58,638 bases of DNA from Akkermansia muciniphila (GTDB taxonomy: Bacteria; Verrucomicrobiota; Verrucomicrobiia; Opitutales; Opitutaceae), in the NCBI GenBank assembly GCA_945888375.1, contig CAMCZZ010000021.1, forward strand, positions 1 to 58,638, written 5' to 3'. Numbering within the stretch: position 1 is the stretch's first letter; each line of letters opens with the position of its first letter. This document shows, one piece after another, positions 1-58,638 of the stretch. The position numbers and the translations under genes are program-made. The notes under the pieces were generated by a model. That model was given only the letters and a program-made list of their open reading frames with translations, was not told the origin of the DNA and ran no database searches.

Positions 1-703
1 CGCCCTTGAGATATTCGTGCAGAAGGGCGGCACCGATGGGCACGATCACGATTTTCACGATCTCGGTCATCATGCTCATAAAGCGCACCTCGACGAGCGA
101 GCCGGCCAAGACCTTCATCCAAAAGGGCGTCATGATCGGGGCGATCAAGGTGGTGATGGCCGTGGCCGTGATCGAGAGCGCAAGGTTGGCCTTGGCGATG
201 TAGCACATGACATTCGACGCAAGACCGCTGGAGCAGCAACCGATCAAGATAACGCCCGCCGCGATCTCATCCGGCAAAGGGAAAATTCGGGTCAATGCCC
301 AACCCGAGAGCGGCATGACAAGGAACTGGCACGAGACGGCGACAACCACACCCCAGGGCATTTTCAAGACGCCCACGAAGTCCTTCATGCTCATCTGCGT
401 TCCCATACCAAACATCACCGTCTGCACGACGAGGAGCACGACCCATTTGTGACGCAACTCGACGGGCCCCCAATTGGAGAAGGCGGCAGGGTAAATCATG
501 GCCGCCACCACGGCGGCAACGATCCACGCGGTGTATTGAAAGCTCTTAAGCGAAGGCACCGATCCGAGTCCGAGCGCGAACCCGACGGCCGCCACGACCG
601 CGCAGGGCGACCAGACTCCAGCGTTTCCCAGCAAGATGCCGACGAGAACCCCGAGCGCGGCGGGCACGGACAGGGCCAGACAGAATTTTCGGATAATGAG
701 CAT
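1..703 (-). CDS. BASS-type (bile acid:sodium symporter family) transporter, partial
   Basis: The reading frame runs off the left edge of the window, so only the N-terminal ~234 residues are present. It starts at an ATG four bases after the stop of the racemase-fold gene. The translation is strongly hydrophobic, with about seven membrane segments. It contains the polar GMGTQMSMKDF stretch after the third to fourth segment and an SSGLASNVM stretch, both typical of sodium/organic-acid symporters of the BASS family. These carriers use the sodium gradient to import bile acids, keto acids or other organic acids. Here it closes a sugar-acid operon, so an organic or sugar acid substrate is inferred. 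The C-terminal half is not visible, so the subfamily cannot be fixed. Confidence 0.8.
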   Translation of the reverse strand, partial: MLIIRKFCLALSVPAALGVLVGILLGNAGVWSPCAVVAAVGFALGLGSVPSLKSFQYTAWIVAAVVAAMIYPAAFSNWGPVELRHKWVVLLVVQTVMFGMGTQMSMKDFVGVLKMPWGVVVAVSCQFLVMPLSGWALTRIFPLPDEIAAGVILIGCCSSGLASNVMCYIAKANLALSITATAITTLIAPIMTPFWMKVLAGSLVEVRFMSMMTEIVKIVIVPIGAALLHEYLKG

Positions 704-707
704 CGGA

Positions 708-1367
708 TCAGAGCACGGTCGCGAGGTGGGCGATGGCAGTCGGCGGGCTGGCGAAGATCGGCACCCGGCGGTCCTCGGCGGCGAGGGTGTCCACGACGCG
801 GGCCATGGACGCCTGGGCGAGCAAAATGACGTCCACGTGGGCGCCTAGTTCGCGCAGCGCGTTCGCGACGAGCGAATCGTGGGTCGCGGCATCGCCGGCC
901 ATGAGCGCGGAGAAGGCGCCGTCCACCAGGCGCGAAGTGAGCTCGATCTCCTTGCCCGCTAGCACGGCGCGACGGCGCACGAGATCGGAGGTGGGAATGA
1001 GCGTGGTGGGCAACGTGGCGATGACGCCGATACGTCGGCCGGCGGCGACGGCGCCGTCGGCCATGGGCTGATCGACGCGCAGGACAGGCACGGCGCAAAA
1101 CGGCGCGGAGGCCTCGACCGCGGGGCCTATCGAGGAGCAGGTGACGAGAATAAAATCGGCTCCGCCGGCCTCCGCGGACGTGATGTAGGCCTCGACCCGG
1201 CGTGCGATATCGGCGGTCAGCGCACCTTTCGCGCCGATCGCGCGCACCAGGCTGTCATCGACGATGTTGAAGGTGTCGACGTTCGGCAGCTGCGCCTTGC
1301 ACAGCTGTTGAAAAACCGGGACCAAGGTCGCGGACGTATGGATCAGGGCGAGAGTTTTACGGGCCAT
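708..1367 (-). CDS. Asp/Glu racemase-fold protein lacking the second catalytic Cys
   Basis: 219 residues from the ATG giving MARKTLALIH; a longer upstream extension has no support. It belongs to the aspartate/glutamate/hydantoin racemase superfamily, two Rossmann-like halves that normally each supply one catalytic cysteine. The first cysteine is present (C77 in LVTCSSIGP). At the expected second site the sequence reads ILLAQASMAR (181-190), with no cysteine. A simple two-base proton-transfer racemase is therefore unlikely. Relatives in the superfamily include maleate isomerase and decarboxylases. The gene sits between the DUF1537 kinase and the symporter in the same operon, so a role in breaking down an acid-sugar fragment is inferred. 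The exact reaction is unknown. Confidence 0.75.
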   Translation of the reverse strand: MARKTLALIHTSATLVPVFQQLCKAQLPNVDTFNIVDDSLVRAIGAKGALTADIARRVEAYITSAEAGGADFILVTCSSIGPAVEASAPFCAVPVLRVDQPMADGAVAAGRRIGVIATLPTTLIPTSDLVRRRAVLAGKEIELTSRLVDGAFSALMAGDAATHDSLVANALRELGAHVDVILLAQASMARVVDTLAAEDRRVPIFASPPTAIAHLATVL

Positions 1368-1398
1368 AAGGGGGGGGAAAGACACGGTTAAGACTTGG

Positions 1399-2667
1399 CT
1401 ATGAGCGCCCGGCGGCTTGAGCGAAGAAATCGGGGGCGCCGACCTGACCGCCCTTGAACACGACCTCCGCACCGTCCGCCGGGGACCCGGGAGCGTGGGC
1501 CAGGCAGAGCGGCGCGCCCGGCGTCAGATGCGCGAGCATTTCCAGCGACTCGATGCCGAGCGCCCGGCCGGCGTAGCTCGAGGTGTCGCCTCCGGCCACG
1601 ACGACGCGTTTGATCCCGCTCCGGGCGATGGCTTCGCGGGCGATCCGCCCCAGCATCGCACCCAGGCGGTCGGCGGGAACGTGGGATTGGACATGCCCCA
1701 GACTCGTGTAGGCCACTACGTTTCGCCCCGCCCGCAGCGAGTTCACGATCTGGTTCAGCTCCTCGGTGGAATCGAAGACATCGAGCGGCAACGCGAAGCC
1801 ATCGAAACCGTTCGCACGCGCCCAGGCGATTTGACCACCGGTGACCGGCGAACAACTGCCCGAGAGCACCAATAGCGGGGAACCGGCGGGGCCGGCCACG
1901 GGAAAGTCGCGCGCACCCGTCTCCCAATGCGAAGTCAACGCAACGCCGATACCGGAAGAGCCAACCGAAAACAACGGGCTTCGCTCGGCGAGACCTTCGA
2001 TCAACGCGCCGACGCGCGACAGGTGCGCCCCATTTAATCCATCAAAGAGCACGACCTCGTGCCCGCCGGTGACGAGCCTCCGCAACGCGGAGGAGCTTTC
2101 GGCAAGAGAACACTCCAACTCGGCGACATCGACCAGACCGATGGGCTTGGAGGTCTGTTTGCCGAGATGAACCCGTAGATCGGCCTCCAACATGGGGGTG
2201 ACCGGGTGCCTGCTTACCGATGGATGACGATCAAGCCGATGGATGTAACCGCCGCTGCCTATGCCATAGCGCGCGAAAAGATTCCCGAAAGCGCAGTAAC
2301 GACCAAGCGCCGGGGCGGCCACCAGCAGCGGAACGACCGGCCCGCCAAAAACGGATGCACCGACGTCGATCGCGCGTCCGATGCTGCCCAGGGTCGGGGA
2401 CGAATCGAAGGTGGAGCAAACCTTGTAATGGACGTGGCGCGGCCCCAGCTCGCGTAACACGCCGAAGGCCGGCCGCAACACGGACTCCATCGCATCCGGC
2501 GCGAGGGAGCGGGTGATGCCGGCGACCCCGATGGCATCCAGCCCGACACACTGCTCAGCGGAAGGAGGGTCGAGAAAAAGCCGGGTGCGCAGACCGGCGC
2601 GCGCGAGCGACTCGAGGGCGTCGGTCGCGCCCGTGAAATCGTCGGCGAAGTAGGCAAGACGCAACAT
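1399..2667 (-). CDS. Four-carbon acid sugar kinase family protein (DUF1537)
   Basis: 422 residues, the normal length for this family. The N-terminal domain opens with LAYFADDFTGATD (D9, D10), the acid-sugar-binding motif. The C-terminal nucleotide-binding domain has VVAGGDTS (GGDTS at about 359-363) and ends with the FKGGQVGAPDFF motif. Characterised members phosphorylate D-/L-threonate, D-erythronate or 3-oxo-isoapionate with ATP in the cytoplasm. It starts three bases after the stop of the RuBisCO-like gene, which suggests coupled translation. In known apionate pathways a kinase of this family makes the substrate of a RuBisCO-like enzyme, and the same pairing here is the best clue to function. 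The substrate itself is not readable from sequence. Confidence 0.88.
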   Translation of the reverse strand: MLRLAYFADDFTGATDALESLARAGLRTRLFLDPPSAEQCVGLDAIGVAGITRSLAPDAMESVLRPAFGVLRELGPRHVHYKVCSTFDSSPTLGSIGRAIDVGASVFGGPVVPLLVAAPALGRYCAFGNLFARYGIGSGGYIHRLDRHPSVSRHPVTPMLEADLRVHLGKQTSKPIGLVDVAELECSLAESSSALRRLVTGGHEVVLFDGLNGAHLSRVGALIEGLAERSPLFSVGSSGIGVALTSHWETGARDFPVAGPAGSPLLVLSGSCSPVTGGQIAWARANGFDGFALPLDVFDSTEELNQIVNSLRAGRNVVAYTSLGHVQSHVPADRLGAMLGRIAREAIARSGIKRVVVAGGDTSSYAGRALGIESLEMLAHLTPGAPLCLAHAPGSPADGAEVVFKGGQVGAPDFFAQAAGRS

Positions 2668-2670
2668 GGC

Positions 2671-3921
2671 TCAAGCGGCTCCCCGACCAAATTTGGCGGC
2701 CGATTTCGCCAGCGCGGGATACTTGTCGATCGCATCGGCGAAGGACAAGCCCTCGACCGCCGCCTCCCACCAGAGCTGAAGGGATCTCACACCTGCGGCG
2801 GGACCGTCCGGATGAGCCTGGATGCCGCCACCGGCCATGTAGAGCAGATCGGTCGTTCGCGTGCGTCGCCAAGTCTCCGGCGCCTGGCCACCCCATTGGC
2901 CCGAGGAGACCACGGGCAGGAGCGGCTTGCCCAGAGGTTGGTCGGAGAGGCAGGAGGAAATCGAGCGGACCACGGAGTCATCGGGCTCCCAAAACTTATT
3001 GGCGATCCCGTTCACGTGCAGCTGGTCGACCCCCGCGAGGCGCCAGAGTTTCTGGTAGGCGGGAAACTCCATGCCGAGCAACGGGTGCCGGTTGAGCATG
3101 CCCCAGCCGTTGCGGTGGCCGTGGATGGCGAGCTGGCCCCGATCACAGATTTTTTTGGCGGCGACGAGGCCGACGCTGTTGAGCGAAAGCATGGCGCATG
3201 TGCCGCCGGAGGCGACGACCTTGTCGTAGTGGCGATGCATGGCGTCGTGCTCGTCGCTGACGTTGAAGGCATACATCGCCTTCTTGCCGGTGCGCTGGGC
3301 ATGGGCATTGATCACGCGCATGACCGCGTCCACCCGGGCGTCGAACGGCGAGTGCGGCGGGTCGGCCATCAGCTCGTCGTCCTTGAGGAAATCAATGCCG
3401 GCCTCGACCAGCTCTTTTACCATCGCGGCGGTCTGCTCGGGCGTGAGGCCGATGCTGGGCTTGATGATGGTCCCGATGAGCGGGCGGCCGTAAACGCCGG
3501 TGAACGCGCGGCAGCCGGGGATGCCGAAGGCCGGGCCGCGGAAGGCGGCGGCGAAGGCCGGCGGCACGTCGAAGTCCATCAGCTTGAGGCCGGAAAACTG
3601 GGCGAGCTCATAGAGGTTGCCCTGAAGGGTGGAAACGAGGGCGGCGAGGTTGGTGCCGAAGTTCTCAACCGACCAGGAAACGACGACCTCGGCGCGGTGG
3701 TAGGTGGCAGCGGGCGAACGCCCGGTGGGCAGCGACGGCGCGGCGACCGTATCCAGTTCGGTGATGCGTTCGACGCGCGCGGCGAAGCGTTCCTTGAGCT
3801 CGGCAGTCTCGCCGGGGACGGCGACAAAGGTGCCGGAGGACTGCTCGCCCGCGAGGGTGGCGGCGGCCAGGGCGATATCGCCGGACGTCTCGATTCGGTA
3901 GATGGCGGATACGCGGTCCAT
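2671..3921 (-). CDS. RuBisCO-like protein (form IV-type, RLP)
   Basis: 416 residues from an ATG two bases after the preceding stop codon; a 38-residue upstream extension would overlap that gene and looks spurious. It has the RuBisCO large-chain fold signatures. These are the catalytic Lys in TIIKPSIGL (K154), the metal site FLKDDE (K180, D182, E183; K180 is the carbamylated Lys in RuBisCO), HGHRNGWG (H267/H269), a loop-6-like NKFW (K309), PVVSSG (S339) and AGGG (364-366). Metal ligands are conserved but the substrate regions differ from true RuBisCO, so carbon fixation is not expected. Known RLPs decarboxylate or cleave 3-oxo-isoapionate-4-phosphate, enolise methylthio-sugars, or isomerise sugar phosphates. 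The DUF1537 kinase next door favours an acid-sugar phosphate substrate. Confidence 0.9.
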   Translation of the reverse strand: MDRVSAIYRIETSGDIALAAATLAGEQSSGTFVAVPGETAELKERFAARVERITELDTVAAPSLPTGRSPAATYHRAEVVVSWSVENFGTNLAALVSTLQGNLYELAQFSGLKLMDFDVPPAFAAAFRGPAFGIPGCRAFTGVYGRPLIGTIIKPSIGLTPEQTAAMVKELVEAGIDFLKDDELMADPPHSPFDARVDAVMRVINAHAQRTGKKAMYAFNVSDEHDAMHRHYDKVVASGGTCAMLSLNSVGLVAAKKICDRGQLAIHGHRNGWGMLNRHPLLGMEFPAYQKLWRLAGVDQLHVNGIANKFWEPDDSVVRSISSCLSDQPLGKPLLPVVSSGQWGGQAPETWRRTRTTDLLYMAGGGIQAHPDGPAAGVRSLQLWWEAAVEGLSFADAIDKYPALAKSAAKFGRGAA

Positions 3922-3923
3922 GC

Positions 3924-5036
3924 TCAGATGACGGTGATTTTGGCGAGCGCCTCGGGAGACGGCTCCATTCCGGCGCCGGGAGCCTGTGGTGCGACGAAAT
4001 GGCCGTCGCGTATCTGCGCGGGATGCAGCATCCAATCACGCAACCAGGGGATGTATTCGAGCAGCCGGCAGGCGGGGTGGGCAAAGCAGAGATGTTGATG
4101 AACCTGGCACATGTCGCCGACGTGCGGCACGACGGGCAGGCTGTAGCTGTGGGCGAGGTCGGCGACCTGCCACCACTCGGTGACGCCGGCGAGGCGAACG
4201 ACGTCGGGTTGCACGAAGTGAACGGCTCCGGCGTGGATGAAATCGCGGAATTGGTGGGCGAGGTAGAGCTGCTCGCCAAGGGCGATGGGGGTGAGTATGG
4301 CCTCCGCCAGGCGGCGGTGCGCGATCACGTCGTCAAACGCGGTCGGCTCCTCAAACCAGACGATGTCGAAGTCGGCGAGGCGACGGCCGAGTCGGATGGC
4401 CTCGGGTAGGGTGAATTTGCCGTTGGCATCGGTCATGATGCGAACGTCGGGGCCGAGCGCCTGACGCACTGCTTCGAGACGGCGCAGGTCCGTCGAGAGA
4501 TCAGGCGAACCGATCTTGATCTTCACCGCGCGATAGCCATCGGCCTCGACCAGACGCTTGCAATCAGAGACCAGCGTTTCGAGCGGCCAATTCAGCCAGC
4601 CGCCATCGGTGTTGTAGGCCTCGACCTTTTTTGCGGCCGAACCACCGAGAAGCTTCCAAAGCGGTAGGCCCGCAGCCTTGGCCTTCAGGTCCCACAACGC
4701 GATGTCGATTGCGCTGAGCGCAAGATGGGTAATACCGGAACGACCCACCCACTGCACGGGCGAATGTTTGTGCAACTTCTCCCATAGCGCCCGCACCTCA
4801 CGCGGATCCTCGCCGAGAAGGAGCGGACCGTAGCTATGGACCGCGCAGTCGACGATCAGGCGATCGGTCGGCAGGTGGGCGTGCGTGCCAGCGAAGCCGT
4901 AGCCAATATGTCCTGTGTCAGTATGAATGGCCACGCCGGGAGCACCCCAATGCGAAATGCCGTGAGTGCTGTCGGCGATGCCTCCACGTGTAACCGGGGC
5001 ATGCAAAATGATCGGCACCAGACAGGTGATCTTCAT
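3924..5036 (-). CDS. Enolase-superfamily acid-sugar dehydratase (mandelate racemase group)
   Basis: 370 residues with the full mandelate-racemase/muconate-lactonizing architecture: an N-terminal capping domain and a C-terminal barrel. Visible active-site residues are K172 and K174 (VKIKIG), metal ligands D203 (MTDANGK), E229/E230 (WFEEP) and E255 (ALGEQ), and H305 (VPHVGD). Such enzymes abstract the proton next to a carboxylate using Mg2+ and usually dehydrate aldonic acids to 2-keto-3-deoxy acids. The start codon overlaps the stop of the rhamnosidase gene by four bases (ATGA), implying translational coupling. Its place beside the rhamnosidase and the RLP suggests a sugar acid derived from the released monosaccharide. 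Rhamnonate is one candidate, but specificity is not determined. Confidence 0.87.
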   Translation of the reverse strand: MKITCLVPIILHAPVTRGGIADSTHGISHWGAPGVAIHTDTGHIGYGFAGTHAHLPTDRLIVDCAVHSYGPLLLGEDPREVRALWEKLHKHSPVQWVGRSGITHLALSAIDIALWDLKAKAAGLPLWKLLGGSAAKKVEAYNTDGGWLNWPLETLVSDCKRLVEADGYRAVKIKIGSPDLSTDLRRLEAVRQALGPDVRIMTDANGKFTLPEAIRLGRRLADFDIVWFEEPTAFDDVIAHRRLAEAILTPIALGEQLYLAHQFRDFIHAGAVHFVQPDVVRLAGVTEWWQVADLAHSYSLPVVPHVGDMCQVHQHLCFAHPACRLLEYIPWLRDWMLHPAQIRDGHFVAPQAPGAGMEPSPEALAKITVI

Positions 5037-7723
5037 GACGGAACGAGCGTGCTGTGAACCGTGTAAGTGCCGGCCGGCGCGAGGCAGAGGACGAAACCCG
5101 CGCCACGCTCCGTAATTTCCAAATCATCGGTGCGCGGAATAACATCGGGCGCACAGGGCAGGTAAACGCGCGCACGAGTGTTTGCCGGGACGGTGAACGT
5201 CCATTCAAAACGGGAATCACGCCGGCGCCACGCGCTGCAGATCTCGCCATGCAGCGTGCGGTAATGACCCCGGGCGTGTTCAAGACCATCGGCAATGAAG
5301 GGCCTCAAGATGAACTGTTGGAACCCGGCGACCTCCGGATCGAGTTCGATACCGAGCACATGGCGAAACAACCATTCGCCGACCGAACCGAGCGAATAAT
5401 GGTTAAAAGAGTTCATGTGAGGCACGAAGAAGCCCTCCTCCTTGGTCCAACCGTTCCACCGCTCCCAAATGGTAGTCGCGCCGTGTTTCACCGGATACAA
5501 CCAAGAGGGATAATCATCGCGCAGCAGAAGCTTATACGCGACGTTCACATGGCCGGTAAGACTAAGAATCGGGTTGAGAAAGCTCACACCGATGAAACCG
5601 GTGCTGAGATGCCAGTCGAGCGCGCGGATGTTATCGACAAGACGTTCGGCGGCGCGGATGCGAACCTCTTCCGGGAAAAGATTGAACGCGAGTGCGAGAA
5701 GGTAGGCGGTCTGTGTCTCGACGAGCAGCTGCCCATCCGGCAGCAGCCACTCCTTTTGGAAGGCCGCACGCACTTTCTCGAACATCTCCGCAAAGCGTGA
5801 CGCATCAGCAAAATGGCCAAGCTCGCGAGCAATCTCGGCAAGCTTGGTGCAGTCGTCGGCCCAATAGGCGGTCGCGACAAGGTTCTTCATCGGCGAGTGC
5901 GTGCCGAAAGAGGTGTCGCTCGGGATGCAGAGCCAGTCGCCGTAGTTGTTGGCGAGTTGATTCAACCTGAGTCCATCGGGGTTGTGGGAGGCGATCCAAT
6001 CCACCCACTTCACCATCGCACCATAATGGCGCTCCAGGATGCGGCGGTCGCCATAAACCCGCCAGATCGTATGCGGGATAATAACACCTGCGTCTGCCCA
6101 AGCCGCCGAACCGCCGAGATTTCCCAATCCGATGAAATTTTCTCCCTCACGCAAACGAGGAGCAACATCAGGGAAAATACCCTCGGCCGTCTGAGCGTCT
6201 TCAACGTCAATCATCCACTTCGTAAAGAAGGCGGCGACCTCCATGTTATAGGTCGCGGTGCGCAGGAAAACCTGGGCATCACCCATCCAACCAAGACGTT
6301 CGTCTCGTTGCGGACAATCCGTGGGAACAGAGAGAAAGTTGTCCTTCTGCGACCAAAGACCATTCAGCCACAGTCGATTCACTCCGGGGTGCGAACACTC
6401 GAAATGGCCAGCAGGAGGCGTCGCGGAATGGATGACGCAACCCGTAACAATATCGGCGGGCGGAGTGCTAGGATGGCCCGTGAGTTCAATAAACTGAAAC
6501 CCATGGAAGGTAAAATGAGGTTGATACACCTCTTCGTTTTCGCCGCGGGTGATGTAAACGTCCGTAGCCTTGGCACGACGGAGGTTCTCGACGTAAAGCG
6601 TGCCGTCCGGGCTGAGCCTCTCTCCGTGGCGGAGAGTGAGCCGCGTGCCGGCCGAAAGGTTGCGCACGCGGAGGCGGACGAAACCGGAGATGTTCTGGCC
6701 GAGATCATAGATCCAGACACCCGGCGATATTTCGTTACAGGAAACCGGGATGCGCTCTTCGATGATGGTGACAGGTTCAGCGCGTTGGGCGACAAGGGGG
6801 ACGGCCGGGGCAAGCACCTCTTTGGCCGCGAGCCAGTCGCGCGGAATGCGCCGGGCGTCATAAACTTCTCCCATCATCATATCCGAACTGAGGATAGGGC
6901 CCGTCGCGCAGAGCCATGAACCATCCGTGCCGAGAGTCAGACGGGATCCGTTGATTAGCTCGACTTCGAGTTGGATGAGCAGGGAATTTTCCAGCGTTCC
7001 GTAGCGGGCGCGGGTTTCCTGCCAGCCAACGTAGCCCGACCACCAACCATCGCCCAAAGTGGCGGTAAGAGTGTTGCAGCCGGGTGCAAGTAACGCCGTG
7101 ACGTCGTAGGTGCGGTAGTGGATACGCTTGTCGTAATCTGTCCACTCGGGCGCGAAGAGGTCGGCCCCTACACGGCTCGAATTGACAGCCAGATCAACCA
7201 AACCACGGGCGGTGAGGTAAACATTAGCACGGGCAACCGCAGCAGGCAGATTGAAAGCGCGATTAAACACGGCTGGCGTGCCCGGATCGAGGAGTGTGGG
7301 AGCAATGGCCTCCGGATCCTGGCGGATGATCTCGGGGTCGGCCGCGATCCAGCGGGCGGACCAATCAGCCTTCTCCAACAGCCCCATGCTCCAGCAGGCA
7401 GGCGCGGAAAGAAATGAGCCGCCAACCTCATCCCAAACCTCAACTGACCAATGGCATAAATCCCGGGAGCGCAAAGGCGCACCCGCGTAGTGAACGTGAA
7501 GGGTTTGATTACCGTTAACGCGCCCTGAGTCCCACCGGTCAATCTCGCCAGCCCGCAATTTGGCGAGCGAACTCGAAACCCGGACCCGGTAAGCGATCTG
7601 TTCCGCGCCCCTCCGGCTGGAGACAAGCTGCCAGCTCAGGCGCGGGACGCGTTCATCCAACCCAAGGGGATCGACAAGGTATTCACAACGCAGACGCGAA
7701 ACCGAGGTGCCCGGGGAGCTCAT
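5033..7723 (-). CDS. Alpha-L-rhamnosidase, GH78, cytoplasmic
   Basis: 896 residues with typical GH78 order: N-terminal fibronectin-type domain (about 10-115), carbohydrate-binding beta-sandwiches (115-430), an (alpha/alpha)6 barrel (about 435-785) and a C-terminal beta domain. The general acid is E475 in PQRDERLGWMGD and the general base is E754 in TTIWERWNGW. It inverts and hydrolyses terminal alpha-L-rhamnosides. No signal peptide is present, so it should act in the cytoplasm on oligosaccharides brought in by the MFS porter five bases upstream. It is translationally coupled to the downstream dehydratase gene. Confidence 0.93.
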   Translation of the reverse strand: MSSPGTSVSRLRCEYLVDPLGLDERVPRLSWQLVSSRRGAEQIAYRVRVSSSLAKLRAGEIDRWDSGRVNGNQTLHVHYAGAPLRSRDLCHWSVEVWDEVGGSFLSAPACWSMGLLEKADWSARWIAADPEIIRQDPEAIAPTLLDPGTPAVFNRAFNLPAAVARANVYLTARGLVDLAVNSSRVGADLFAPEWTDYDKRIHYRTYDVTALLAPGCNTLTATLGDGWWSGYVGWQETRARYGTLENSLLIQLEVELINGSRLTLGTDGSWLCATGPILSSDMMMGEVYDARRIPRDWLAAKEVLAPAVPLVAQRAEPVTIIEERIPVSCNEISPGVWIYDLGQNISGFVRLRVRNLSAGTRLTLRHGERLSPDGTLYVENLRRAKATDVYITRGENEEVYQPHFTFHGFQFIELTGHPSTPPADIVTGCVIHSATPPAGHFECSHPGVNRLWLNGLWSQKDNFLSVPTDCPQRDERLGWMGDAQVFLRTATYNMEVAAFFTKWMIDVEDAQTAEGIFPDVAPRLREGENFIGLGNLGGSAAWADAGVIIPHTIWRVYGDRRILERHYGAMVKWVDWIASHNPDGLRLNQLANNYGDWLCIPSDTSFGTHSPMKNLVATAYWADDCTKLAEIARELGHFADASRFAEMFEKVRAAFQKEWLLPDGQLLVETQTAYLLALAFNLFPEEVRIRAAERLVDNIRALDWHLSTGFIGVSFLNPILSLTGHVNVAYKLLLRDDYPSWLYPVKHGATTIWERWNGWTKEEGFFVPHMNSFNHYSLGSVGEWLFRHVLGIELDPEVAGFQQFILRPFIADGLEHARGHYRTLHGEICSAWRRRDSRFEWTFTVPANTRARVYLPCAPDVIPRTDDLEITERGAGFVLCLAPAGTYTVHSTLVPS

Positions 7724-7728
7724 CCAAG

Positions 7729-9030
7729 TTAAGCGCGCTCAGCTTCGATTTGCTCGAGCGATTTGCCGGAGGTGTCCGGCATAAAGAAAAAGCCGACGAT
7801 GCCGCTGATAGCGAGGAACAGGGTGAGAAGGCCGGCGATCTCACCGATACCCTTGGCCGCAAGGACCGGGACGAAGAAGCTCCAGATGCCGAGGATCACA
7901 CGTGCGATACCGAAGGTGATCCCTTGGGCGGTGCTGCGCAGCATGGTCGGGAAAAGTTCTTGGCTGAAAACCTTATAGAAGGCCTCGCCAGCAAGCGCAC
8001 CGCCGACCGAGAAGAGCAGGATGTTGGCGAGCGCCACAGGAATGCTAAAGGGCAGGAAAAGCAGGATGGCGTAAGCGACGACCTGGATGAGCGCACCAAT
8101 ACCCCAAATAAGACGGCGGGTTTTGTAACTTCCGTCAGAGTGGGGCATAAACACGAAGGCCGTGACGACCATTCCGATTAGGAAGCCGGAGCAGGATAAA
8201 AGCACACTGGAGACGGGCCCCCCTGCATTAAGCGTCTCAATCAGGTAAGGGCCGAAGATTCCGGCGGTGCCGGCGGCAAGATTCCAGAAAAGATAGATCG
8301 TGGCGGTCCAGATAAGGGCGTTCAGATTTTTACCCTTGAAAAGAACGCCTAGGTTGCGGCTTACGGCGGTGGTAGAGGCGGCGGCCTCTTTCCAGACGAC
8401 AGACTCGGTCAGGCCCTGTCGTAATGCCCAGGTGACGACCGCAACGACGAAGAGATGGAGCAACACGATGCGCGTGCCAAGAAGTTGATGCTCGGGCGGC
8501 AGAAAGGTGCCGAAAAGCGCCGCTAAAATGAATACGACAACGGGGCCCAGGGACCAGGAGATCTGGGTAAAGCCGAGTAGTTTCCCACGCGCCTTGGCGG
8601 GGGCAAACTCGCCAACTAGGGCGAGCGAGGTCGGCACGTCGGCGCCAACCGCGAGTCCGATTATGACCGTGCCCAGAAAAAGCATTTCTCGATTCACCGC
8701 AAAGGCGGCGAGCAGGATGCCTACGGCGTAAACAATCAGATCATACTGGTAGATGCGTTTGCGACCGAGCTTGTCACCCAGCCAACCGCCGACAACGGCG
8801 CCGACCGCGCAGCCAATAGCGTTAGGCCCGAGGGCGGCTAGCGTGCCCACCTCTCCCTTGGTGAGTGAGAAAGCCTTTTCAAAATTCAACATGCCCACGC
8901 CAAGGGCGACGATCGAACCGGCATCGAGGTAGGAGGCCATGCCGGCGAGGGCGGACCACTTCCATTGTTGAGCGGTGATCGCACCATTATCGGAGACGGG
9001 AGTGGCTGATGGGCTGGTTTTTAGGCTCAT
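7729..9030 (-). CDS. MFS sugar porter (SP-like)
   Basis: 433 residues with about twelve predicted membrane helices. The loop between helices 2 and 3 has GGWLGDKLGRKRIY, the MFS signature, and the C-terminus ends in PDTSGKSLEQIEAE, characteristic of the sugar porter branch. It is expected to be a proton symporter in the inner membrane. It lies between the genes for a secreted GH127 enzyme and a cytoplasmic rhamnosidase, so import of a rhamnose-containing oligosaccharide or of a released monosaccharide is inferred. A GGAG-like ribosome-binding site is not obvious; the 50-base gap upstream is the largest inside the operon. Confidence 0.88.
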   Translation of the reverse strand: MSLKTSPSATPVSDNGAITAQQWKWSALAGMASYLDAGSIVALGVGMLNFEKAFSLTKGEVGTLAALGPNAIGCAVGAVVGGWLGDKLGRKRIYQYDLIVYAVGILLAAFAVNREMLFLGTVIIGLAVGADVPTSLALVGEFAPAKARGKLLGFTQISWSLGPVVVFILAALFGTFLPPEHQLLGTRIVLLHLFVVAVVTWALRQGLTESVVWKEAAASTTAVSRNLGVLFKGKNLNALIWTATIYLFWNLAAGTAGIFGPYLIETLNAGGPVSSVLLSCSGFLIGMVVTAFVFMPHSDGSYKTRRLIWGIGALIQVVAYAILLFLPFSIPVALANILLFSVGGALAGEAFYKVFSQELFPTMLRSTAQGITFGIARVILGIWSFFVPVLAAKGIGEIAGLLTLFLAISGIVGFFFMPDTSGKSLEQIEAERA

Positions 9031-9080
9031 GGTGTTTTTTTGGGGGTTGAGGTAAGGATAGACCGGAAAAAGGAGTTAGA

Positions 9081-11168
9081 TCAACGAATGGGCAACCAGA
9101 CCGACATGTCGGTATCGCCGCGATTACCCCATGCGTAATAGGGCACTAGTTTCAGCGCAATTGTGCGATTTTCGACAGGTGAAATTTCGCGATAAAGCTG
9201 CCCGGGGCGCCAGCTAGACGCGGGGCGCGCGAGGGCCGGCACGGTCAGCGTGAGCACATCGACATCGGCGATCTTTTCGCGAGCAACTTTGAAGGCTCTG
9301 AGCGTTGCTGCCTGCAGGTCGAGCGCGACATCCGATAGGCTGATGCCAGCTGGAAGATCGTTGGCCTCAACACAGTAAACGAGCGGGCCGTATCTTACCG
9401 CAACTTGGTTTACCGCCTCTTCAACCAAGGGGTTCGCCTCGATAAGCACCGGCTGAAAAGCCAAATCGAGGCTGACAGCGTCGCCGGCGGACCAAATGCG
9501 TTTGACCTCGAAGTAGGCACCGGGAGTGAGACCCGTGGCTATGGTCTGGCCATTGATCGCGATGGTTGCCGCGCCGGGGTGAACCCAACCCGGAATGCGC
9601 AGGCGCAACGCGATTTCTTTGGCCGGAGCTGCACCGACCGTGATTTTAACATTCCCGGTCCATGGATAATCCGTCTCCTGCTTGAGCTGGATCTGGCTGC
9701 CACCGACCCATTGGGTATCGAGAGTCGAGGCCGCGTATAGATGAACCCAGATGGTATCGGTGGAGAGCGAGTAAACGTAATTGTGGGCCTCAGCGATGGT
9801 GCGAACCACATTGGGCGGACAGCAAAAGGAGGATTTGATGTTGGGTGTGCGGGTGCGGGACCAGCGGAGCGGAACGTCGAAATCGGCGAGCTTCTTGAGC
9901 GGGTTGACGTAGAAGTAGTGTTTACCCTCAAGGCTGATGCCGGGCAGGATGCCATTGTAGAGCGTCTGCTCAAAGAGATCGGTGTAGGACGCCTCCCCGG
10001 TGACGGTGAGCATTCGCCACAGCCACATGCCGTAGCCGATGGTGGCGCAGGTTTCGTTGTAGGCGGTAAGATTTGGGAGCTGATAGTTTCGACCGTAGGC
10101 CTGGTGGACGGTTTTGATGTATTTGTGCTGGGTGTGATCGACGCCATCGGGCGAGGCGCCGTCATAAAGCGCACCGGTCATGCCGGTGATATAGAGCTTA
10201 CTGCCCGCGACATTTTCGGCGAGCGTGGTAAGCGTCTTAAGCAGAGAATCATCTCCATTCTCGGAGTAGACATCCGCGACACCGGCGAAGAGGTAATTGG
10301 CACGAACCGCATGGCCGACCGCCTCGGTCATCTCGCGAAAAGACATCCGATCCTGATTGTGATCACTCCCGACCGAATCGGGAACCAGGCTGCGTATCTC
10401 GATCAGCTGTTTGCCGAGCTCAAGGTAACGTGGTTCACGGGTGACACGGTAGAGCTCGATCACGCCCATGTAATGAGACGGGCAGATCGCGTTGCGCGCG
10501 AGGTCCTCGGGGTGCTCCTTACACAGCCGGTCGATGTAGTCGGCGGCTTTGCGCGCGAGATCGAGCATGGTGGTCTTGCCGGTGGCGCGATGATGGAGGC
10601 ACGCGGTCGTGATCAGGTGCCCCATGTTGTAGGTCTCGAAGTGCTCGCGATCCTCGAATTCCTTCGCGACGACGCCGGTCTGGCCGCGACGCTGGGGAAC
10701 GATTTTTTGCGTGTGAAGGTAGCCGTCTTCACGCTGCGCCTTGGCGATGACGGCGATCATCTCGTCCAATCGACGATCAAGCTCGGGGGTGGGCTCGATC
10801 GCGTAAATCTGGACGAGCGCCTCGAACCACTTGAGCAGGTCGCCGTCGTTGAAAGGCGGGCCGTGAGGCTTGCCGTCTCCGCGACCCTCGCCGAGGCCGG
10901 CCGCCATCAAAAAATTATCCCAGGCGTGGCTCTCGTGGGGATCCGAGAAGATGGTCCACATGTGCGGGATCATCGTATCGCGACAAACCTCAAAGCGTTC
11001 GCCTAGCAGGCCGCCATTCCAATGCACGTCGGCGAGATCGGGCATGTAGAATTTCGCCTGCGGCGAACGGGTCGTATCGATCAAAGACTTTTCACCGGCC
11101 GGCGCCAACCGAGGGAAGACCAATGGAAGCACCGCAAGGACGAGAAGGGGAATCCAGGAAGGTTTCAT
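9081..11168 (-). CDS. Secreted GH127-type hydrolase (DUF1680 family)
   Basis: 695 residues from the ATG giving MKPSWIPLLV; longer starts reach into the kinase gene. An N-terminal signal peptide (about 1-24, cleavage near APA-GE) indicates export. The (alpha/alpha)6 barrel carries the zinc-cysteine active site of GH127: E372 and C374 in NETCATIGYG, and C449/C450 in SSFCCPPN. By comparison with the Bifidobacterium beta-L-arabinofuranosidase, E372, C374 and the CC pair bind zinc and one Cys is the nucleophile. Known GH127 activities include beta-L-arabinofuranosidase and an aceric-acid-releasing enzyme in rhamnogalacturonan II breakdown. In this operon an unusual pectic sugar is a reasonable target, but the linkage is not determined. 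Confidence 0.88.
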   Translation of the reverse strand: MKPSWIPLLVLAVLPLVFPRLAPAGEKSLIDTTRSPQAKFYMPDLADVHWNGGLLGERFEVCRDTMIPHMWTIFSDPHESHAWDNFLMAAGLGEGRGDGKPHGPPFNDGDLLKWFEALVQIYAIEPTPELDRRLDEMIAVIAKAQREDGYLHTQKIVPQRRGQTGVVAKEFEDREHFETYNMGHLITTACLHHRATGKTTMLDLARKAADYIDRLCKEHPEDLARNAICPSHYMGVIELYRVTREPRYLELGKQLIEIRSLVPDSVGSDHNQDRMSFREMTEAVGHAVRANYLFAGVADVYSENGDDSLLKTLTTLAENVAGSKLYITGMTGALYDGASPDGVDHTQHKYIKTVHQAYGRNYQLPNLTAYNETCATIGYGMWLWRMLTVTGEASYTDLFEQTLYNGILPGISLEGKHYFYVNPLKKLADFDVPLRWSRTRTPNIKSSFCCPPNVVRTIAEAHNYVYSLSTDTIWVHLYAASTLDTQWVGGSQIQLKQETDYPWTGNVKITVGAAPAKEIALRLRIPGWVHPGAATIAINGQTIATGLTPGAYFEVKRIWSAGDAVSLDLAFQPVLIEANPLVEEAVNQVAVRYGPLVYCVEANDLPAGISLSDVALDLQAATLRAFKVAREKIADVDVLTLTVPALARPASSWRPGQLYREISPVENRTIALKLVPYYAWGNRGDTDMSVWLPIR

Positions 11169-11185
11169 TCGATTGAACGTAAGCA

Positions 11186-12667
11186 CTAGGCGAGAACCGC
11201 CTGACGCACGGCCCGGCGCCAGCCGGCGGCCAAACCCTCCACCGCCGGAGCCGGGAGCTGCGGGGAGTAGACGATGTCCGCGCGGGTTTGTTCGTCCACG
11301 ACTTCCAGCGAGGCGACCAAACCGAGCCCCAGCTGGCCGGCGAGCACGGCGCCGAGGGGGGAACAGTCGGACATGGTGGCCACGCGCAGATCGACGCCGC
11401 AGAGGTCCGCACAAAATTGCATGAGAAATCGGCTCGCGGTCGGCCCGCCATCAGCGTGCAGGGAGACCAGCGGAACGCCGGCCTCGGAGCGCATCGCTTC
11501 GAGGGCATCGCGGACCTGAAAGCCGATGGACTCGAAGGCGGCGCGGGCCACGTGACGCCGGTCGCTGTGGCTGGAAAGGCCTAGGATCGCCGCGCGGGCG
11601 GTCGGTTGCCAATGCGGCAGCCCGAGGCCGGTGAAGGCGGGCACGAGGTGGACGCCGCCGTTGTCCGGCACCGCAAGCGCGAGTTGCTCCAGCGACGGCA
11701 CGTCGGCGGCAAGTCCGAGTTGGTCACGCAGCCAGGTGAGCGTGGACGCCGAGGAGATGATGATCCCCTCGAACGCGTAGGTCGGCACGCCGGCGCGCGT
11801 CCAGGCCAGCGCGGTGAGCACGCCCTGATTGGAGAAGCGGGGCGTGTTGCCGATGTTCAACAACAGCGAAGACCCCGTGCCGAAGGTGACCTTGGCCGAA
11901 CCGGGGGTGTAGCAGCGCTGGGCAAAGAGCGAAGCTTGGGAGTCGCCCATCACGCCGTGGATGGGCAATGCCTTGTCCAGCGACCCATCGAGCGTCGTTT
12001 CACCGAAAGCGGCGGAGCTGTCGCGGACCTCGGGCAAGGCATGCAGCGGCACCTCCCAGAGCGCGCACAGCTCCGCGTCCCAGCGCAGTCGCACGATGTC
12101 GTAAAGCAGAGTCCGGCTGGCGTTGGTTGAATCGGTGGCGAAAACCCGGCCCTGCGAGAGCCGGTAGATCAGGTAGGTGTCGATCGTGCCAATTAGGGCG
12201 GAACCGTCGGCAAGCTTGGCCGCGAGTCCGGGTTCATTTCGGACCAACCACTGCAGCTTTGAGGCGGAGAAGTAGGCGTCGAGTTTGAGCCCGGTCTTCG
12301 CATGGACCAGGGGTTCTCGCCCCGCGGCGGCATGGGCGGCGCAAAACCCGTCGCCGCGTCGGCACTGCCAGACGATGGCGCGGTGCAGCGGGCGTCCGGT
12401 GCCCCGCTCGAAAACGACGATCGTTTCGCGCTGGTTCGTGATGGAAAGGGACGCGATCTCGTGGGCCCGAGCGGTCTGCCGGGCCAGCAGTCCGCGCAAA
12501 ACGGCGAGCGTGTTGCGCCATATCTCCTCGGCATCGTGCTCGACCCAGCCCGGCTGCGGATAGTGTTGCGTGTGTTCGAGCGCCTCGCGGTCAAGCACAC
12601 GACCATCCGCGTCGAAGAGCAGTGCCTTCGTGGCGGAGGTGCTCTGATCGAGGGCGAGGAAGATCAT
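11186..12667 (-). CDS. FGGY-family carbohydrate kinase (glycerol-kinase-like)
   Basis: 493 residues starting MIFLALDQST. Conserved FGGY features include the phosphate motif ALDQSTSATKALLFD, SITNQRET, AIVWQ, GTIDTYLIYRL and TDSTNASRT. The catalytic Asp is D242 in MGDSQASLF. These blocks are closest to glycerol kinase, but the context argues for a specialised sugar kinase. It follows a sugar isomerase and a split transketolase with 17-base gaps, the gene set of the apulose kinase (AplK) pathway, in which an FGGY kinase phosphorylates a ketose before transketolase cleavage. Glycerol or dihydroxyacetone remain alternative substrates. A longer upstream start would overlap the transketolase gene and is not supported. 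Confidence 0.88.
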   Translation of the reverse strand: MIFLALDQSTSATKALLFDADGRVLDREALEHTQHYPQPGWVEHDAEEIWRNTLAVLRGLLARQTARAHEIASLSITNQRETIVVFERGTGRPLHRAIVWQCRRGDGFCAAHAAAGREPLVHAKTGLKLDAYFSASKLQWLVRNEPGLAAKLADGSALIGTIDTYLIYRLSQGRVFATDSTNASRTLLYDIVRLRWDAELCALWEVPLHALPEVRDSSAAFGETTLDGSLDKALPIHGVMGDSQASLFAQRCYTPGSAKVTFGTGSSLLLNIGNTPRFSNQGVLTALAWTRAGVPTYAFEGIIISSASTLTWLRDQLGLAADVPSLEQLALAVPDNGGVHLVPAFTGLGLPHWQPTARAAILGLSSHSDRRHVARAAFESIGFQVRDALEAMRSEAGVPLVSLHADGGPTASRFLMQFCADLCGVDLRVATMSDCSPLGAVLAGQLGLGLVASLEVVDEQTRADIVYSPQLPAPAVEGLAAGWRRAVRQAVLA

Positions 12668-12684
12668 CCGGGGAAAGGGTCGAA

Positions 12685-13689
12685 CTAAGAAAGGCCGAGA
12701 AGCGCGGTCGCGGTGGCGGAGAGGCCTTCCATGCTGACGCCGTAGTGGCGGAAGAGATCGGCCTGCGCGCCGGTTACGGTATCCTCGTCGGGAAAGCCGA
12801 CCATCTTGAAGCGGGGCGCGAGCCCGGCCTGCAGGAGGGTCGAGGCCACGGCCTCCCCCACCCCGCCGGCGACCATGTGCTCCTCGACGGTGATGACCGC
12901 GCGGCATTCGCGACCGGCGGCGAGCACAGCGGCGGTGTCGAGGGGTTTGACGGTATGCAGGCTGAGGACGCGGGCGGAGACGCCCGCGGCGGCGAGCTGC
13001 TCGGCGGCGAGCACGGCATGGACGACAGTCTCCCCGTTGGCGATGAACGCGACGTCCGAGCCCTCACGGATCGTGATGGCCCTGCCTGCCTCAAAGACCG
13101 CGCCGGCGGGTGTGACGTCGAACATGGCGGCCTTGCCGAAACGCACGAAAACCGGGCGCGAGGCCCGGGCGGCGAAGCGGATGGACTCGCGGGTCTCGAA
13201 GTTGTCGGCGGGGACGATGATGGTGACGTTGTGGATCGCCCGCAGGACGGCGAGGTCGTGCAACGAGTGATGGGTCGAGCCGAGCGCGCCGTAGCTGACG
13301 CCCGAGCTGATGCCCACCAGCACGGCGGGCACGTTCGAGTAGCAGACGTCGTTCTTGATCTGTTCGAGCGAGCGGGCGGTGAGGAAGCAAGACGGCGACA
13401 CGCCAAAGGCTTTCTTGCCGCAGGCGGCCAGGCCGGCGGTGATGCCGACGAGGTTTTGCTCGGCGATGCCGACCTCGACGATCTGCTTGGGCAAGGCCTT
13501 GCCGAAGGGGGCGAGCTTGCCGGAACCGCGCGAATCGGAGGTGACGGCGACGATGTTGCGATCGGCGGTGGCGAGGGCCTGAAGGGTGTCGGCGAACTCC
13601 TCGAGATTGGCACGGCCCTTCTTGAGGCCGAGCTGTTGCAGCACGGCATTCGCGGCGGGCGAAAACATGGACGGGGCGGGCGCGCTCAT
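12685..13689 (-). CDS. Transketolase, C-terminal subunit
   Basis: 334 residues starting MSAPAPSMFS. It contains the pyrimidine-binding domain of thiamine-diphosphate enzymes (about 25-190), with the catalytic Glu in VGIAEQNLVG (E77), followed by the transketolase C-terminal domain (about 200-320). Its ATG overlaps the stop of the N-terminal subunit gene (ATGA), so the two halves are co-translated and should assemble 1:1. Split transketolases of this type act on unusual ketose phosphates, for example apulose-4-phosphate (AptB). The neighbouring isomerase and FGGY kinase fit such a dedicated pathway better than the general pentose phosphate pathway. Confidence 0.92.
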   Translation of the reverse strand: MSAPAPSMFSPAANAVLQQLGLKKGRANLEEFADTLQALATADRNIVAVTSDSRGSGKLAPFGKALPKQIVEVGIAEQNLVGITAGLAACGKKAFGVSPSCFLTARSLEQIKNDVCYSNVPAVLVGISSGVSYGALGSTHHSLHDLAVLRAIHNVTIIVPADNFETRESIRFAARASRPVFVRFGKAAMFDVTPAGAVFEAGRAITIREGSDVAFIANGETVVHAVLAAEQLAAAGVSARVLSLHTVKPLDTAAVLAAGRECRAVITVEEHMVAGGVGEAVASTLLQAGLAPRFKMVGFPDEDTVTGAQADLFRHYGVSMEGLSATATALLGLS

Positions 13690-14522
13690 GCGGACGCCTC
13701 CTGGAGTTTTCGCTCGGCGGCGGTGAGCTCGGCGAGGGCCTGGGCGAGCTCGGTTTCGGACGGCACGCCGTGGTGCCACTTGCCAACGTTTTCCATGAAG
13801 GAGACGCCCTTGCCCTTGATGGTGTTGGCAAGAATGAACAGCGGCTTGCCGGCGGCCGGCGGCGTGGTGAGCGCGGCGGTCAACGCGGCGTAGTCGTGGC
13901 CGTCGACGATGCTGACCTCCCAACCGAAGGCGCGCCACTTCTCGTCGAGTGGTTCGTTCGACAGGACGTCGCGCGTGTGACCGGTGATTTGGAGGGTGTT
14001 GTGGTCGAGGATGGCGACGAGGTTGTCCAGTTTGTGGTGGGCGGCGGCCATGGCTGCCTCCCAGTTGGAGCCCTCGGCGAGTTCACCGTCGCCGAGCAGG
14101 GTGAACACGCGATTGGTGGCGCCGTCCATTTTGGCGGCGAGGGCCATGCCGAGGCAGATGGGCAGGCCGTGGCCGAGCGCGCCGGTGTTCATCTCCATGC
14201 CACGGATTTTCCGCGTGGGGTGGCCGACGTAGTAGCTCCGGTAGTGACAAACCGTATCAAGGTCGGAGTCGGGGAAATAGCCGCGGTCGGCCATGACGGC
14301 GTAGAGGGCCTCGACGCAGTGACCCTTGCTCTGGACGTAGCGGTCGCGGGTGGGCGAGGCGACGGTCTCGGGCGTGATGTTCAGCACGCGGTTGTAGAGG
14401 ACGTTGAGGATATCGAGGCAGGAAAGCCCGCCGCCGGTATGACCGGCGCCCGCCCCGTGAATGAGGCGCAGCATGCGTCGGCGCAGGGCGAACGATTTCA
14501 GCGCGAGATCGCGATCAGTCAT
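13686..14522 (-). CDS. Transketolase, N-terminal (TPP-binding) subunit
   Basis: 278 residues corresponding to the diphosphate-binding domain of transketolase. Visible motifs are AGHTGGGLSCLDIL near residue 27 and the thiamine-diphosphate/Mg2+ motif starting at GDGELAEG (GDG at 144-146) and ending at N175 in LDHN. It needs the downstream subunit for a complete active site. It starts 16 bases after the isomerase stop. Together the pair transfers a two-carbon ketol unit between sugar phosphates. It resembles AptA of the apulose-4-phosphate pathway in organisation, but orthology would need a phylogeny. Confidence 0.92.
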   Translation of the reverse strand: MTDRDLALKSFALRRRMLRLIHGAGAGHTGGGLSCLDILNVLYNRVLNITPETVASPTRDRYVQSKGHCVEALYAVMADRGYFPDSDLDTVCHYRSYYVGHPTRKIRGMEMNTGALGHGLPICLGMALAAKMDGATNRVFTLLGDGELAEGSNWEAAMAAAHHKLDNLVAILDHNTLQITGHTRDVLSNEPLDEKWRAFGWEVSIVDGHDYAALTAALTTPPAAGKPLFILANTIKGKGVSFMENVGKWHHGVPSETELAQALAELTAAERKLQEASA

Positions 14523-14538
14523 CGGATTGATCTTCCGC

Positions 14539-15963
14539 TTACTCCTGCGGGCCTTCGTGGTGATAGACTTCCCAGCCGAGATAGCGCTCGAAGGCCTCGG
14601 CGAGGACGCCGGCGGTGCTGGAGGCGTTCATCACGACGTGATGTTCAAAACCCTCGCGGCAGACGTGGCGCATGAGTTTTTGCAGCTTGGGCACGCGGGC
14701 CACGGCGCGATTGCCGAAGGTCTTGAGCTCGTCGTTGGTCAACTCGCCCTGGCCGACGTAGGTGCGGATGGCGCCGGCAGCGTCGTCGGTCGTGATGCGT
14801 CCGTAGGTGAGCGGCGAGGCGGGCGTGCGGCCGTCGAGGGCGCCCCAGGTGTTTTCGACGCCGAGAGTCGAACCGAGGATCGGGGCGTTGAGAATCTTGA
14901 TGTCGGGCAGGAAGGACTTGGCCCAGTTGCCGCAGTGGAAAAGCACGCACTTGTCGTCGGCGGCGCCGTAGTTGTTGTTCCAATCCACGAGGGCGGAAGG
15001 GGTGCCCGAGGCCAGCTGCATGGCATACATCGTGAGCACGCCGGTGACGTCCACCTCGCACGCGCTGGGCATGAGGTTTTCGCTCATCATGCTCATCGAG
15101 GTGCAGACGTTGCAGCCGTGGTTGGCCTGCACGGAGGTCCAGCACTGGATGGCGGTGGCGTCGAGGTGGTTGGCCTCGACGAAGTCGTCGAGCACGATGC
15201 CAAGGCGGGCCATCTGGGCGAGCTTGGCGGGCGGGACGGCGGTGGCGTTGGCGTAGGCCTTGATCTCATCGACCTTGGAGATGAGGCGCTTGTCGGTTTC
15301 GCCGATCTTGCCGGCGGCGCCGAGGATCTCAGAGAGGTCCACGGTGGTGACGCTGATGCCGTGGCGCTCGAGGATCTTTTCCGAGTAGCGCACGGTGTTG
15401 AAGGCGCCCGGCCTCGCGCCCACGGCACCGAGACGCACGCCGCGCAGCCCGCGAACGACGCGGCAAACGGCGACAAAGTTGACCAGGTCGGCGCGGAAGG
15501 AGGCGTCGAGCGGGTGCACGACATGCTTGGTCGTCAGAGAGTAGGCGATGCCGGCCTGGCGGAGATTGTTGCAGACCGAGATCTTGCCGCAGAAGGCGTC
15601 GCGGCGGCGGATGACGTCAAGCTTGTCGAGCTCGTCGGGGTAGCCTTGGACGAGAACCGGGACGTTGAGACCAGCGATCTTGAGCGTGTCGGCCACGCCC
15701 TTCTCGTCGCCGAAGTTGGGCAGGCAAACCAGCACGCCGGCGATCTTGTCGCGATTGCGGCGGAAGAGGTCGGCGCACTTCCGCGCGTCGTTATGCGTCT
15801 CGACTCCACCGAGCTTGGTCTCGTTCGGGTCCAGCATGATAGCCTCGGTCCCGAGTTCACCGAGCAGTTTGACGATGTCGGCCCGGGCATCAGGAACTAG
15901 GCGATCGGGGAAAAAATCCCGGTTGCCAAAGATGACACCGAGGGAGAGTGAGGCAGATTTCAT
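14539..15963 (-). CDS. L-fucose isomerase-like sugar isomerase
   Basis: 474 residues. The C-terminal half carries the fucose/arabinose isomerase-like motifs ACEVDVTGVLTMYAMQLASG (E303), LVDWNN (D327) and FHCGNW (H343), expected to hold the divalent metal that drives aldose-ketose conversion. The N-terminal half looks like the family's substrate-binding domain. It is the first gene of the operon, about 90 bases downstream of a direct-repeat operator candidate. Being followed directly by transketolase and kinase genes, it probably makes the ketose that the kinase phosphorylates. Fucose, arabinose or a branched pentose are all possible substrates. The ATG start is the only good one. Confidence 0.85.
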   Translation of the reverse strand: MKSASLSLGVIFGNRDFFPDRLVPDARADIVKLLGELGTEAIMLDPNETKLGGVETHNDARKCADLFRRNRDKIAGVLVCLPNFGDEKGVADTLKIAGLNVPVLVQGYPDELDKLDVIRRRDAFCGKISVCNNLRQAGIAYSLTTKHVVHPLDASFRADLVNFVAVCRVVRGLRGVRLGAVGARPGAFNTVRYSEKILERHGISVTTVDLSEILGAAGKIGETDKRLISKVDEIKAYANATAVPPAKLAQMARLGIVLDDFVEANHLDATAIQCWTSVQANHGCNVCTSMSMMSENLMPSACEVDVTGVLTMYAMQLASGTPSALVDWNNNYGAADDKCVLFHCGNWAKSFLPDIKILNAPILGSTLGVENTWGALDGRTPASPLTYGRITTDDAAGAIRTYVGQGELTNDELKTFGNRAVARVPKLQKLMRHVCREGFEHHVVMNASSTAGVLAEAFERYLGWEVYHHEGPQE

Positions 15964-16050
15964 GAAAGAAGCTTACGCTGGAAATAACCGAAAGACACTG
16001 AGTTGAGTAAAAGAGGACAGTAACACAATCAGACCGGTTATTCCTCCGTC

Positions 16051-16102
16051 AATTACCGCGGCATTTGCGGAATCGTAATTTAACTCGAATGAATAACTCG
16101 AA
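16051..16102 (-). promoter_or_regulatory. Candidate operator for the operon: 9-bp direct repeat plus dyad
   Basis: Upstream of the first operon gene, TAACTCGAA occurs twice (16,081-16,089 and 16,094-16,102), exactly 13 bp apart start to start, a geometry common for AraC-family sites. Next to it lies an imperfect dyad: AATTAC at 16,051 and GTAATT at 16,075, with CCGC/GCGG inside. On the minus strand a weak promoter (TTGGCT, 18 bp, TTAAAT) overlaps the repeats. Binding by the nearby AraC-type regulator is inferred, not shown. Confidence 0.45.
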
Positions 16103-16156
16103 GCCAAGCCCAGGGGGTCAAAAACCTTTTGTGAGAACGATACGGGACAAATAAAA

Positions 16157-16187
16157 ACGTCCGCCGCATGAATCATGCGACGGACGT
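16157..16187 (-). terminator. Rho-independent terminator of the beta-repeat gene
   Basis: A 31-base inverted repeat with 15-base arms and one mismatch (ACGTCCG.CGCATGA against TCATGCG.CGGACGT). Read on the minus strand it is followed by TTTTTATTT, 28 bases after the stop of the beta-strand repeat gene. It should insulate that gene from the downstream operon promoter. Confidence 0.8.
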
Positions 16188-16214
16188 GAAAAAATGAATT
16201 TTTGAGTGGCTGAG

Positions 16215-18530
16215 TTAGCCCTGCGTCTTACGACGGCGGCGGATGAGGAACCCACCCAACGAGGCCGCACCCAGCAGAAGACCAGCGGAGGCAGGCTCAG
16301 GAACCGCGGCAAAAGTCACATCCAGGCCCGATCCGGTGACAGAGTAGGTCGGTATATAACCCGCCAAACCCGTGACAAAGGTGGTCGAAATGCTGCTGAC
16401 ATCGCCCGTAAATGAACCGCTACCGGAGATCAAAAGATAGGATGCTCCCGTCTCCAAAGTGCCTGCAGTAAGTGCGTTGAACGAAAAGCTCAGCGAACTA
16501 AAGGATACCGCGGAACTACCGGCACTCAAGAGATCGCTCGTGCCCGCGGCGGTTGCGGCCAAGTCGAAGTCGAGGTTGGCACCGGTGAGGGTGAGCGCCC
16601 CGGTCGAGAGCGTGGCGGCGGCACCAAAGTTGCCGCGACCGCTGGAATCGGCATCAACCGTGTTCACGCCGGGGGCGAGACGACCGCCGGACAAGACGCT
16701 CACGCTACCGGCGATCACGCCAGTGCCGGCGAGGGTCGAGAAGTTATTGACCGTGGTGGTGGCCGCGCTGGTGCCGAGCGCGGAGCCGGCGCCGAATGTA
16801 AGGGCGGACGGAGAAGCCGCGATCAAGCTAGTCCCAAACAGGACGAACTGCGTGTCATTGGTGATCGAGTGGATATAGGAACCCGCGCTGGCTGCACCGC
16901 TAGTTAGAAAAACAGGCTGCCCAACCTTAAGATTAAGACCGCTGACCGTATCGCCACCGGCCAGAGTGACCGTGCGCTGATTGGAGGCGGGTAGCGAAGC
17001 AACCGAGGCGTTGGTCGTGGTTGAAGCTTGGGCAACTTGCGCGCCAGTCACGACCAATTTGCTGGCCGATATGCCGTTGCCGACACTGTTGGCCCCGGAA
17101 TTGAATTGGCTGTTGTTCAGGGTGAGTGAACCGGCGCCCACTTGGGAAATGCCGAGAAGGCCGTTGGTGGTAATCGTCGTAGTGACGGCATCGGAGCGAT
17201 TGAAGGCCAGCGTGCCTGCCCCCGTGCCGTTCACCACGGGGGTGTTCCCATTGGCGGGCGCCAGAGATCCGGTAGTGCCGCCGTTACCGATTTGAACTTT
17301 GCCCGTCGATGTAATGCGAGTCCCTCCCTGATATGCATTCGTGCCGGTCAAGACCAGAGTCCCCGTTCCGTTCATCGCGATCAGATTCACCGAATCGGCG
17401 GCGACCGCCCCGGCGTTGTCAGCGATGTTCGATGCAACGATCGTCGTGCCTGCGCCGGCAAAAGTCGTAATCCGGTTCTTATCGGTCGCGTTGTTGTTCA
17501 GAACATACGCGCCGCCAGCGGAACCGAGTGTTAAGGTTTTGCCCGACGCGGTGATATCATTGGTGTGGGTCTGGGTGGAATTGGCCGTGATGGTGCTGGC
17601 CTGAACCACGATATTGTAACTTCCTTGGGCGGCGACATTGCGGCTTATATCCACCGTGTTTTTCAAAATAGTCCGGTCGGAATTCAGCGCCTCGAGGGTG
17701 TTGATCGCGTTCGCGGCACCACCCAAAGTCAGCTTTCCAAGGGCGGCCGGACCAAAAGGTTGGTCGCTGTTTATCAGATAGACGGATTTCACACCCTGCA
17801 CACCTAAGACGGTGTTACCGGTATAGGTGTTGACCCCGTCGATTCGAATGGAGCCATTCACGTTACGACTCCCGATTGTGAGCGCGGACGGAACCGAACT
17901 CCCATCGGCTATGACTCCCGCCAAAACCAAATGATTGGTCGTCACATTGTTTGAATTCCGGATAGTCACCGTCGAAGCGGTTGCACCTGCGGAAAGATCT
18001 ATGTCCCCAAGCGTAACCAGCTGACCGCTTGCATTGTCGATCGTTCGAGCCGCCGCCGCGCTCGGGGTGATTTTGCCCGTGATGGTCAGCGGGTTGGTTC
18101 CGGTCAGAAAGTTAAGACCGCCGAAAAGAGTGACCGGAGCACTGATCGTATTGATCGCGCCAGCAGTTCCAGCGCTGGTGATGTTGGCGCCGGTAGCTAG
18201 CGAAAGGCTGCCTCCACTGGTTCCGATCGTGGTCGAACCGGGGGAAGTGGCGCTGGTATCACCCAGCGTCAAAGCCGTGAGACCGGTAGTCAAAGTGGAA
18301 GAGATATTCACCACCTGATTGATGCTGGTAAAGTTACCGCTCACCGTGGCGGTGTCGGCCGTTAGGGCAGTGCCAGGAGCGCCAGTGGAAGGAGACCACG
18401 TGGCGTTGGAATTCCAATCCTGCGTGCCGCCTGGGACGAGGGTATAACCAGCCGCGAATGCGGAGGGGGCCGAGAGACCGAGGGCGGCGATGGCCCCGAG
18501 GAGGATGCGGGTGTGGTGTTTGTTGTTCAT
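16215..18530 (-). CDS. Secreted autotransporter-type beta-strand repeat protein with PEP-CTERM tail
   Basis: 771 residues. Signal peptide at 1-26 (ends SAPSAFA). The body is a low-complexity Gly/Thr/Ser/Asn-rich series of beta-strand repeats, including NTYTGNTVLG and LTGTNAYQGGTRITSTGKVQIG, the pattern of autotransporter-associated beta-strand repeats. The C-terminus is VPEPASAGLLLGAASLGGFLIRRRRK, a VPEP motif, one hydrophobic helix and an Arg cluster. This is a PEP-CTERM sorting signal for exosortase/EPS-linked surface display. There is no C-terminal autotransporter barrel. A role in surface attachment or substrate contact is inferred. It lies between the AraC-type regulator and the sugar operon. 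Confidence 0.88.
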   Translation of the reverse strand: MNNKHHTRILLGAIAALGLSAPSAFAAGYTLVPGGTQDWNSNATWSPSTGAPGTALTADTATVSGNFTSINQVVNISSTLTTGLTALTLGDTSATSPGSTTIGTSGGSLSLATGANITSAGTAGAINTISAPVTLFGGLNFLTGTNPLTITGKITPSAAAARTIDNASGQLVTLGDIDLSAGATASTVTIRNSNNVTTNHLVLAGVIADGSSVPSALTIGSRNVNGSIRIDGVNTYTGNTVLGVQGVKSVYLINSDQPFGPAALGKLTLGGAANAINTLEALNSDRTILKNTVDISRNVAAQGSYNIVVQASTITANSTQTHTNDITASGKTLTLGSAGGAYVLNNNATDKNRITTFAGAGTTIVASNIADNAGAVAADSVNLIAMNGTGTLVLTGTNAYQGGTRITSTGKVQIGNGGTTGSLAPANGNTPVVNGTGAGTLAFNRSDAVTTTITTNGLLGISQVGAGSLTLNNSQFNSGANSVGNGISASKLVVTGAQVAQASTTTNASVASLPASNQRTVTLAGGDTVSGLNLKVGQPVFLTSGAASAGSYIHSITNDTQFVLFGTSLIAASPSALTFGAGSALGTSAATTTVNNFSTLAGTGVIAGSVSVLSGGRLAPGVNTVDADSSGRGNFGAAATLSTGALTLTGANLDFDLAATAAGTSDLLSAGSSAVSFSSLSFSFNALTAGTLETGASYLLISGSGSFTGDVSSISTTFVTGLAGYIPTYSVTGSGLDVTFAAVPEPASAGLLLGAASLGGFLIRRRRKTQG

Positions 18531-18809
18531 GGGTAAGCGGGGTATCGGGTTTGGATCAAATACAAGGGACTCGCCGGCACGGGTTCTCGGCGCACAGCGT
18601 GATCACGCGCACAGGAAGTCGGGGTGGATGGGCAACAGGAGGTTGTTGGGGTGGTAAAAACGGGGAAACGAGGTCTGCGGGGGTAACCAACGAATCGCCG
18701 TGTTATGTGTAGTCTGATGGCAAAGATCATCGGCAGGACAAGAAAGTAATAATGATTTGCTGCATTTGCCGAAAAATTCTTTAATACTCCCTGAATCCTA
18801 AGTTTCACC
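18531..18809. promoter_or_regulatory. Divergent intergenic region between beta-repeat gene and araC-type gene
   Basis: 279 bases without a coding frame, holding promoters for both directions. A GCATTTGC octamer followed by GAA and, a few bases later, CTTTAA lies about 45 bases before the regulator start (near 18,763). A similar GCATTTGC...TTTAA string lies in the operon dyad near 16,061. No convincing -35/-10 pair stands out. Confidence 0.4.
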
Positions 18810-19676
18810 ATGGTTTCCTTCGACCCGAACCGCCCTGATTTTACTCCCTACGGCTTCTCCTGCGTGCGCTGGACGCCCTCGCCGATGAAGCGGCCCGACC
18901 ACCACGACGAAATCGAGGTGAATGTGCTCACCGAGGGCTGGGTGTCCTACCTGCTCGGCGGGCAGAAGGTGCGCATCGAAGGCGGGCAGATGGGGGTGTT
19001 CTGGGCGGCGATCCCGCATCAGATCCTGGGATTTTCCCCGGGGATAAACTACTTCGTGGTGACGATTCCCTTCGCCTGGTTCCTCCAATGCCAGTTGCCG
19101 GATGCGTTTGTGCAACGGCTGCTGCGGGGCGAGGTGGTCTGCCAAAAACTCAGCGCCAGCCGTATCCGGCACGATAAGGAGCTCTTTACCCAGTGGGAGG
19201 AAGACCTCGCGAAACCTGGTGATGAGGTGAGCCGGGTCGTGATGCTCGAGATGGAAGCGCGTTTGCGGCGCATGATCAGTGCGCTGCCGGTGGCGCGAGA
19301 AACCACACGTGCGCGCCGCAGCCGCCCCGCCGGGCTGCATGGAAGCGCGCTGAGCAAGGTCGAGCAGATGGCTTGCCTGATCGCCCGACGCTACACCGAG
19401 CAACTCACTGCGGCTGAAATCGGGAAGGAAATGGGGCTGCATCCCAACTACGCGATGGGGCTCTTCAAAAAAGCCTTTGGCACCACGCTCATCGAATACC
19501 TGACCCATCATCGGGTTTCCCACGCCCAACGTCTCCTCGCAACCACCGACGAGAAGATAGTCGACGTGGCATTTGGCTCGGGGTTCAACTCAATCAGTCG
19601 TTTTAACGAAGCCTTCCGCCGTTCCTGCGGCTGCACCCCGCGAGCCTATCGGTTGCAACACGCCGCCAAACCGTGA
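18810..19676 (+). CDS. AraC-family transcriptional regulator, MelR-like
   Basis: 288 residues. The N-terminal half is a cupin-type sugar-sensing domain with DHHDEIEVNVLTEGWVSYLLGG and a GVFWAAIPHQI segment like that of MelR. The C-terminal half (about 185-285) has two helix-turn-helix motifs: LTAAEIGKEMGLHPNYAMGLFKK and IVDVAFGSGFNSISRFNEAFRR, with the CTPRAYR end typical of AraC. It probably binds a sugar and activates the adjacent sugar operon and perhaps the divergent beta-repeat gene. The target is inferred from position only. Confidence 0.9.
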   Translation: MVSFDPNRPDFTPYGFSCVRWTPSPMKRPDHHDEIEVNVLTEGWVSYLLGGQKVRIEGGQMGVFWAAIPHQILGFSPGINYFVVTIPFAWFLQCQLPDAFVQRLLRGEVVCQKLSASRIRHDKELFTQWEEDLAKPGDEVSRVVMLEMEARLRRMISALPVARETTRARRSRPAGLHGSALSKVEQMACLIARRYTEQLTAAEIGKEMGLHPNYAMGLFKKAFGTTLIEYLTHHRVSHAQRLLATTDEKIVDVAFGSGFNSISRFNEAFRRSCGCTPRAYRLQHAAKP

Positions 19677-19731
19677 GGCAGCACGTGGCCGGGGCAATTA
19701 CCCTCGGCTTGCCTTCAACTGAGCACGGGAC

Positions 19732-20916
19732 TTGCCCCCGACGGCTACACGCTCAGAGTTAACACCCTTAACCGCTTCCCACTTGTCCGACGCCACCGCC
19801 CCCTTTGATTCCATTGAAGACGCCATCGCGGCCATCGCCGCAGGCCAGCCCATCATCGTCTCTGACGACGAGGATCGTGAAAACGAGGGCGACCTGATCA
19901 TGGCCGCCTCTAAGGCCACGCCCGAGACGATTAACCTCATGATACGCCACGGCAGTGGCATCGTCTGCGTGCCCATGCTCGGCGCCCAGCTCGACCGCCT
20001 TGGCCTCGGCCCCATGGTCGCGCGCAACCGGGAGGTCCAGCGCACCGACTTCGCCGTCACGGTGGATGCCGCCGAAGGCATCAGCACCGGCGTCAGCGCC
20101 TACGACCGCACCGTCGCGATCAAGATCCTGGCCGATCCCGACTCGCGCGCCGACCAGCTTGTGCAGCCCGGCCACGTCTTCCCCCTGCGCGCCCGGGCCG
20201 GCGGCGTGCTGGAGAGGGCGGGCCACACCGAGGCGGCGGTGGACCTCTGCCTCCTCGCCGGCCTGGAGCCCTGCGGAATCCTCTGCGAACTGGTGAACGA
20301 CGACGGCACGATGCAGCGGATTCCCCAGCTCGAGGAGTTCAAGAAACGTTTCGGTCTGAAGATGATCTCGATCGAGCAGCTCATCGCCTACCGGCTCCGT
20401 CAGGACAAACTCGTCGAGAAGATCGCCGAGCACCCGCTCACGACCCCCCATGGTGAATTCACGGTCCACGTTTTCCGCAGCCGGCTCGACCAACGCCACC
20501 ACTTGGCACTCACAACCGGCGCGCCGGAAACACACGACGCGCCGCTGGTCCGCGTCCACAGCGCGAATGTGTTCACCGATGTCTTCCACGCCGGCGACCA
20601 CGGCCCGCTCGCCGGGGCGCTCGAGGCGAGCCTGCGCGCCATCGCCGCCGAAGGTTGCGGCGCGGTGCTCTACATGGCGCCCCTGAATTCCGGCGAAGCG
20701 CTGCTGCGACGACTCGAGGCCACCCGCTCCGATCAAGCCAGCGCGGCCCCCGGTGCCGGCCCGGCCATGGACCTGCGCGATTACGGTTTGGGCGCCCAGA
20801 TTCTCCGCGCCCTCGGCCTCCGGAAAATCCGCCTGCTCACCCGCCACCCCCGCAAAGTCGTGGGCCTCGAGGCCTATGGCGTGGAGTTGGTCGAGCAGAT
20901 CGAGCTCAAGGCTTGA
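19732..20916 (+). CDS. ribBA: RibBA: active-looking DHBP synthase fused to a degenerate GTP cyclohydrolase II domain
   Basis: 394 residues if translation begins at the TTG at 19,732; a TTG at 19,783 is the alternative, and no in-frame ATG exists before the conserved FDSIEDAI. The RibB half (about 25-225) is intact, with SDDEDRENEGDL (44-55) and AGHTEAAVDL, so it should convert ribulose-5-phosphate to 3,4-dihydroxy-2-butanone-4-phosphate for riboflavin synthesis. The RibA half (about 233-390) keeps DLRDYGLGAQILRALG and HPRKVVGLEAYG. It has lost all three zinc cysteines (the normal SECLTGDVFGS.RCDCG region reads SANVFTDVFHAGDHG, 277-291), and the RQEGRGIGL active-site loop is replaced by APLNSGEAL. 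GTP cyclohydrolase activity is therefore unlikely. Confidence 0.9.
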   Translation: MPPTATRSELTPLTASHLSDATAPFDSIEDAIAAIAAGQPIIVSDDEDRENEGDLIMAASKATPETINLMIRHGSGIVCVPMLGAQLDRLGLGPMVARNREVQRTDFAVTVDAAEGISTGVSAYDRTVAIKILADPDSRADQLVQPGHVFPLRARAGGVLERAGHTEAAVDLCLLAGLEPCGILCELVNDDGTMQRIPQLEEFKKRFGLKMISIEQLIAYRLRQDKLVEKIAEHPLTTPHGEFTVHVFRSRLDQRHHLALTTGAPETHDAPLVRVHSANVFTDVFHAGDHGPLAGALEASLRAIAAEGCGAVLYMAPLNSGEALLRRLEATRSDQASAAPGAGPAMDLRDYGLGAQILRALGLRKIRLLTRHPRKVVGLEAYGVELVEQIELKA

Positions 20917-20928
20917 GCCACGGACTCA

Positions 20929-20944
20929 CGGTCGCCCGCGACCG
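20929..20944. other. Short GC hairpin between convergent genes
   Basis: CGGTCG and CGACCG form a perfect 6-bp stem with a CCCG loop, 12 bases after the ribBA stop and 45 bases before the stop of the convergent GH2 gene. No T-run follows on either strand, so it is at best a weak terminator. Confidence 0.35.
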
Positions 20945-20989
20945 CAAGTCGCCCAGCGCTTCCCCCACCCGCCCGCGAGACCATTCGGC

Positions 20990-23900
20990 CTAGTCGGTGC
21001 GCAAAGCCTCGATCCGGACGCGAGACGACGCGGGCGGCACCACCGTGACCGTGTAGTCGCCCGCGTTCATGCCGACGCCCTCGACGCGCAACTCGCCCGT
21101 CGCATCGCCGACGGACGGAGTGGGACGGAAACGCACCACCCGCAGGTCCATGACGGTTCCGTCGGCGGCGTTGACCCGAAACTCCGCGTCGGCGGTTTCA
21201 CCCAGATTGGTGTAATGAAGAGTGAAATCATGGCTCCCGCCGAGCCCGAACGCGACGTTCCAGGTCAACGCCGGGCCGCTGCGCTTCGCCAACTCGATCG
21301 GATAAAGCCGGCCCGTGGGAGCCACGTCACCCGAAGCCGGGTCAAGGATGGCGACGGCCGGGGCCGGGGTCGGGGTCGCCGCCTGAGGCACCGGAGGACG
21401 GGCCGTAGGATCGAGCGAGGCGATCGCCACGGCGCCGATCACCGCCTGATACGAGGCGACCCGAGGGAAACCGATCACCAGGCGGCCATCGCGCGCCCGC
21501 GCGGTGACGACCTTTTTGACCGCCGTGGCATAACCCGCCTCGCGCCAAAGATCGACGTCGCGCAAGGCGGTCTCGCCATTCACCGCGACGTCGAAAAGCC
21601 GCCAGCCGGTCGCATCGCCTCCGCCGCGACCATACCACGGCTCGGCGAAATAAAGCTCGATGCGATAATCCCCGTCGGGCACCGCGAATTCGAGGGACAG
21701 CCGATGCCGTCCATAACGGAAAGTCTGGAAAAGCCCCTCGTCGGCGGTGACGCGCACCGGTTCGTGGAGTTCGCGCTGGCCGCCGAAACGCGGCGGCACG
21801 CCCGCATAATCGGCGGCCCAGGAACGCGTGCCCCAAGAGTCCCCCGGCGCGAGATCGCGGTCGGCAAACCAGGTCTGGCCCTGGCTGTCGGTGTAGTCGG
21901 GACCGCCACAGTTGACGCGATACAGGTAGTTCCAACCGGGCTCGCCCGCCGTGCCGACCACGACGGGGCCGTTGAGTTGCCGGCGCCCCGGCGCCTCGGG
22001 CAGATGGTCGAGCACGATGGCGTCGCGCGCAACCGTGCGACCCGCCACACGGCCCTCGGCGTAGAGCACGTTTGTCGTGATTTCGACCTCGTCCCAGCGA
22101 AACGGAACGCCGGGGCCGCCGTTGCGCCGCACGCCGAGGGAGCGAGCCCCGACGTCGTTGAACAACTCGACCTCGTCGCAGTTAGAATAGACCTCGAGCC
22201 CGCTCTTTAAACCCGGGCTTTCCCAGCGGTCGGGCCAGTTGTGCGATACGATGTAGACCATCGGGTCGGTCTTCGGCGCGTAGCTACCGCGATACAGGAA
22301 AAACGCGTCGGTCGGCTCGCCCCAGAGCGTGAGCAAACCCTTGTTGTTGGCCGGACCGAGCCGGTCGAGCGGCGCCCAACCGTCGCTGCCCTGCTGGCCG
22401 CGCGAGCCGATGGCGCGACCGGGGTTTTCGTGGGTGGCGAAGAGCCAGTGAAAATGTCCCGGCACCTCGGCGCGCACGGACTCGGCCAAACGGATTTTCT
22501 GGGCCATGAGGGCATCGTGGCGCGACTCGCCGCGGATGCCGTCCATGATAAAGCCGCCCTCGCTGTGGAGGCCGAGACTGCGCCACGCGCCGTATTCGCC
22601 GACGAGGCGCTGGCGGCGAAGGTCGTCCGCGTAGGTCGCGGGATCGCCGCCGTAGGTGCCGGTCCAGTTTTGCGGGACGTTCCAATCGGTGCCCTTGCCG
22701 CTGTTGCAGGTAGTGACGAGACGCTGCGACGAGGTCGTGGGGTCTAGCTCGCGGATGAGCGCGACACATTCCGCGGCGAATTCCGGAGGCAATTTGCTTT
22801 CGTTGGCGAGGCCCCAGAGCACGAGCGAGGGGCTGTTGCGGCGCTCGACCACCCACTCGTGCAGCAGTTTCTTGAATGTCGCCCGAAACTCCGGCGTATC
22901 GAACCAGATCTGCGAGGCGAACTGCGGCCACCACAACAGACCCTCGCGGTCCCAGTAGCCTTGGTAACGAAGGTTGTGCGGCTGGTGGGCATCGCGGAAG
23001 GCATTGAAACCCGTCGCCTGGATCTGACGCACGCGGGCTCGGATCTGCTCATCCGAAAACGCATGGCTCGCGCCGAGCTGGTGCTCGTATTCGCACGTGC
23101 CGTTGATGAACACCGGCGCCCCGTTCAACAAAAATGGTGAGCTGGCCGGCGCGTCGGGATCCGGCCAGCGCAGGGTGCGGATGCCGAAGCTCGTCGTCAC
23201 GCGATCCAACACGCGCCCTCTCTCGCGAATCGTCGTCTCCAGCGTGTAGAGCGAGGGCGAGGTTAGCGACCAGAGCGATACCTTGGGCAGCACCACCACG
23301 CCCGTGTTCGTGGATGCGCCGGTGGCGACCTGGCTTTCCGCACGCAGCGTCGCGACCTCGCGGCCGGACGGATCGAGAACCCGCGAGTCCACGGCGAGGT
23401 CGCGCGTCGCGCCGTGGTTGGCGATCTCGGCAGTGAAACGCACCGTGGCCCGCGCCTCGGTCGCGTCGGCGTCGTTCCACACGTGGACGCCAAAAGGCGT
23501 CACCCGCACCTGCTCGGTGGTGACCAGCGTGACCGGCCGGAAGACACCCATCGGCTGGCTGCCCTCCGAAAACCCGGGCGCCTCCGAGCATCCGCCGCAA
23601 ACCCACGGCAGATCGGTGATGCCGGCGGGATGGTCGGCGCGCACCGCGAGCAAGTTCGCGCCGCCGATATCAACCAGGTCGGTCACATCCAGCGTGAAGG
23701 TGGTGCGTCCGCCGGCGTGCGTGCCCGCCGGACGGCCATTGACCCAGACGGTCGCGTAGGAACCCACCCCCTCGAAGAAAAGATAAACCCGCCGGCCGCG
23801 CTCGGCGGCATCCACCGTGAACTCGCGCCTATACCACGCGGTGCCGTGGCGGTTGCCGTGCACGAGGCGGCGCAGGCCGGCGTAGTCGTCCCAATTGTGC

Positions 23901-24100
23901 GGCACGTCCACGCGCGACCACCCGGCTGTATCGATCCCCGGTTGCGCGAAGTCGGCGGGTTTCTCCGGAACGTAGTCCCCAGCGGTGGTGAGCCAGCCTT
24001 GGTCGAGACTCGTCTCGTGGCGGGGATTTTCCGCGGCGGGCGACGCAGAGAGGCAGGCCGCCACCCAGCAGAATACGCCAAGAAACCAACGAAGTCTCAC
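20990..24100 (-). CDS. Secreted GH2 beta-galactosidase-like enzyme with malectin-like domain
   Basis: 1,036 residues from a GTG start (MRLRWFLGVF) that overlaps the TGA of the upstream GH2 gene as GTGA. A signal peptide ends near SASPAAE. Order: GH2 sugar-binding jelly roll (about 55-195), immunoglobulin-like domain (195-310), TIM barrel (310-620) with acid/base E434 in GLANESK and nucleophile E502 in GEYGAW, a beta domain, then a malectin/CBM57-like domain (about 725-896), a Pro-rich linker and a C-terminal beta region. The malectin part suggests binding of a di- or oligosaccharide. Beta-galactosidase is the family's commonest activity but the glycoside is not fixed. Confidence 0.88.
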   Translation of the reverse strand: MRLRWFLGVFCWVAACLSASPAAENPRHETSLDQGWLTTAGDYVPEKPADFAQPGIDTAGWSRVDVPHNWDDYAGLRRLVHGNRHGTAWYRREFTVDAAERGRRVYLFFEGVGSYATVWVNGRPAGTHAGGRTTFTLDVTDLVDIGGANLLAVRADHPAGITDLPWVCGGCSEAPGFSEGSQPMGVFRPVTLVTTEQVRVTPFGVHVWNDADATEARATVRFTAEIANHGATRDLAVDSRVLDPSGREVATLRAESQVATGASTNTGVVVLPKVSLWSLTSPSLYTLETTIRERGRVLDRVTTSFGIRTLRWPDPDAPASSPFLLNGAPVFINGTCEYEHQLGASHAFSDEQIRARVRQIQATGFNAFRDAHQPHNLRYQGYWDREGLLWWPQFASQIWFDTPEFRATFKKLLHEWVVERRNSPSLVLWGLANESKLPPEFAAECVALIRELDPTTSSQRLVTTCNSGKGTDWNVPQNWTGTYGGDPATYADDLRRQRLVGEYGAWRSLGLHSEGGFIMDGIRGESRHDALMAQKIRLAESVRAEVPGHFHWLFATHENPGRAIGSRGQQGSDGWAPLDRLGPANNKGLLTLWGEPTDAFFLYRGSYAPKTDPMVYIVSHNWPDRWESPGLKSGLEVYSNCDEVELFNDVGARSLGVRRNGGPGVPFRWDEVEITTNVLYAEGRVAGRTVARDAIVLDHLPEAPGRRQLNGPVVVGTAGEPGWNYLYRVNCGGPDYTDSQGQTWFADRDLAPGDSWGTRSWAADYAGVPPRFGGQRELHEPVRVTADEGLFQTFRYGRHRLSLEFAVPDGDYRIELYFAEPWYGRGGGDATGWRLFDVAVNGETALRDVDLWREAGYATAVKKVVTARARDGRLVIGFPRVASYQAVIGAVAIASLDPTARPPVPQAATPTPAPAVAILDPASGDVAPTGRLYPIELAKRSGPALTWNVAFGLGGSHDFTLHYTNLGETADAEFRVNAADGTVMDLRVVRFRPTPSVGDATGELRVEGVGMNAGDYTVTVVPPASSRVRIEALRTD

Positions 24101-26910
24101 GGCAGATCGAGCAGACGAATGACGAGCGAGCCCTTGATCAGGCCGGTGACGTTCTGCGGCTGGCCTTGGGGGCCGAGCGCGTCGGGTAGGGACTGCTTGG
24201 TGCCGATAGCGGGGATAACCTGATATACGCCAAGGCCAAGGCGAGGCAGGGCGAGCACGGGATTGTTTTTGCCGTCCCTCGGCGCGTAAACCCCGGCGTA
24301 GGGCTGGCCGCCGTCGTTGATAAAGGCGAAGCGACCCTCGGTGGTGGCGAAAGCCATCCACTCCCAGCCGGAGAACCAGCCCTTGAACTCGGGGTAGGCC
24401 CAGCTGATGCCGGGTATAGGGTCGTTGTAGTCGTTTTCCCAACGCGCGAGCTGCACACCGCGCAGACGATTTGCCCACACCCGGTAGGGTCCGCCGCCGA
24501 GCCACTCCTTCGATTTCATCTTTTCCTCTGGGTAGGCAAAATCCACGCCGAGAATGTCCACCAGACCGGGGCCGTTGAACTCATAATCGAGCCGCACATC
24601 GCCATCGGTTCCAACGGTCCAGCGCACGCGCCGGAACGCGCCGTCGTAAGTGGCGGAAACGACGACAGCGTCGCCCTCGCGCCGAGCGTCGAAGCTGAGG
24701 AGTTTGCCGTTGGTCGAAACGACCGGCACGAAGCTGCGCGCGACGCGACGATAGGCGGTCAGACGCGGCCCTTGGGATAAAGAGACGGGGCGACCGTCGC
24801 GCTCCAATCCTTCGAGCAGGCCGGTGGTCTTGCTGAAGCGCACGGCGTTTCGGCCGGAGGTGACGACCACCACGTCATTCCCGTCGGTCAAGGTAACCGC
24901 TTCCTTCACGACGACTGAGTTTCCGATCGCGGCGGCGCCGTGTTTCCAACGCCAGCTCCAGGTCCAGATCTCACGCTGACGCGAATCGAAGGCGGTGAGG
25001 TAAAGCATATCCGCCCCGCGCCAATCGGTCGGAAGCGGGATGGTCAATTCGCCATCGGTCCGAGGTGCGAGATCGGGGCCTTGAAAACGACCGTGCGCCA
25101 GCAGCGTGCGGTGGTGGAGGAGCGCACCGGGGGGGGCGAAGTTCATCAGCCGCCACTCGAAGGTCACCGCGTCGAGATGGAGGTGGTCGTGGCGGTTACG
25201 CACCGGCAGGGTGCCGGAGAAATCCTCGGGAAGCTCGCGCAGCGGCATCTGCACCGGGGACCAGATATCGCGCACGGTGTTGAAGCTGCCCTCTTTCTCG
25301 CCATGCGGCCCCACCATGCCGTCGGGCGCGAGATCGCGCCGCGCATCAAGACGGCCGCCTTGGTCGGAACGCGCCACCACCTCGTCCGCCCAGACCCACA
25401 GGAACCCGCCGGCGGCGTGCGGTTTTTCCCCCATGACCGCCCAGTAGTCCTCGAGTCCGGCTCCATGGCCGCCGTCGAACAAACCGTGAAGAAACTCCGT
25501 GGGCATGAAGATATCCGGACCGTCGGAAAATTTCACCGTCTCGGCGTATTCGCGGTAGTGACTGGTGTTCATCCCGCGGAAGGACCGCGCCCACGGGTGC
25601 AGGACGGGCCTGGCCTGCGGATCGTGTTTGGCGAATTCGTCGTCGTTCTCGGTGTTCTCGCCGCCCTCGTTTCCGTTGTCCCAAAACAGGATGCTCGGGT
25701 GGTTCACGTCGCGCGACACCAGCCCCTCGATCAGCTTGCGGCCGGTCGGCGTGTCGTAGCAGCCCTGCCAGCCGGCGAGCTCGTTCAACACGTAGAGTCC
25801 GGCTTCGTCGCAAAGATCGAGAAACTCGGCGTCGGGCGGATAGTGCGACATGCGCACGGCATTCATGTTGGCCTCCTTCAACAGGTGGACGTCCTCGCGG
25901 TTGTCCGCGAGCGAGAGGGTGCGACCGGTCTCGGGCCGGAAGCTGTGGCGATTGACTCCCTTCAAGGTGATTTTCCGGCCGTTGACATAAAGTCCATCGT
26001 TCGGCCGCAACTCAAAGGTGCGGAAGCCGAAACGCTGTGTCACGGCGTGCGTCAAGGCCCCGGCACTGCCCGCGCGCAGCGTAAACTCGGCGAGATAAAG
26101 TCGCGGCGTCTCGGCGCTCCAGGTAGCGGGCGCCGGCACCTGCAAACGCAGGGTCGCGGGCCCGGAACCGGACACGACCGCGAGGGACGCGGGCGGACCG
26201 ACCGGGGCGCCGTCGAGCGACTTTATCTGGACGGCGATCTCCGTCCCGGCGGGCAGGACGCCTCCTGGGAAGACATCGGCGCGAAACGAACCGTCCGCGC
26301 GCGCGTCGATCGCCACGCGATCAATGAACTGCTCCGGAAAAGCCTCGAGCCGCACCGGACGGAAAATCCCGCCGAAATTCCAGTAGTCGCCGATGCGCTC
26401 GGCGTTGTTCACGCTGGCGTTGGCCGACCGTTTGCTGACGGTGACTTCGAGCAGGTTCGGACCATCAAAGCGCAGAAGCGGCGTGACGTCGTATTTGAAC
26501 GGATAAAAACCACCCTGATGCACCGGGCCGGCCGACTGGCCGTTGAGTTTCACCTCGGTGTCGGTGAGCACACCCTCGAAAACCAAGCGAACCGACCGCC
26601 CGCGCCACTCCGCGGGAACCGTGAACTCGCGTCGGTAAAGCCCCTGCTCAGCCGGGGCCGGCGGCATCAGCGGCATGCGTTTGCTTGGGCGTAGCTCGAC
26701 ACCGTAGTCGTAGGCGCCGAAACCCCGCGTTTCCCAGCACGAAGGGACGGGGATTGTCGTCCAGACACCACTGTTGCGACCGGCGGTGCAGTAAAAGTCC
26801 CAAGGCTGGGCGTCGTCGCTACCTCGACCGGACAGATAAAGCTCGTCGGTGGAGGTGCCGAAAAGCGACACCCACGTAGTCAAAAAAAATAAAAGGTGAA
26901 ATCGTGGCAT
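24097..26910 (-). CDS. Secreted GH2 beta-galactosidase-like enzyme
   Basis: 937 residues from MPRFHLLFFL; a longer frame upstream would run into the RNA methyltransferase gene. A hydrophobic N-terminus (about 1-20) suggests export. GH2 order: jelly roll (35-190), Ig-like domain (195-300), barrel (300-580) with acid/base E415 in WDNGNEGG and nucleophile E472 in MPTEFLHG, then C-terminal beta-domains (about 690-937). The downstream GH2 gene begins inside its stop codon, so the two enzymes are made together and probably attack the same polysaccharide. It begins 97 bases downstream of the TrmH-type gene stop, with no obvious terminator between. Confidence 0.87.
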   Translation of the reverse strand: MPRFHLLFFLTTWVSLFGTSTDELYLSGRGSDDAQPWDFYCTAGRNSGVWTTIPVPSCWETRGFGAYDYGVELRPSKRMPLMPPAPAEQGLYRREFTVPAEWRGRSVRLVFEGVLTDTEVKLNGQSAGPVHQGGFYPFKYDVTPLLRFDGPNLLEVTVSKRSANASVNNAERIGDYWNFGGIFRPVRLEAFPEQFIDRVAIDARADGSFRADVFPGGVLPAGTEIAVQIKSLDGAPVGPPASLAVVSGSGPATLRLQVPAPATWSAETPRLYLAEFTLRAGSAGALTHAVTQRFGFRTFELRPNDGLYVNGRKITLKGVNRHSFRPETGRTLSLADNREDVHLLKEANMNAVRMSHYPPDAEFLDLCDEAGLYVLNELAGWQGCYDTPTGRKLIEGLVSRDVNHPSILFWDNGNEGGENTENDDEFAKHDPQARPVLHPWARSFRGMNTSHYREYAETVKFSDGPDIFMPTEFLHGLFDGGHGAGLEDYWAVMGEKPHAAGGFLWVWADEVVARSDQGGRLDARRDLAPDGMVGPHGEKEGSFNTVRDIWSPVQMPLRELPEDFSGTLPVRNRHDHLHLDAVTFEWRLMNFAPPGALLHHRTLLAHGRFQGPDLAPRTDGELTIPLPTDWRGADMLYLTAFDSRQREIWTWSWRWKHGAAAIGNSVVVKEAVTLTDGNDVVVVTSGRNAVRFSKTTGLLEGLERDGRPVSLSQGPRLTAYRRVARSFVPVVSTNGKLLSFDARREGDAVVVSATYDGAFRRVRWTVGTDGDVRLDYEFNGPGLVDILGVDFAYPEEKMKSKEWLGGGPYRVWANRLRGVQLARWENDYNDPIPGISWAYPEFKGWFSGWEWMAFATTEGRFAFINDGGQPYAGVYAPRDGKNNPVLALPRLGLGVYQVIPAIGTKQSLPDALGPQGQPQNVTGLIKGSLVIRLLDLP

Positions 26911-27007
26911 AGGACTGAGGGGTAAAAGAAAGTTTAATCGTAATGGGCCGAGGCTGAATCGCAGTTGGTGGTGAGTCCGGGTTAATGGTGCACGTGCCGC
27001 GGGGACC

Positions 27008-27874
27008 CTATCCAGACGCGTCACGCTGACGCACCGCCTCGAAGAGCGTGATGATCGTGGCCATGGCGACGTTGAGTGAATCCGCCTGCCCGGCCATCGG
27101 TATGCGCACGCACTCTTCCGCCTCACGCAGCCAAAAATCACTCAACCCATACTGCTCACTGCCCATCACGATGGCCAGCGGCCCACGCAAATCGGCAGCA
27201 GTGTGAAGTTTCGTCGCGGACGGCGTCGTCGCCACCGCCCGGATGCTGCGAGCGCGCAACCAGGCCCGCACCTCGTCGCTGCCGGCCACGATCACCGGCA
27301 CCGAGAACAGCACACCCGTCGAAGCGCGCACGACGTTGGGGTTAAAAAGGTCCGTCACCGGATCGCAGACGATCAATGCATCCGCGCCGGCTGCATCCGC
27401 ACTGCGCAAGATGGTGCCAAGATTACCCGGCTTCTCGATCGCTTCCACCACCAGCAAAAAGGGATCCGGCCGGGAGCCATTGATTTTTTCCGCGAGCAAA
27501 GCGTCCAAGTCCGCCAGAGTCCGCCGCCACTGCGGCGCCACCGCAAGCAAGCCATCCGGTCGCTCCCGGTAGGCGACCTTCGCAAACGCATCCCGGTTCA
27601 ACTGAAACACCTTCGCGCCCGCGGCCTGCGCCTCCGCAATGAGCGCGGGCTCGTTACCTTGATCTCCGGGATACCACTCCGGGCAGATATAGAGCTCGGT
27701 CAGCGTGACGTTTTTTTCCAGCGCCCGCCGGATCTGGCGGTAACCCTCGACCAAAAAGACCCCCGCTTCGTCACGCGGACGGCGGTCGCGCAGCTTCACG
27801 AGTTGCTTCACGCGGGGATTCTGGAGACTAGTGATGAGTTCGACGTCGTTAAACACGGAACTGGCAAAACACAC
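27008..27874 (-). CDS. TrmH/SpoU-family RNA 2'-O-methyltransferase
   Basis: 288 residues from the GTG at 27,874; a GTG at 27,856 (282 residues) is an alternative, and no ATG precedes the conserved ITSLQNPRVK. The N-terminal substrate-binding domain (about 12-110) carries FLVEGYRQIRRAL. The SPOUT knot domain (about 135-285) has motif 1 NLGTILRSADAAGADALIV, motif 2 IVMGSEQYGLS and motif 3 IPMAGQADSLNVAMA. Such enzymes methylate ribose 2'-OH in rRNA or tRNA using S-adenosylmethionine. The divergent RlmD-like methyltransferase starts only 47 bases away. The target nucleotide cannot be read from sequence. Confidence 0.9.
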   Translation of the reverse strand: MCFASSVFNDVELITSLQNPRVKQLVKLRDRRPRDEAGVFLVEGYRQIRRALEKNVTLTELYICPEWYPGDQGNEPALIAEAQAAGAKVFQLNRDAFAKVAYRERPDGLLAVAPQWRRTLADLDALLAEKINGSRPDPFLLVVEAIEKPGNLGTILRSADAAGADALIVCDPVTDLFNPNVVRASTGVLFSVPVIVAGSDEVRAWLRARSIRAVATTPSATKLHTAADLRGPLAIVMGSEQYGLSDFWLREAEECVRIPMAGQADSLNVAMATIITLFEAVRQRDASG

Positions 27875-27921
27875 CGAAGCGACGCGAAAGACAAAATCCT
27901 TTTACTCTCCGTTCGGTTCGC

Positions 27922-29193
27922 GTGTTCTCTCCCTTCGCCGTGGCCAAACCCCAAAAGAAATTCAACGCCGACCCCTTCCCCTACCATGCCGTGCTGGAGC
28001 TGGAGATCGCCACGCTCACCAACTTGGGCGTAGGTCTCGCCCGCGTGCCCCACCCCGCCGATCCGGACTCACGCTGGGTGGTAATGGTGCCCTTCACCCT
28101 GCCCGGCGAACGCGTCCGAGCCCGCATTTTCCGCAACCACAAGAACTACTCTGAGGCGGACCTGGCAGAAGTCCTCACCCCCTCGCCCGAGCGCATCCGG
28201 CCCCTATGCCCGCTTTTTGGCAGTTGCGGTGGTTGCCAATACCAAAACCTCGCCTACGAAGCGCAACTCGTCTGGAAACGCCGGCAAGTGGAGGAACTCC
28301 TGCTGCACATGGCCGGGCTCGAATTTCCCGTCGCCCCCGTGATCGGCTCCCCCGCCAAATACGGCTATCGCTCGAAGATCACCCCTCACTTCAACGCCCC
28401 CCGCTCCGCCACCGAGGCGGCCGGGATGCCCATCGGCTTTCTCCGCCAAGGCACCCGCTTCGATATCCTCGACGTCCCCGCCTGCCCCATCGCCACCGGA
28501 CCGATCAATCACCGGCTAACGGAAAGCCGCGAGCACGTGCGGGCACGCGCCGCCGAGGGCGCCTATGCGCGTGGCGGCACCTTGCTGCTGCGTGACGCCT
28601 CCGGACAGGTGACGACTAACTACGACGACATCGTCACGGAGACCGTGGGAAACCTAAAGCTGCGCTTCCTGGCCCGCGATTTTTTCCAGAACAACCCCTT
28701 CATCCTGCCGACCTTTACTGGCTACGCCCGCGAACAGGCCGCCGGCACCGGCGCACGTTTCCTCGTGGATGCCTACTGCGGCAGCGGCCTTTTCGCCCTT
28801 ACCTGCGCGCCCGCCTTCGAGCGGGTCGCCGGTATCGAGATAAGCGAAAGCAGCATTGTTTTTGCCAAGCAAAACGCCGAGGCCAATGAGCTGGGGAATG
28901 TAAGCTTCCAAGCTGGAGACGCCGCCGCGATTTTTGCCGGGCTGACTTTTCCCGCCAACGATACAGTCGTGCTGATCGACCCTCCTCGCAAAGGATGCGA
29001 CGAGGCCTTTTTAACCCAGCTTTTCGCGTATGGACCGCGCGCCGTGATCTACATCTCCTGCGACCCGGCCACCCAGATGCGCGACCTCCGCGCCTTCACC
29101 GCCGCCGGTTATGCACTGACGGCCGTGCAACCCTTCGACCTCTTCCCTCAAACCCGCCACCTAGAATGTGTGGTCACCCTTCGGAAAATGTAA
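27922..29193 (+). CDS. RlmD/RumA-type rRNA (uracil-5-)-methyltransferase
   Basis: 423 residues from the GTG at 27,922; a GTG at 27,940 giving MAKPQKKF is equally plausible. An N-terminal TRAM-like beta-barrel (20-85) is followed by an iron-sulfur binding set CPLFGSCGGC (C96, C102, C105) and C188. The Rossmann domain has DAYCGSGLFAL (near 283), IEISESSI, LIDPPRKG, the nucleophilic Cys in SCDPAT (C380) and the base E415 in LECV. It transfers a methyl group from S-adenosylmethionine to C5 of a uracil in structured RNA, most likely 23S rRNA. Confidence 0.92.
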   Translation: MFSPFAVAKPQKKFNADPFPYHAVLELEIATLTNLGVGLARVPHPADPDSRWVVMVPFTLPGERVRARIFRNHKNYSEADLAEVLTPSPERIRPLCPLFGSCGGCQYQNLAYEAQLVWKRRQVEELLLHMAGLEFPVAPVIGSPAKYGYRSKITPHFNAPRSATEAAGMPIGFLRQGTRFDILDVPACPIATGPINHRLTESREHVRARAAEGAYARGGTLLLRDASGQVTTNYDDIVTETVGNLKLRFLARDFFQNNPFILPTFTGYAREQAAGTGARFLVDAYCGSGLFALTCAPAFERVAGIEISESSIVFAKQNAEANELGNVSFQAGDAAAIFAGLTFPANDTVVLIDPPRKGCDEAFLTQLFAYGPRAVIYISCDPATQMRDLRAFTAAGYALTAVQPFDLFPQTRHLECVVTLRKM

Positions 29194-29277
29194 CGAACTA
29201 TATCTTCAACCCAACGCCCACCAAAGGTTGAGAGTGTAAAAATTGTCTCTGATAAACAATTCCTACCTATCCATAAT

Positions 29278-30039
29278 CTACCGCAAGGAAAAGGAGCGAT
29301 CCAATTTCTCTTTGGATGCAGTGTAGTCCGTGTCCACGAGACTCAGGCCGGAAACATGACCGTCGAGGAAAAGCGCCAAAGCCGTGCCACCATGCCGCAC
29401 ATAGCCCTCCTCCTGCTGCATGGAACGAACGCCGTTGGATGCCTCCAATGCACTCTTCACTCCACCCGCCGCAACATCGACGCGATTCGCACCATTCTTT
29501 ACTTCGATCATCAATACCAATTTAGAGGGCGAAGATACCTCGGTGAGAGAATAGTATTTAGAAACAGACACCCCAAATAACATAATTGCGGGCTTGGTGG
29601 TGCTCACACCGCTGGGCACCACGAACCCATACTGAGGAGCGGTAAGAGTAGAACCGCCATTGATTCCCGTGGGGCAACCCCAAAAGGCGCGGGTGGCATA
29701 TTTATTATCGGTGGTTTTACCGCTGGTATCCTCCACCACGGTATTGCCACCGCTATTGAAATAGGTATCTAAAATATAACTGCCGGTGCCGGTAGAGTCT
29801 TTGGCGAAATCCAATATAACTCTGGATTTCGCATCATTGGCCTGCAAAGCGATGGCGCTGCCCCATTGTCTCATGCGGGACACGCATTGGGCTTTTTTAG
29901 CCGTGCGCTTGACCTTCCCCACCGTCGGGATGATGATTGCGGCTAGAATACCAATAATGGCAATCACCGTGAGCAGCTCGATCAAAGTGAAGGCGTGGCG
30001 GCGGGATCGCGTGGCAAAACGACTGGAGAAACTAAGCAT
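29278..30039 (-). CDS. Type II pseudopilin-like protein
   Basis: 253 residues. The N-terminus is a short basic leader ending RRHA, then FTLIELLTVIAIIGILAAIIIP, the class III prepilin signal with E at position +5 of the mature chain and one hydrophobic helix. Cleavage would fall after A16, not the usual Gly. The remainder resembles the verrucomicrobial/planctomycete pseudopilins of the GspG/DUF1559-like kind, ending with a GGTALALFLDGHVSG motif. It is probably a periplasm-facing subunit of a type II secretion or pilus system. No assembly genes are near, so it is an orphan. Confidence 0.87.
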   Translation of the reverse strand: MLSFSSRFATRSRRHAFTLIELLTVIAIIGILAAIIIPTVGKVKRTAKKAQCVSRMRQWGSAIALQANDAKSRVILDFAKDSTGTGSYILDTYFNSGGNTVVEDTSGKTTDNKYATRAFWGCPTGINGGSTLTAPQYGFVVPSGVSTTKPAIMLFGVSVSKYYSLTEVSSPSKLVLMIEVKNGANRVDVAAGGVKSALEASNGVRSMQQEEGYVRHGGTALALFLDGHVSGLSLVDTDYTASKEKLDRSFSLR

Positions 30040-30545
30040 AACAGTTAGGGACGATTGTCCTGAAAGATTTCAAAACGTTTAGGGGGGGGTGGGAGCTGGG
30101 GTCGCTCAGAAGGATATATTGGGATTCTTTTGGGAATCTATAAGACATGACATAATGGTCAACCGTTTCCTCGACACACCACCGGCAACCAGAGGCAAAC
30201 ACGTGGCATGATGCTTAGGATCCGGAAAAAAGTTTCTTAAAACGCGTGAATTTGAGACATACTTCAGAATCAAAGCACCACGCAGGGTGACTGGACAGGC
30301 TTGGCTGACAAGCCACCTGCGTCGGAAATCCCCTTCAGGTGTTGTCATATAAGGATAAGCCCAAAGCCTTGGGGCCCGGCATTAAAAACCTGCAGCCCCA
30401 GTAAGCCTTAAAAACGAAGCAAACCAGAATCGCATTTAGCATCATTTATTGCCCGGCCAACCAGAACCCATATCCAAAGATTAAAGAAATCTATAAACAA
30501 AACCCAGGGAATACTACAGGTAACCCCAAGCATTTGGTATGAAAA
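30040..30545. other. 506-base intergenic region upstream of the pseudopilin gene
   Basis: It holds the promoter of the pseudopilin gene and the 3' region of the beta-helix gene. An 80-codon frame (30,106-30,348, minus) has no family resemblance and no good start context, so I do not call it. LacI-like half sites (AAAACGTTT near 30,070) are visible but not convincingly palindromic. Nothing else was recognised. Confidence 0.4.
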
Positions 30546-32438
30546 TTATTTGGCGAATGATCGCGGAGGTATTACCATTATATCCTGATAAGAGGGCTCA
30601 ATCCCGGCAGCCTGCCTAATGGCATCGGCTGCGTCTGGTCCGTTATTTTCCCAAGTTACGCCAAAACCTTTGGTGTTAAACAAGCGCTGCTCGGTTGCGG
30701 TCCAATTGTCGCGCACCGTGATATAGGATGAGCCTTCGTCTAAGTAAAGATGCCCCCAGTGGGGTTTTTCGGCAAAGGGATTTAGCGTTACTTCACCGAC
30801 TGCGTTTTCGGTAATTTTGGTGCCGGGCGACGCGGAAAGATGATAAATCCCCCCAAAATCGTAGAGCGATTTACCATAGCGAGTGATGCGGTTGGCATGA
30901 ATCAGGTTGTCCCGTTGCGCGGTGCTTAGGTAGGTCCAGCCCCAGCCGAGACTGATGCCTGAATATGGCAACTCGCTCAGGTCGTTGTGCTCAATGGAGG
31001 ATTCGCGAAGATAGCCGGCGGCGATGCCAACACAACCCCAGTCCTCGTTGGCGCAGTCGGTGATCACATTGTTAGCTATGCGCAAGCGCGCGGAGACCTC
31101 GCGATCGTCGGCAGGATTATACGGCAAGTGGGTCTCGCTCCCGCCGTCTTGGAACTTGCCGAGTTGTAGGCCGTTGCCGGCGATATCCCGAAAAACACAA
31201 CCCTCCACCGTAAGATTGCGAAGACCGTGCTCAGCATCGAGTCCGGCAGAAGCCAAATGCGCGAAGTGACAACGCTCAAACCGGACATCCTGTGCCGCCC
31301 AGATACGAACCGCACCCGGCGGTCGCCCGACCCAAGCCTGGTTTTCGAGCGCCTTTTTCTCGGGCGTGCCCGGTGGTAGCATCTTATAAGCCTCAGTCAT
31401 GTAAAAGCCGGCCTGATGAGGCACGTGGCCAAACAACGCCGGACGCATCCACGCCGTATGGGCGAAGCTCAAGCCCCTGAATACTAAATGGCGGATCGGC
31501 CGATCCAATGTGCCGGAAAGATCGAGTAAAGTCTCTTGCACCGGCACGATCGCATTTGCGCAAAGCATATCCTCACCGGGTCGGGGCCAATAATAGATAC
31601 GCCGGGCTGTAACATCATGGAACCACTCCCCGGGGGTATCCAGCAGGCAAAGGGCGTTTTGCAGAAAAAACGGCGCGCGGTAGCCCTCGGTCATGATCGG
31701 AGCGGGCCAGGGGTGTTCAAACTGGATCCTGCTCTCGGGCTGGTGAAAACGCACGCGGGCGCGCTCATCCTGCAGCGTAAATTCACGAATGCGCAACAGG
31801 GCGATTTCCCATTGCTGGTAAATGACCATTTCCAGACCGCTTAGATCACCGGTCAAACCGGCTGGGGCGGGGATCGAAGCGGTCTCGTTGCTTTTATCCC
31901 AAGCCAACAACCGCTCCATCTCACCGGCATTGGGCGTGCGGGCGCGGACGCACTTTGGGCCATTAATCCAGAGTTGGCGGAACTCCCTTACGCGACCGCC
32001 TATGAGCGGGGCCTCAGCTACCCAGACTGCTCCGAGGGCGGCGCTAGAAAGACCAGGAACCGGCGTATCCAGTTTTGACCAAACGGAAATGCCCAAGCCG
32101 CCTTGAAGGACCGGAATTTCACCGGGGGCTGCTTCAAAAACGGTCGGGCTCCCGGCAGTGCCGGAATCCTCCGGGCGAACGCACCAAGCTGAATCGAGGG
32201 GGTAATCACCACCGCGCAGAATAATTCGCACGGGCTGGGTCAGCGGAGAAAGCGCAAGCCGGCGCAATTCCCTGGCTCGGCGTTGAGCCCCGGTAAGCGA
32301 GAGCGGATCTTCAGTGGTGCCATCGGCGCTGTCGCGGCCAGTCGGGGCGACCCAAAACTCGGCCGCATAGGCAGACCAGCAAAGCCCGGCACCCAAACAT
32401 AAGGCGGTGAGCACCCGGGGGAGAAGGCGCATTTTCAT
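30546..32438 (-). CDS. Secreted right-handed beta-helix protein, GH141-like
   Basis: 630 residues from the ATG giving MKMRLLPRVL; ATGs at 32,450 and 32,432 are alternatives. A signal peptide ends near WSAYA-AEF. The chain has the layout of secreted parallel beta-helix carbohydrate enzymes: an N-terminal EFWVAPTGRDSADG start, an IILRGGDYPL strand, then helix coils with NLTVEGCVFRDIAGNGLQLG and YSGISLGWGWTY, and a YLDEGSSYITVRDN coil near the end. This order resembles GH141 (alpha-L-fucosidase/xylanase) members, but catalytic residues were not identified, so a lyase or binding protein remains possible. It is transcribed divergently from the Gfo/Idh operon. Confidence 0.7.
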   Translation of the reverse strand: MKMRLLPRVLTALCLGAGLCWSAYAAEFWVAPTGRDSADGTTEDPLSLTGAQRRARELRRLALSPLTQPVRIILRGGDYPLDSAWCVRPEDSGTAGSPTVFEAAPGEIPVLQGGLGISVWSKLDTPVPGLSSAALGAVWVAEAPLIGGRVREFRQLWINGPKCVRARTPNAGEMERLLAWDKSNETASIPAPAGLTGDLSGLEMVIYQQWEIALLRIREFTLQDERARVRFHQPESRIQFEHPWPAPIMTEGYRAPFFLQNALCLLDTPGEWFHDVTARRIYYWPRPGEDMLCANAIVPVQETLLDLSGTLDRPIRHLVFRGLSFAHTAWMRPALFGHVPHQAGFYMTEAYKMLPPGTPEKKALENQAWVGRPPGAVRIWAAQDVRFERCHFAHLASAGLDAEHGLRNLTVEGCVFRDIAGNGLQLGKFQDGGSETHLPYNPADDREVSARLRIANNVITDCANEDWGCVGIAAGYLRESSIEHNDLSELPYSGISLGWGWTYLSTAQRDNLIHANRITRYGKSLYDFGGIYHLSASPGTKITENAVGEVTLNPFAEKPHWGHLYLDEGSSYITVRDNWTATEQRLFNTKGFGVTWENNGPDAADAIRQAAGIEPSYQDIMVIPPRSFAK

Positions 32439-32610
32439 CGTGAAAGCCATGCTCGCAACGCGGATAAATGGGAAGGATTTTCCCGGCAAAGCTTAGTATA
32501 AAGGTGATTTTAGTCGGCAAATGACTAGCTTTGTTTGTATCGTCATAGCTTATAGTAACCTGGCAACTAATCCGGCGGTCGTCGGCGTTTTGCCTCCTGA
32601 TTTTTACCCC

Positions 32611-33699
32611 ATGAAAAAACTTGGTTTGGGCGTTCTTGGACTAGGCGAAGGCCGCAGCATCGTATCGGGCGCGCTTGGCAGCCCGGCCTGGCACGTGGTG
32701 TCCTTGTGTGACGTGAACGAACAACTGGGCCGCGAGCGACTCGCCGAGTTCAGCCTGCCTGCGAAGGCCTTCACAAAGAATTATGACGACATGCTTGCCG
32801 ACCCAGGCATCGACGCCGTCGGCATCTACACACCCGACCACTTGCATGCGGAACACGTCATTCGCGCACTTCAGGCCGGTAAGCACGTGATCTGCACCAA
32901 GCCCTTCATTGACAGTCTGGCCTCGGCTAAAAAAGTGCTCGCAGCCGTGAAAAAGAGCGGACGGCAAGTGATGGTTGGCCAGAGCTCGCGCCACTTCGCG
33001 CCCTTTGCCCGGCAACGCGAACACTTTGAAGAAGGGATCTTGGGCGAACTAATCTGCGTCGAGGCCAGCTATAACGCTGATCACCGCTGGTTCCTCGCGA
33101 AGCCCTGGGCCCGCAAGGCGGAGTTCAAATGGCTCTATGGCGGGCTAAGCCACCCGGTGGACTTTGTGCGGTGGTATTTGCCACGAATTACCGAGGTCTC
33201 CGGTTACGCCTTGCTCAGCCCAAATGGGCAAAAACATGGCTTGGTCCATGCCGATACTTTCCAGTTTGTCATGCGCGATGCCGAGGGGCGGGTGGCAAGA
33301 GTCAGCGGTGCCTACTCCGGTCCCGTCGTGCCAAATGCGCGTGACAGCAACATGAGCTGTGTGCTGCGCGGCACCAAGGGCGCCAGCCAAGGGGATTACT
33401 ACGAACTCCGCTATTCCTGGAAAACCGACACGAGGTCGGCGATGGAGACCTTTGAAGACCAGGACGCTCATTTTTTCCGTTTCGGGGGCCACTCCCACCA
33501 TGCAGGGGAATACCAAAACTACCTCGACTACTTCGCATGCTGCTTGGCCAAAGGCATCTCGCCAAAGCCGGATGCGACCGAAGGCATCGTCACCGTGGCG
33601 CTCATGCAAGCGATGGATGAGGCCGCCGCCACCGGTCAGCCGGTTAAAGTCCGCGAAATGCTCGCGCGTTATAAATTGGCAGGACTCTTCCCGGCCTGA
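32611..33699 (+). CDS. Gfo/Idh/MocA-family NAD(P)-dependent oxidoreductase
   Basis: 362 residues from ATG 32,611. The N-terminal Rossmann domain begins LGLGVLGLGEG, and the family catalytic Lys is K97 in VICTKPF. The C-terminal alpha/beta domain (about 125-340) follows the family pattern. No export signal, so cytoplasmic. Such enzymes oxidise or reduce sugars and cyclitols, often at C3. It leads a five-gene operon with a glycoside symporter, an exported TIM-barrel isomerase and two galactosidase-type enzymes, so it probably oxidises a released sugar or glycoside. A longer frame upstream is unlikely because the nucleotide motif normally starts within a few residues of the N-terminus. Confidence 0.88.
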   Translation: MKKLGLGVLGLGEGRSIVSGALGSPAWHVVSLCDVNEQLGRERLAEFSLPAKAFTKNYDDMLADPGIDAVGIYTPDHLHAEHVIRALQAGKHVICTKPFIDSLASAKKVLAAVKKSGRQVMVGQSSRHFAPFARQREHFEEGILGELICVEASYNADHRWFLAKPWARKAEFKWLYGGLSHPVDFVRWYLPRITEVSGYALLSPNGQKHGLVHADTFQFVMRDAEGRVARVSGAYSGPVVPNARDSNMSCVLRGTKGASQGDYYELRYSWKTDTRSAMETFEDQDAHFFRFGGHSHHAGEYQNYLDYFACCLAKGISPKPDATEGIVTVALMQAMDEAAATGQPVKVREMLARYKLAGLFPA

Positions 33700-33727
33700 G
33701 GCGAGGCCTGCCTGATAATCCCGCCTC

Positions 33728-35077
33728 ATGAGTAAAACCTCCACCACCGTCCGCCTGAGTTATGCAGCCAGCGATGTCGCCGGCCAGATGCTCTTCTGCT
33801 GGATCATGTGGTATCTGCCTTTTTACCTCACCGATACGGTTCGCATCTCGGCGGCCGCTGTAGGCACAATCCTGCTCGCGGCACGATGGATTGATGCGAT
33901 TGATGCGCCGATCTGGGGACTGATTTTTGATCACACGCGCAGTCGCTGGGGCAAGAGCCGGCCATGGTTTCTCTGGCTTTGTGGGCCGTTTGCACTTTTC
34001 GGGGTTCTCTCCTTTCTCACCCCCGACCTAAGCTATGGCGCCAAGATAGCCTACGCCGCCATTACCTATATCGGGTGCAATGTCCTCTACACCGGTATCA
34101 ATACCCCGGTTACCTCCATCTTGTCCGCCCTCACGCCCGATCCAGCGGAGCGCCTCACCTTGACCACTTTCCGGATGTTCGGCTCGAAACTCGGAGTGCT
34201 GCTGGTGAACCTTACCGGCCTGGAACTCGTTCACCTGCTGGGCAAGGGCGACGACCGACGGGGCTTTATGATGGCGGTGCCGATCTTTGCCGTGCTGTCC
34301 GTAGGTTTATTCCTTTTCGCTTTCCGGAATCTAAAGGAGACCGTTCCGGTTGAGACCAAACCGATGTCCCTTCGAGGTGGCTTGGGCGCTTTGCGCGGCA
34401 ACTGGCCCTGGTTTATCATCTTTGCTAGTAGCTTGTTTTTCTGGGTGGGTTTCATCGCCAGAGTAACGGTCGCACCGCATTTTTTTGAATACGTGCTCCA
34501 TCGCCCCGACTTGCTGAAGCTCGCCAACAGCCTGGACTTCGCCTCGCTCGCCAGCGCCTTGCTGCTGCCTTGGTTTTGCCGTCGGGTTTCCAAAAGCACC
34601 GTGTGGATAATGGGGCTGGCCGGCATGGTGCTCGGCCAACTTATTCTATGGATGGGAATGCGTGGCGCGGTGCCGTCAGTTGGTCTGGTGATGGGGGGAT
34701 GGACGCTGTGCTTCGTTGCCAGCGGAGCAGCCATGGCCATGCCGTTTTCGGTGCTTTCTGAAAGTGTAGATTACGGGGAATGGAAGACGGGATTGCGGGC
34801 GGCCGGTTTGCTGACCGCTGTCGGTGCCGCCTTCTGCCTGAAAGCCGGCGCCGGGCTGGGCGGGGCGCTTCCGATGTGGCTGTTGGATGCCGCAGGGTAT
34901 GTGCCCAAGAGCGAACAAACTCCCGCCGCGCTAAAATCAATTATCACCGGCGTCCTGTGGCTGCCCGCAGCCTGCTTTATCCTGAGCTTGATTCCGGTTC
35001 TTTTTTACCGGCGCTTTGAAAGGCTGGAACCGCGGATTAGGAGCGAGTTGGCGCAACGTCGCGCCGCCGCGACATGA
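33728..35077 (+). CDS. GPH-family glycoside:cation symporter
   Basis: 449 residues with about twelve membrane helices. GPH hallmarks are DHTRSRWGKSRPW in the loop after helix 2 and VDYGEWKTGLRAAG in the C-terminal half. It should import a glycoside or sugar with Na+ or H+ across the inner membrane. It starts 28 bases after the Gfo/Idh stop, and its stop overlaps the start of the next gene by four bases (ATGA). Confidence 0.9.
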   Translation: MSKTSTTVRLSYAASDVAGQMLFCWIMWYLPFYLTDTVRISAAAVGTILLAARWIDAIDAPIWGLIFDHTRSRWGKSRPWFLWLCGPFALFGVLSFLTPDLSYGAKIAYAAITYIGCNVLYTGINTPVTSILSALTPDPAERLTLTTFRMFGSKLGVLLVNLTGLELVHLLGKGDDRRGFMMAVPIFAVLSVGLFLFAFRNLKETVPVETKPMSLRGGLGALRGNWPWFIIFASSLFFWVGFIARVTVAPHFFEYVLHRPDLLKLANSLDFASLASALLLPWFCRRVSKSTVWIMGLAGMVLGQLILWMGMRGAVPSVGLVMGGWTLCFVASGAAMAMPFSVLSESVDYGEWKTGLRAAGLLTAVGAAFCLKAGAGLGGALPMWLLDAAGYVPKSEQTPAALKSIITGVLWLPAACFILSLIPVLFYRRFERLEPRIRSELAQRRAAAT

Positions 35078-35964
35078 AATCGCCAGCCTGGCTGGCCGGC
35101 CTGCTGGCTCTCACTATTTCGGCCTCGGCAGCGGAAACTCCCTACTACCGTGTAGCGGTCTGCGACTGGATGATTCTCAAGCGCCAGAAAATCGGCGCTT
35201 TCCAGCTCGCGAAAGATATCGGGGCCGACGGAGTCGAGGTGGATATGGGCGGGCTAGGCGACCGGCATTCTTTCGATAATAAACTCTGCGATCCTGCGGT
35301 GCGTGGACAATTTCTCGCCAAGGCGCGGGAACTTGGCCTGGAAATAAGTTCCATCGCAATGTCGGCATTCTACGCCCAGTCCTTCGCGGAACGCGAAGGC
35401 GTTGACCACATGGTGCAAGAAGCGATCGAAACCGCGAAAGGGATGGGGGTTTCCGTGCTCTATCTGCCGCTTGGAGTGCGAGGAGATCTGGTCAAGCACC
35501 CCGAATTGCGTGAAGCCATCGTTAAGCGCCTCCAAGCCGCCGGGCGCCAAGCCGAGGCGGCGGACGTGATTATTGGCATCGAAACCGCGCTTGATGCCAA
35601 AGTAGAATCCGCACTACTCGATGAAATCGGTTCTCACGCAGTAAAGAGCTACTTTAACTTTGCGAATGCGCTTCAAAACGGACGCGACATATGCCTAGAA
35701 CTTAAGGCGCTAGGTCGACATCGGATCGTGCAGATTCACGCGACAAACAGCGATGGTGCTTGGTTGCAAAACGATCCACAAGTGGACCTGCCAAAAATCA
35801 AGGCGACCTTGCAGGCGATGAATTGGAGCGGGTGGTTGGTTATCGAACGCTCGCGGGATGCCTCGCAGCCGCGCGAAGTAGTATTCAATTTCAAAGCTAA
35901 TGCCGCGTATTTAAAACAAATCTTCGGAGTTGAGAAACCTTCCACGATACGGAGCCAAGAATAA
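35074..35964 (+). CDS. Exported TIM-barrel sugar isomerase/epimerase-like protein
   Basis: 296 residues, translationally coupled to the symporter gene. A signal peptide (about 1-20, ending SASA-AE) precedes a xylose-isomerase-like TIM barrel of the AP-endonuclease-2 family. Barrel strands include ADGVEVDMGG, IIGIETAL (metal-binding Glu) and IVQIHATNSDG (His). Most relatives are cytoplasmic; the export signal marks the periplasmic subset associated with Gfo/Idh enzymes. It could epimerise, isomerise or eliminate on a keto-sugar. The exact reaction is unknown. Confidence 0.82.
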   Translation: MKSPAWLAGLLALTISASAAETPYYRVAVCDWMILKRQKIGAFQLAKDIGADGVEVDMGGLGDRHSFDNKLCDPAVRGQFLAKARELGLEISSIAMSAFYAQSFAEREGVDHMVQEAIETAKGMGVSVLYLPLGVRGDLVKHPELREAIVKRLQAAGRQAEAADVIIGIETALDAKVESALLDEIGSHAVKSYFNFANALQNGRDICLELKALGRHRIVQIHATNSDGAWLQNDPQVDLPKIKATLQAMNWSGWLVIERSRDASQPREVVFNFKANAAYLKQIFGVEKPSTIRSQE

Positions 35965-36028
35965 CTATAAAACAGGTCCTTGGGGGAAGCGCTAGCAATA
36001 CGCCACCGCCACTTTAACTTACCCGTAT

Positions 36029-38467
36029 ATGGCACTGTATTCGTTTCGTCTGCTTTACATCCACCTGCTTGGTTTTTCAAGTTGCTTGCTGCTGGCATCA
36101 GCGGCGCCGCCGCGGGAAACCAACTTATATACTGGGTGGCGTTTTCATCAAGGGGAAGCATGGGGTGCAGAAGCCGAGGACTTCGAAGACTCAAACTGGA
36201 CGCCCGTGATCCTGCCTCACGACTGGAGCATTCCTGGGCCAAAGAATGCCTCGGCTCCAGCAGCGGGTCACGGAGGCTATTTCCCAACCGGCGTGGGTTG
36301 GTATCGTCTTTCGTTTTTCGCGCCACAATCGTGGAATGGCAAATGCGTTGAAATCGAATTCGAAGGCGCGGCCATGGGCGCGCAAGTTTGGTTGAATGGC
36401 TCGAAACTGGGAAATTGGTTATACGGTTATACGCCATTCCATTTTAACCTGAATCGGCAGCTAAAAATCGGGAAGGGAAACGTCCTGACTGTTCGAGTGG
36501 ACAACTCGACACAGCCCAACAGTCGTTGGTATTCAGGGTCCGGACTCTACCGGCCGGCCCGTTTACGTGTCACCGACCCAGTGCACATGCCGCCAGGGGG
36601 AATATGGGTAACAACCGAAGAACTAACCGCCCAATATGCTCGGCTCGGTGTGCACGCTGAAATCGTAAACTCTACTTCTGAAACTCGGGCCGTAACACTT
36701 GAGTGCCATATTCTCGATTCACGCGACCGCGTGGTTGGAGCGGCCCAAACCAAGGCGACTTTAGAAACAGAACAACGCTGGAAGGGGTCTCTGGACGTGA
36801 AGATGGGCAAGCCGTTGAGCTGGAGTCCGGAATCTCCAAATCTATATAGCGTTCGAACTCGCGTGAGGGGTTATGACGGTAACCTCCTTGATGAAACTTC
36901 CACCCGGTTCGGGATTCGCACTTTGCGCGTATCTGCCGAGCACGGTTTTTTATTAAACAACCAACCAGTCAAATTATTTGGAGGCAATCTTCACCATGAT
37001 AATGGATTACTCGGAAGCGCATCCTTTAACCGGGCCGAGGAGCGTAAAGTGGAATTACTAAAAGTGGCAGGTTTTAATGCGGTGCGGACAGCGCATAACC
37101 CTCCTTCCGCATCCTTTCTCAATGCCTGCGATCGTCTCGGGCTGCTTGTCGTCAATGAAGTATTTGACGGCTGGAAGAAACCAAAAAACAAATACGACTA
37201 CAGCGCATTCTTCGAAGAATCGTGGGATAAAGACGTCGAGGCATGGGTTCGCCGCGATCGCCATCGCCCTTCAGTCATAATGTGGAGCACGGGAAATGAG
37301 ATGTTTGAACGCGGAACCGTGCAGGGCCAAAGCATCGCTAGCGAGCTCTCTAACCGAATCCGCATGCTAGATTCTACTAGACCGATCACAGCCGGTGTAA
37401 ACGGTCTGGGGGCCACCGAGAAGTGGCCGCAACTGGACCCCCTCTTCGCGACGCTGGATGTAGCGGGCTACAACTACGAACTACAGCACGCTCAAGCCGA
37501 TCATAAACGAGTGCCTGGGCGTGTTATCATGGCTTCTGAATCCTATCAAAACGAGGCGTTTACCAACTGGACGATGATGCTGATGCATCCCTACATAATA
37601 GGGGATTTTGTCTGGAGCGCGCTCGATTATCTCGGTGAAGCCGGCATTGGCCGCGTGTATCCGCCAGGACAGGATGCTAAAAAGCACTGGGAAGGAGAGA
37701 TGTTTCCATGGCATGGCTCCTATTGCGGCGACACGGACTTAACCGGTTGGCGCAAACCGGTTTCACACTACCGGCAAATTATTTGGGACCGAGGGAAAAA
37801 ATTATACGCCGCTATACGCGTTCCTGCACCCGCTTCCGGAAATTGGTCGCTAACTCCATGGGCCGTTGCCCCGATGATGCCTTCCTGGACATGGCCAGGT
37901 CAGGAGGGGCGACCGCTCACAGTCGAAGTTTATTCACGCTACGAGGCGGTCAGGCTCGAACTTAACGGAGAAGTGCTGGGCGTTAGCCCCACGACCCAAA
38001 GGGAGGAGTTCAAAGCCGTTTTCGAGGTGCCATATGTCACTGGAAAACTAAAGGCGATTGGCTTGATCGCAGGACGACCAGTCGAAACCTTTACATTGCA
38101 AACCGCAGGCGAAACTGCAAAACTACGCTTGTCCGTGGATCGCAGGCAACTAAAGGCTAACGGCCAAGATCTGGCCCACGTTACTATCGAAGCGCTAGAT
38201 AAATATAATGTGTTGCAACCAAACGCGAACCCGCAAGTAACTTTAAAGATCGAGGGGGCGGGGTCACTAGCCGGCCTTGGATCCGGCGATATGACATCGC
38301 TTGAGTCTTATGCGGGAACTACGCGGATGCTTTACCAAGGTCGCGCTTTGGCCGTGGTGCGGGCGGGAGATCAACCGGGGAATATCACACTCACAGTCAG
38401 CACGCCCGGACTACCAAGCGTAAAACTAACACTCAAAACCCAAAACACTAAAAGGGAACGGAACTAA
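36029..38467 (+). CDS. Secreted GH2 beta-galactosidase-like enzyme
   Basis: 812 residues. Signal peptide at about 1-26 (ends LLASA-AP). GH2 order: jelly roll (about 33-185), Ig-like domain (190-300), TIM barrel (300-575) with acid/base E424 in MWSTGNEMF and nucleophile E504 in MASESYQN. These are followed by a DUF4982-like segment (about 600-670) and a C-terminal GH2 domain-5-like region (about 705-805). It cleaves terminal beta-galactoside or related bonds outside the cytoplasm. It follows the isomerase gene after 64 bases on the same strand. Base composition is clearly more AT-rich than the genes before it. Confidence 0.9.
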   Translation: MALYSFRLLYIHLLGFSSCLLLASAAPPRETNLYTGWRFHQGEAWGAEAEDFEDSNWTPVILPHDWSIPGPKNASAPAAGHGGYFPTGVGWYRLSFFAPQSWNGKCVEIEFEGAAMGAQVWLNGSKLGNWLYGYTPFHFNLNRQLKIGKGNVLTVRVDNSTQPNSRWYSGSGLYRPARLRVTDPVHMPPGGIWVTTEELTAQYARLGVHAEIVNSTSETRAVTLECHILDSRDRVVGAAQTKATLETEQRWKGSLDVKMGKPLSWSPESPNLYSVRTRVRGYDGNLLDETSTRFGIRTLRVSAEHGFLLNNQPVKLFGGNLHHDNGLLGSASFNRAEERKVELLKVAGFNAVRTAHNPPSASFLNACDRLGLLVVNEVFDGWKKPKNKYDYSAFFEESWDKDVEAWVRRDRHRPSVIMWSTGNEMFERGTVQGQSIASELSNRIRMLDSTRPITAGVNGLGATEKWPQLDPLFATLDVAGYNYELQHAQADHKRVPGRVIMASESYQNEAFTNWTMMLMHPYIIGDFVWSALDYLGEAGIGRVYPPGQDAKKHWEGEMFPWHGSYCGDTDLTGWRKPVSHYRQIIWDRGKKLYAAIRVPAPASGNWSLTPWAVAPMMPSWTWPGQEGRPLTVEVYSRYEAVRLELNGEVLGVSPTTQREEFKAVFEVPYVTGKLKAIGLIAGRPVETFTLQTAGETAKLRLSVDRRQLKANGQDLAHVTIEALDKYNVLQPNANPQVTLKIEGAGSLAGLGSGDMTSLESYAGTTRMLYQGRALAVVRAGDQPGNITLTVSTPGLPSVKLTLKTQNTKRERN

Positions 38468-38517
38468 GTTTGCCGACTAAACTCCTCTCCGCCATTTCTC
38501 AATTTATATACACAATC

Positions 38518-40620
38518 ATGAAGCAACTCCCCCGCCTAATCCTGTTTATAATAACTTTTTTATTTACTAAAATTTATATGGCTGGCGCCGAAATTCCAGC
38601 CAACCCACAATCGGTGCCACCGTTAATGTATGGCTGCGCATGGTATCCGGAGCAATGGCCGGAATCCGAGTGGGAATCTGATCTCGCGAACATGCAGGCC
38701 GCAGGCATGACTATGGTTCGCATCGGCGAATTTGCCTGGAGTTCACTAGAGCCTGACGAGAATATCTATAATCTTGACTGGATGGAGCGGGCAATAAAAG
38801 CGGCGGCAAAGCATGGCATGGTTACAATCTTGGGCACGCCAACAGACACGCCTCCCGCTTGGATGACGACAAAATATCCAGAAGTTCTGCGCGTCACCGA
38901 AGATGGCACTCGGCTTCAGCACGGCTCTCGCAGGCATTTTTCTATAGGTAGCGAAAAATATCGGAGCTTTTGCAAAAAAATCGTCGAGCAAATGGCTAAA
39001 CGCTTTGGGCATAACCCCCATGTGGTAGCTTGGCAAATTGGGAACGAATATACCGAGGATTCCTTCGACCAAGAATCCCGCGCCCGCTTTCATCTTTGGC
39101 TAGAAAAAAAATACGGTAACTTGGACGAACTTAATAAAAACTGGGGGACCGCCTATTGGAGTCAAACCTACACCAAGTGGAACCAAATTCCTATGACCAC
39201 GGGCCGATCCAACCCGGGTTTACTCTTGGAATACAAACGCTTCGTGACTGACACATGGCGCGACTTTCAAAGAGACCAGCTGAAGGTTATTAACCACTAC
39301 GCAGAATCCAGGCAACTAACAACAACAAACCTAGGCGGTCTGGGCTGGGCCAATCGCTTCAATCGACAACACATTGCCGCCGACCTAGACATCATCTCTT
39401 GGGATGAATATCTTGGGGCTGGCTGGTTTGATAAAAATAAAAACGGAACTGGACATTTGGACCCTTTGAGAAGCGGTGCTACCCATGATCTTGTGCGCGG
39501 GTGGAAACAAAAGAACTTTTGGGTTATGGAAATGCCGCCAGGCTTTGTGGATTGGGGCCCTGTAAGCAACGCACTGGATCCAGGTGAAACACGTGCTATG
39601 GCGTGGCATGCAGTTGGTCACGGCGCGGACGCCATAGCTTTTTGGCAATGGCGTAGCGCACTCAATGGACAAGAACAATACCATGGCTCAATCGTCGGTC
39701 CAGATGGCACTCCCTTGCCTATATATGAAGAAATCGCCCAAACTGGCGCTGAATTCAAAAAGGCCGGAGCTACTTTAGCCGGCACACAACCTGTATCTCA
39801 AGTGGCATTAATACATGATTACGAAAGTCGCTGGGCCATTGAATTTAACCCATTTACCCAGCGCTACGATCAGATGCAACTTTTAATCGATTACTATCGT
39901 GCTCTGCATCAGAAAACCCAATCGGTAGACATAATAACCCCAGAGATGGACCTTTCCCGCTATAAATTGGTCGTGGCACCTAGTCTTAATATTATATCAC
40001 CCGCGCTCGCCGCAAAACTTATTCAATATGTCCGCGCTGGTGGCTATCTTGTGCTCGGTCCACGCAGCGGTATGAAAAATGAATTCAATGCACTCAATTT
40101 GGAACGACAGCCTGGCCCACTCTCCAAATCAACAGGTTGCTGCGTTGAACAATTCTATGCACTAATTGAAGATGTTACCATAAGCGGAACTTGGGGAACG
40201 GGCAAAGCTACAATTTGGGCTGAACGACTTCAACAACTGACCAAAGATGCGGAGGTAATGTTGAGATTCGACAAAGGGAGCAACTGGCTAAGCGACGCGC
40301 CTGCCGCTGTTCGTCGCCAAGATGGTGATGGCACTATTATATACCTTGGAGCCATTTTAGACAATAACCTCATGGAGCATGTTTCGTCAATCTGGATAAA
40401 TGAAGCCGGCCTCAGTTCGTCCCTGATCCCGGTTCCCCCGGGGATAAAAGTGAGTCGCAGGGTCGGCCTTCACCACGAAGTTTTTGTTATTTCAAATTTC
40501 TCAAAAACCCCTGAATTAATAACTCTACCGAATCCGATGGTAGATGTCCTCACCGGCAATGAGGTTAAATCGTTTACCCTACCCCAATACGGGGTATTAA
40601 TTTTAAAACAGAATACCTAG
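38518..40620 (+). CDS. Secreted GH42 beta-galactosidase
   Basis: 700 residues from ATG 38,518. A hydrophobic N-terminus (about 5-24) suggests export, unusual for GH42, which is more often cytoplasmic. The A domain barrel starts YGCAWYPEQWPESEW. The acid/base is E177 in AWQIGNEYTED and the nucleophile is E338 in WVMEMPPG. The GH42 trimerisation-type domain B (about 400-610) and the beta domain C follow. It is the last gene of the operon, 50 bases after the GH2 stop. Codon use is markedly AT-rich (many AAA, ATA, TTA codons) compared with the window's average, consistent with recent acquisition. Confidence 0.93.
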   Translation: MKQLPRLILFIITFLFTKIYMAGAEIPANPQSVPPLMYGCAWYPEQWPESEWESDLANMQAAGMTMVRIGEFAWSSLEPDENIYNLDWMERAIKAAAKHGMVTILGTPTDTPPAWMTTKYPEVLRVTEDGTRLQHGSRRHFSIGSEKYRSFCKKIVEQMAKRFGHNPHVVAWQIGNEYTEDSFDQESRARFHLWLEKKYGNLDELNKNWGTAYWSQTYTKWNQIPMTTGRSNPGLLLEYKRFVTDTWRDFQRDQLKVINHYAESRQLTTTNLGGLGWANRFNRQHIAADLDIISWDEYLGAGWFDKNKNGTGHLDPLRSGATHDLVRGWKQKNFWVMEMPPGFVDWGPVSNALDPGETRAMAWHAVGHGADAIAFWQWRSALNGQEQYHGSIVGPDGTPLPIYEEIAQTGAEFKKAGATLAGTQPVSQVALIHDYESRWAIEFNPFTQRYDQMQLLIDYYRALHQKTQSVDIITPEMDLSRYKLVVAPSLNIISPALAAKLIQYVRAGGYLVLGPRSGMKNEFNALNLERQPGPLSKSTGCCVEQFYALIEDVTISGTWGTGKATIWAERLQQLTKDAEVMLRFDKGSNWLSDAPAAVRRQDGDGTIIYLGAILDNNLMEHVSSIWINEAGLSSSLIPVPPGIKVSRRVGLHHEVFVISNFSKTPELITLPNPMVDVLTGNEVKSFTLPQYGVLILKQNT

Positions 40621-40835
40621 ATTTACTATAAAAATCTTTCACATGATTTGGCTATGGTCAAGCTGGCCGCTAAATTACTAGGCGGCCTATATTATAGAAG
40701 CGTTTCCCGAAAGTTGAGCAGGCGGGGATGATTATCCAAAGGGGATTTAACTTTTGGAAAAAACATTGTTTCTTAAGAGCCGACTTCAAAGTGCAGGAGA
40801 GCCTTGAGGCCCTTAGGGAATCGAGTCGAACCATG

Positions 40836-41345
40836 TGATCGCATAGCGTCACGCACTGCACCCAGTGGAGGTGTGCCAATCGAAGTAGGACTTGGCGGAG
40901 CGACTGCCGGAGTGTTGGCCAATCCATCCGCTGAGGCGAAAGACGATCGCGGCGGCGCTGAACGAGAAGGAGCTTTATGCGCGCATCGGCCATCTCCTGA
41001 TGGAGATGGATTGGCTCCAAAAAAACTTGGCCCGCTTGGGAGTTTGGGAGCGTCTAGGCCTGATCGAGACGAAGCACCCCAGATTGAGCGTGCCGGGGTC
41101 GGACGAGCTTTCGGAGCCCGCCGCGTTCGACCTGCTCCCACCGACCGGAGCCAGAGCCGGACGAGAACCTCGCGCTGATGCGGTTGATCGACGAGACGTA
41201 TTGGGCGTTCCCTTCCTTCGGTAGTCGGCAGAGGGCAGGGTGCGAGCCAAACTCCCTCCCCTGCACCCCTTCCTGACTTCCCGTCAAAGAACTCAAATCA
41301 TGACTAAAAACACCGTTTAACTGTCACAAAGACGGGGGCCACTTC
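40836..41345 (+). pseudogene. IS3-family transposase remnant (orfA/orfB, frameshifted, internally deleted)
   Basis: One frame reads KTIAAALNEKELYARIGHLL and then MEMDWLQKNLA, the C-terminal end of an IS3 OrfA. It continues as LIETKHPRLSV, the start of OrfB. After a frameshift another frame reads ENLALMRLIDETYWAFPSFG, the next OrfB block. Coding sequence then jumps to the element's 3' end at about 41,227, so most of OrfB with its integrase core is deleted. The last ~118 bases match, inverted, 57,879-57,995. The element cannot be active. About 215 bases between the GH42 stop and this remnant show nothing recognisable except a 6-bp GGCCGC/GCGGCC stem near 40,665. Confidence 0.75.
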
Positions 41346-41349
41346 GGTT

Positions 41350-41930
41350 TCAGGCCGGGCGCTTCGGTCTTTTGCCACGCCGAGTCATCGTGGCGACACA
41401 AAGCCTAGAACGGCGTGCGCAAGGCGGTTGTCATGACGTGAGGGATGCCGAGAAGTCGCAACACGGCAATAAGTAGCCTGGTTCAAAAAGCCGCTCTCGG
41501 CCCGCATGAATGCGATGCGCACCTGGGCGGCACGCGCCGGGGGTCCCGCGCGCGAAGTCGTCGGCGCCCGAGACGCAAGAGGTGTTGCCCAGCCCGTAGC
41601 CAGAAGTGCGCGACGCAGGGCGCCTCGGCCAGGACCGCGACGATGGGGCGGTGGCAAGGCTTGAGACCCAAGTGAAGGGCCTTCAACCCGCTCGCCTTCC
41701 TGCTGGCCTTCCTCGTGCAGAAGGGAAAACGAATCTAGGTCGAGGGTGTAGCCCTCCGCGCGCTCCGATAGATCCCGCAGGCAGGCCACGTGGACTTGGC
41801 CGAGCGCCTCGCTTGCCCTGGGGCCGTGCGCGGCGGGTCAGCTGCTGATCTGCGCACCCGAACCGCATCAAGGAAACGCCTTCCGCGCGCACCACTCTGG
41901 GCGCACTAGTTCACGTCCGAATGATCCCGC
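41350..41930 (-). pseudogene. IS1380-family transposase remnant, frameshifted
   Basis: On the minus strand, pieces in different frames spell conserved IS1380 transposase blocks in the right order. These are RFGCADQ, then YTLDLDSFSLLHEEGQQEGE, then GLKPCHRPIVAVLAEAP followed by VAHFWLRAGQ, then RIAFMRAESGFL. Both ends of the gene are missing. At least two frameshifts are needed to join the blocks, so it is a decayed copy. It lies tail to tail with the IS3 remnant. Confidence 0.72.
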
Positions 41931-41980
41931 ATCAGGCCGTTGTCCCAGCCGGAAAAAGTGTGATCTACCGCCTCCCAGCC

Positions 41981-42883
41981 TCAGATCTTCACCGCCACCG
42001 ATGGCTCCGTCTGCCGGAGCATTGTCACTGCAACCTCCAGACGCTCCGTCCGTGTGCCCTTAAACACTCCGCGCGTCGGGGTGGCGTCGAGGTAGTCCCG
42101 GCCGATCGATACCTTTACATGCCTCTCGCCGGCCACACAGTCGTTAGTCGGATCCAGCGGCCACCAAAAGCCTCCGGGCAGGTGCACCTCCACCCAAGCG
42201 TGACTTTCCGCCGCACCCACCAAAGCCGCCGGCCTGTTCAATTCTACCGCTGTGCGTTGCGCATCCGTCTCGATGTAGCCCGTCACATATCGCGCCGGCA
42301 ACTCGGCCGAACGCAGCACCGCAATCATAACCTGCGCGAAATCCTGGCACACACCGGTTTTCCGAGCCAGTGCCTCCGCCACCGGCGTATCGATGCGCGT
42401 GCTGCCCGTTGCATAAATAAACTCGGATTTGATCCAGCGATTTAGCCGCAATACCGAGTCGCCCAGCGCAAACTCCGGTTTGAAAAACTGGTTGGCCAGC
42501 CGGTGCACCGGAGCCGACATCGGAATCGCCGGGGAAGGCATCAAAAACTCAAATAAACCCAGCCTTTCGCTGCGGTAAATCTGCCTAGCCTCCGAGACAC
42601 TGATGTCCAACGCGGCCTGCGGCGGTGCCCAGGCCTGCGTCTCCACCTCCGCAAAACTCTCCAGCACCAACTCGCCGTGCCGGTGCGCCACTGCAAAGGA
42701 CTCCACCGCGTTGCCAAAATAGTCGGTATAACCGTGCACCCGCCCGCCCGGTCTGGTCTTGAACTCCCGTGCCAGCAAACGTTGCCGCCCGTCCGTCACC
42801 GGCGTCAGCCGCGCCTCCATGAAGGACTCGCTCGCCTCTCCGGCATAGCGATAAATGGTGCGATGGTTGATGCGAAAGCGCAT
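41981..42883 (-). CDS. Transglutaminase-like family protein
   Basis: 300 residues. An N-terminal beta domain (about 1-85, MRFRINHRTIYRYAGE) precedes a transglutaminase core with the Cys-His-Asp triad C179 (GVCQDFAQ), H228 (ESHAWVEV) and D244 (WPLDPTND). This bacterial family contains cysteine-protease-like or amidase-like enzymes, often in pairs with circularly permuted ATP-grasp genes; no such partner is present here. Cytoplasmic by lack of signal. It is divergent from ribH. Substrate unknown. Confidence 0.88.
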   Translation of the reverse strand: MRFRINHRTIYRYAGEASESFMEARLTPVTDGRQRLLAREFKTRPGGRVHGYTDYFGNAVESFAVAHRHGELVLESFAEVETQAWAPPQAALDISVSEARQIYRSERLGLFEFLMPSPAIPMSAPVHRLANQFFKPEFALGDSVLRLNRWIKSEFIYATGSTRIDTPVAEALARKTGVCQDFAQVMIAVLRSAELPARYVTGYIETDAQRTAVELNRPAALVGAAESHAWVEVHLPGGFWWPLDPTNDCVAGERHVKVSIGRDYLDATPTRGVFKGTRTERLEVAVTMLRQTEPSVAVKI

Positions 42884-43029
42884 GGACGAAATGATGAAGA
42901 AAATGCGAGCTGGCGAAACTGGCCGCGCCGGCCCCCGAAAAGCAAGGTTCGGACCGAATCTAAACCCGCGTGTTTTACCGTTTGCCTAGCGCCCCTCCGC
43001 TCCGCATGGCTTGCCGTTCCTTCTTTCGC

Positions 43030-43500
43030 ATGAGCCTCGACGCGCCACAGCCCTTGTCCGTTCCGGGAGCCGGTCTCCGCTTCGGCCTTGTGGCCGCCCG
43101 CTTCAATCCGGCCCTGGTCGCCGCCCTCGTCGCGCGAGCCACCGCCACCCTCGCCGCCGCCGGCGTGCCTCCCGCTTCCATCGAGATCGTCCGTGTCCCC
43201 GGTTCCCACGAAGTGCCCTGGGCCACCCAACGTCTTGCCGCCACCGGCCGTTTCCAGGCCATCATCGCCCTTGGGGTGCTGATCGCCGGCGACACCAACC
43301 ACCACGAAATGGTTGGCAACGCCGTCGCCCACGCCCTGATGCGTGTCTCTCTCGAGACCCGCGTGCCCGTGATCAACGGCGTCATCGTGGTGAATACTCG
43401 CGCCCAGGCCGAGGCCCGCGTGACTGGCACCCATGATCGGGGAGCCGAATTCGCCGCCGCCGCCCTCGAGATGGCCTCCCTCCACCTATCCCTTTCCTGA
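43030..43500 (+). CDS. ribH: 6,7-dimethyl-8-ribityllumazine synthase
   Basis: 156 residues from the ATG giving MSLDAPQPLS, the usual family length; upstream GTG/ATG starts would add a poorly conserved tail. Conserved features: VAARFNPALV, VRVPGSHEVPWATQRLA, GVLIAGDTNHHEMV (catalytic His H91) and the C-terminal GTHDRGAEFAAAALEM. It joins the ribityl-aminopyrimidine with 3,4-dihydroxy-2-butanone-4-phosphate, the product of the RibB domain encoded at 19.7 kb. The usual Arg before the Gly in the VIRG motif is Ala here. One base separates it from nusB. Confidence 0.9.
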   Translation: MSLDAPQPLSVPGAGLRFGLVAARFNPALVAALVARATATLAAAGVPPASIEIVRVPGSHEVPWATQRLAATGRFQAIIALGVLIAGDTNHHEMVGNAVAHALMRVSLETRVPVINGVIVVNTRAQAEARVTGTHDRGAEFAAAALEMASLHLSLS

Positions 43501-43501
43501 G

Positions 43502-43960
43502 ATGAGCAACAAAGCCATATTCGCCAAACGCCGGGATGGTCGCGTAGCCGCCCTCCAATACCTCTATGCCTGGAGCATCAACCGCCCCGAGCATCTGCCC
43601 GACGACCTCTCGGTGTTCTTCGCCAATCTCGAGGGCGTGGACGGCAAGCCCCGCGACCATTACTCGTTTGGCGAGGAGCTCATTCACGGTGTGATCGAAC
43701 ACTCCGACGAGATCGACGGTCGGATCCGCGGTCTGGCCAAGAACTGGGACTTCGAACGCATCGCCAAAATCGACCTCGCCATCCTCCGCCTCGCTATTTT
43801 TGAGATGGTCTACCGCACCGACATCCCCCCCGTCGTCTCGATCAACGAGGCCATCGACCTCTCAAAGCTGTTCTCCAACGCGGACGCCAAGCGCTTCATC
43901 AACGGCATCCTCGACAAACTCAAGGAGCACGTCGGCCGCGACGCCCGCAAAGTTACCTGA
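43502..43960 (+). CDS. nusB: Transcription antitermination factor NusB
   Basis: 152 residues, all-helical. It starts with RRDGRVAALQYLYAWSIN and contains IAKIDLAILRLAIFEMVY and VSINEAIDLSKLFSNADAKRFINGILDKL, the RNA/S10-binding core of NusB. It acts in rRNA antitermination with NusE. The ATG begins one base after the ribH stop, the common ribH-nusB pairing. A longer frame into ribH is not needed. Confidence 0.94.
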   Translation: MSNKAIFAKRRDGRVAALQYLYAWSINRPEHLPDDLSVFFANLEGVDGKPRDHYSFGEELIHGVIEHSDEIDGRIRGLAKNWDFERIAKIDLAILRLAIFEMVYRTDIPPVVSINEAIDLSKLFSNADAKRFINGILDKLKEHVGRDARKVT

Positions 43961-43966
43961 AAAAGC

Positions 43967-44051
43967 CGGGAGCGGGTAGCCAGGAGTCGGATTCACCTGA
44001 AAACCTAACCGCCGAAGTTCGCCTCTTCCCGCTGCCCGCGACCCGCTCCCG
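43967..44051. repeat. 11-bp inverted repeat framing the ftsY leader
   Basis: CGGGAGCGGGT (43,967-43,977) and ACCCGCTCCCG (44,041-44,051) are perfect reverse complements 63 bases apart. The right arm ends directly before the ftsY ATG, so pairing in the mRNA would bury the ribosome-binding region. It could be an intergenic repeat element or a leader structure. Confidence 0.5.
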
Positions 44052-44981
44052 ATGTTCGGTCTAATCAAGAAATTTCGCGACGGCCTCGCCAAGACCGTAG
44101 CCGCCATCGCCGGCACCACCCGTGCCCTCTTCGGCGGACGCCGCATCGACGCCTCCTCGCTGGAGGAATTGGAAGAAGCCCTTATCACCGCAGACTTCGG
44201 GGTCGAGACCACCGGGGAGATCCTCGCCGAGATCAAGGAAGCCTACCGTAAGGACCCCGAGCTAAAGGGTAAGCAGGCCGCGGAGCTCGGCACCGCCGTC
44301 CTCAGTCGCGTGCTCGCGGGCAGCGCCGGCGCCCCCGAACTCCGCCGCCGCCCCGATGGCTCGCCCGCCGTCGTCGTGATGATCGGAGTGAATGGCTCCG
44401 GCAAGACCACCACCACCGCCAAACTCGCCTGGTCTCTTCAGCAGGAAGGCAAATCCGTGCTCGTCGCCGCTTGCGATACCTTTCGCGCCGCCGCCGTGGA
44501 GCAGTTAAAGACTTGGGCCGAGCGCCTCGGTCTTGATGTCGTCGCCAGCCACACCGGCGCTGACGCCGCCGCCGTGGCCTATGACGCTCTCCAAGCCGGC
44601 AAAAGCCGGGGTAAAGATGTCGTGATCATCGACACCGCCGGCCGCCTGCACACCAAGGATAATCTCATGCAGGAACTGGCCAAGATCCGCCGCGTCCTGC
44701 AAAAACTCGATCCCTCGGCGCCCCACTTTGCGTGGCTCGTGGTCGACGGTTCACTCGGCAGCAATTCCATCGAGCAGGCCCGCGTGTTTCACCAGAGTTT
44801 CGGCCTCACCGGACTGGTCGTGACCAAGCTGGATGGCACTAGCCGAGGCGGCGCCGTAGTCGGCATCTGGCGTGCGCTGAAGCTACCCATCCACTACGTC
44901 GGCCTCGGCGAACAAAAGGAGGACTTGCAGCCCTTTGCCCCCGAAGCCTACGCCCGCGCCGTCTTTGGTCTGGAAGACTAA
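44052..44981 (+). CDS. ftsY: Signal recognition particle receptor FtsY
   Basis: 309 residues. Short N-terminal basic helix then the N domain (about 30-95) and the GTPase G domain: P-loop GVNGSGKTTTTAKL (112-125), DTFRAAAVEQL, DTAGR, TKLDGTSRGG. It receives SRP-ribosome complexes at the membrane during co-translational insertion. The long acidic A domain of E. coli FtsY is absent, as in many bacteria. Upstream gap of 91 bases holds the inverted repeat described separately. Confidence 0.95.
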   Translation: MFGLIKKFRDGLAKTVAAIAGTTRALFGGRRIDASSLEELEEALITADFGVETTGEILAEIKEAYRKDPELKGKQAAELGTAVLSRVLAGSAGAPELRRRPDGSPAVVVMIGVNGSGKTTTTAKLAWSLQQEGKSVLVAACDTFRAAAVEQLKTWAERLGLDVVASHTGADAAAVAYDALQAGKSRGKDVVIIDTAGRLHTKDNLMQELAKIRRVLQKLDPSAPHFAWLVVDGSLGSNSIEQARVFHQSFGLTGLVVTKLDGTSRGGAVVGIWRALKLPIHYVGLGEQKEDLQPFAPEAYARAVFGLED

Positions 44982-45005
44982 ACTCCTGACCTTCCTCCCG
45001 CCGTG

Positions 45006-46220
45006 ATGCCGACCGACGCCCCCCTGCCGGACCGTCCCCGTCGCATTCTCCGCGTCATCCATACCCTGCGCCGCGAGGCCGGGGGCCCATCGGAATCCGT
45101 CCTCCGCTCCACGGATGCCTTGTTGAGCCTAGGCCACCTGGTGGAGGTGGTGACCCAGGATCCTCCCGGCACGCAGTCCCCCGGCGAAGGCCGTTTCCCT
45201 TTCCATCCGTTGGGTAGCCGGGACGACGCCACCCTCGGTGGCTGGTTGCGCTCCCGCCACGCCGATTTCGATGCCGTGCTGGTCCATGGGCTTTGGCAAA
45301 ACGCCGCCCCCGTCCATCGGGCGCTGCGCGGCACCGCCACGCCGTATCTGGTTTTTCCCCACGGCATGCTCGATCCGTGGTTTCGCCGCGCTTACCCGCT
45401 GAAACATCTCAAAAAACAACTTTACTGGTGGCGCCACGAAGCCGCCGCCCTCGAAGCCGCCGCCGCCGTTTGCTTCACGTGCGAAGCCGAGCGTGACCTT
45501 GCCCGCCGCACTTTCTTTCCCTACCGCGTCCGCGAGCGCGTGGTCGCTTACGGCACCGCCCGCCCACCCCGGCCCGACCCCGCCGCTCACGCCGGCCTGC
45601 TGGCCCGCTTCCCGATACTCGCCCGAGGCCCTTTCCTGCTCTTTCTCGGACGCATCCACGATAAGAAAGGCGTGCGCGAGCTCATCACCGCCTACGCCAC
45701 ATTCCGACGCGAGCACCCCGGCGCTCCCCGTTTGGTGATCGCCGGTCCCTGCGCCACCCCCGCCGAAGGCGCCAGCCTCCGGCGATTCGCCCGCGCAGCG
45801 GGACTCGGCTCAGGTGATGACCCGGTGAGCGACACCCCTCTGCTCTGGCTGCCCATGCTGGAGGACGCCCCCAAGTGGGCCGCGCTGCGCGCCTGCGAAG
45901 CCTTTGTGCTGCTTTCTCACCAGGAAAATTTCGGCTTGGCCGTGGCCGAGGCCCTCGCTTGCGGCCGGCCGGTGTTGATCAGTAACAAGGTCAATATCTG
46001 GCGCGAGATCACCGCCGACGGGGCCGGACTAGCGGGGCCGGATACCGTTGCCGGCGGCCTGGCCATGCTCCGGCAATGGGCTAGCGTGACGCCGGAAAAT
46101 CGGGCCGCCATGGGCCTGGCTGCCAGCGCGTGTTTTACCGCGCGTTTCGAAATCACCCGGGCTGCGCGCGATCTCGCCGCCGCCGTGGGCGAGGCCGCCC
46201 GCTCCCGGCAGACTTATTGA
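45006..46220 (+). CDS. GT4-family glycosyltransferase
   Basis: 404 residues from ATG 45,006 (a GTG one codon earlier is possible). GT-B fold. The N-terminal acceptor domain begins RRILRVIHTLRREAGGPSES, and the C-terminal nucleotide-sugar domain has LFLGRIHDKKGVRELI, the EX7E-type segment SHQENFGLAVAEALACGRPV and VNIWREI. It should transfer a sugar from an NDP-sugar, probably in exopolysaccharide or lipopolysaccharide assembly. It follows ftsY by 24 bases on the same strand, so co-transcription is possible. Confidence 0.88.
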   Translation: MPTDAPLPDRPRRILRVIHTLRREAGGPSESVLRSTDALLSLGHLVEVVTQDPPGTQSPGEGRFPFHPLGSRDDATLGGWLRSRHADFDAVLVHGLWQNAAPVHRALRGTATPYLVFPHGMLDPWFRRAYPLKHLKKQLYWWRHEAAALEAAAAVCFTCEAERDLARRTFFPYRVRERVVAYGTARPPRPDPAAHAGLLARFPILARGPFLLFLGRIHDKKGVRELITAYATFRREHPGAPRLVIAGPCATPAEGASLRRFARAAGLGSGDDPVSDTPLLWLPMLEDAPKWAALRACEAFVLLSHQENFGLAVAEALACGRPVLISNKVNIWREITADGAGLAGPDTVAGGLAMLRQWASVTPENRAAMGLAASACFTARFEITRAARDLAAAVGEAARSRQTY

Positions 46221-46349
46221 CCCGGATACCGCACTTATCGCGGCTCGTCTCACGCAAGCTGTTGGCCGCAGGTTGGCCGTGGATTGCTCAAGAAATCTGC
46301 TGAACAACAACTTGAGCGATACTCCTCCGGGATAATAGTGGTATCCGGG
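46221..46349. repeat. Nested inverted repeats filling a convergent gene gap
   Basis: CCCGGATACC (46,221-46,230) directly follows the glycosyltransferase stop, and its exact reverse complement GGTATCCGGG (46,340-46,349) ends one base before the stop of the convergent isomerase gene. Inside, ATTGCTCAAG (46,283-46,292) and CTTGAGCGAT (46,311-46,320) pair with one mismatch. It may act as a bidirectional transcript end or be a small MITE-like element. Confidence 0.5.
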
Positions 46350-46350
46350 A

Positions 46351-47139
46351 TTAAGGGCTCCTCGTAAACTGGTCCGGCGCGACCAGCCAGTTCACCAGCG
46401 TGGCTGCGTCGCGCAAAAAAGCCTCTTCCGTGTCACCCGGCACAAACTCGAGCAGGGCGAACCGCTCCCCCGGCAGCGTTCGCAGCATCTGCCAAAACTC
46501 CGCCCAGCGGGCCGCGCCGTCCGCCAGCGGATGCCGCTCGGCCGAAGTAGGCCACCAGTGAAAGACGTGGATGTTGTCCAGACGCGGAGCCACTGCCCGC
46601 AAGCCCTCGACGCACTCCGCCGTGGCCTCGCCGTTGTGCGGCTGCCAGCCGGTGTGCAGATTGGGATGGTCTACCTCAACGAGTAGCTGGCTAGCCGAGT
46701 CATTCGTATCCGTAAGCGTGCCGCCGTGGAATTCGGTCGCCACGCGCACGCCGACCTGCCCGGCCAGCTCCGCGATGCGCCGCAGGTCCTCGATAACCGC
46801 CCAGCGCCCGGCCTCGTCGATATCGGCCGAGCCCTTGATTCCCGGCCAGACCCGGATGCTCGGCGCGCCGAGTTCGAGCGCCGAGTCGAGCACCCGCCGA
46901 AAAGGCAGGCCGTTGGTTTCGCTCCAGCCCGCCCGGTAGTAGCTGCCATAGGCCGCTACCTGCAGGCCGGACTCCGCCGTCATCGCCCGGACCTCGCGGG
47001 CCCGCTCGATGTCGCCGTGCGGCACATGGATATCGCCGCCCCATTCGATGCCGCGCAGGCCGGCCTTGCGCACCAGGGCCACGATCTCGGCAGGCGAGAG
47101 TTTGCGGAAGGTGATCGAGACAAGCCCGGGGTGAATCAT
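46351..47139 (-). CDS. Sugar phosphate isomerase/epimerase (TIM barrel)
   Basis: 262 residues of the xylose-isomerase-like AP-endonuclease-2 family, cytoplasmic. Barrel motifs: GIEWGGDIHVPHGD, RVATEFHGG (metal Glu and His), HPNLHTGWQPHN, IHVFHWW and LLEFVPGD (metal Glu near the C-terminus). Family members isomerise keto sugars or act on inositols. It lies 54 bases downstream of the large PPi-PEPCK-like gene on the same strand and convergent with the glycosyltransferase. Substrate unknown. Confidence 0.85.
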   Translation of the reverse strand: MIHPGLVSITFRKLSPAEIVALVRKAGLRGIEWGGDIHVPHGDIERAREVRAMTAESGLQVAAYGSYYRAGWSETNGLPFRRVLDSALELGAPSIRVWPGIKGSADIDEAGRWAVIEDLRRIAELAGQVGVRVATEFHGGTLTDTNDSASQLLVEVDHPNLHTGWQPHNGEATAECVEGLRAVAPRLDNIHVFHWWPTSAERHPLADGAARWAEFWQMLRTLPGERFALLEFVPGDTEEAFLRDAATLVNWLVAPDQFTRSP

Positions 47140-47193
47140 GTCGCGATAAAAACGCCACCCGCGCGGTGCGACAAGCCCGGGCCGGGCTGATTT

Positions 47194-50100
47194 CTAGGCG
47201 CGCTTGAGGATCCTGGTGATGTCGGACGCGACGCCAGGTTCGGCACCGAGGGTGCCGTGCAGGTTCTGGATATAGGCGGGGTCCTTCGCGGCGGCGCGGG
47301 CCCGGGACACCACGCGACCGAGACGGCCCTCGATGTCGAGTTGCACGGAGACATCGGCGTAAGTCGTGCGCTTGAGGAATTTTTCCAGATAACGCGCCTG
47401 GGCATCCAGGGTGGCGGCATCAATCTGCCGCTTGGCCTCGAGCCGCGCGGCATACCAGTCGCTCTTCAACATCTCGGTTCGATCGAACAGGCGGCGCACC
47501 TCGGGCGAGGCGAGATCGTGGCCGTTCCAAGTGCCGTCGCGCATGATGCTGAGCAGAGCCTGGAGTGGCGGACAGGCGTCGGCGATCGAGCCATCGGCGA
47601 AGTAGTTTTCGGCGGCGGCCTTCATGGCTCCGACGATATTGTCCATGCCGTCGGCAAAGATCGCGGGGTCGGCGAGTTCGGGCTTGAGGTGCTCCTCCTC
47701 AAAAACGGTCGAGGGATTGCTCATCACGCGGCCCAGGAAGGTCTGGGCGAAACGCGCGGTGATGCGGTAGCCGAGGCGCGAGGCGAGCACGGTTTGGCCA
47801 TCATGAACGAAGTCCTCGCACTTTTCGAGATACCCATGATCGATGAGGTAGCGCGGCGTGCGTTCCTCGGCGCTCATGCGACACCAAAGCTCGGGCACGA
47901 GCAGGGAGACGTCGTGGTCGACGCGCAATTTGGGGCCGACCCAGCCGGCCGCAGTGGAAAAGGCGGGCAGGCCGGTGAGCAGGAACGATACGAGCGCAGC
48001 ATTCAGATCGTAGATCGGCGGGAGCGCATTGAAGGGGCCCTTGGTGAGCGCGCCCTCGGACCCGGCGCCGGTGGTCGAGGGAGATTTTCCGGTCAGGCTG
48101 GCAATGAGGTCCATGAAGGCCTCGGGCAGTTCCTGATAATGGATGGGACTGAAGACGCAGAGGGCGCGCACGCCTTTCTCGGGCGGATTCTGGCGCCGGC
48201 CCATAAGGATGGCGCCCACCGGGAAGGTGACAGGGGCGTCGGCCGGTATCCGGCGATAGAGGCGGGCTCCGATGAAGGCGAGGGCAGTGGCGCGGGGATC
48301 GAGCAGATCGGGGCGAACCTGGAGATAGCGCGGATTCTTGGTTGGCTTGCCGTCCACGATGCGGGGGTGCGAGGGCAGGACGATGTATTCGGATTCCGGC
48401 GATGCCACGAAGTCGCGCACGAGTTGCTTCACCGGCTCGGTGTAGGCGTCGAAGCCGAGGGTGTCCTCCAGCAGCTCGGCGGCGGCGGCCCGGGAGAGAG
48501 GCTCGTAATTGGAGAAGAAGGAGTTTCCGCCGGCGAAGTCCTTCTCGGCATGCTTGTCGTAACCGCGGACGACGGCGTCGTCGGGGCGCTGGAAGAGCCG
48601 GGTCTCGCAGTTGCGGACGATCTTCACAGAGGCGTCCGGCAGGGTCGCGACAGGCAGGCCGCGCACGGTGGAGGCAAGTGCGACGACGGAGGCAGTGATG
48701 TCGTCCTCGGCCTGTATTTTCACGGCAGGGAGGAAGTCGCTGCGCAGGGAAAACGTGCGCCAGCCGCCATCGGGCGCGTAGCCGACGCGCAGGAACTGGG
48801 TGGTGGCGCGAGCCCCATGGTATTTGAGTTCGTTCCCCGGGCGGCCATTGATGCTATCAACCGAGAAGTGGCGGCGCCAGTCATCACCATTCCAGGGCTT
48901 GTGGACGCGTTTGACGAGTAGCACGAGGTCGCGGATGTAGCGGGGAATGGAGCCGAGCCAGGCGTTGTAAGTGTCGGTGTAATCCGGGCTGCGGGAAAGC
49001 AGCTTCACCACGGAACCAAGTGAGCGCTGGGCCGAAAGGATGGGGCGGCCATTCGGTTTATTGAGAGCGGGGTCACGGTAGCGGTCAGAGTAGTCGCGCT
49101 TGAGGATGGCCTCGACGAGATCGAGATCACGGGCGGCATCGGAGATAAACACCGGGCCGGAGAAGGTCGCATCGGCGATGGACTTGGAGATCTCGGATTT
49201 GCCTCCTCCCGAGACGGTGCAGGGCTTGTGGCAGAGCAGCCCCTCGGCGGTGGTGCCGCGGAGACGCCAGCGGGAGGCGGGATCGGGGCGCACCATCTCG
49301 ACTTTGTAGCCGGAGGGCAGGACGTAGGTGATGCCGGGCAAAAGCTTCAGGGTGTGGGTGGGGGTTCCCGCCGGTCCCCAGGTGATGCGCTGGTCTCGCA
49401 GGTCGAAGCGTGCGTCCGCCGGGACGTAATGGATGTTAGCGTATTCGCGATCGCGGGCCCAGCCGCCTGGTTGCGGGTCGGCACGTTCACCGAGGTAGGC
49501 GAGGGCGTCCGCGAAGGCGTGGTCGACCACGGGCATGAAAGCGGAGAGCTGGAAATCCTCACCCAGATCGTAACTCGGGAACGCGAGAGCGCCGCCGGCG
49601 TGTTCCTCCTCGGCCAGACCAAGCAGGTTGGCGGCGAAGGAAATCTGGGTTTTAACCTCTTTTTTGCAGTAGCCGAAGTAGTTGTCGGAAATGATGGTCA
49701 CGACCACGCCCGAGGCGTCGCGGCAGGTGATTTTAAAAGCGACGCCGTCGTTGTAGGGCTCGTTCTCGGCTTGCCAACACATGCCGTCGCGACGCTGGCG
49801 TTCGGTGGCGTTAGCGTGGGCCGGGAGCCCGAGTTCCTTCTTGGTGAGACCATTCAGGTGGGGCGCCAGGATGATACAGCCGGTGTGGCCGGTCCAAGAC
49901 TCGGGATCGAGGGCGGCATCATGGGCCGGGAGGGCGGGGTCGCCGGCGTTGCCGAAGATATTTTCAACAAAATCGAGATTCGCCACCAGCGCTCCCGGGA
50001 TGAGGAAACGCGTCTCCATGCGGCGGGCCGGGGTGAAACCTGGCACCTCGGGCACGACGATCGGGCGAAGATACAGCGAAACGAAGGTGCGGGCCGGTTC

Positions 50101-50694
50101 GGGCTCGCGGGCGGTGAAGGGCAGGGCCAGCAGCTCGGCGGGTGGATGCAGGGCGCGGGCGAGCAGGGCAGCGAAGACGGACACGGGCACGGCCTTCTTG
50201 TCGTCCGGGATGGGCAGCCCGCCCTCGGCGACATGGAAGATACCCTGAGTGGTGCGGCGATCGGACTTAGGGTTATGGAGGATGCCGTTGTGCAGCCGGG
50301 TGGAGGTGAGGATCGAGCTCTTATGCTCGTGGGCAGCGGGCGGCAGAGAGAGGGCGCGGGCCAGGCCGGGACGGTCAAGAACCAGAGTGGCAGACGGGAG
50401 GTGCGGCACGTGACCGTGCCCCTCGAGGCTGGCGTTGAGGAAATTCTGAATCCGCTGATCGACGGGGCAAAGGTGCTTGGAGAGGATGCGGTCCTTTTCG
50501 CGACCGAGCGCGACGAGATGATCGACCAGCCGGGCAAAGGAGGCGGGATCGCCCGAATCATCGGTATGCGGCAACACTACCGGAGGCTGGCCGAGTTCGC
50601 GCAGCTTTAGATTCAAATAAGCTAGGAGCCGGGGATCCCGGGCATCCGGCAGAGCGGGTAAAAGGGCGGCGGCGGCGTGGGCTTCGGCGTGCAT
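47194..50694 (-). CDS. Large protein resembling PPi-type phosphoenolpyruvate carboxykinase
   Basis: 1,166 residues without signal peptide or membrane segment. From memory of the family, size and motifs match the ~130-kDa pyrophosphate-dependent PEP carboxykinases described from Entamoeba and Propionibacterium. It has a Cys/Lys-rich ISDNYFGYCKKEVKTQISFA segment (335-354) and a phosphate-loop-like CHKPCTVSGGGKSEISKSI (488-506). This enzyme interconverts oxaloacetate plus PPi with PEP, CO2 and phosphate. It lacks the short P-loop layout of ATP- or GTP-type PEPCK. I cannot confirm homology without a search. It begins 11 bases after a small membrane-peptide gene. Confidence 0.55.
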   Translation of the reverse strand: MHAEAHAAAALLPALPDARDPRLLAYLNLKLRELGQPPVVLPHTDDSGDPASFARLVDHLVALGREKDRILSKHLCPVDQRIQNFLNASLEGHGHVPHLPSATLVLDRPGLARALSLPPAAHEHKSSILTSTRLHNGILHNPKSDRRTTQGIFHVAEGGLPIPDDKKAVPVSVFAALLARALHPPAELLALPFTAREPEPARTFVSLYLRPIVVPEVPGFTPARRMETRFLIPGALVANLDFVENIFGNAGDPALPAHDAALDPESWTGHTGCIILAPHLNGLTKKELGLPAHANATERQRRDGMCWQAENEPYNDGVAFKITCRDASGVVVTIISDNYFGYCKKEVKTQISFAANLLGLAEEEHAGGALAFPSYDLGEDFQLSAFMPVVDHAFADALAYLGERADPQPGGWARDREYANIHYVPADARFDLRDQRITWGPAGTPTHTLKLLPGITYVLPSGYKVEMVRPDPASRWRLRGTTAEGLLCHKPCTVSGGGKSEISKSIADATFSGPVFISDAARDLDLVEAILKRDYSDRYRDPALNKPNGRPILSAQRSLGSVVKLLSRSPDYTDTYNAWLGSIPRYIRDLVLLVKRVHKPWNGDDWRRHFSVDSINGRPGNELKYHGARATTQFLRVGYAPDGGWRTFSLRSDFLPAVKIQAEDDITASVVALASTVRGLPVATLPDASVKIVRNCETRLFQRPDDAVVRGYDKHAEKDFAGGNSFFSNYEPLSRAAAAELLEDTLGFDAYTEPVKQLVRDFVASPESEYIVLPSHPRIVDGKPTKNPRYLQVRPDLLDPRATALAFIGARLYRRIPADAPVTFPVGAILMGRRQNPPEKGVRALCVFSPIHYQELPEAFMDLIASLTGKSPSTTGAGSEGALTKGPFNALPPIYDLNAALVSFLLTGLPAFSTAAGWVGPKLRVDHDVSLLVPELWCRMSAEERTPRYLIDHGYLEKCEDFVHDGQTVLASRLGYRITARFAQTFLGRVMSNPSTVFEEEHLKPELADPAIFADGMDNIVGAMKAAAENYFADGSIADACPPLQALLSIMRDGTWNGHDLASPEVRRLFDRTEMLKSDWYAARLEAKRQIDAATLDAQARYLEKFLKRTTYADVSVQLDIEGRLGRVVSRARAAAKDPAYIQNLHGTLGAEPGVASDITRILKRA

Positions 50695-50705
50695 AGGAGA
50701 GGGAG

Positions 50706-50840
50706 CTAGGGCGCAAATGGGATCAGGTTAGCGGTGCGCGGGCAGAGAAAAGCTAGGGTCATGCCGAGCAGGCCCGCAAGCCACAGGGCCAAGGCGATGA
50801 TAAAAACAACCCGAACGCGCCTGGCGCGTCCTGCCGGCAT
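50706..50840 (-). CDS. Small single-pass membrane peptide (44 residues)
   Basis: A short frame starting at ATG 50,840, beginning MPAGRARRVRVV, with a basic N-terminus, one hydrophobic helix (about residues 11-33, rich in Leu/Ala/Ile/Gly) and a short C-terminal tail ending NLIPFAP. A GAAGGTG ribosome-binding site lies five bases before the ATG, immediately after the DUF192 stop (13-base gap). The next gene starts 11 bases after its TAG. The positive-inside pattern predicts a cytoplasmic N-terminus. No family is recognised. Coding status rests on spacing, the ribosome-binding site and a clean membrane segment. Confidence 0.6.
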   Translation of the reverse strand: MPAGRARRVRVVFIIALALWLAGLLGMTLAFLCPRTANLIPFAP

Positions 50841-50853
50841 GGTTCACACCTTC

Positions 50854-51399
50854 TCAATGTGGCTCGGCCGAGTAACGCGAAGGTTTAAAACCTCTCGCGC
50901 GCAAGGCCGCGGCCACGTCCGCGAGCTTGAGTTTCATACCGGGCTTAATATTGTTTTTGGCAAACCAACCCTGCGGCGTTTCGAGGGCCAAAGTGTAGTC
51001 GCGGCCAATAGATTTCACCGGCGTTTCATCGAAGGGATACATCGGATAGACTTCGCCAAGGCTTCCATCCTCCTTGAAAAAACCAATATCCAGCGGAGTA
51101 GGCGTGCCGCGCATCCAGAAACTCATTTCCTGCGGAGCGGGATAAACAAAGACCATGCCGTCATCAGACCCAAGATCGCGGCGTCCCATCAAGCCGCGCT
51201 GCTGTTCGTCAAGGGTAACCACCAACTGCACGCGCAGGGTTTTTTCACCCACGGTGAGCGGAAACCAGGCATCGGGGCCGCGCACCTCGGACCCCGTGGC
51301 GATTTTGGCCGTGCCCGTGGTGGGCTCTGCCGCCTTTACCCAGCCGACCAACCACAAACCCGCAAGCAAGAGGAGGCACTTGGCCCAAAGAGAGGTCAT
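50854..51399 (-). CDS. DUF192 family protein, exported
   Basis: 181 residues from the ATG giving MTSLWAKCLL. Signal peptide ends near VGWVKA-AE. The DUF192 domain (about 45-165) shows VQLVVTLDEQQRGLMGRRDL, DGMVFVYP, MSFWMRGTPTPLDIGFF and ALETPQGWFAKNNIKPG. The family has a small beta fold of uncertain role, often secreted. A longer start reading through the divergent region is not supported. It heads a possible three-gene unit with the small membrane peptide and the PPi-PEPCK-like gene. Confidence 0.88.
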   Translation of the reverse strand: MTSLWAKCLLLLAGLWLVGWVKAAEPTTGTAKIATGSEVRGPDAWFPLTVGEKTLRVQLVVTLDEQQRGLMGRRDLGSDDGMVFVYPAPQEMSFWMRGTPTPLDIGFFKEDGSLGEVYPMYPFDETPVKSIGRDYTLALETPQGWFAKNNIKPGMKLKLADVAAALRARGFKPSRYSAEPH

Positions 51400-51541
51400 G
51401 CCATCGTGGTAGCCGACCTGATGCTCCACACAATCTCCTTTCGCGCTAAAAACACCCGTCGAACGCGTGCAGCGATGCCGTAGGTTTCGGATTTCACTTC
51501 CATGGGCCAAGGGTCACTTTAGACGCATTCTGTATCCCTGC

Positions 51542-52684
51542 ATGACCGCCCCCGCCGAGCCTGCCCTGCTGTTTTACGCCGACACCCACGCCAGTCGCGA
51601 CCTGCTGCACTTCGGTCGCTTTGAGTGCCACGACCCTTTTCTCGCCTTCGCCCACCAAGGCCGGAAGATCGCCGTGCTCAACGCATTAGAATACGGCCGC
51701 GGCCTGAAAGAAGCCTCCTTCGACGAAATCCTCCGCCTCGAGCCCTTGCTTGCAGCGGCCAGTTTCGTGCCGCCTGACACCCGCCCCGGTCCAGCCGACG
51801 TGATGGCCCTGCTGGCTGCACGCCGGGGCATGGCAGCGTTCGTAGTTTCGGAGGATTTCCCGGCCGGGCTGCTGGAGCGCCTTCGTGCTCGCGGCCTGAA
51901 AACCACCGTGGCCACTGGCCCCGTGCTCCCGGAGCGGGAGATTAAAACCGCCCGTGAAGCCGCCGCCATCCGCGCGGGCAATCGAGTGGCCGAGGCGGGT
52001 TTTTCCGCCGCCGAGGCCCTTCTGCGCCGCGCCAGAATCTCCGGCCGCCGCCTACTCGTCGGAGGCAAGCCGCTCACCAGCGAACGCGTCCGCCTCGCCA
52101 TTGAGATCGCTTGCCTCGAAGCTGGCGGACTCGCGATCGACACCATCGTGGCAGGCGGAGATCAGGCCTGCGACCCGCATTGCCGCGGCACTGGCCCACT
52201 GCGTCCGCACGAGTTGATCATCATCGACATCTTCCCGCGCCACACCGCCAGCGGCTACCATGGCGACATGACCCGAACCTACCTAAAAGGGCGCGGCACC
52301 CCCGCGCAACGCGCCCTCGTCGAAGCCGTTGCCGCCGCCCAGAAAGCCGCCCGCAGGGTGCTCAAGGGAGGGGCCATCTCCTCCGCCGTGCACGCGGAAT
52401 GCGTAAAGGTGTTTGCCAAGCGAGGCTATGAGACCCGGACGACCCCGACTGGCTCGGAAGGCTTTTTCCACGGCACCGGCCACGGTCTAGGCCTGGCGGT
52501 CCATGAGGCACCGCGAGTTTCCGCTCCGGTGCACACCGCGCTGAAGACTGGTGCCGTAGTAACTGTAGAGCCCGGCCTGTATTATCCCGGCTTGGGCGGT
52601 TGCCGCATTGAAGACGTAGCTTGGTTGACCGAAACCGGCCACCGCTTACTCTCTAAATATCCCTACAAGTGGGAAGTTGGCTGA
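51542..52684 (+). CDS. M24-family metallopeptidase (Xaa-Pro aminopeptidase-like)
   Basis: 380 residues from ATG 51,542. A short N-terminal creatinase-like domain (1-125) precedes the pita-bread catalytic domain. Dimetal ligands are visible: D229 (IIIDIFPR), D242 (YHGDMTRTY), H314 (GTGHGLGLAVHE), E343 (VEPGLY) and E357 (CRIEDVAW). The set is complete, so peptidase activity on N-terminal Xaa-Pro or similar bonds is expected in the cytoplasm. It is divergent from the DUF192 gene. The 240 bases after its stop contain no frame, then a terminator. Confidence 0.9.
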   Translation: MTAPAEPALLFYADTHASRDLLHFGRFECHDPFLAFAHQGRKIAVLNALEYGRGLKEASFDEILRLEPLLAAASFVPPDTRPGPADVMALLAARRGMAAFVVSEDFPAGLLERLRARGLKTTVATGPVLPEREIKTAREAAAIRAGNRVAEAGFSAAEALLRRARISGRRLLVGGKPLTSERVRLAIEIACLEAGGLAIDTIVAGGDQACDPHCRGTGPLRPHELIIIDIFPRHTASGYHGDMTRTYLKGRGTPAQRALVEAVAAAQKAARRVLKGGAISSAVHAECVKVFAKRGYETRTTPTGSEGFFHGTGHGLGLAVHEAPRVSAPVHTALKTGAVVTVEPGLYYPGLGGCRIEDVAWLTETGHRLLSKYPYKWEVG

Positions 52685-52924
52685 GTCTGGGCCAGTCACT
52701 TGAGCAATCCAATTGGCCCGAACCGGGATCGTTCCGTTAACCGGCTCGAGGCGAGGCGCTAAGGGCGCACCAGGATTATAAACGCGGGTCCCGCTTTAAT
52801 CGGGAGTATTGTCGCACACGTTTTCTTAGCCGTTCAGCCGGGTGGTCTCGCACCAGACTACAGGTCGGGCGATTGCATAAGCCGCCCCGCGATAATCCCG
52901 ACTTTCAGGTTTAAGAGCATAAAA

Positions 52925-52957
52925 AAGCCCCGACCTAAGGTCGGGGCTTTAGTTTTT
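52925..52957. terminator. Bidirectional rho-independent terminator
   Basis: A 12-bp perfect stem (AAGCCCCGACCT against AGGTCGGGGCTT) with a minimal loop, followed by TAGTTTTT on the plus strand and TTTTTTATG on the minus strand. It serves both the M24 peptidase transcript and nrdA, whose stop lies seven bases away. Confidence 0.9.
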
Positions 52958-55900
52958 ACTGGCAAGCTTCGCACTCGCCGCCGTTACGCATCGCTTCGAT
53001 GCTACAGGCGGTTTTTTCAGCCGCTGTATAAGTCTTCTTGGGCGGTTCTGCGCCAGGAACCGGTGCTGCGGTGGCACCACCTGCGATACCACGAACCTCC
53101 TTTTTATTATTGACGCTGGCCTTTTCGATACCGGAGGCACCGAGGCAGCGAAGATAATAGGTGGTCTTCAAACCGGCGCGCCAAGCATGACGATACATGT
53201 GGCTCATCGTCTTCATATCAGCGGTCGGCAGCCAAAGGTTGACCGACTGGGACTGGTCGATCCACTTCTGGCGACGGGCAGCCGCGTCCACGACCCACTT
53301 GTGATCAATGGCAAAGGCAGTAAGATATCGGACCTTAAGCTCTTCGGGGACCCGGTCTATGTCCTTCAGCTCACCGTCGAAATACTTGAGATCATCAATC
53401 ATCTGCTGATCCCAGAGGCCACGGTTCTTTAAATCTTTCACAAGGAATGGATTGAGAACCGTGAATTCTCCAGAGAGATTTGATTTCACATATAAATTTT
53501 TATACAGAGGCTCGATACAAGCGCTGGTTGCAGTTATGTTTGAAATGGTCGCGGTGGGGGCGATAGCGAGGACATTGCTATTACGCATACCCTGACGGGC
53601 GATTTTACCGCGCACAGAAGTCCAGTCCATTTTGCCGCCGCGAGCAACCTCGATGGGAGCGCCGCGCTCCTGCTCATGGATATCAATAGTATCTTGAGGA
53701 AGGAGGCCTCGCGACCACTTGGAACCTTGGTAGGAGGAGTAAGTGCCGCGTTCACCGGCCAGATCGGAGGAGGCCTCATAGGCATAATAGGCTATGGCCT
53801 CCATGGCCTCGTCATTAAATTCAACAGCGCCCTGGGAGGCGAAGGGAATCCCCTTCATATATAAAGCATGGGCAAGCCCCATTACCCCCAGGCCGATGGG
53901 GCGATGGCGTAAGTTGGAACGTTTAGCCGCCTCAGTGGGGTAGAAATTGATGTCAATTACGTTATCGAGAGCTCGGACTGCAACGCTGATGGTGTCACGT
54001 AGTTTATCGTGGTCGAGCGAGCCATCGGGCTTTAAATGCGTTTCGAGGATAACGGAGCCAAGATTACAAACGGCCGTCTCGTCATTCGAGGTATTGAGGG
54101 TGATCTCGGTGCAGAGATTACTGCTGTGAATGACACCGCAGTGATCTTGAGGGGAGCGAAGATTGCAGGCGTCCTTGAAGGTGATCCAAGGATGGCCGGT
54201 CTCAAATAACATGGACAGCATCTTTTTCCACAACTCCAAGGCTTCAATTCGTTGCCCGTAAATCTTGCCCTGTTCGGCTAGTTGCTCGTAGCGCACATAA
54301 GCGTCCTCGAACTTTTTCCCGTAAAGTTCGTGAAGATCGGCGACTTCGTTAGCGCGAAAGAGTGTCCAGTGCTGGCGGTTTTCCATACGTTTCATGAACA
54401 AATCGGGAATCCAATTTGCCGTGTTCATGTCATGGGTGCGCCGGCGGTCGTCGCCAGTGTTTTTACGAAGCTCGAGGAACTCAAAAATATCGTTGTGCCA
54501 GGACTCGAGGTAGGCACAGCCAGAGCCTTTTCGTTTACCGCCCTGATTAACCGCAACAAGTTGATCGTTGTGCAGTTTAAGGAAGGGGATCACGCCTTGG
54601 GATTCGCCATTGGTGCCGCCAATGTAGGCGCCGGTGCCGCGCACAGCAGTCCAGGATCCGCCCAAGCCGCCGGCCCACTTGGAAAGTTGGGCATTTTCGG
54701 CAATGCCTCGATACATGATGCCCTCAAGACTGTCATCGACGTAATATAAATAGCAGGACGATAACTGGGAGTGCAAGGTGCCGGAATTAAAGAGGGTCGG
54801 AGTGCTACTGCAGAAACGACGGCTCTTGTATAAACGGTAAAGGGCGACAGCGCGGTTTACGCGTTCGTTCTTTTCATCAAGGAAGAGCCCCATTGCCACA
54901 CGCATCCAAAAGAATTGGGGGGTTTCGAGCCGGCGTGCGGGCTTGACGGTCTTGTCGATGATCAAATAACGATCATACAGAGTCTGAACCCCAAGGAAAT
55001 CAAATTCAAGGTCCGAGGTGGGATCGAGCTCAGCGGCGAGGGCGTCGAGATTATATTCGGCAAGTCGAGGAGTATAGCGCTTAATTGCGATACCGTGAGC
55101 AATAGTCTTTTTGAAGGCCTCAATATGGAAAGACTTAAGCTTGGTGATTCCATCGCGAACAATATCCCAGCCTAAAACTTCTTCGTAAATGTAGGAGAGC
55201 TGGATACGGCCAGCGAATTTGGCAAAATCAGCATCTTTCTCAATCAGTGTCTTGGAATTGAGTATGATAGTCTGATCGAGATCTTTTTGGGTAATTTGAT
55301 CAAAAATTGAGCGGGTAAGCTCCGTCTCAATTTGCTCGGTAGTCAAACAGAGCTCTAGACCAATGGAGGCAAACTCTATACGCAGACGGAGATCTTCGCG
55401 ATCCCAAAGCGTGGTGGTGCCGTCAGCCTTTTTGACTACAATCATAGTGGGCTGTGAAGCAGGAGGCGTTTTACTATCTGCCATATCGTCGGCGATGCGG
55501 GCCTCGTTACGGGCCGAACGATAAAGGATATAGGCTTCAGCCACTTTGTAGTGACCAGCTTTCATAAGTTCCTCCTGAACGATATCCTGGACTTCCTCAA
55601 TATGGACGAAGGCTTGCTTGGAGGACAGGACCCGAGTTGAAACGGCATCTGTGATGGATGCGGCAGGCCGACTATCGCGTTGCAAGGACAGAAAGGCTTT
55701 TGCTACCGCGAGTTCAATTTTTTGAGGAATATAAGGAACCACTTGTTTATTTCGGCGGATAACCCGGATTGTGGTAACTGAGGCCGAAACACTGAGTTTG
55801 CGACCCCGGTTTAAGAGCAGGGTTTTGGCTACATCATAGGCCTTGGCTTCGACCAGTATGCGCTCTAGTGTTTGATAAAGATCATTCAGCGAAAGCTTTA

Positions 55901-56222
55901 AAGGAGACGTGCGCTGAGACTCGACCAAGAGGGTGGCGGCGACCTCCTTTAAAATGCGCCCTACAAAAGCGCGTGATTCCGAAGTGTAGACGTTGCCATC
56001 TTCGCCACGGGCCAAATGCACATTGACGAGAGCCTGGCCCAAGGTTTCGGCGATTTCTCCAAGATCAAAGCGGGCTTCTCCATGGGGGGCGAGGAGAAGG
56101 ATTTCAGGCAGAAGCGGGGTATCGGCGAGAATGCAATCACGCCAAGCATAGGCGGGCTTCTGGTCGCGGGGAGTCTGAGTTGCTTTTTTAAGAGCGAGAT
56201 CGTGCTGAAGGACGGGATTCAC
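52956..56222 (-). CDS. nrdA: Ribonucleotide reductase class I, alpha subunit, with N-terminal ATP-cone array
   Basis: 1,088 residues, long for NrdA. The N-terminus has a canonical ATP-cone (about 148-240, TTIRVIRRNKQVVPYIPQKIELAV), a second (about 259-350, IVVKKADGTTTLWDREDLRLRIEFA) and, before them, a divergent cone-like stretch (about 50-140). The catalytic barrel has C490 (SSCYLYY), N702-C704-E706 (SNLCTE) and C719 (AVCNLGS), the redox pair and radical Cys, and Y1022/Y1023 for radical transfer. C-terminal shuttle cysteines C1084 and C1087 (CEAC) accept electrons from thioredoxin-like partners. It reduces ribonucleoside diphosphates to deoxy forms. It lies 175 bases downstream of nrdB. Confidence 0.96.
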   Translation of the reverse strand: MNPVLQHDLALKKATQTPRDQKPAYAWRDCILADTPLLPEILLLAPHGEARFDLGEIAETLGQALVNVHLARGEDGNVYTSESRAFVGRILKEVAATLLVESQRTSPLKLSLNDLYQTLERILVEAKAYDVAKTLLLNRGRKLSVSASVTTIRVIRRNKQVVPYIPQKIELAVAKAFLSLQRDSRPAASITDAVSTRVLSSKQAFVHIEEVQDIVQEELMKAGHYKVAEAYILYRSARNEARIADDMADSKTPPASQPTMIVVKKADGTTTLWDREDLRLRIEFASIGLELCLTTEQIETELTRSIFDQITQKDLDQTIILNSKTLIEKDADFAKFAGRIQLSYIYEEVLGWDIVRDGITKLKSFHIEAFKKTIAHGIAIKRYTPRLAEYNLDALAAELDPTSDLEFDFLGVQTLYDRYLIIDKTVKPARRLETPQFFWMRVAMGLFLDEKNERVNRAVALYRLYKSRRFCSSTPTLFNSGTLHSQLSSCYLYYVDDSLEGIMYRGIAENAQLSKWAGGLGGSWTAVRGTGAYIGGTNGESQGVIPFLKLHNDQLVAVNQGGKRKGSGCAYLESWHNDIFEFLELRKNTGDDRRRTHDMNTANWIPDLFMKRMENRQHWTLFRANEVADLHELYGKKFEDAYVRYEQLAEQGKIYGQRIEALELWKKMLSMLFETGHPWITFKDACNLRSPQDHCGVIHSSNLCTEITLNTSNDETAVCNLGSVILETHLKPDGSLDHDKLRDTISVAVRALDNVIDINFYPTEAAKRSNLRHRPIGLGVMGLAHALYMKGIPFASQGAVEFNDEAMEAIAYYAYEASSDLAGERGTYSSYQGSKWSRGLLPQDTIDIHEQERGAPIEVARGGKMDWTSVRGKIARQGMRNSNVLAIAPTATISNITATSACIEPLYKNLYVKSNLSGEFTVLNPFLVKDLKNRGLWDQQMIDDLKYFDGELKDIDRVPEELKVRYLTAFAIDHKWVVDAAARRQKWIDQSQSVNLWLPTADMKTMSHMYRHAWRAGLKTTYYLRCLGASGIEKASVNNKKEVRGIAGGATAAPVPGAEPPKKTYTAAEKTACSIEAMRNGGECEACQ

Positions 56223-56291
56223 GGGCGGAAAGGGAGGGAGCTATAAAGATTGGACAAATGAGATCCAGACGAGTGGAATTTTTAAATGAAA

Positions 56292-56315
56292 GCGGCCCAG
56301 TCGAAACAGGGCCGC
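56292..56315 (-). other. Intercistronic hairpin between nrdB and nrdA
   Basis: GCGGCCC and GGGCCGC form a perfect 7-bp stem with a 10-base loop in the 175-base gap, followed on the minus strand by TTTCATTTAAAAATT. It could reduce or process read-through from nrdB into nrdA, as an attenuator or weak terminator. Confidence 0.45.
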
Positions 56316-56397
56316 GCAAGTGGCAGGATGCAGCAGAGACTGCAGCCGGACGATACGGGGTAAGGGGTGGGGTAGGTATATAATATAAAACAGAAAA

Positions 56398-57486
56398 TCA
56401 GAGGTCGTCATCTTTTACACCGTCATTTAGTGCGGAAGATTTTTGATATTCAGTCACACGACCCTCGAAGAAATTTTGCTCCTTTTTAATGTCCATCATC
56501 TCAGCCAGCCAAGGAAGCGGATTTTTAATGCCAGGGGAAAGGGGTTCGAGGCCGCAACCTTCAAGGCGACGGTCTGCAATATAATCAATATAGTTAACAA
56601 ACTCCTCCACTGCTAGGCCAACCGCGTTGACTGGCAGACAGTCACGGATGAATTCCTTTTCCAAGGTAACCGCCTCACGCATAGTCTCTCGTAACTCATC
56701 CTTAAATTCGGGAGTCCAAATTTCGTGGTTTTCCTCCACGAGGTCCATAAACAAATTGCGGAACACTTCAATGTGGTTACTCTCGTCGCGAAGGGTATAG
56801 CGGAACATTTCGCCAATGCCGCGGAATTTATTTTGGCGATAGAGCGAAAGAACCATGCCGAAGAGTCCGTAGAATTGCGTTCCTTCCATACACTGACCGA
56901 ATACAAATATATTCTTTGCCAGTAGTTTTTTATTTTCGGGGAGGGTCAAATCGAGATCCCGGCGTAAGTCACGCGAGACTTTGGTCACGAAGGAATTTTT
57001 CCGGACGATGGTCGGGACATCCTCGAACATCGCCTCGCACTCATGAGGGTTAATACCCAATGAGCTAATCATGTAGAGTAGCGAATCTGCGTGAATGTTT
57101 TCTTCGTGGGCGTGACGACCTAGGACAAGTTTCAACTCGGGTGCGGTTACAAGCTCACGGACAACATGTTGAATGTTATCACCAACAATGCCCTCGGCGG
57201 CCGAAAAGTAGCCAATACCCATGCGAATGATCCATCGTTCGGCATCGGATACGAGTGTGGTGTCGCGCCACTGCTCGATATCCTTGCCCATGGGGATGTC
57301 CTCGGGCTCCCAGTGGTTGGCTTTCATCTTACGATAAAGGTCATAAGCCCACGTATACTTAAGAGGTAACAGGTTAAAACACATGGTCTGATGACCATTG
57401 ATGACCTTTTTGCCATTAAAGGCGGCCTCGGCTTTATTTTGATCGAGGGTGAAGGTCTTGGCGCCTACGGTGAAGGATTTTTGCAT
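56398..57486 (-). CDS. nrdB: Ribonucleotide reductase class I, beta subunit, subclass Ic-like (no radical Tyr)
   Basis: 362 residues with the ferritin-like fold. Metal ligands by alignment: E98 (SAAEGIVGDNI), E129 and H132 (EENIH), E201 (QCMEGTQF), E235 and H238 (RDESNH). Their spacings match chlamydial NrdB. The position of E. coli Tyr122 (four after the first His) is L136 in HADSLLYMI, and the first ligand is Glu rather than Asp. Both are marks of subclass Ic, which uses a Mn(IV)/Fe(III) centre in place of a tyrosyl radical. Y138 matches the chlamydial Tyr two residues on. It generates the oxidant for NrdA. Confidence 0.94.
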   Translation of the reverse strand: MQKSFTVGAKTFTLDQNKAEAAFNGKKVINGHQTMCFNLLPLKYTWAYDLYRKMKANHWEPEDIPMGKDIEQWRDTTLVSDAERWIIRMGIGYFSAAEGIVGDNIQHVVRELVTAPELKLVLGRHAHEENIHADSLLYMISSLGINPHECEAMFEDVPTIVRKNSFVTKVSRDLRRDLDLTLPENKKLLAKNIFVFGQCMEGTQFYGLFGMVLSLYRQNKFRGIGEMFRYTLRDESNHIEVFRNLFMDLVEENHEIWTPEFKDELRETMREAVTLEKEFIRDCLPVNAVGLAVEEFVNYIDYIADRRLEGCGLEPLSPGIKNPLPWLAEMMDIKKEQNFFEGRVTEYQKSSALNDGVKDDDL

Positions 57487-57878
57487 TTTTACTAAATTTT
57501 ATAAAATAGACTGATTGGAGGAGATTTTTTGGGGTAAATCTTAAGCGTATTTTGTTAAAACAGCACAGGTTTGGTCACAAAGCGGTTAACTTGAGGAAAC
57601 GAAATGAAGAAAACAAAAATGCTTAGGCAATGACTAGTTATCGCAAGTTACCGACAAGTCATTCACCACTAGGGGTTGTGGCGGACGGCAAATTGAGCTA
57701 CAACCCATGGGCATCAAGAGACCTTCGTCAAATCATTTTGGGAAATCTCACCTAAAAAAATATTCTTAAAGCTTGCCTTAAAATCGCAATAATCGACCTC
57801 CCTTTATTTGATTTTTTCGAATTCCCTAAGAATCATTAACTTCGCCTCATAATAGGTTTCGTGTTGGTTAATTAAAGT
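57487..57878. promoter_or_regulatory. 392-base leader/intergenic region upstream of nrdB
   Basis: AT-rich, no coding frame. It must hold the nrdB promoter. An inverted repeat GGGTTGT (57,673-57,679) / ACAACCC (57,700-57,706) with a 20-base spacer would form a stem in the transcript. CCACTAGGGGTTGTGG near 57,667 is a partial palindrome that might be a regulator site, but it is not a clear NrdR box. Confidence 0.4.
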
Positions 57879-58108
57879 GAGGTGCCGCCCGTCCGTGTGA
57901 CAGGTTGAACGGTGTTTCTTGTCCGGGTTTGGGTTCTTTGGCGGGAAGTGATGAAGGAGTGCAGCGGAGCGAGTTTGGCTCGCATCCCGCCTGCCCGGTC
58001 CGACGCTAGGTGGCCTTTTTAGTTTTATGATGATCGTGGTAGATTTCGTTTGGGGGTAGCGTTGCCGTAGGCGGAGTGCGGACGGGTGTCGTTGTAGAAG
58101 AGGGGGTT
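57879..58108 (-). pseudogene. IS3-family orfB 3' fragment with element end
   Basis: On the minus strand a fragment reads LFYNDTRPHSAYGNATP and, after a one-base shift, NEIYHDHHKTKKAT before a stop. This is the C-terminal end of an IS3 OrfB. Downstream, 57,879-57,995 matches (inverted, roughly 80-85% by eye) 41,227-41,345 of the other remnant, including the terminal GAGGTGCCGCCCGTCCGTGT segment. The 5' part of the element is missing. Confidence 0.72.
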
Positions 58109-58151
58109 AGATCCAAATTACTTTAGAGCGTCCGCATTTAATTCTTAGCGC

Positions 58152-58638
58152 TTTAACCTAAATTCCGCAGTTGAGGTGAGCTTTCGGTGAGTGGAGGGGT
58201 GGAATCGGGTGGTTTTATGTCGGGACGGGAAAGGCGGTTTTCAACTGAGGCGGAGTTGTTCGTATCCAGTGGTGAAAGCGCAGGTAGCCGTCGCGCAATT
58301 GCTCGGCCCAACCGCCGCGGAAGGAGACACAACGAGCTCGTGTTTTTGTCCCATAGCTCGCCGCTTTTTTCCGAGGGCACTAGGCCCTGGAACTGGCGGG
58401 AAAACACCACGCGGCGCTCCTGTTGCCAGCGATGCAGGGCGAGGCGACCTTCGGCCACTTGCCAGACCCCGAGCACGTTGGGCCCCTGCCACGCTTCGGC
58501 GGGCACCCGGTGCAGGGCGGCGCGGACTCCCGAGCTGAACTTGAGTTTGAACAGGAACTTCGGACGCGAAGCACCTTGCTCGTGCCAACTCATGGCCGCG
58601 TCGTGGCCCAGGCCGAGGTCGCCGCGATTGAGCTAGAA
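58152..58638 (-). pseudogene. IS1380-family transposase fragment at window edge
   Basis: The minus strand reads LNRGDLGLGHDAAMSWHEQG and then PKFLFKLKFSSGVRAAL, followed by a Trp/Arg-rich block LHRWQQERRVVFSR, the C-terminal half of IS1380 transposases. An in-frame TAG stands near the window edge, just before LNRGD, so the copy is probably broken. TTAACCTAAATTCCGCAG near 58,152 could be the element end, since some IS1380 relatives favour TTAA-like targets. The N-terminal part, if any, lies outside the window. Confidence 0.65.

Follow-up and report, generated by a model that had tools for sequence, protein, structure and literature searches.

According to passages in PMC4118035 and PMC8463856, the small subunit (R2) of the class Ic ribonucleotide reductase (RNR) of Chlamydia trachomatis holds a Mn/Fe pair that reacts with O2 to form Mn(IV)/Fe(IV); an electron is then delivered via Y222 and W51, and the resulting Mn(IV)/Fe(III) starts catalysis. 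The active state is reported to be EPR-silent (PMC4118035), and hydroxyurea acts on the chlamydial enzyme with a fast phase when it is turning over (PMC8463856). A passage in PMC11883743 describes a terminal solvent ligand on the Mn that likely bonds to E227 and E89. Class Ic, or NrdBzc, proteins are marked by Phe, Leu or Val at the site of the radical Tyr (passages in PMC3267527 and PMC6370689), and leucine, isoleucine and valine are documented in R2c in a passage of PMC3824934 that cites Hogbom 2010. The Mn/Fe groups R2c and R2lox have four Glu, whereas class Ia and Ib have Asp as the first ligand (passage in PMC4118035), and class Id keeps the Tyr at the site (passage in PMC6370689). In addition, a sequence map groups Ic-like with Ia-like proteins and describes several groups as largely unexplored (passage in PMC8463856), and class Ic has been attributed to a chlamydial ancestor (passage in PMC9816063, the one open paper found that mentions both class Ic RNR and Verrucomicrobia). 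The passages on the Leu variant of NrdBzc in PMC3267527 and PMC6370689 link it to no particular organism, clade, structure or activity. In the open literature, no paper on a class Ic RNR in Opitut- taxa was found, nor any metal analysis or activity of a Leu-type member.

In the present study, we analysed a window of 58,638 nucleotides (the whole stretch of DNA shown above), which encodes a Tyr-less R2, the radical-generating subunit of the only RNR detected in the cell. The gene, nrdB, and its key codons, assigned from alignment columns, are as follows:

56398..57486, - strand: nrdB, R2 (beta) subunit, Leu-type class Ic-like, ORF of 362 residues
57310..57312, - strand: Trp59 codon, electron relay (E. 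coli W48, C. trachomatis W51)
57193..57195, - strand: Glu98 codon, first metal ligand (E. coli Asp84, C. trachomatis Glu89)
57091..57102, - strand: E129-N-I-H132 codons, metal ligands of the ExxH motif
57079..57081, - strand: Leu136 codon, CTA (57081-57079), radical-Tyr position (E. coli Y122, C. trachomatis F127)
57073..57075, - strand: Tyr138 codon (C. trachomatis Y129)
56893..56895, - strand: Gln198 codon, Gln in 151/151 Leu rows and Val/Ile in the 12 Phe rows compared
56884..56886, - strand: Glu201 codon, metal ligand (C. trachomatis E193)
56773..56799, - strand: Y230-T231-L-R-D234-E235-S-N-H238 codons, with relay Tyr Y230 (C. trachomatis Y222), pocket Thr T231, relay Asp D234 and metal ligands E235 and H238
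56446..56448, - strand: Tyr347 codon, C-terminal relay Tyr (C. trachomatis Y338)

The coordinates, strand, length of 362 residues and named residues of the initial annotation were all correct on re-reading. A profile search matched the product to PF00268 with 224 bits, and its score for NF005550 was 332.5 bits, above the cut-off of 309; among the relatives tested, one Phe-type protein scored 615 bits and two Tyr-type proteins scored 653 and 696 bits. The two Tyr-type NrdBz rows tested (L202 and L205) belonged to this same NCBI family. The nearest PDB chains by sequence were the C. trachomatis R2 (E 1e-80) and then 6y2n (E 3.8e-70), both with Phe at the radical site, and none of the five solved R2s aligned to window NrdB had Leu there.

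The C. trachomatis R2 (PDB 1syy, 4d8f, 4m1i) resembles window NrdB in being Tyr-less, in its Glu first ligand and in its six ligands. The two proteins share 41% identity and differ at the radical site, where chlamydial Phe127 is replaced by Leu. All six metal ligands of window NrdB (E98, E129, H132, E201, E235 and H238) match the chlamydial protein, H238 aligning with H230 in an alignment of 197 rows, and chlamydial E227 and E89 both have counterparts. Equivalents of chlamydial W51, Y129, Y222, D226 and Y338 are likewise all present, as W59, Y138, Y230, D234 and Y347, and Ala97, directly before ligand 1, corresponds to chlamydial Ala88. Twelve key residues read WEEHLYEYDEHY in window NrdB versus WEEHFYEYDEHY in Chlamydia; at C. 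trachomatis W51, E89, E120, H123, F127, Y129, E193, Y222, D226, E227, H230 and Y338 the window protein has W, E, E, H, L, Y, E, Y, D, E, H and Y, respectively. In contrast, window NrdB has Thr, Gln and Gln in the places of chlamydial Ile223, Ile190 and Phe196. The 6y2n R2, which we take to be that of Saccharopolyspora erythraea, and an R2 from an Aureimonas plasmid (L204) are also Tyr-less, with Phe at the site and a Glu ligand, and share 37 and 36% identity with window NrdB. The Tyr-type NrdBz proteins (class Ia) differ from it in having Tyr at the site and Asp as the first ligand, at 33-39% identity; these rows came from plasmids of Pseudomonas, Acidithiobacillus and Flagellatimonas and from two phages.

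The initial annotation had placed L136 at the radical-Tyr position of class Ia enzymes, Y138 opposite the chlamydial Tyr two residues on and Glu at the first ligand. All three placements held: L136 shared the column of E. coli Y122 and C. trachomatis F127 across 197 rows, Y138 aligned with Y129, and E98 aligned with C. trachomatis E89 and E. coli D84. A Tyr of window NrdB in the radical position would have spoken against the subclass Ic reading, but the alignment put Leu136 there. The initial annotation had also equated the ligand spacings with the chlamydial ones, which was true of E98-E129 (31), E129-H132 (3) and H132-L136 (4) but not of L136-E235 (99 versus 100), where a one-residue gap near residue 171 accounts for the difference. 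Its list of chlamydial residues omitted the ligands E193 and H230, the counterparts of which (E201 and H238) are present.

The predicted structure agreed with this assignment. An AlphaFold2 model of window NrdB, built with 57 sequences, had a mean pLDDT of 86.5; residues 336-362 fell under 50, and Y347 was therefore placed by sequence alone. The best Foldseek match was C. trachomatis NrdB (E 3.4e-22), and the best VIA match was the C. trachomatis Mn/Fe NrdB (Z 43.6, 327 residues aligned, 2.7 A); E. coli class Ia structures reached a Z of at most 37.2, and those of class Id 33.7-34.8. No family closer than the chlamydial R2 appeared among the structural search matches listed. PF00268, the ligands (four carboxylates and two His) and the model all indicated a ferritin-like R2 fold, and the paired NrdA has a Tyr-Tyr pair and the active-site Cys, as expected of the partner of an R2. 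The radical-site Tyr is replaced by a residue of the set allowed for class Ic (Phe, Leu, Val), E98 is a Glu for Asp as the first carboxylate ligand, and kinship with chlamydial R2 and NrdBz was indicated by the NF005550 score over the cut-off and by a branch with 100/99 support. The dimanganese class Id did not fit, having a conserved Tyr where window NrdB has Leu. The subclass Ic assignment proposed earlier was supported at the sequence level by the Tyr-less site, the Glu first ligand, the chlamydial R2 as nearest solved protein in both sequence and fold, and the kept relay residues. The Leu in place of the chlamydial Phe, which had been put forward as a variation, is real, but Leu at a class Ic site is already in print and is itself not new.

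The 197 distinct R2 rows comprised 151 with Leu, 33 with Tyr and 13 with Phe at the radical site. The Leu sequences consisted of the window protein, 69 from named records and 81 from other genomes; none was contained in another, four pairs differed by a single residue, and identity to window NrdB ranged from 51 to 100%. Geminisphaera colitermitum TAV2 (L074) and Verrucomicrobia bacterium IMCC26134 (L037) are among the Leu-type sources. In a first alignment, which included the nrdB product of the window itself and repeated sequences (the 111 locus rows represent 99 distinct proteins), Leu stood at position 136 in 112/112 rows. A pseudogene or sequencing slip was rejected as the origin of L136, because Leu was found in 151 distinct sequences down to 51% identity; chance is excluded. 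One Leu-type row, L079, has Gln at the position of ligand Glu201 (1/151), which is a sequencing error or a dead copy.

In the search of relatives, 40 of the 57 genomes (own included) had a match. Among those with a completeness of 90% or more and a contamination of 5% or less, a match was found in 31/42 and none in 11/42, so the 17 misses were not simply gaps, and not all relatives share the Leu type. Across the phylum, an R2 of any type was found in 90/288 genomes. A scan of named genomes kept the best 80 of at least 586 relatives, and the titles of these 80 name Verrucomicrobia, Opitutae, Opitutaceae or their genera, except for L032 ('bacterium') and L044 ('Rubrivivax sp.'). As sampled here, with the best 80 of at least 586 from that scan, the Leu clade came only from Verrucomicrobiota. 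Phe rows of the chlamydial kind (L115, L117, L120 and others) were also found in the phylum, in which both types are thus present, and the Leu type shares only 36-41% identity with the Phe members. L038 (titled Akkermansia muciniphila) and L044 carry Opitutaceae-like nrdB genes with 94 and 86% identity to the window's, and both are probably misnamed bins.

Several further loci were observed. L259:5139-9122 (G101) encodes a deep-branching Leu-type NrdB with 49-51% identity, which retains Y230 but has His for Y138; nrdA comes next on the same strand. L257:7218-9532 and L258:11893-14324 (G163 and G251) show a tandem nrdB-nrdB'-nrdA arrangement. The nrdB' product retains the six ligands and Leu136, but Y138 and Y230 are replaced by His and Asn, respectively, and a conserved NFFE stretch close to the C-terminus is missing. 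This second copy evolves fast (branch 1.06) and might act as a helper beta' subunit. L195 (G301:C97) is a distant R2-like protein with 20% identity, Phe at the site, Glu as ligand 1 and Arg at 138, possibly an R2lox. In a genome of the same genus, L196 (G014:C138), on a 3.2 kb contig, is a second, Tyr-type R2 with 31-32% identity, which could derive from a phage, a plasmid or contamination.

The residue at the radical site was closely coupled to ligand 1, which was Glu in 151/151 Leu and 13/13 Phe rows and Asp in 33/33 Tyr rows. After thinning to 66 rows at under 84% identity, 24 Tyr/Asp and 42 non-Tyr/Glu rows remained with zero exceptions; as these rows are mutually related, a p value for the pairing is overstated. 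We also compared 39 viral loci, which gave 37 rows: 29 Tyr/Asp, 4 Phe/Glu, 1 Phe/Asp (L253), 1 Tyr/Glu (L241) and 2 without the column. None of the 37 viral rows had Leu at the radical site. The L241 row comes from a fragment with a broken start, and the ligand column falls just there. L253:2486-4423, an ORF of 646 residues on a viral contig, is an R2 with an Asp ligand and Phe at the Tyr site. The pairing of Glu as ligand 1 with an absent Tyr is near-exclusive, though not fully so.

Trees were built without the two telling columns. The Leu rows lay on one side of a branch with an SH-aLRT of 97 in the 66-row tree; in a 50-row tree, which omits 16 distant, long or paralogous rows, this branch had 99/96 support and was present in 99% of 200 bootstrap trees. 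The Leu rows united with the Phe and Tyr NrdBz rows against other R2s (100/99, 44 rows). In the first tree, 6y2n and Aureimonas L204 clustered with the Tyr-type NrdBz rows (96), of which the tree contains only five. The 50-row tree drew three changes of state. With all Tyr-less rows constrained as one clade, the likelihood was 1.01 log units better than that of the free tree (p-AU 0.511), and a single clade of Phe rows was not rejected either (p 0.301). A claim of convergence, that is, of independent Tyr loss, was dropped because a single Tyr-less clade was not rejected.

The Leu clade carries its own pocket signature, defined as residues at least 95% uniform in Leu rows and present in at most one of the 12 Phe (L195 excluded) and 5 Tyr NrdBz rows. 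Near the site it includes Q198 and T231, each found in 151/151 Leu rows; at the T231 position the 12 Phe and the 5 Tyr NrdBz rows all carry Ile. Q204 was found in 149/151, versus Phe or Trp elsewhere, N130 in 150/151 and D134 in 151/151. T231 aligns with E. coli I234. A passage in PMC3824934 describes, in yeast numbering, three hydrophobic residues as the pocket round the tyrosyl radical, and with a worked-out offset of 35, T231 corresponds to one of these positions. Window NrdB retains F205 and F209 at the remaining two (151/151 and 149/151 Leu rows, respectively). The passages of the cited class Ic literature do not describe this signature. A polar residue at 231 was rejected as a mark of Tyr loss, since Ser also stands there beside Tyr in other R2s (7/33 Tyr rows and 3 viral Tyr rows). 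We considered whether the clade represents a separate Tyr-less design, with an independent Tyr loss, a pocket rebuilt with Thr231 and Gln198, and an altered cofactor tuning. Thr231 and Gln198 may hydrogen-bond near the metal site, and the metal pairing, potential or proton supply of the cofactor may be unlike those of chlamydial Mn/Fe, but we regard this reading as doubtful.

The neighbouring gene of nrdB encodes the large subunit, with the following features:

52956..56222, - strand: nrdA, R1 (alpha) subunit, 1088 residues, directly downstream of nrdB
55503..55769, - strand: ATP-cone of NrdA, 71.8 bits, over the family cut-off
55188..55439, - strand: additional weak ATP-cone in NrdA, 22 bits versus a cut-off of 25.8

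By motif, C490, C704, C719, Y1022, Y1023, C1084 and C1087 were present in NrdA, and we assume that their catalytic and relay roles follow E. coli. For the first 138 NrdA residues (55808-56222, - strand), Pfam gave no match with an E value of 1 or below; this stretch resembles a degenerate ATP-cone. No NrdR boxes were found upstream of the window's nrdB by a simple pattern. In the named Leu loci (best 80 of at least 586), nrdA lay downstream of nrdB on the same strand in 75/80; three of the other five lie on contigs that end within 500 bases, and L089 and L104 are without nrdA in 6 kb on each side. The opposite order, nrdA before nrdB, was found in three Phe loci (L115, L117 and L120) and in Aureimonas L204, and a passage in PMC3019208 gives nrdA-nrdB for C. 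trachomatis as well. The window's own genome (39 contigs, 3.22 Mb, 99.5% complete) contained no other PF00268 match, no PF02867 large subunit besides nrdA and no match to PF13597 (NrdD). A second R2 supplying the Tyr was rejected, as none was detected in this genome. Being part of the sole RNR pair detected in a 99.5% complete genome, window NrdB very likely works, and the cell appears to rely on nrdB and nrdA alone for the synthesis of new deoxyribonucleotides.

Based on the residues, the absent Tyr, the Leu fixed together with Glu98 and the sole-RNR context, all of which were observed, window NrdB probably belongs to class Ic and uses a metal-centred oxidant, Mn(IV)/Fe(III), and no tyrosyl radical. 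The metals, oxidation states and electron path are proposed by analogy with the chlamydial enzyme. The four carboxylates, all Glu, and the two His would bind a Mn/Fe pair, which O2 would oxidise to Mn(IV)/Fe(IV); one electron would then pass via Y230 and W59 (chlamydial Y222 and W51) to give Mn(IV)/Fe(III). This species would oxidise the active-site Cys of NrdA via W59/D234, Y347 and the Tyr pair of NrdA, and Leu136 would merely fill the space of the lost Tyr. The metals need not equal the chlamydial ones, given the lower NF005550 score, the 36-41% identity and the inner-shell residues T231, Q198 and Q204. A metal-centred oxidant of another pair, either Fe/Fe (as Fe(IV)/Fe(III)) or the Mn/Mn of class Id, tuned by the pocket, would accord with the clade-wide changes near the site (Q198, T231 and Q204) and with a passage in PMC7239806, according to which metal selection in R2lox and class Ib R2 responds to a second-sphere change. 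However, Ala97 is as chlamydial Ala88, none of the six ligands deviates from Chlamydia, and the model fits class Id structures less well (17-23% identity; Z 33.7-34.8 versus 43.6), so another pair appears unlikely.

It is very unlikely that a neighbouring Tyr, Y138 or Y230, bears a stable radical in place of residue 136. Both are widely conserved (Y138 in 148/151 Leu rows; Y230 in all but the two nrdB' paralogues), but both also occur in the chlamydial protein, whose oxidant is metal-based (passage in PMC8463856), and L181 has Leu with His at 138. Least probable, and by our estimate hardly credible, is an R2-like oxidase (R2lox) with no role in ribonucleotide reduction. R2lox likewise has four Glu and no radical Tyr (passages in PMC4118035 and PMC3824934), and its models score window NrdB weakly, but these scores are 21-46 bits versus 332 for NF005550. 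According to the same passages, R2lox has Ala for the pocket Phe and no C-terminal Tyr, whereas window NrdB has F205 and Y347; with nrdA directly downstream and no other R2 detected in the genome, the R2lox identity was rejected on Y347, F205 and the adjacent nrdA.

In the passages of the cited literature, detailed class Ic chemistry rests on the Chlamydia enzyme alone. What the present analysis adds is a Leu fixed in a large clade, tied to Glu98, with an invariant altered pocket and in the sole RNR detected. With its co-changed surroundings, the clade of 151 Leu sequences provides natural variants for the role of the pocket once the Tyr is gone, and it is also usable for asking what sets the choice of Mn/Fe.
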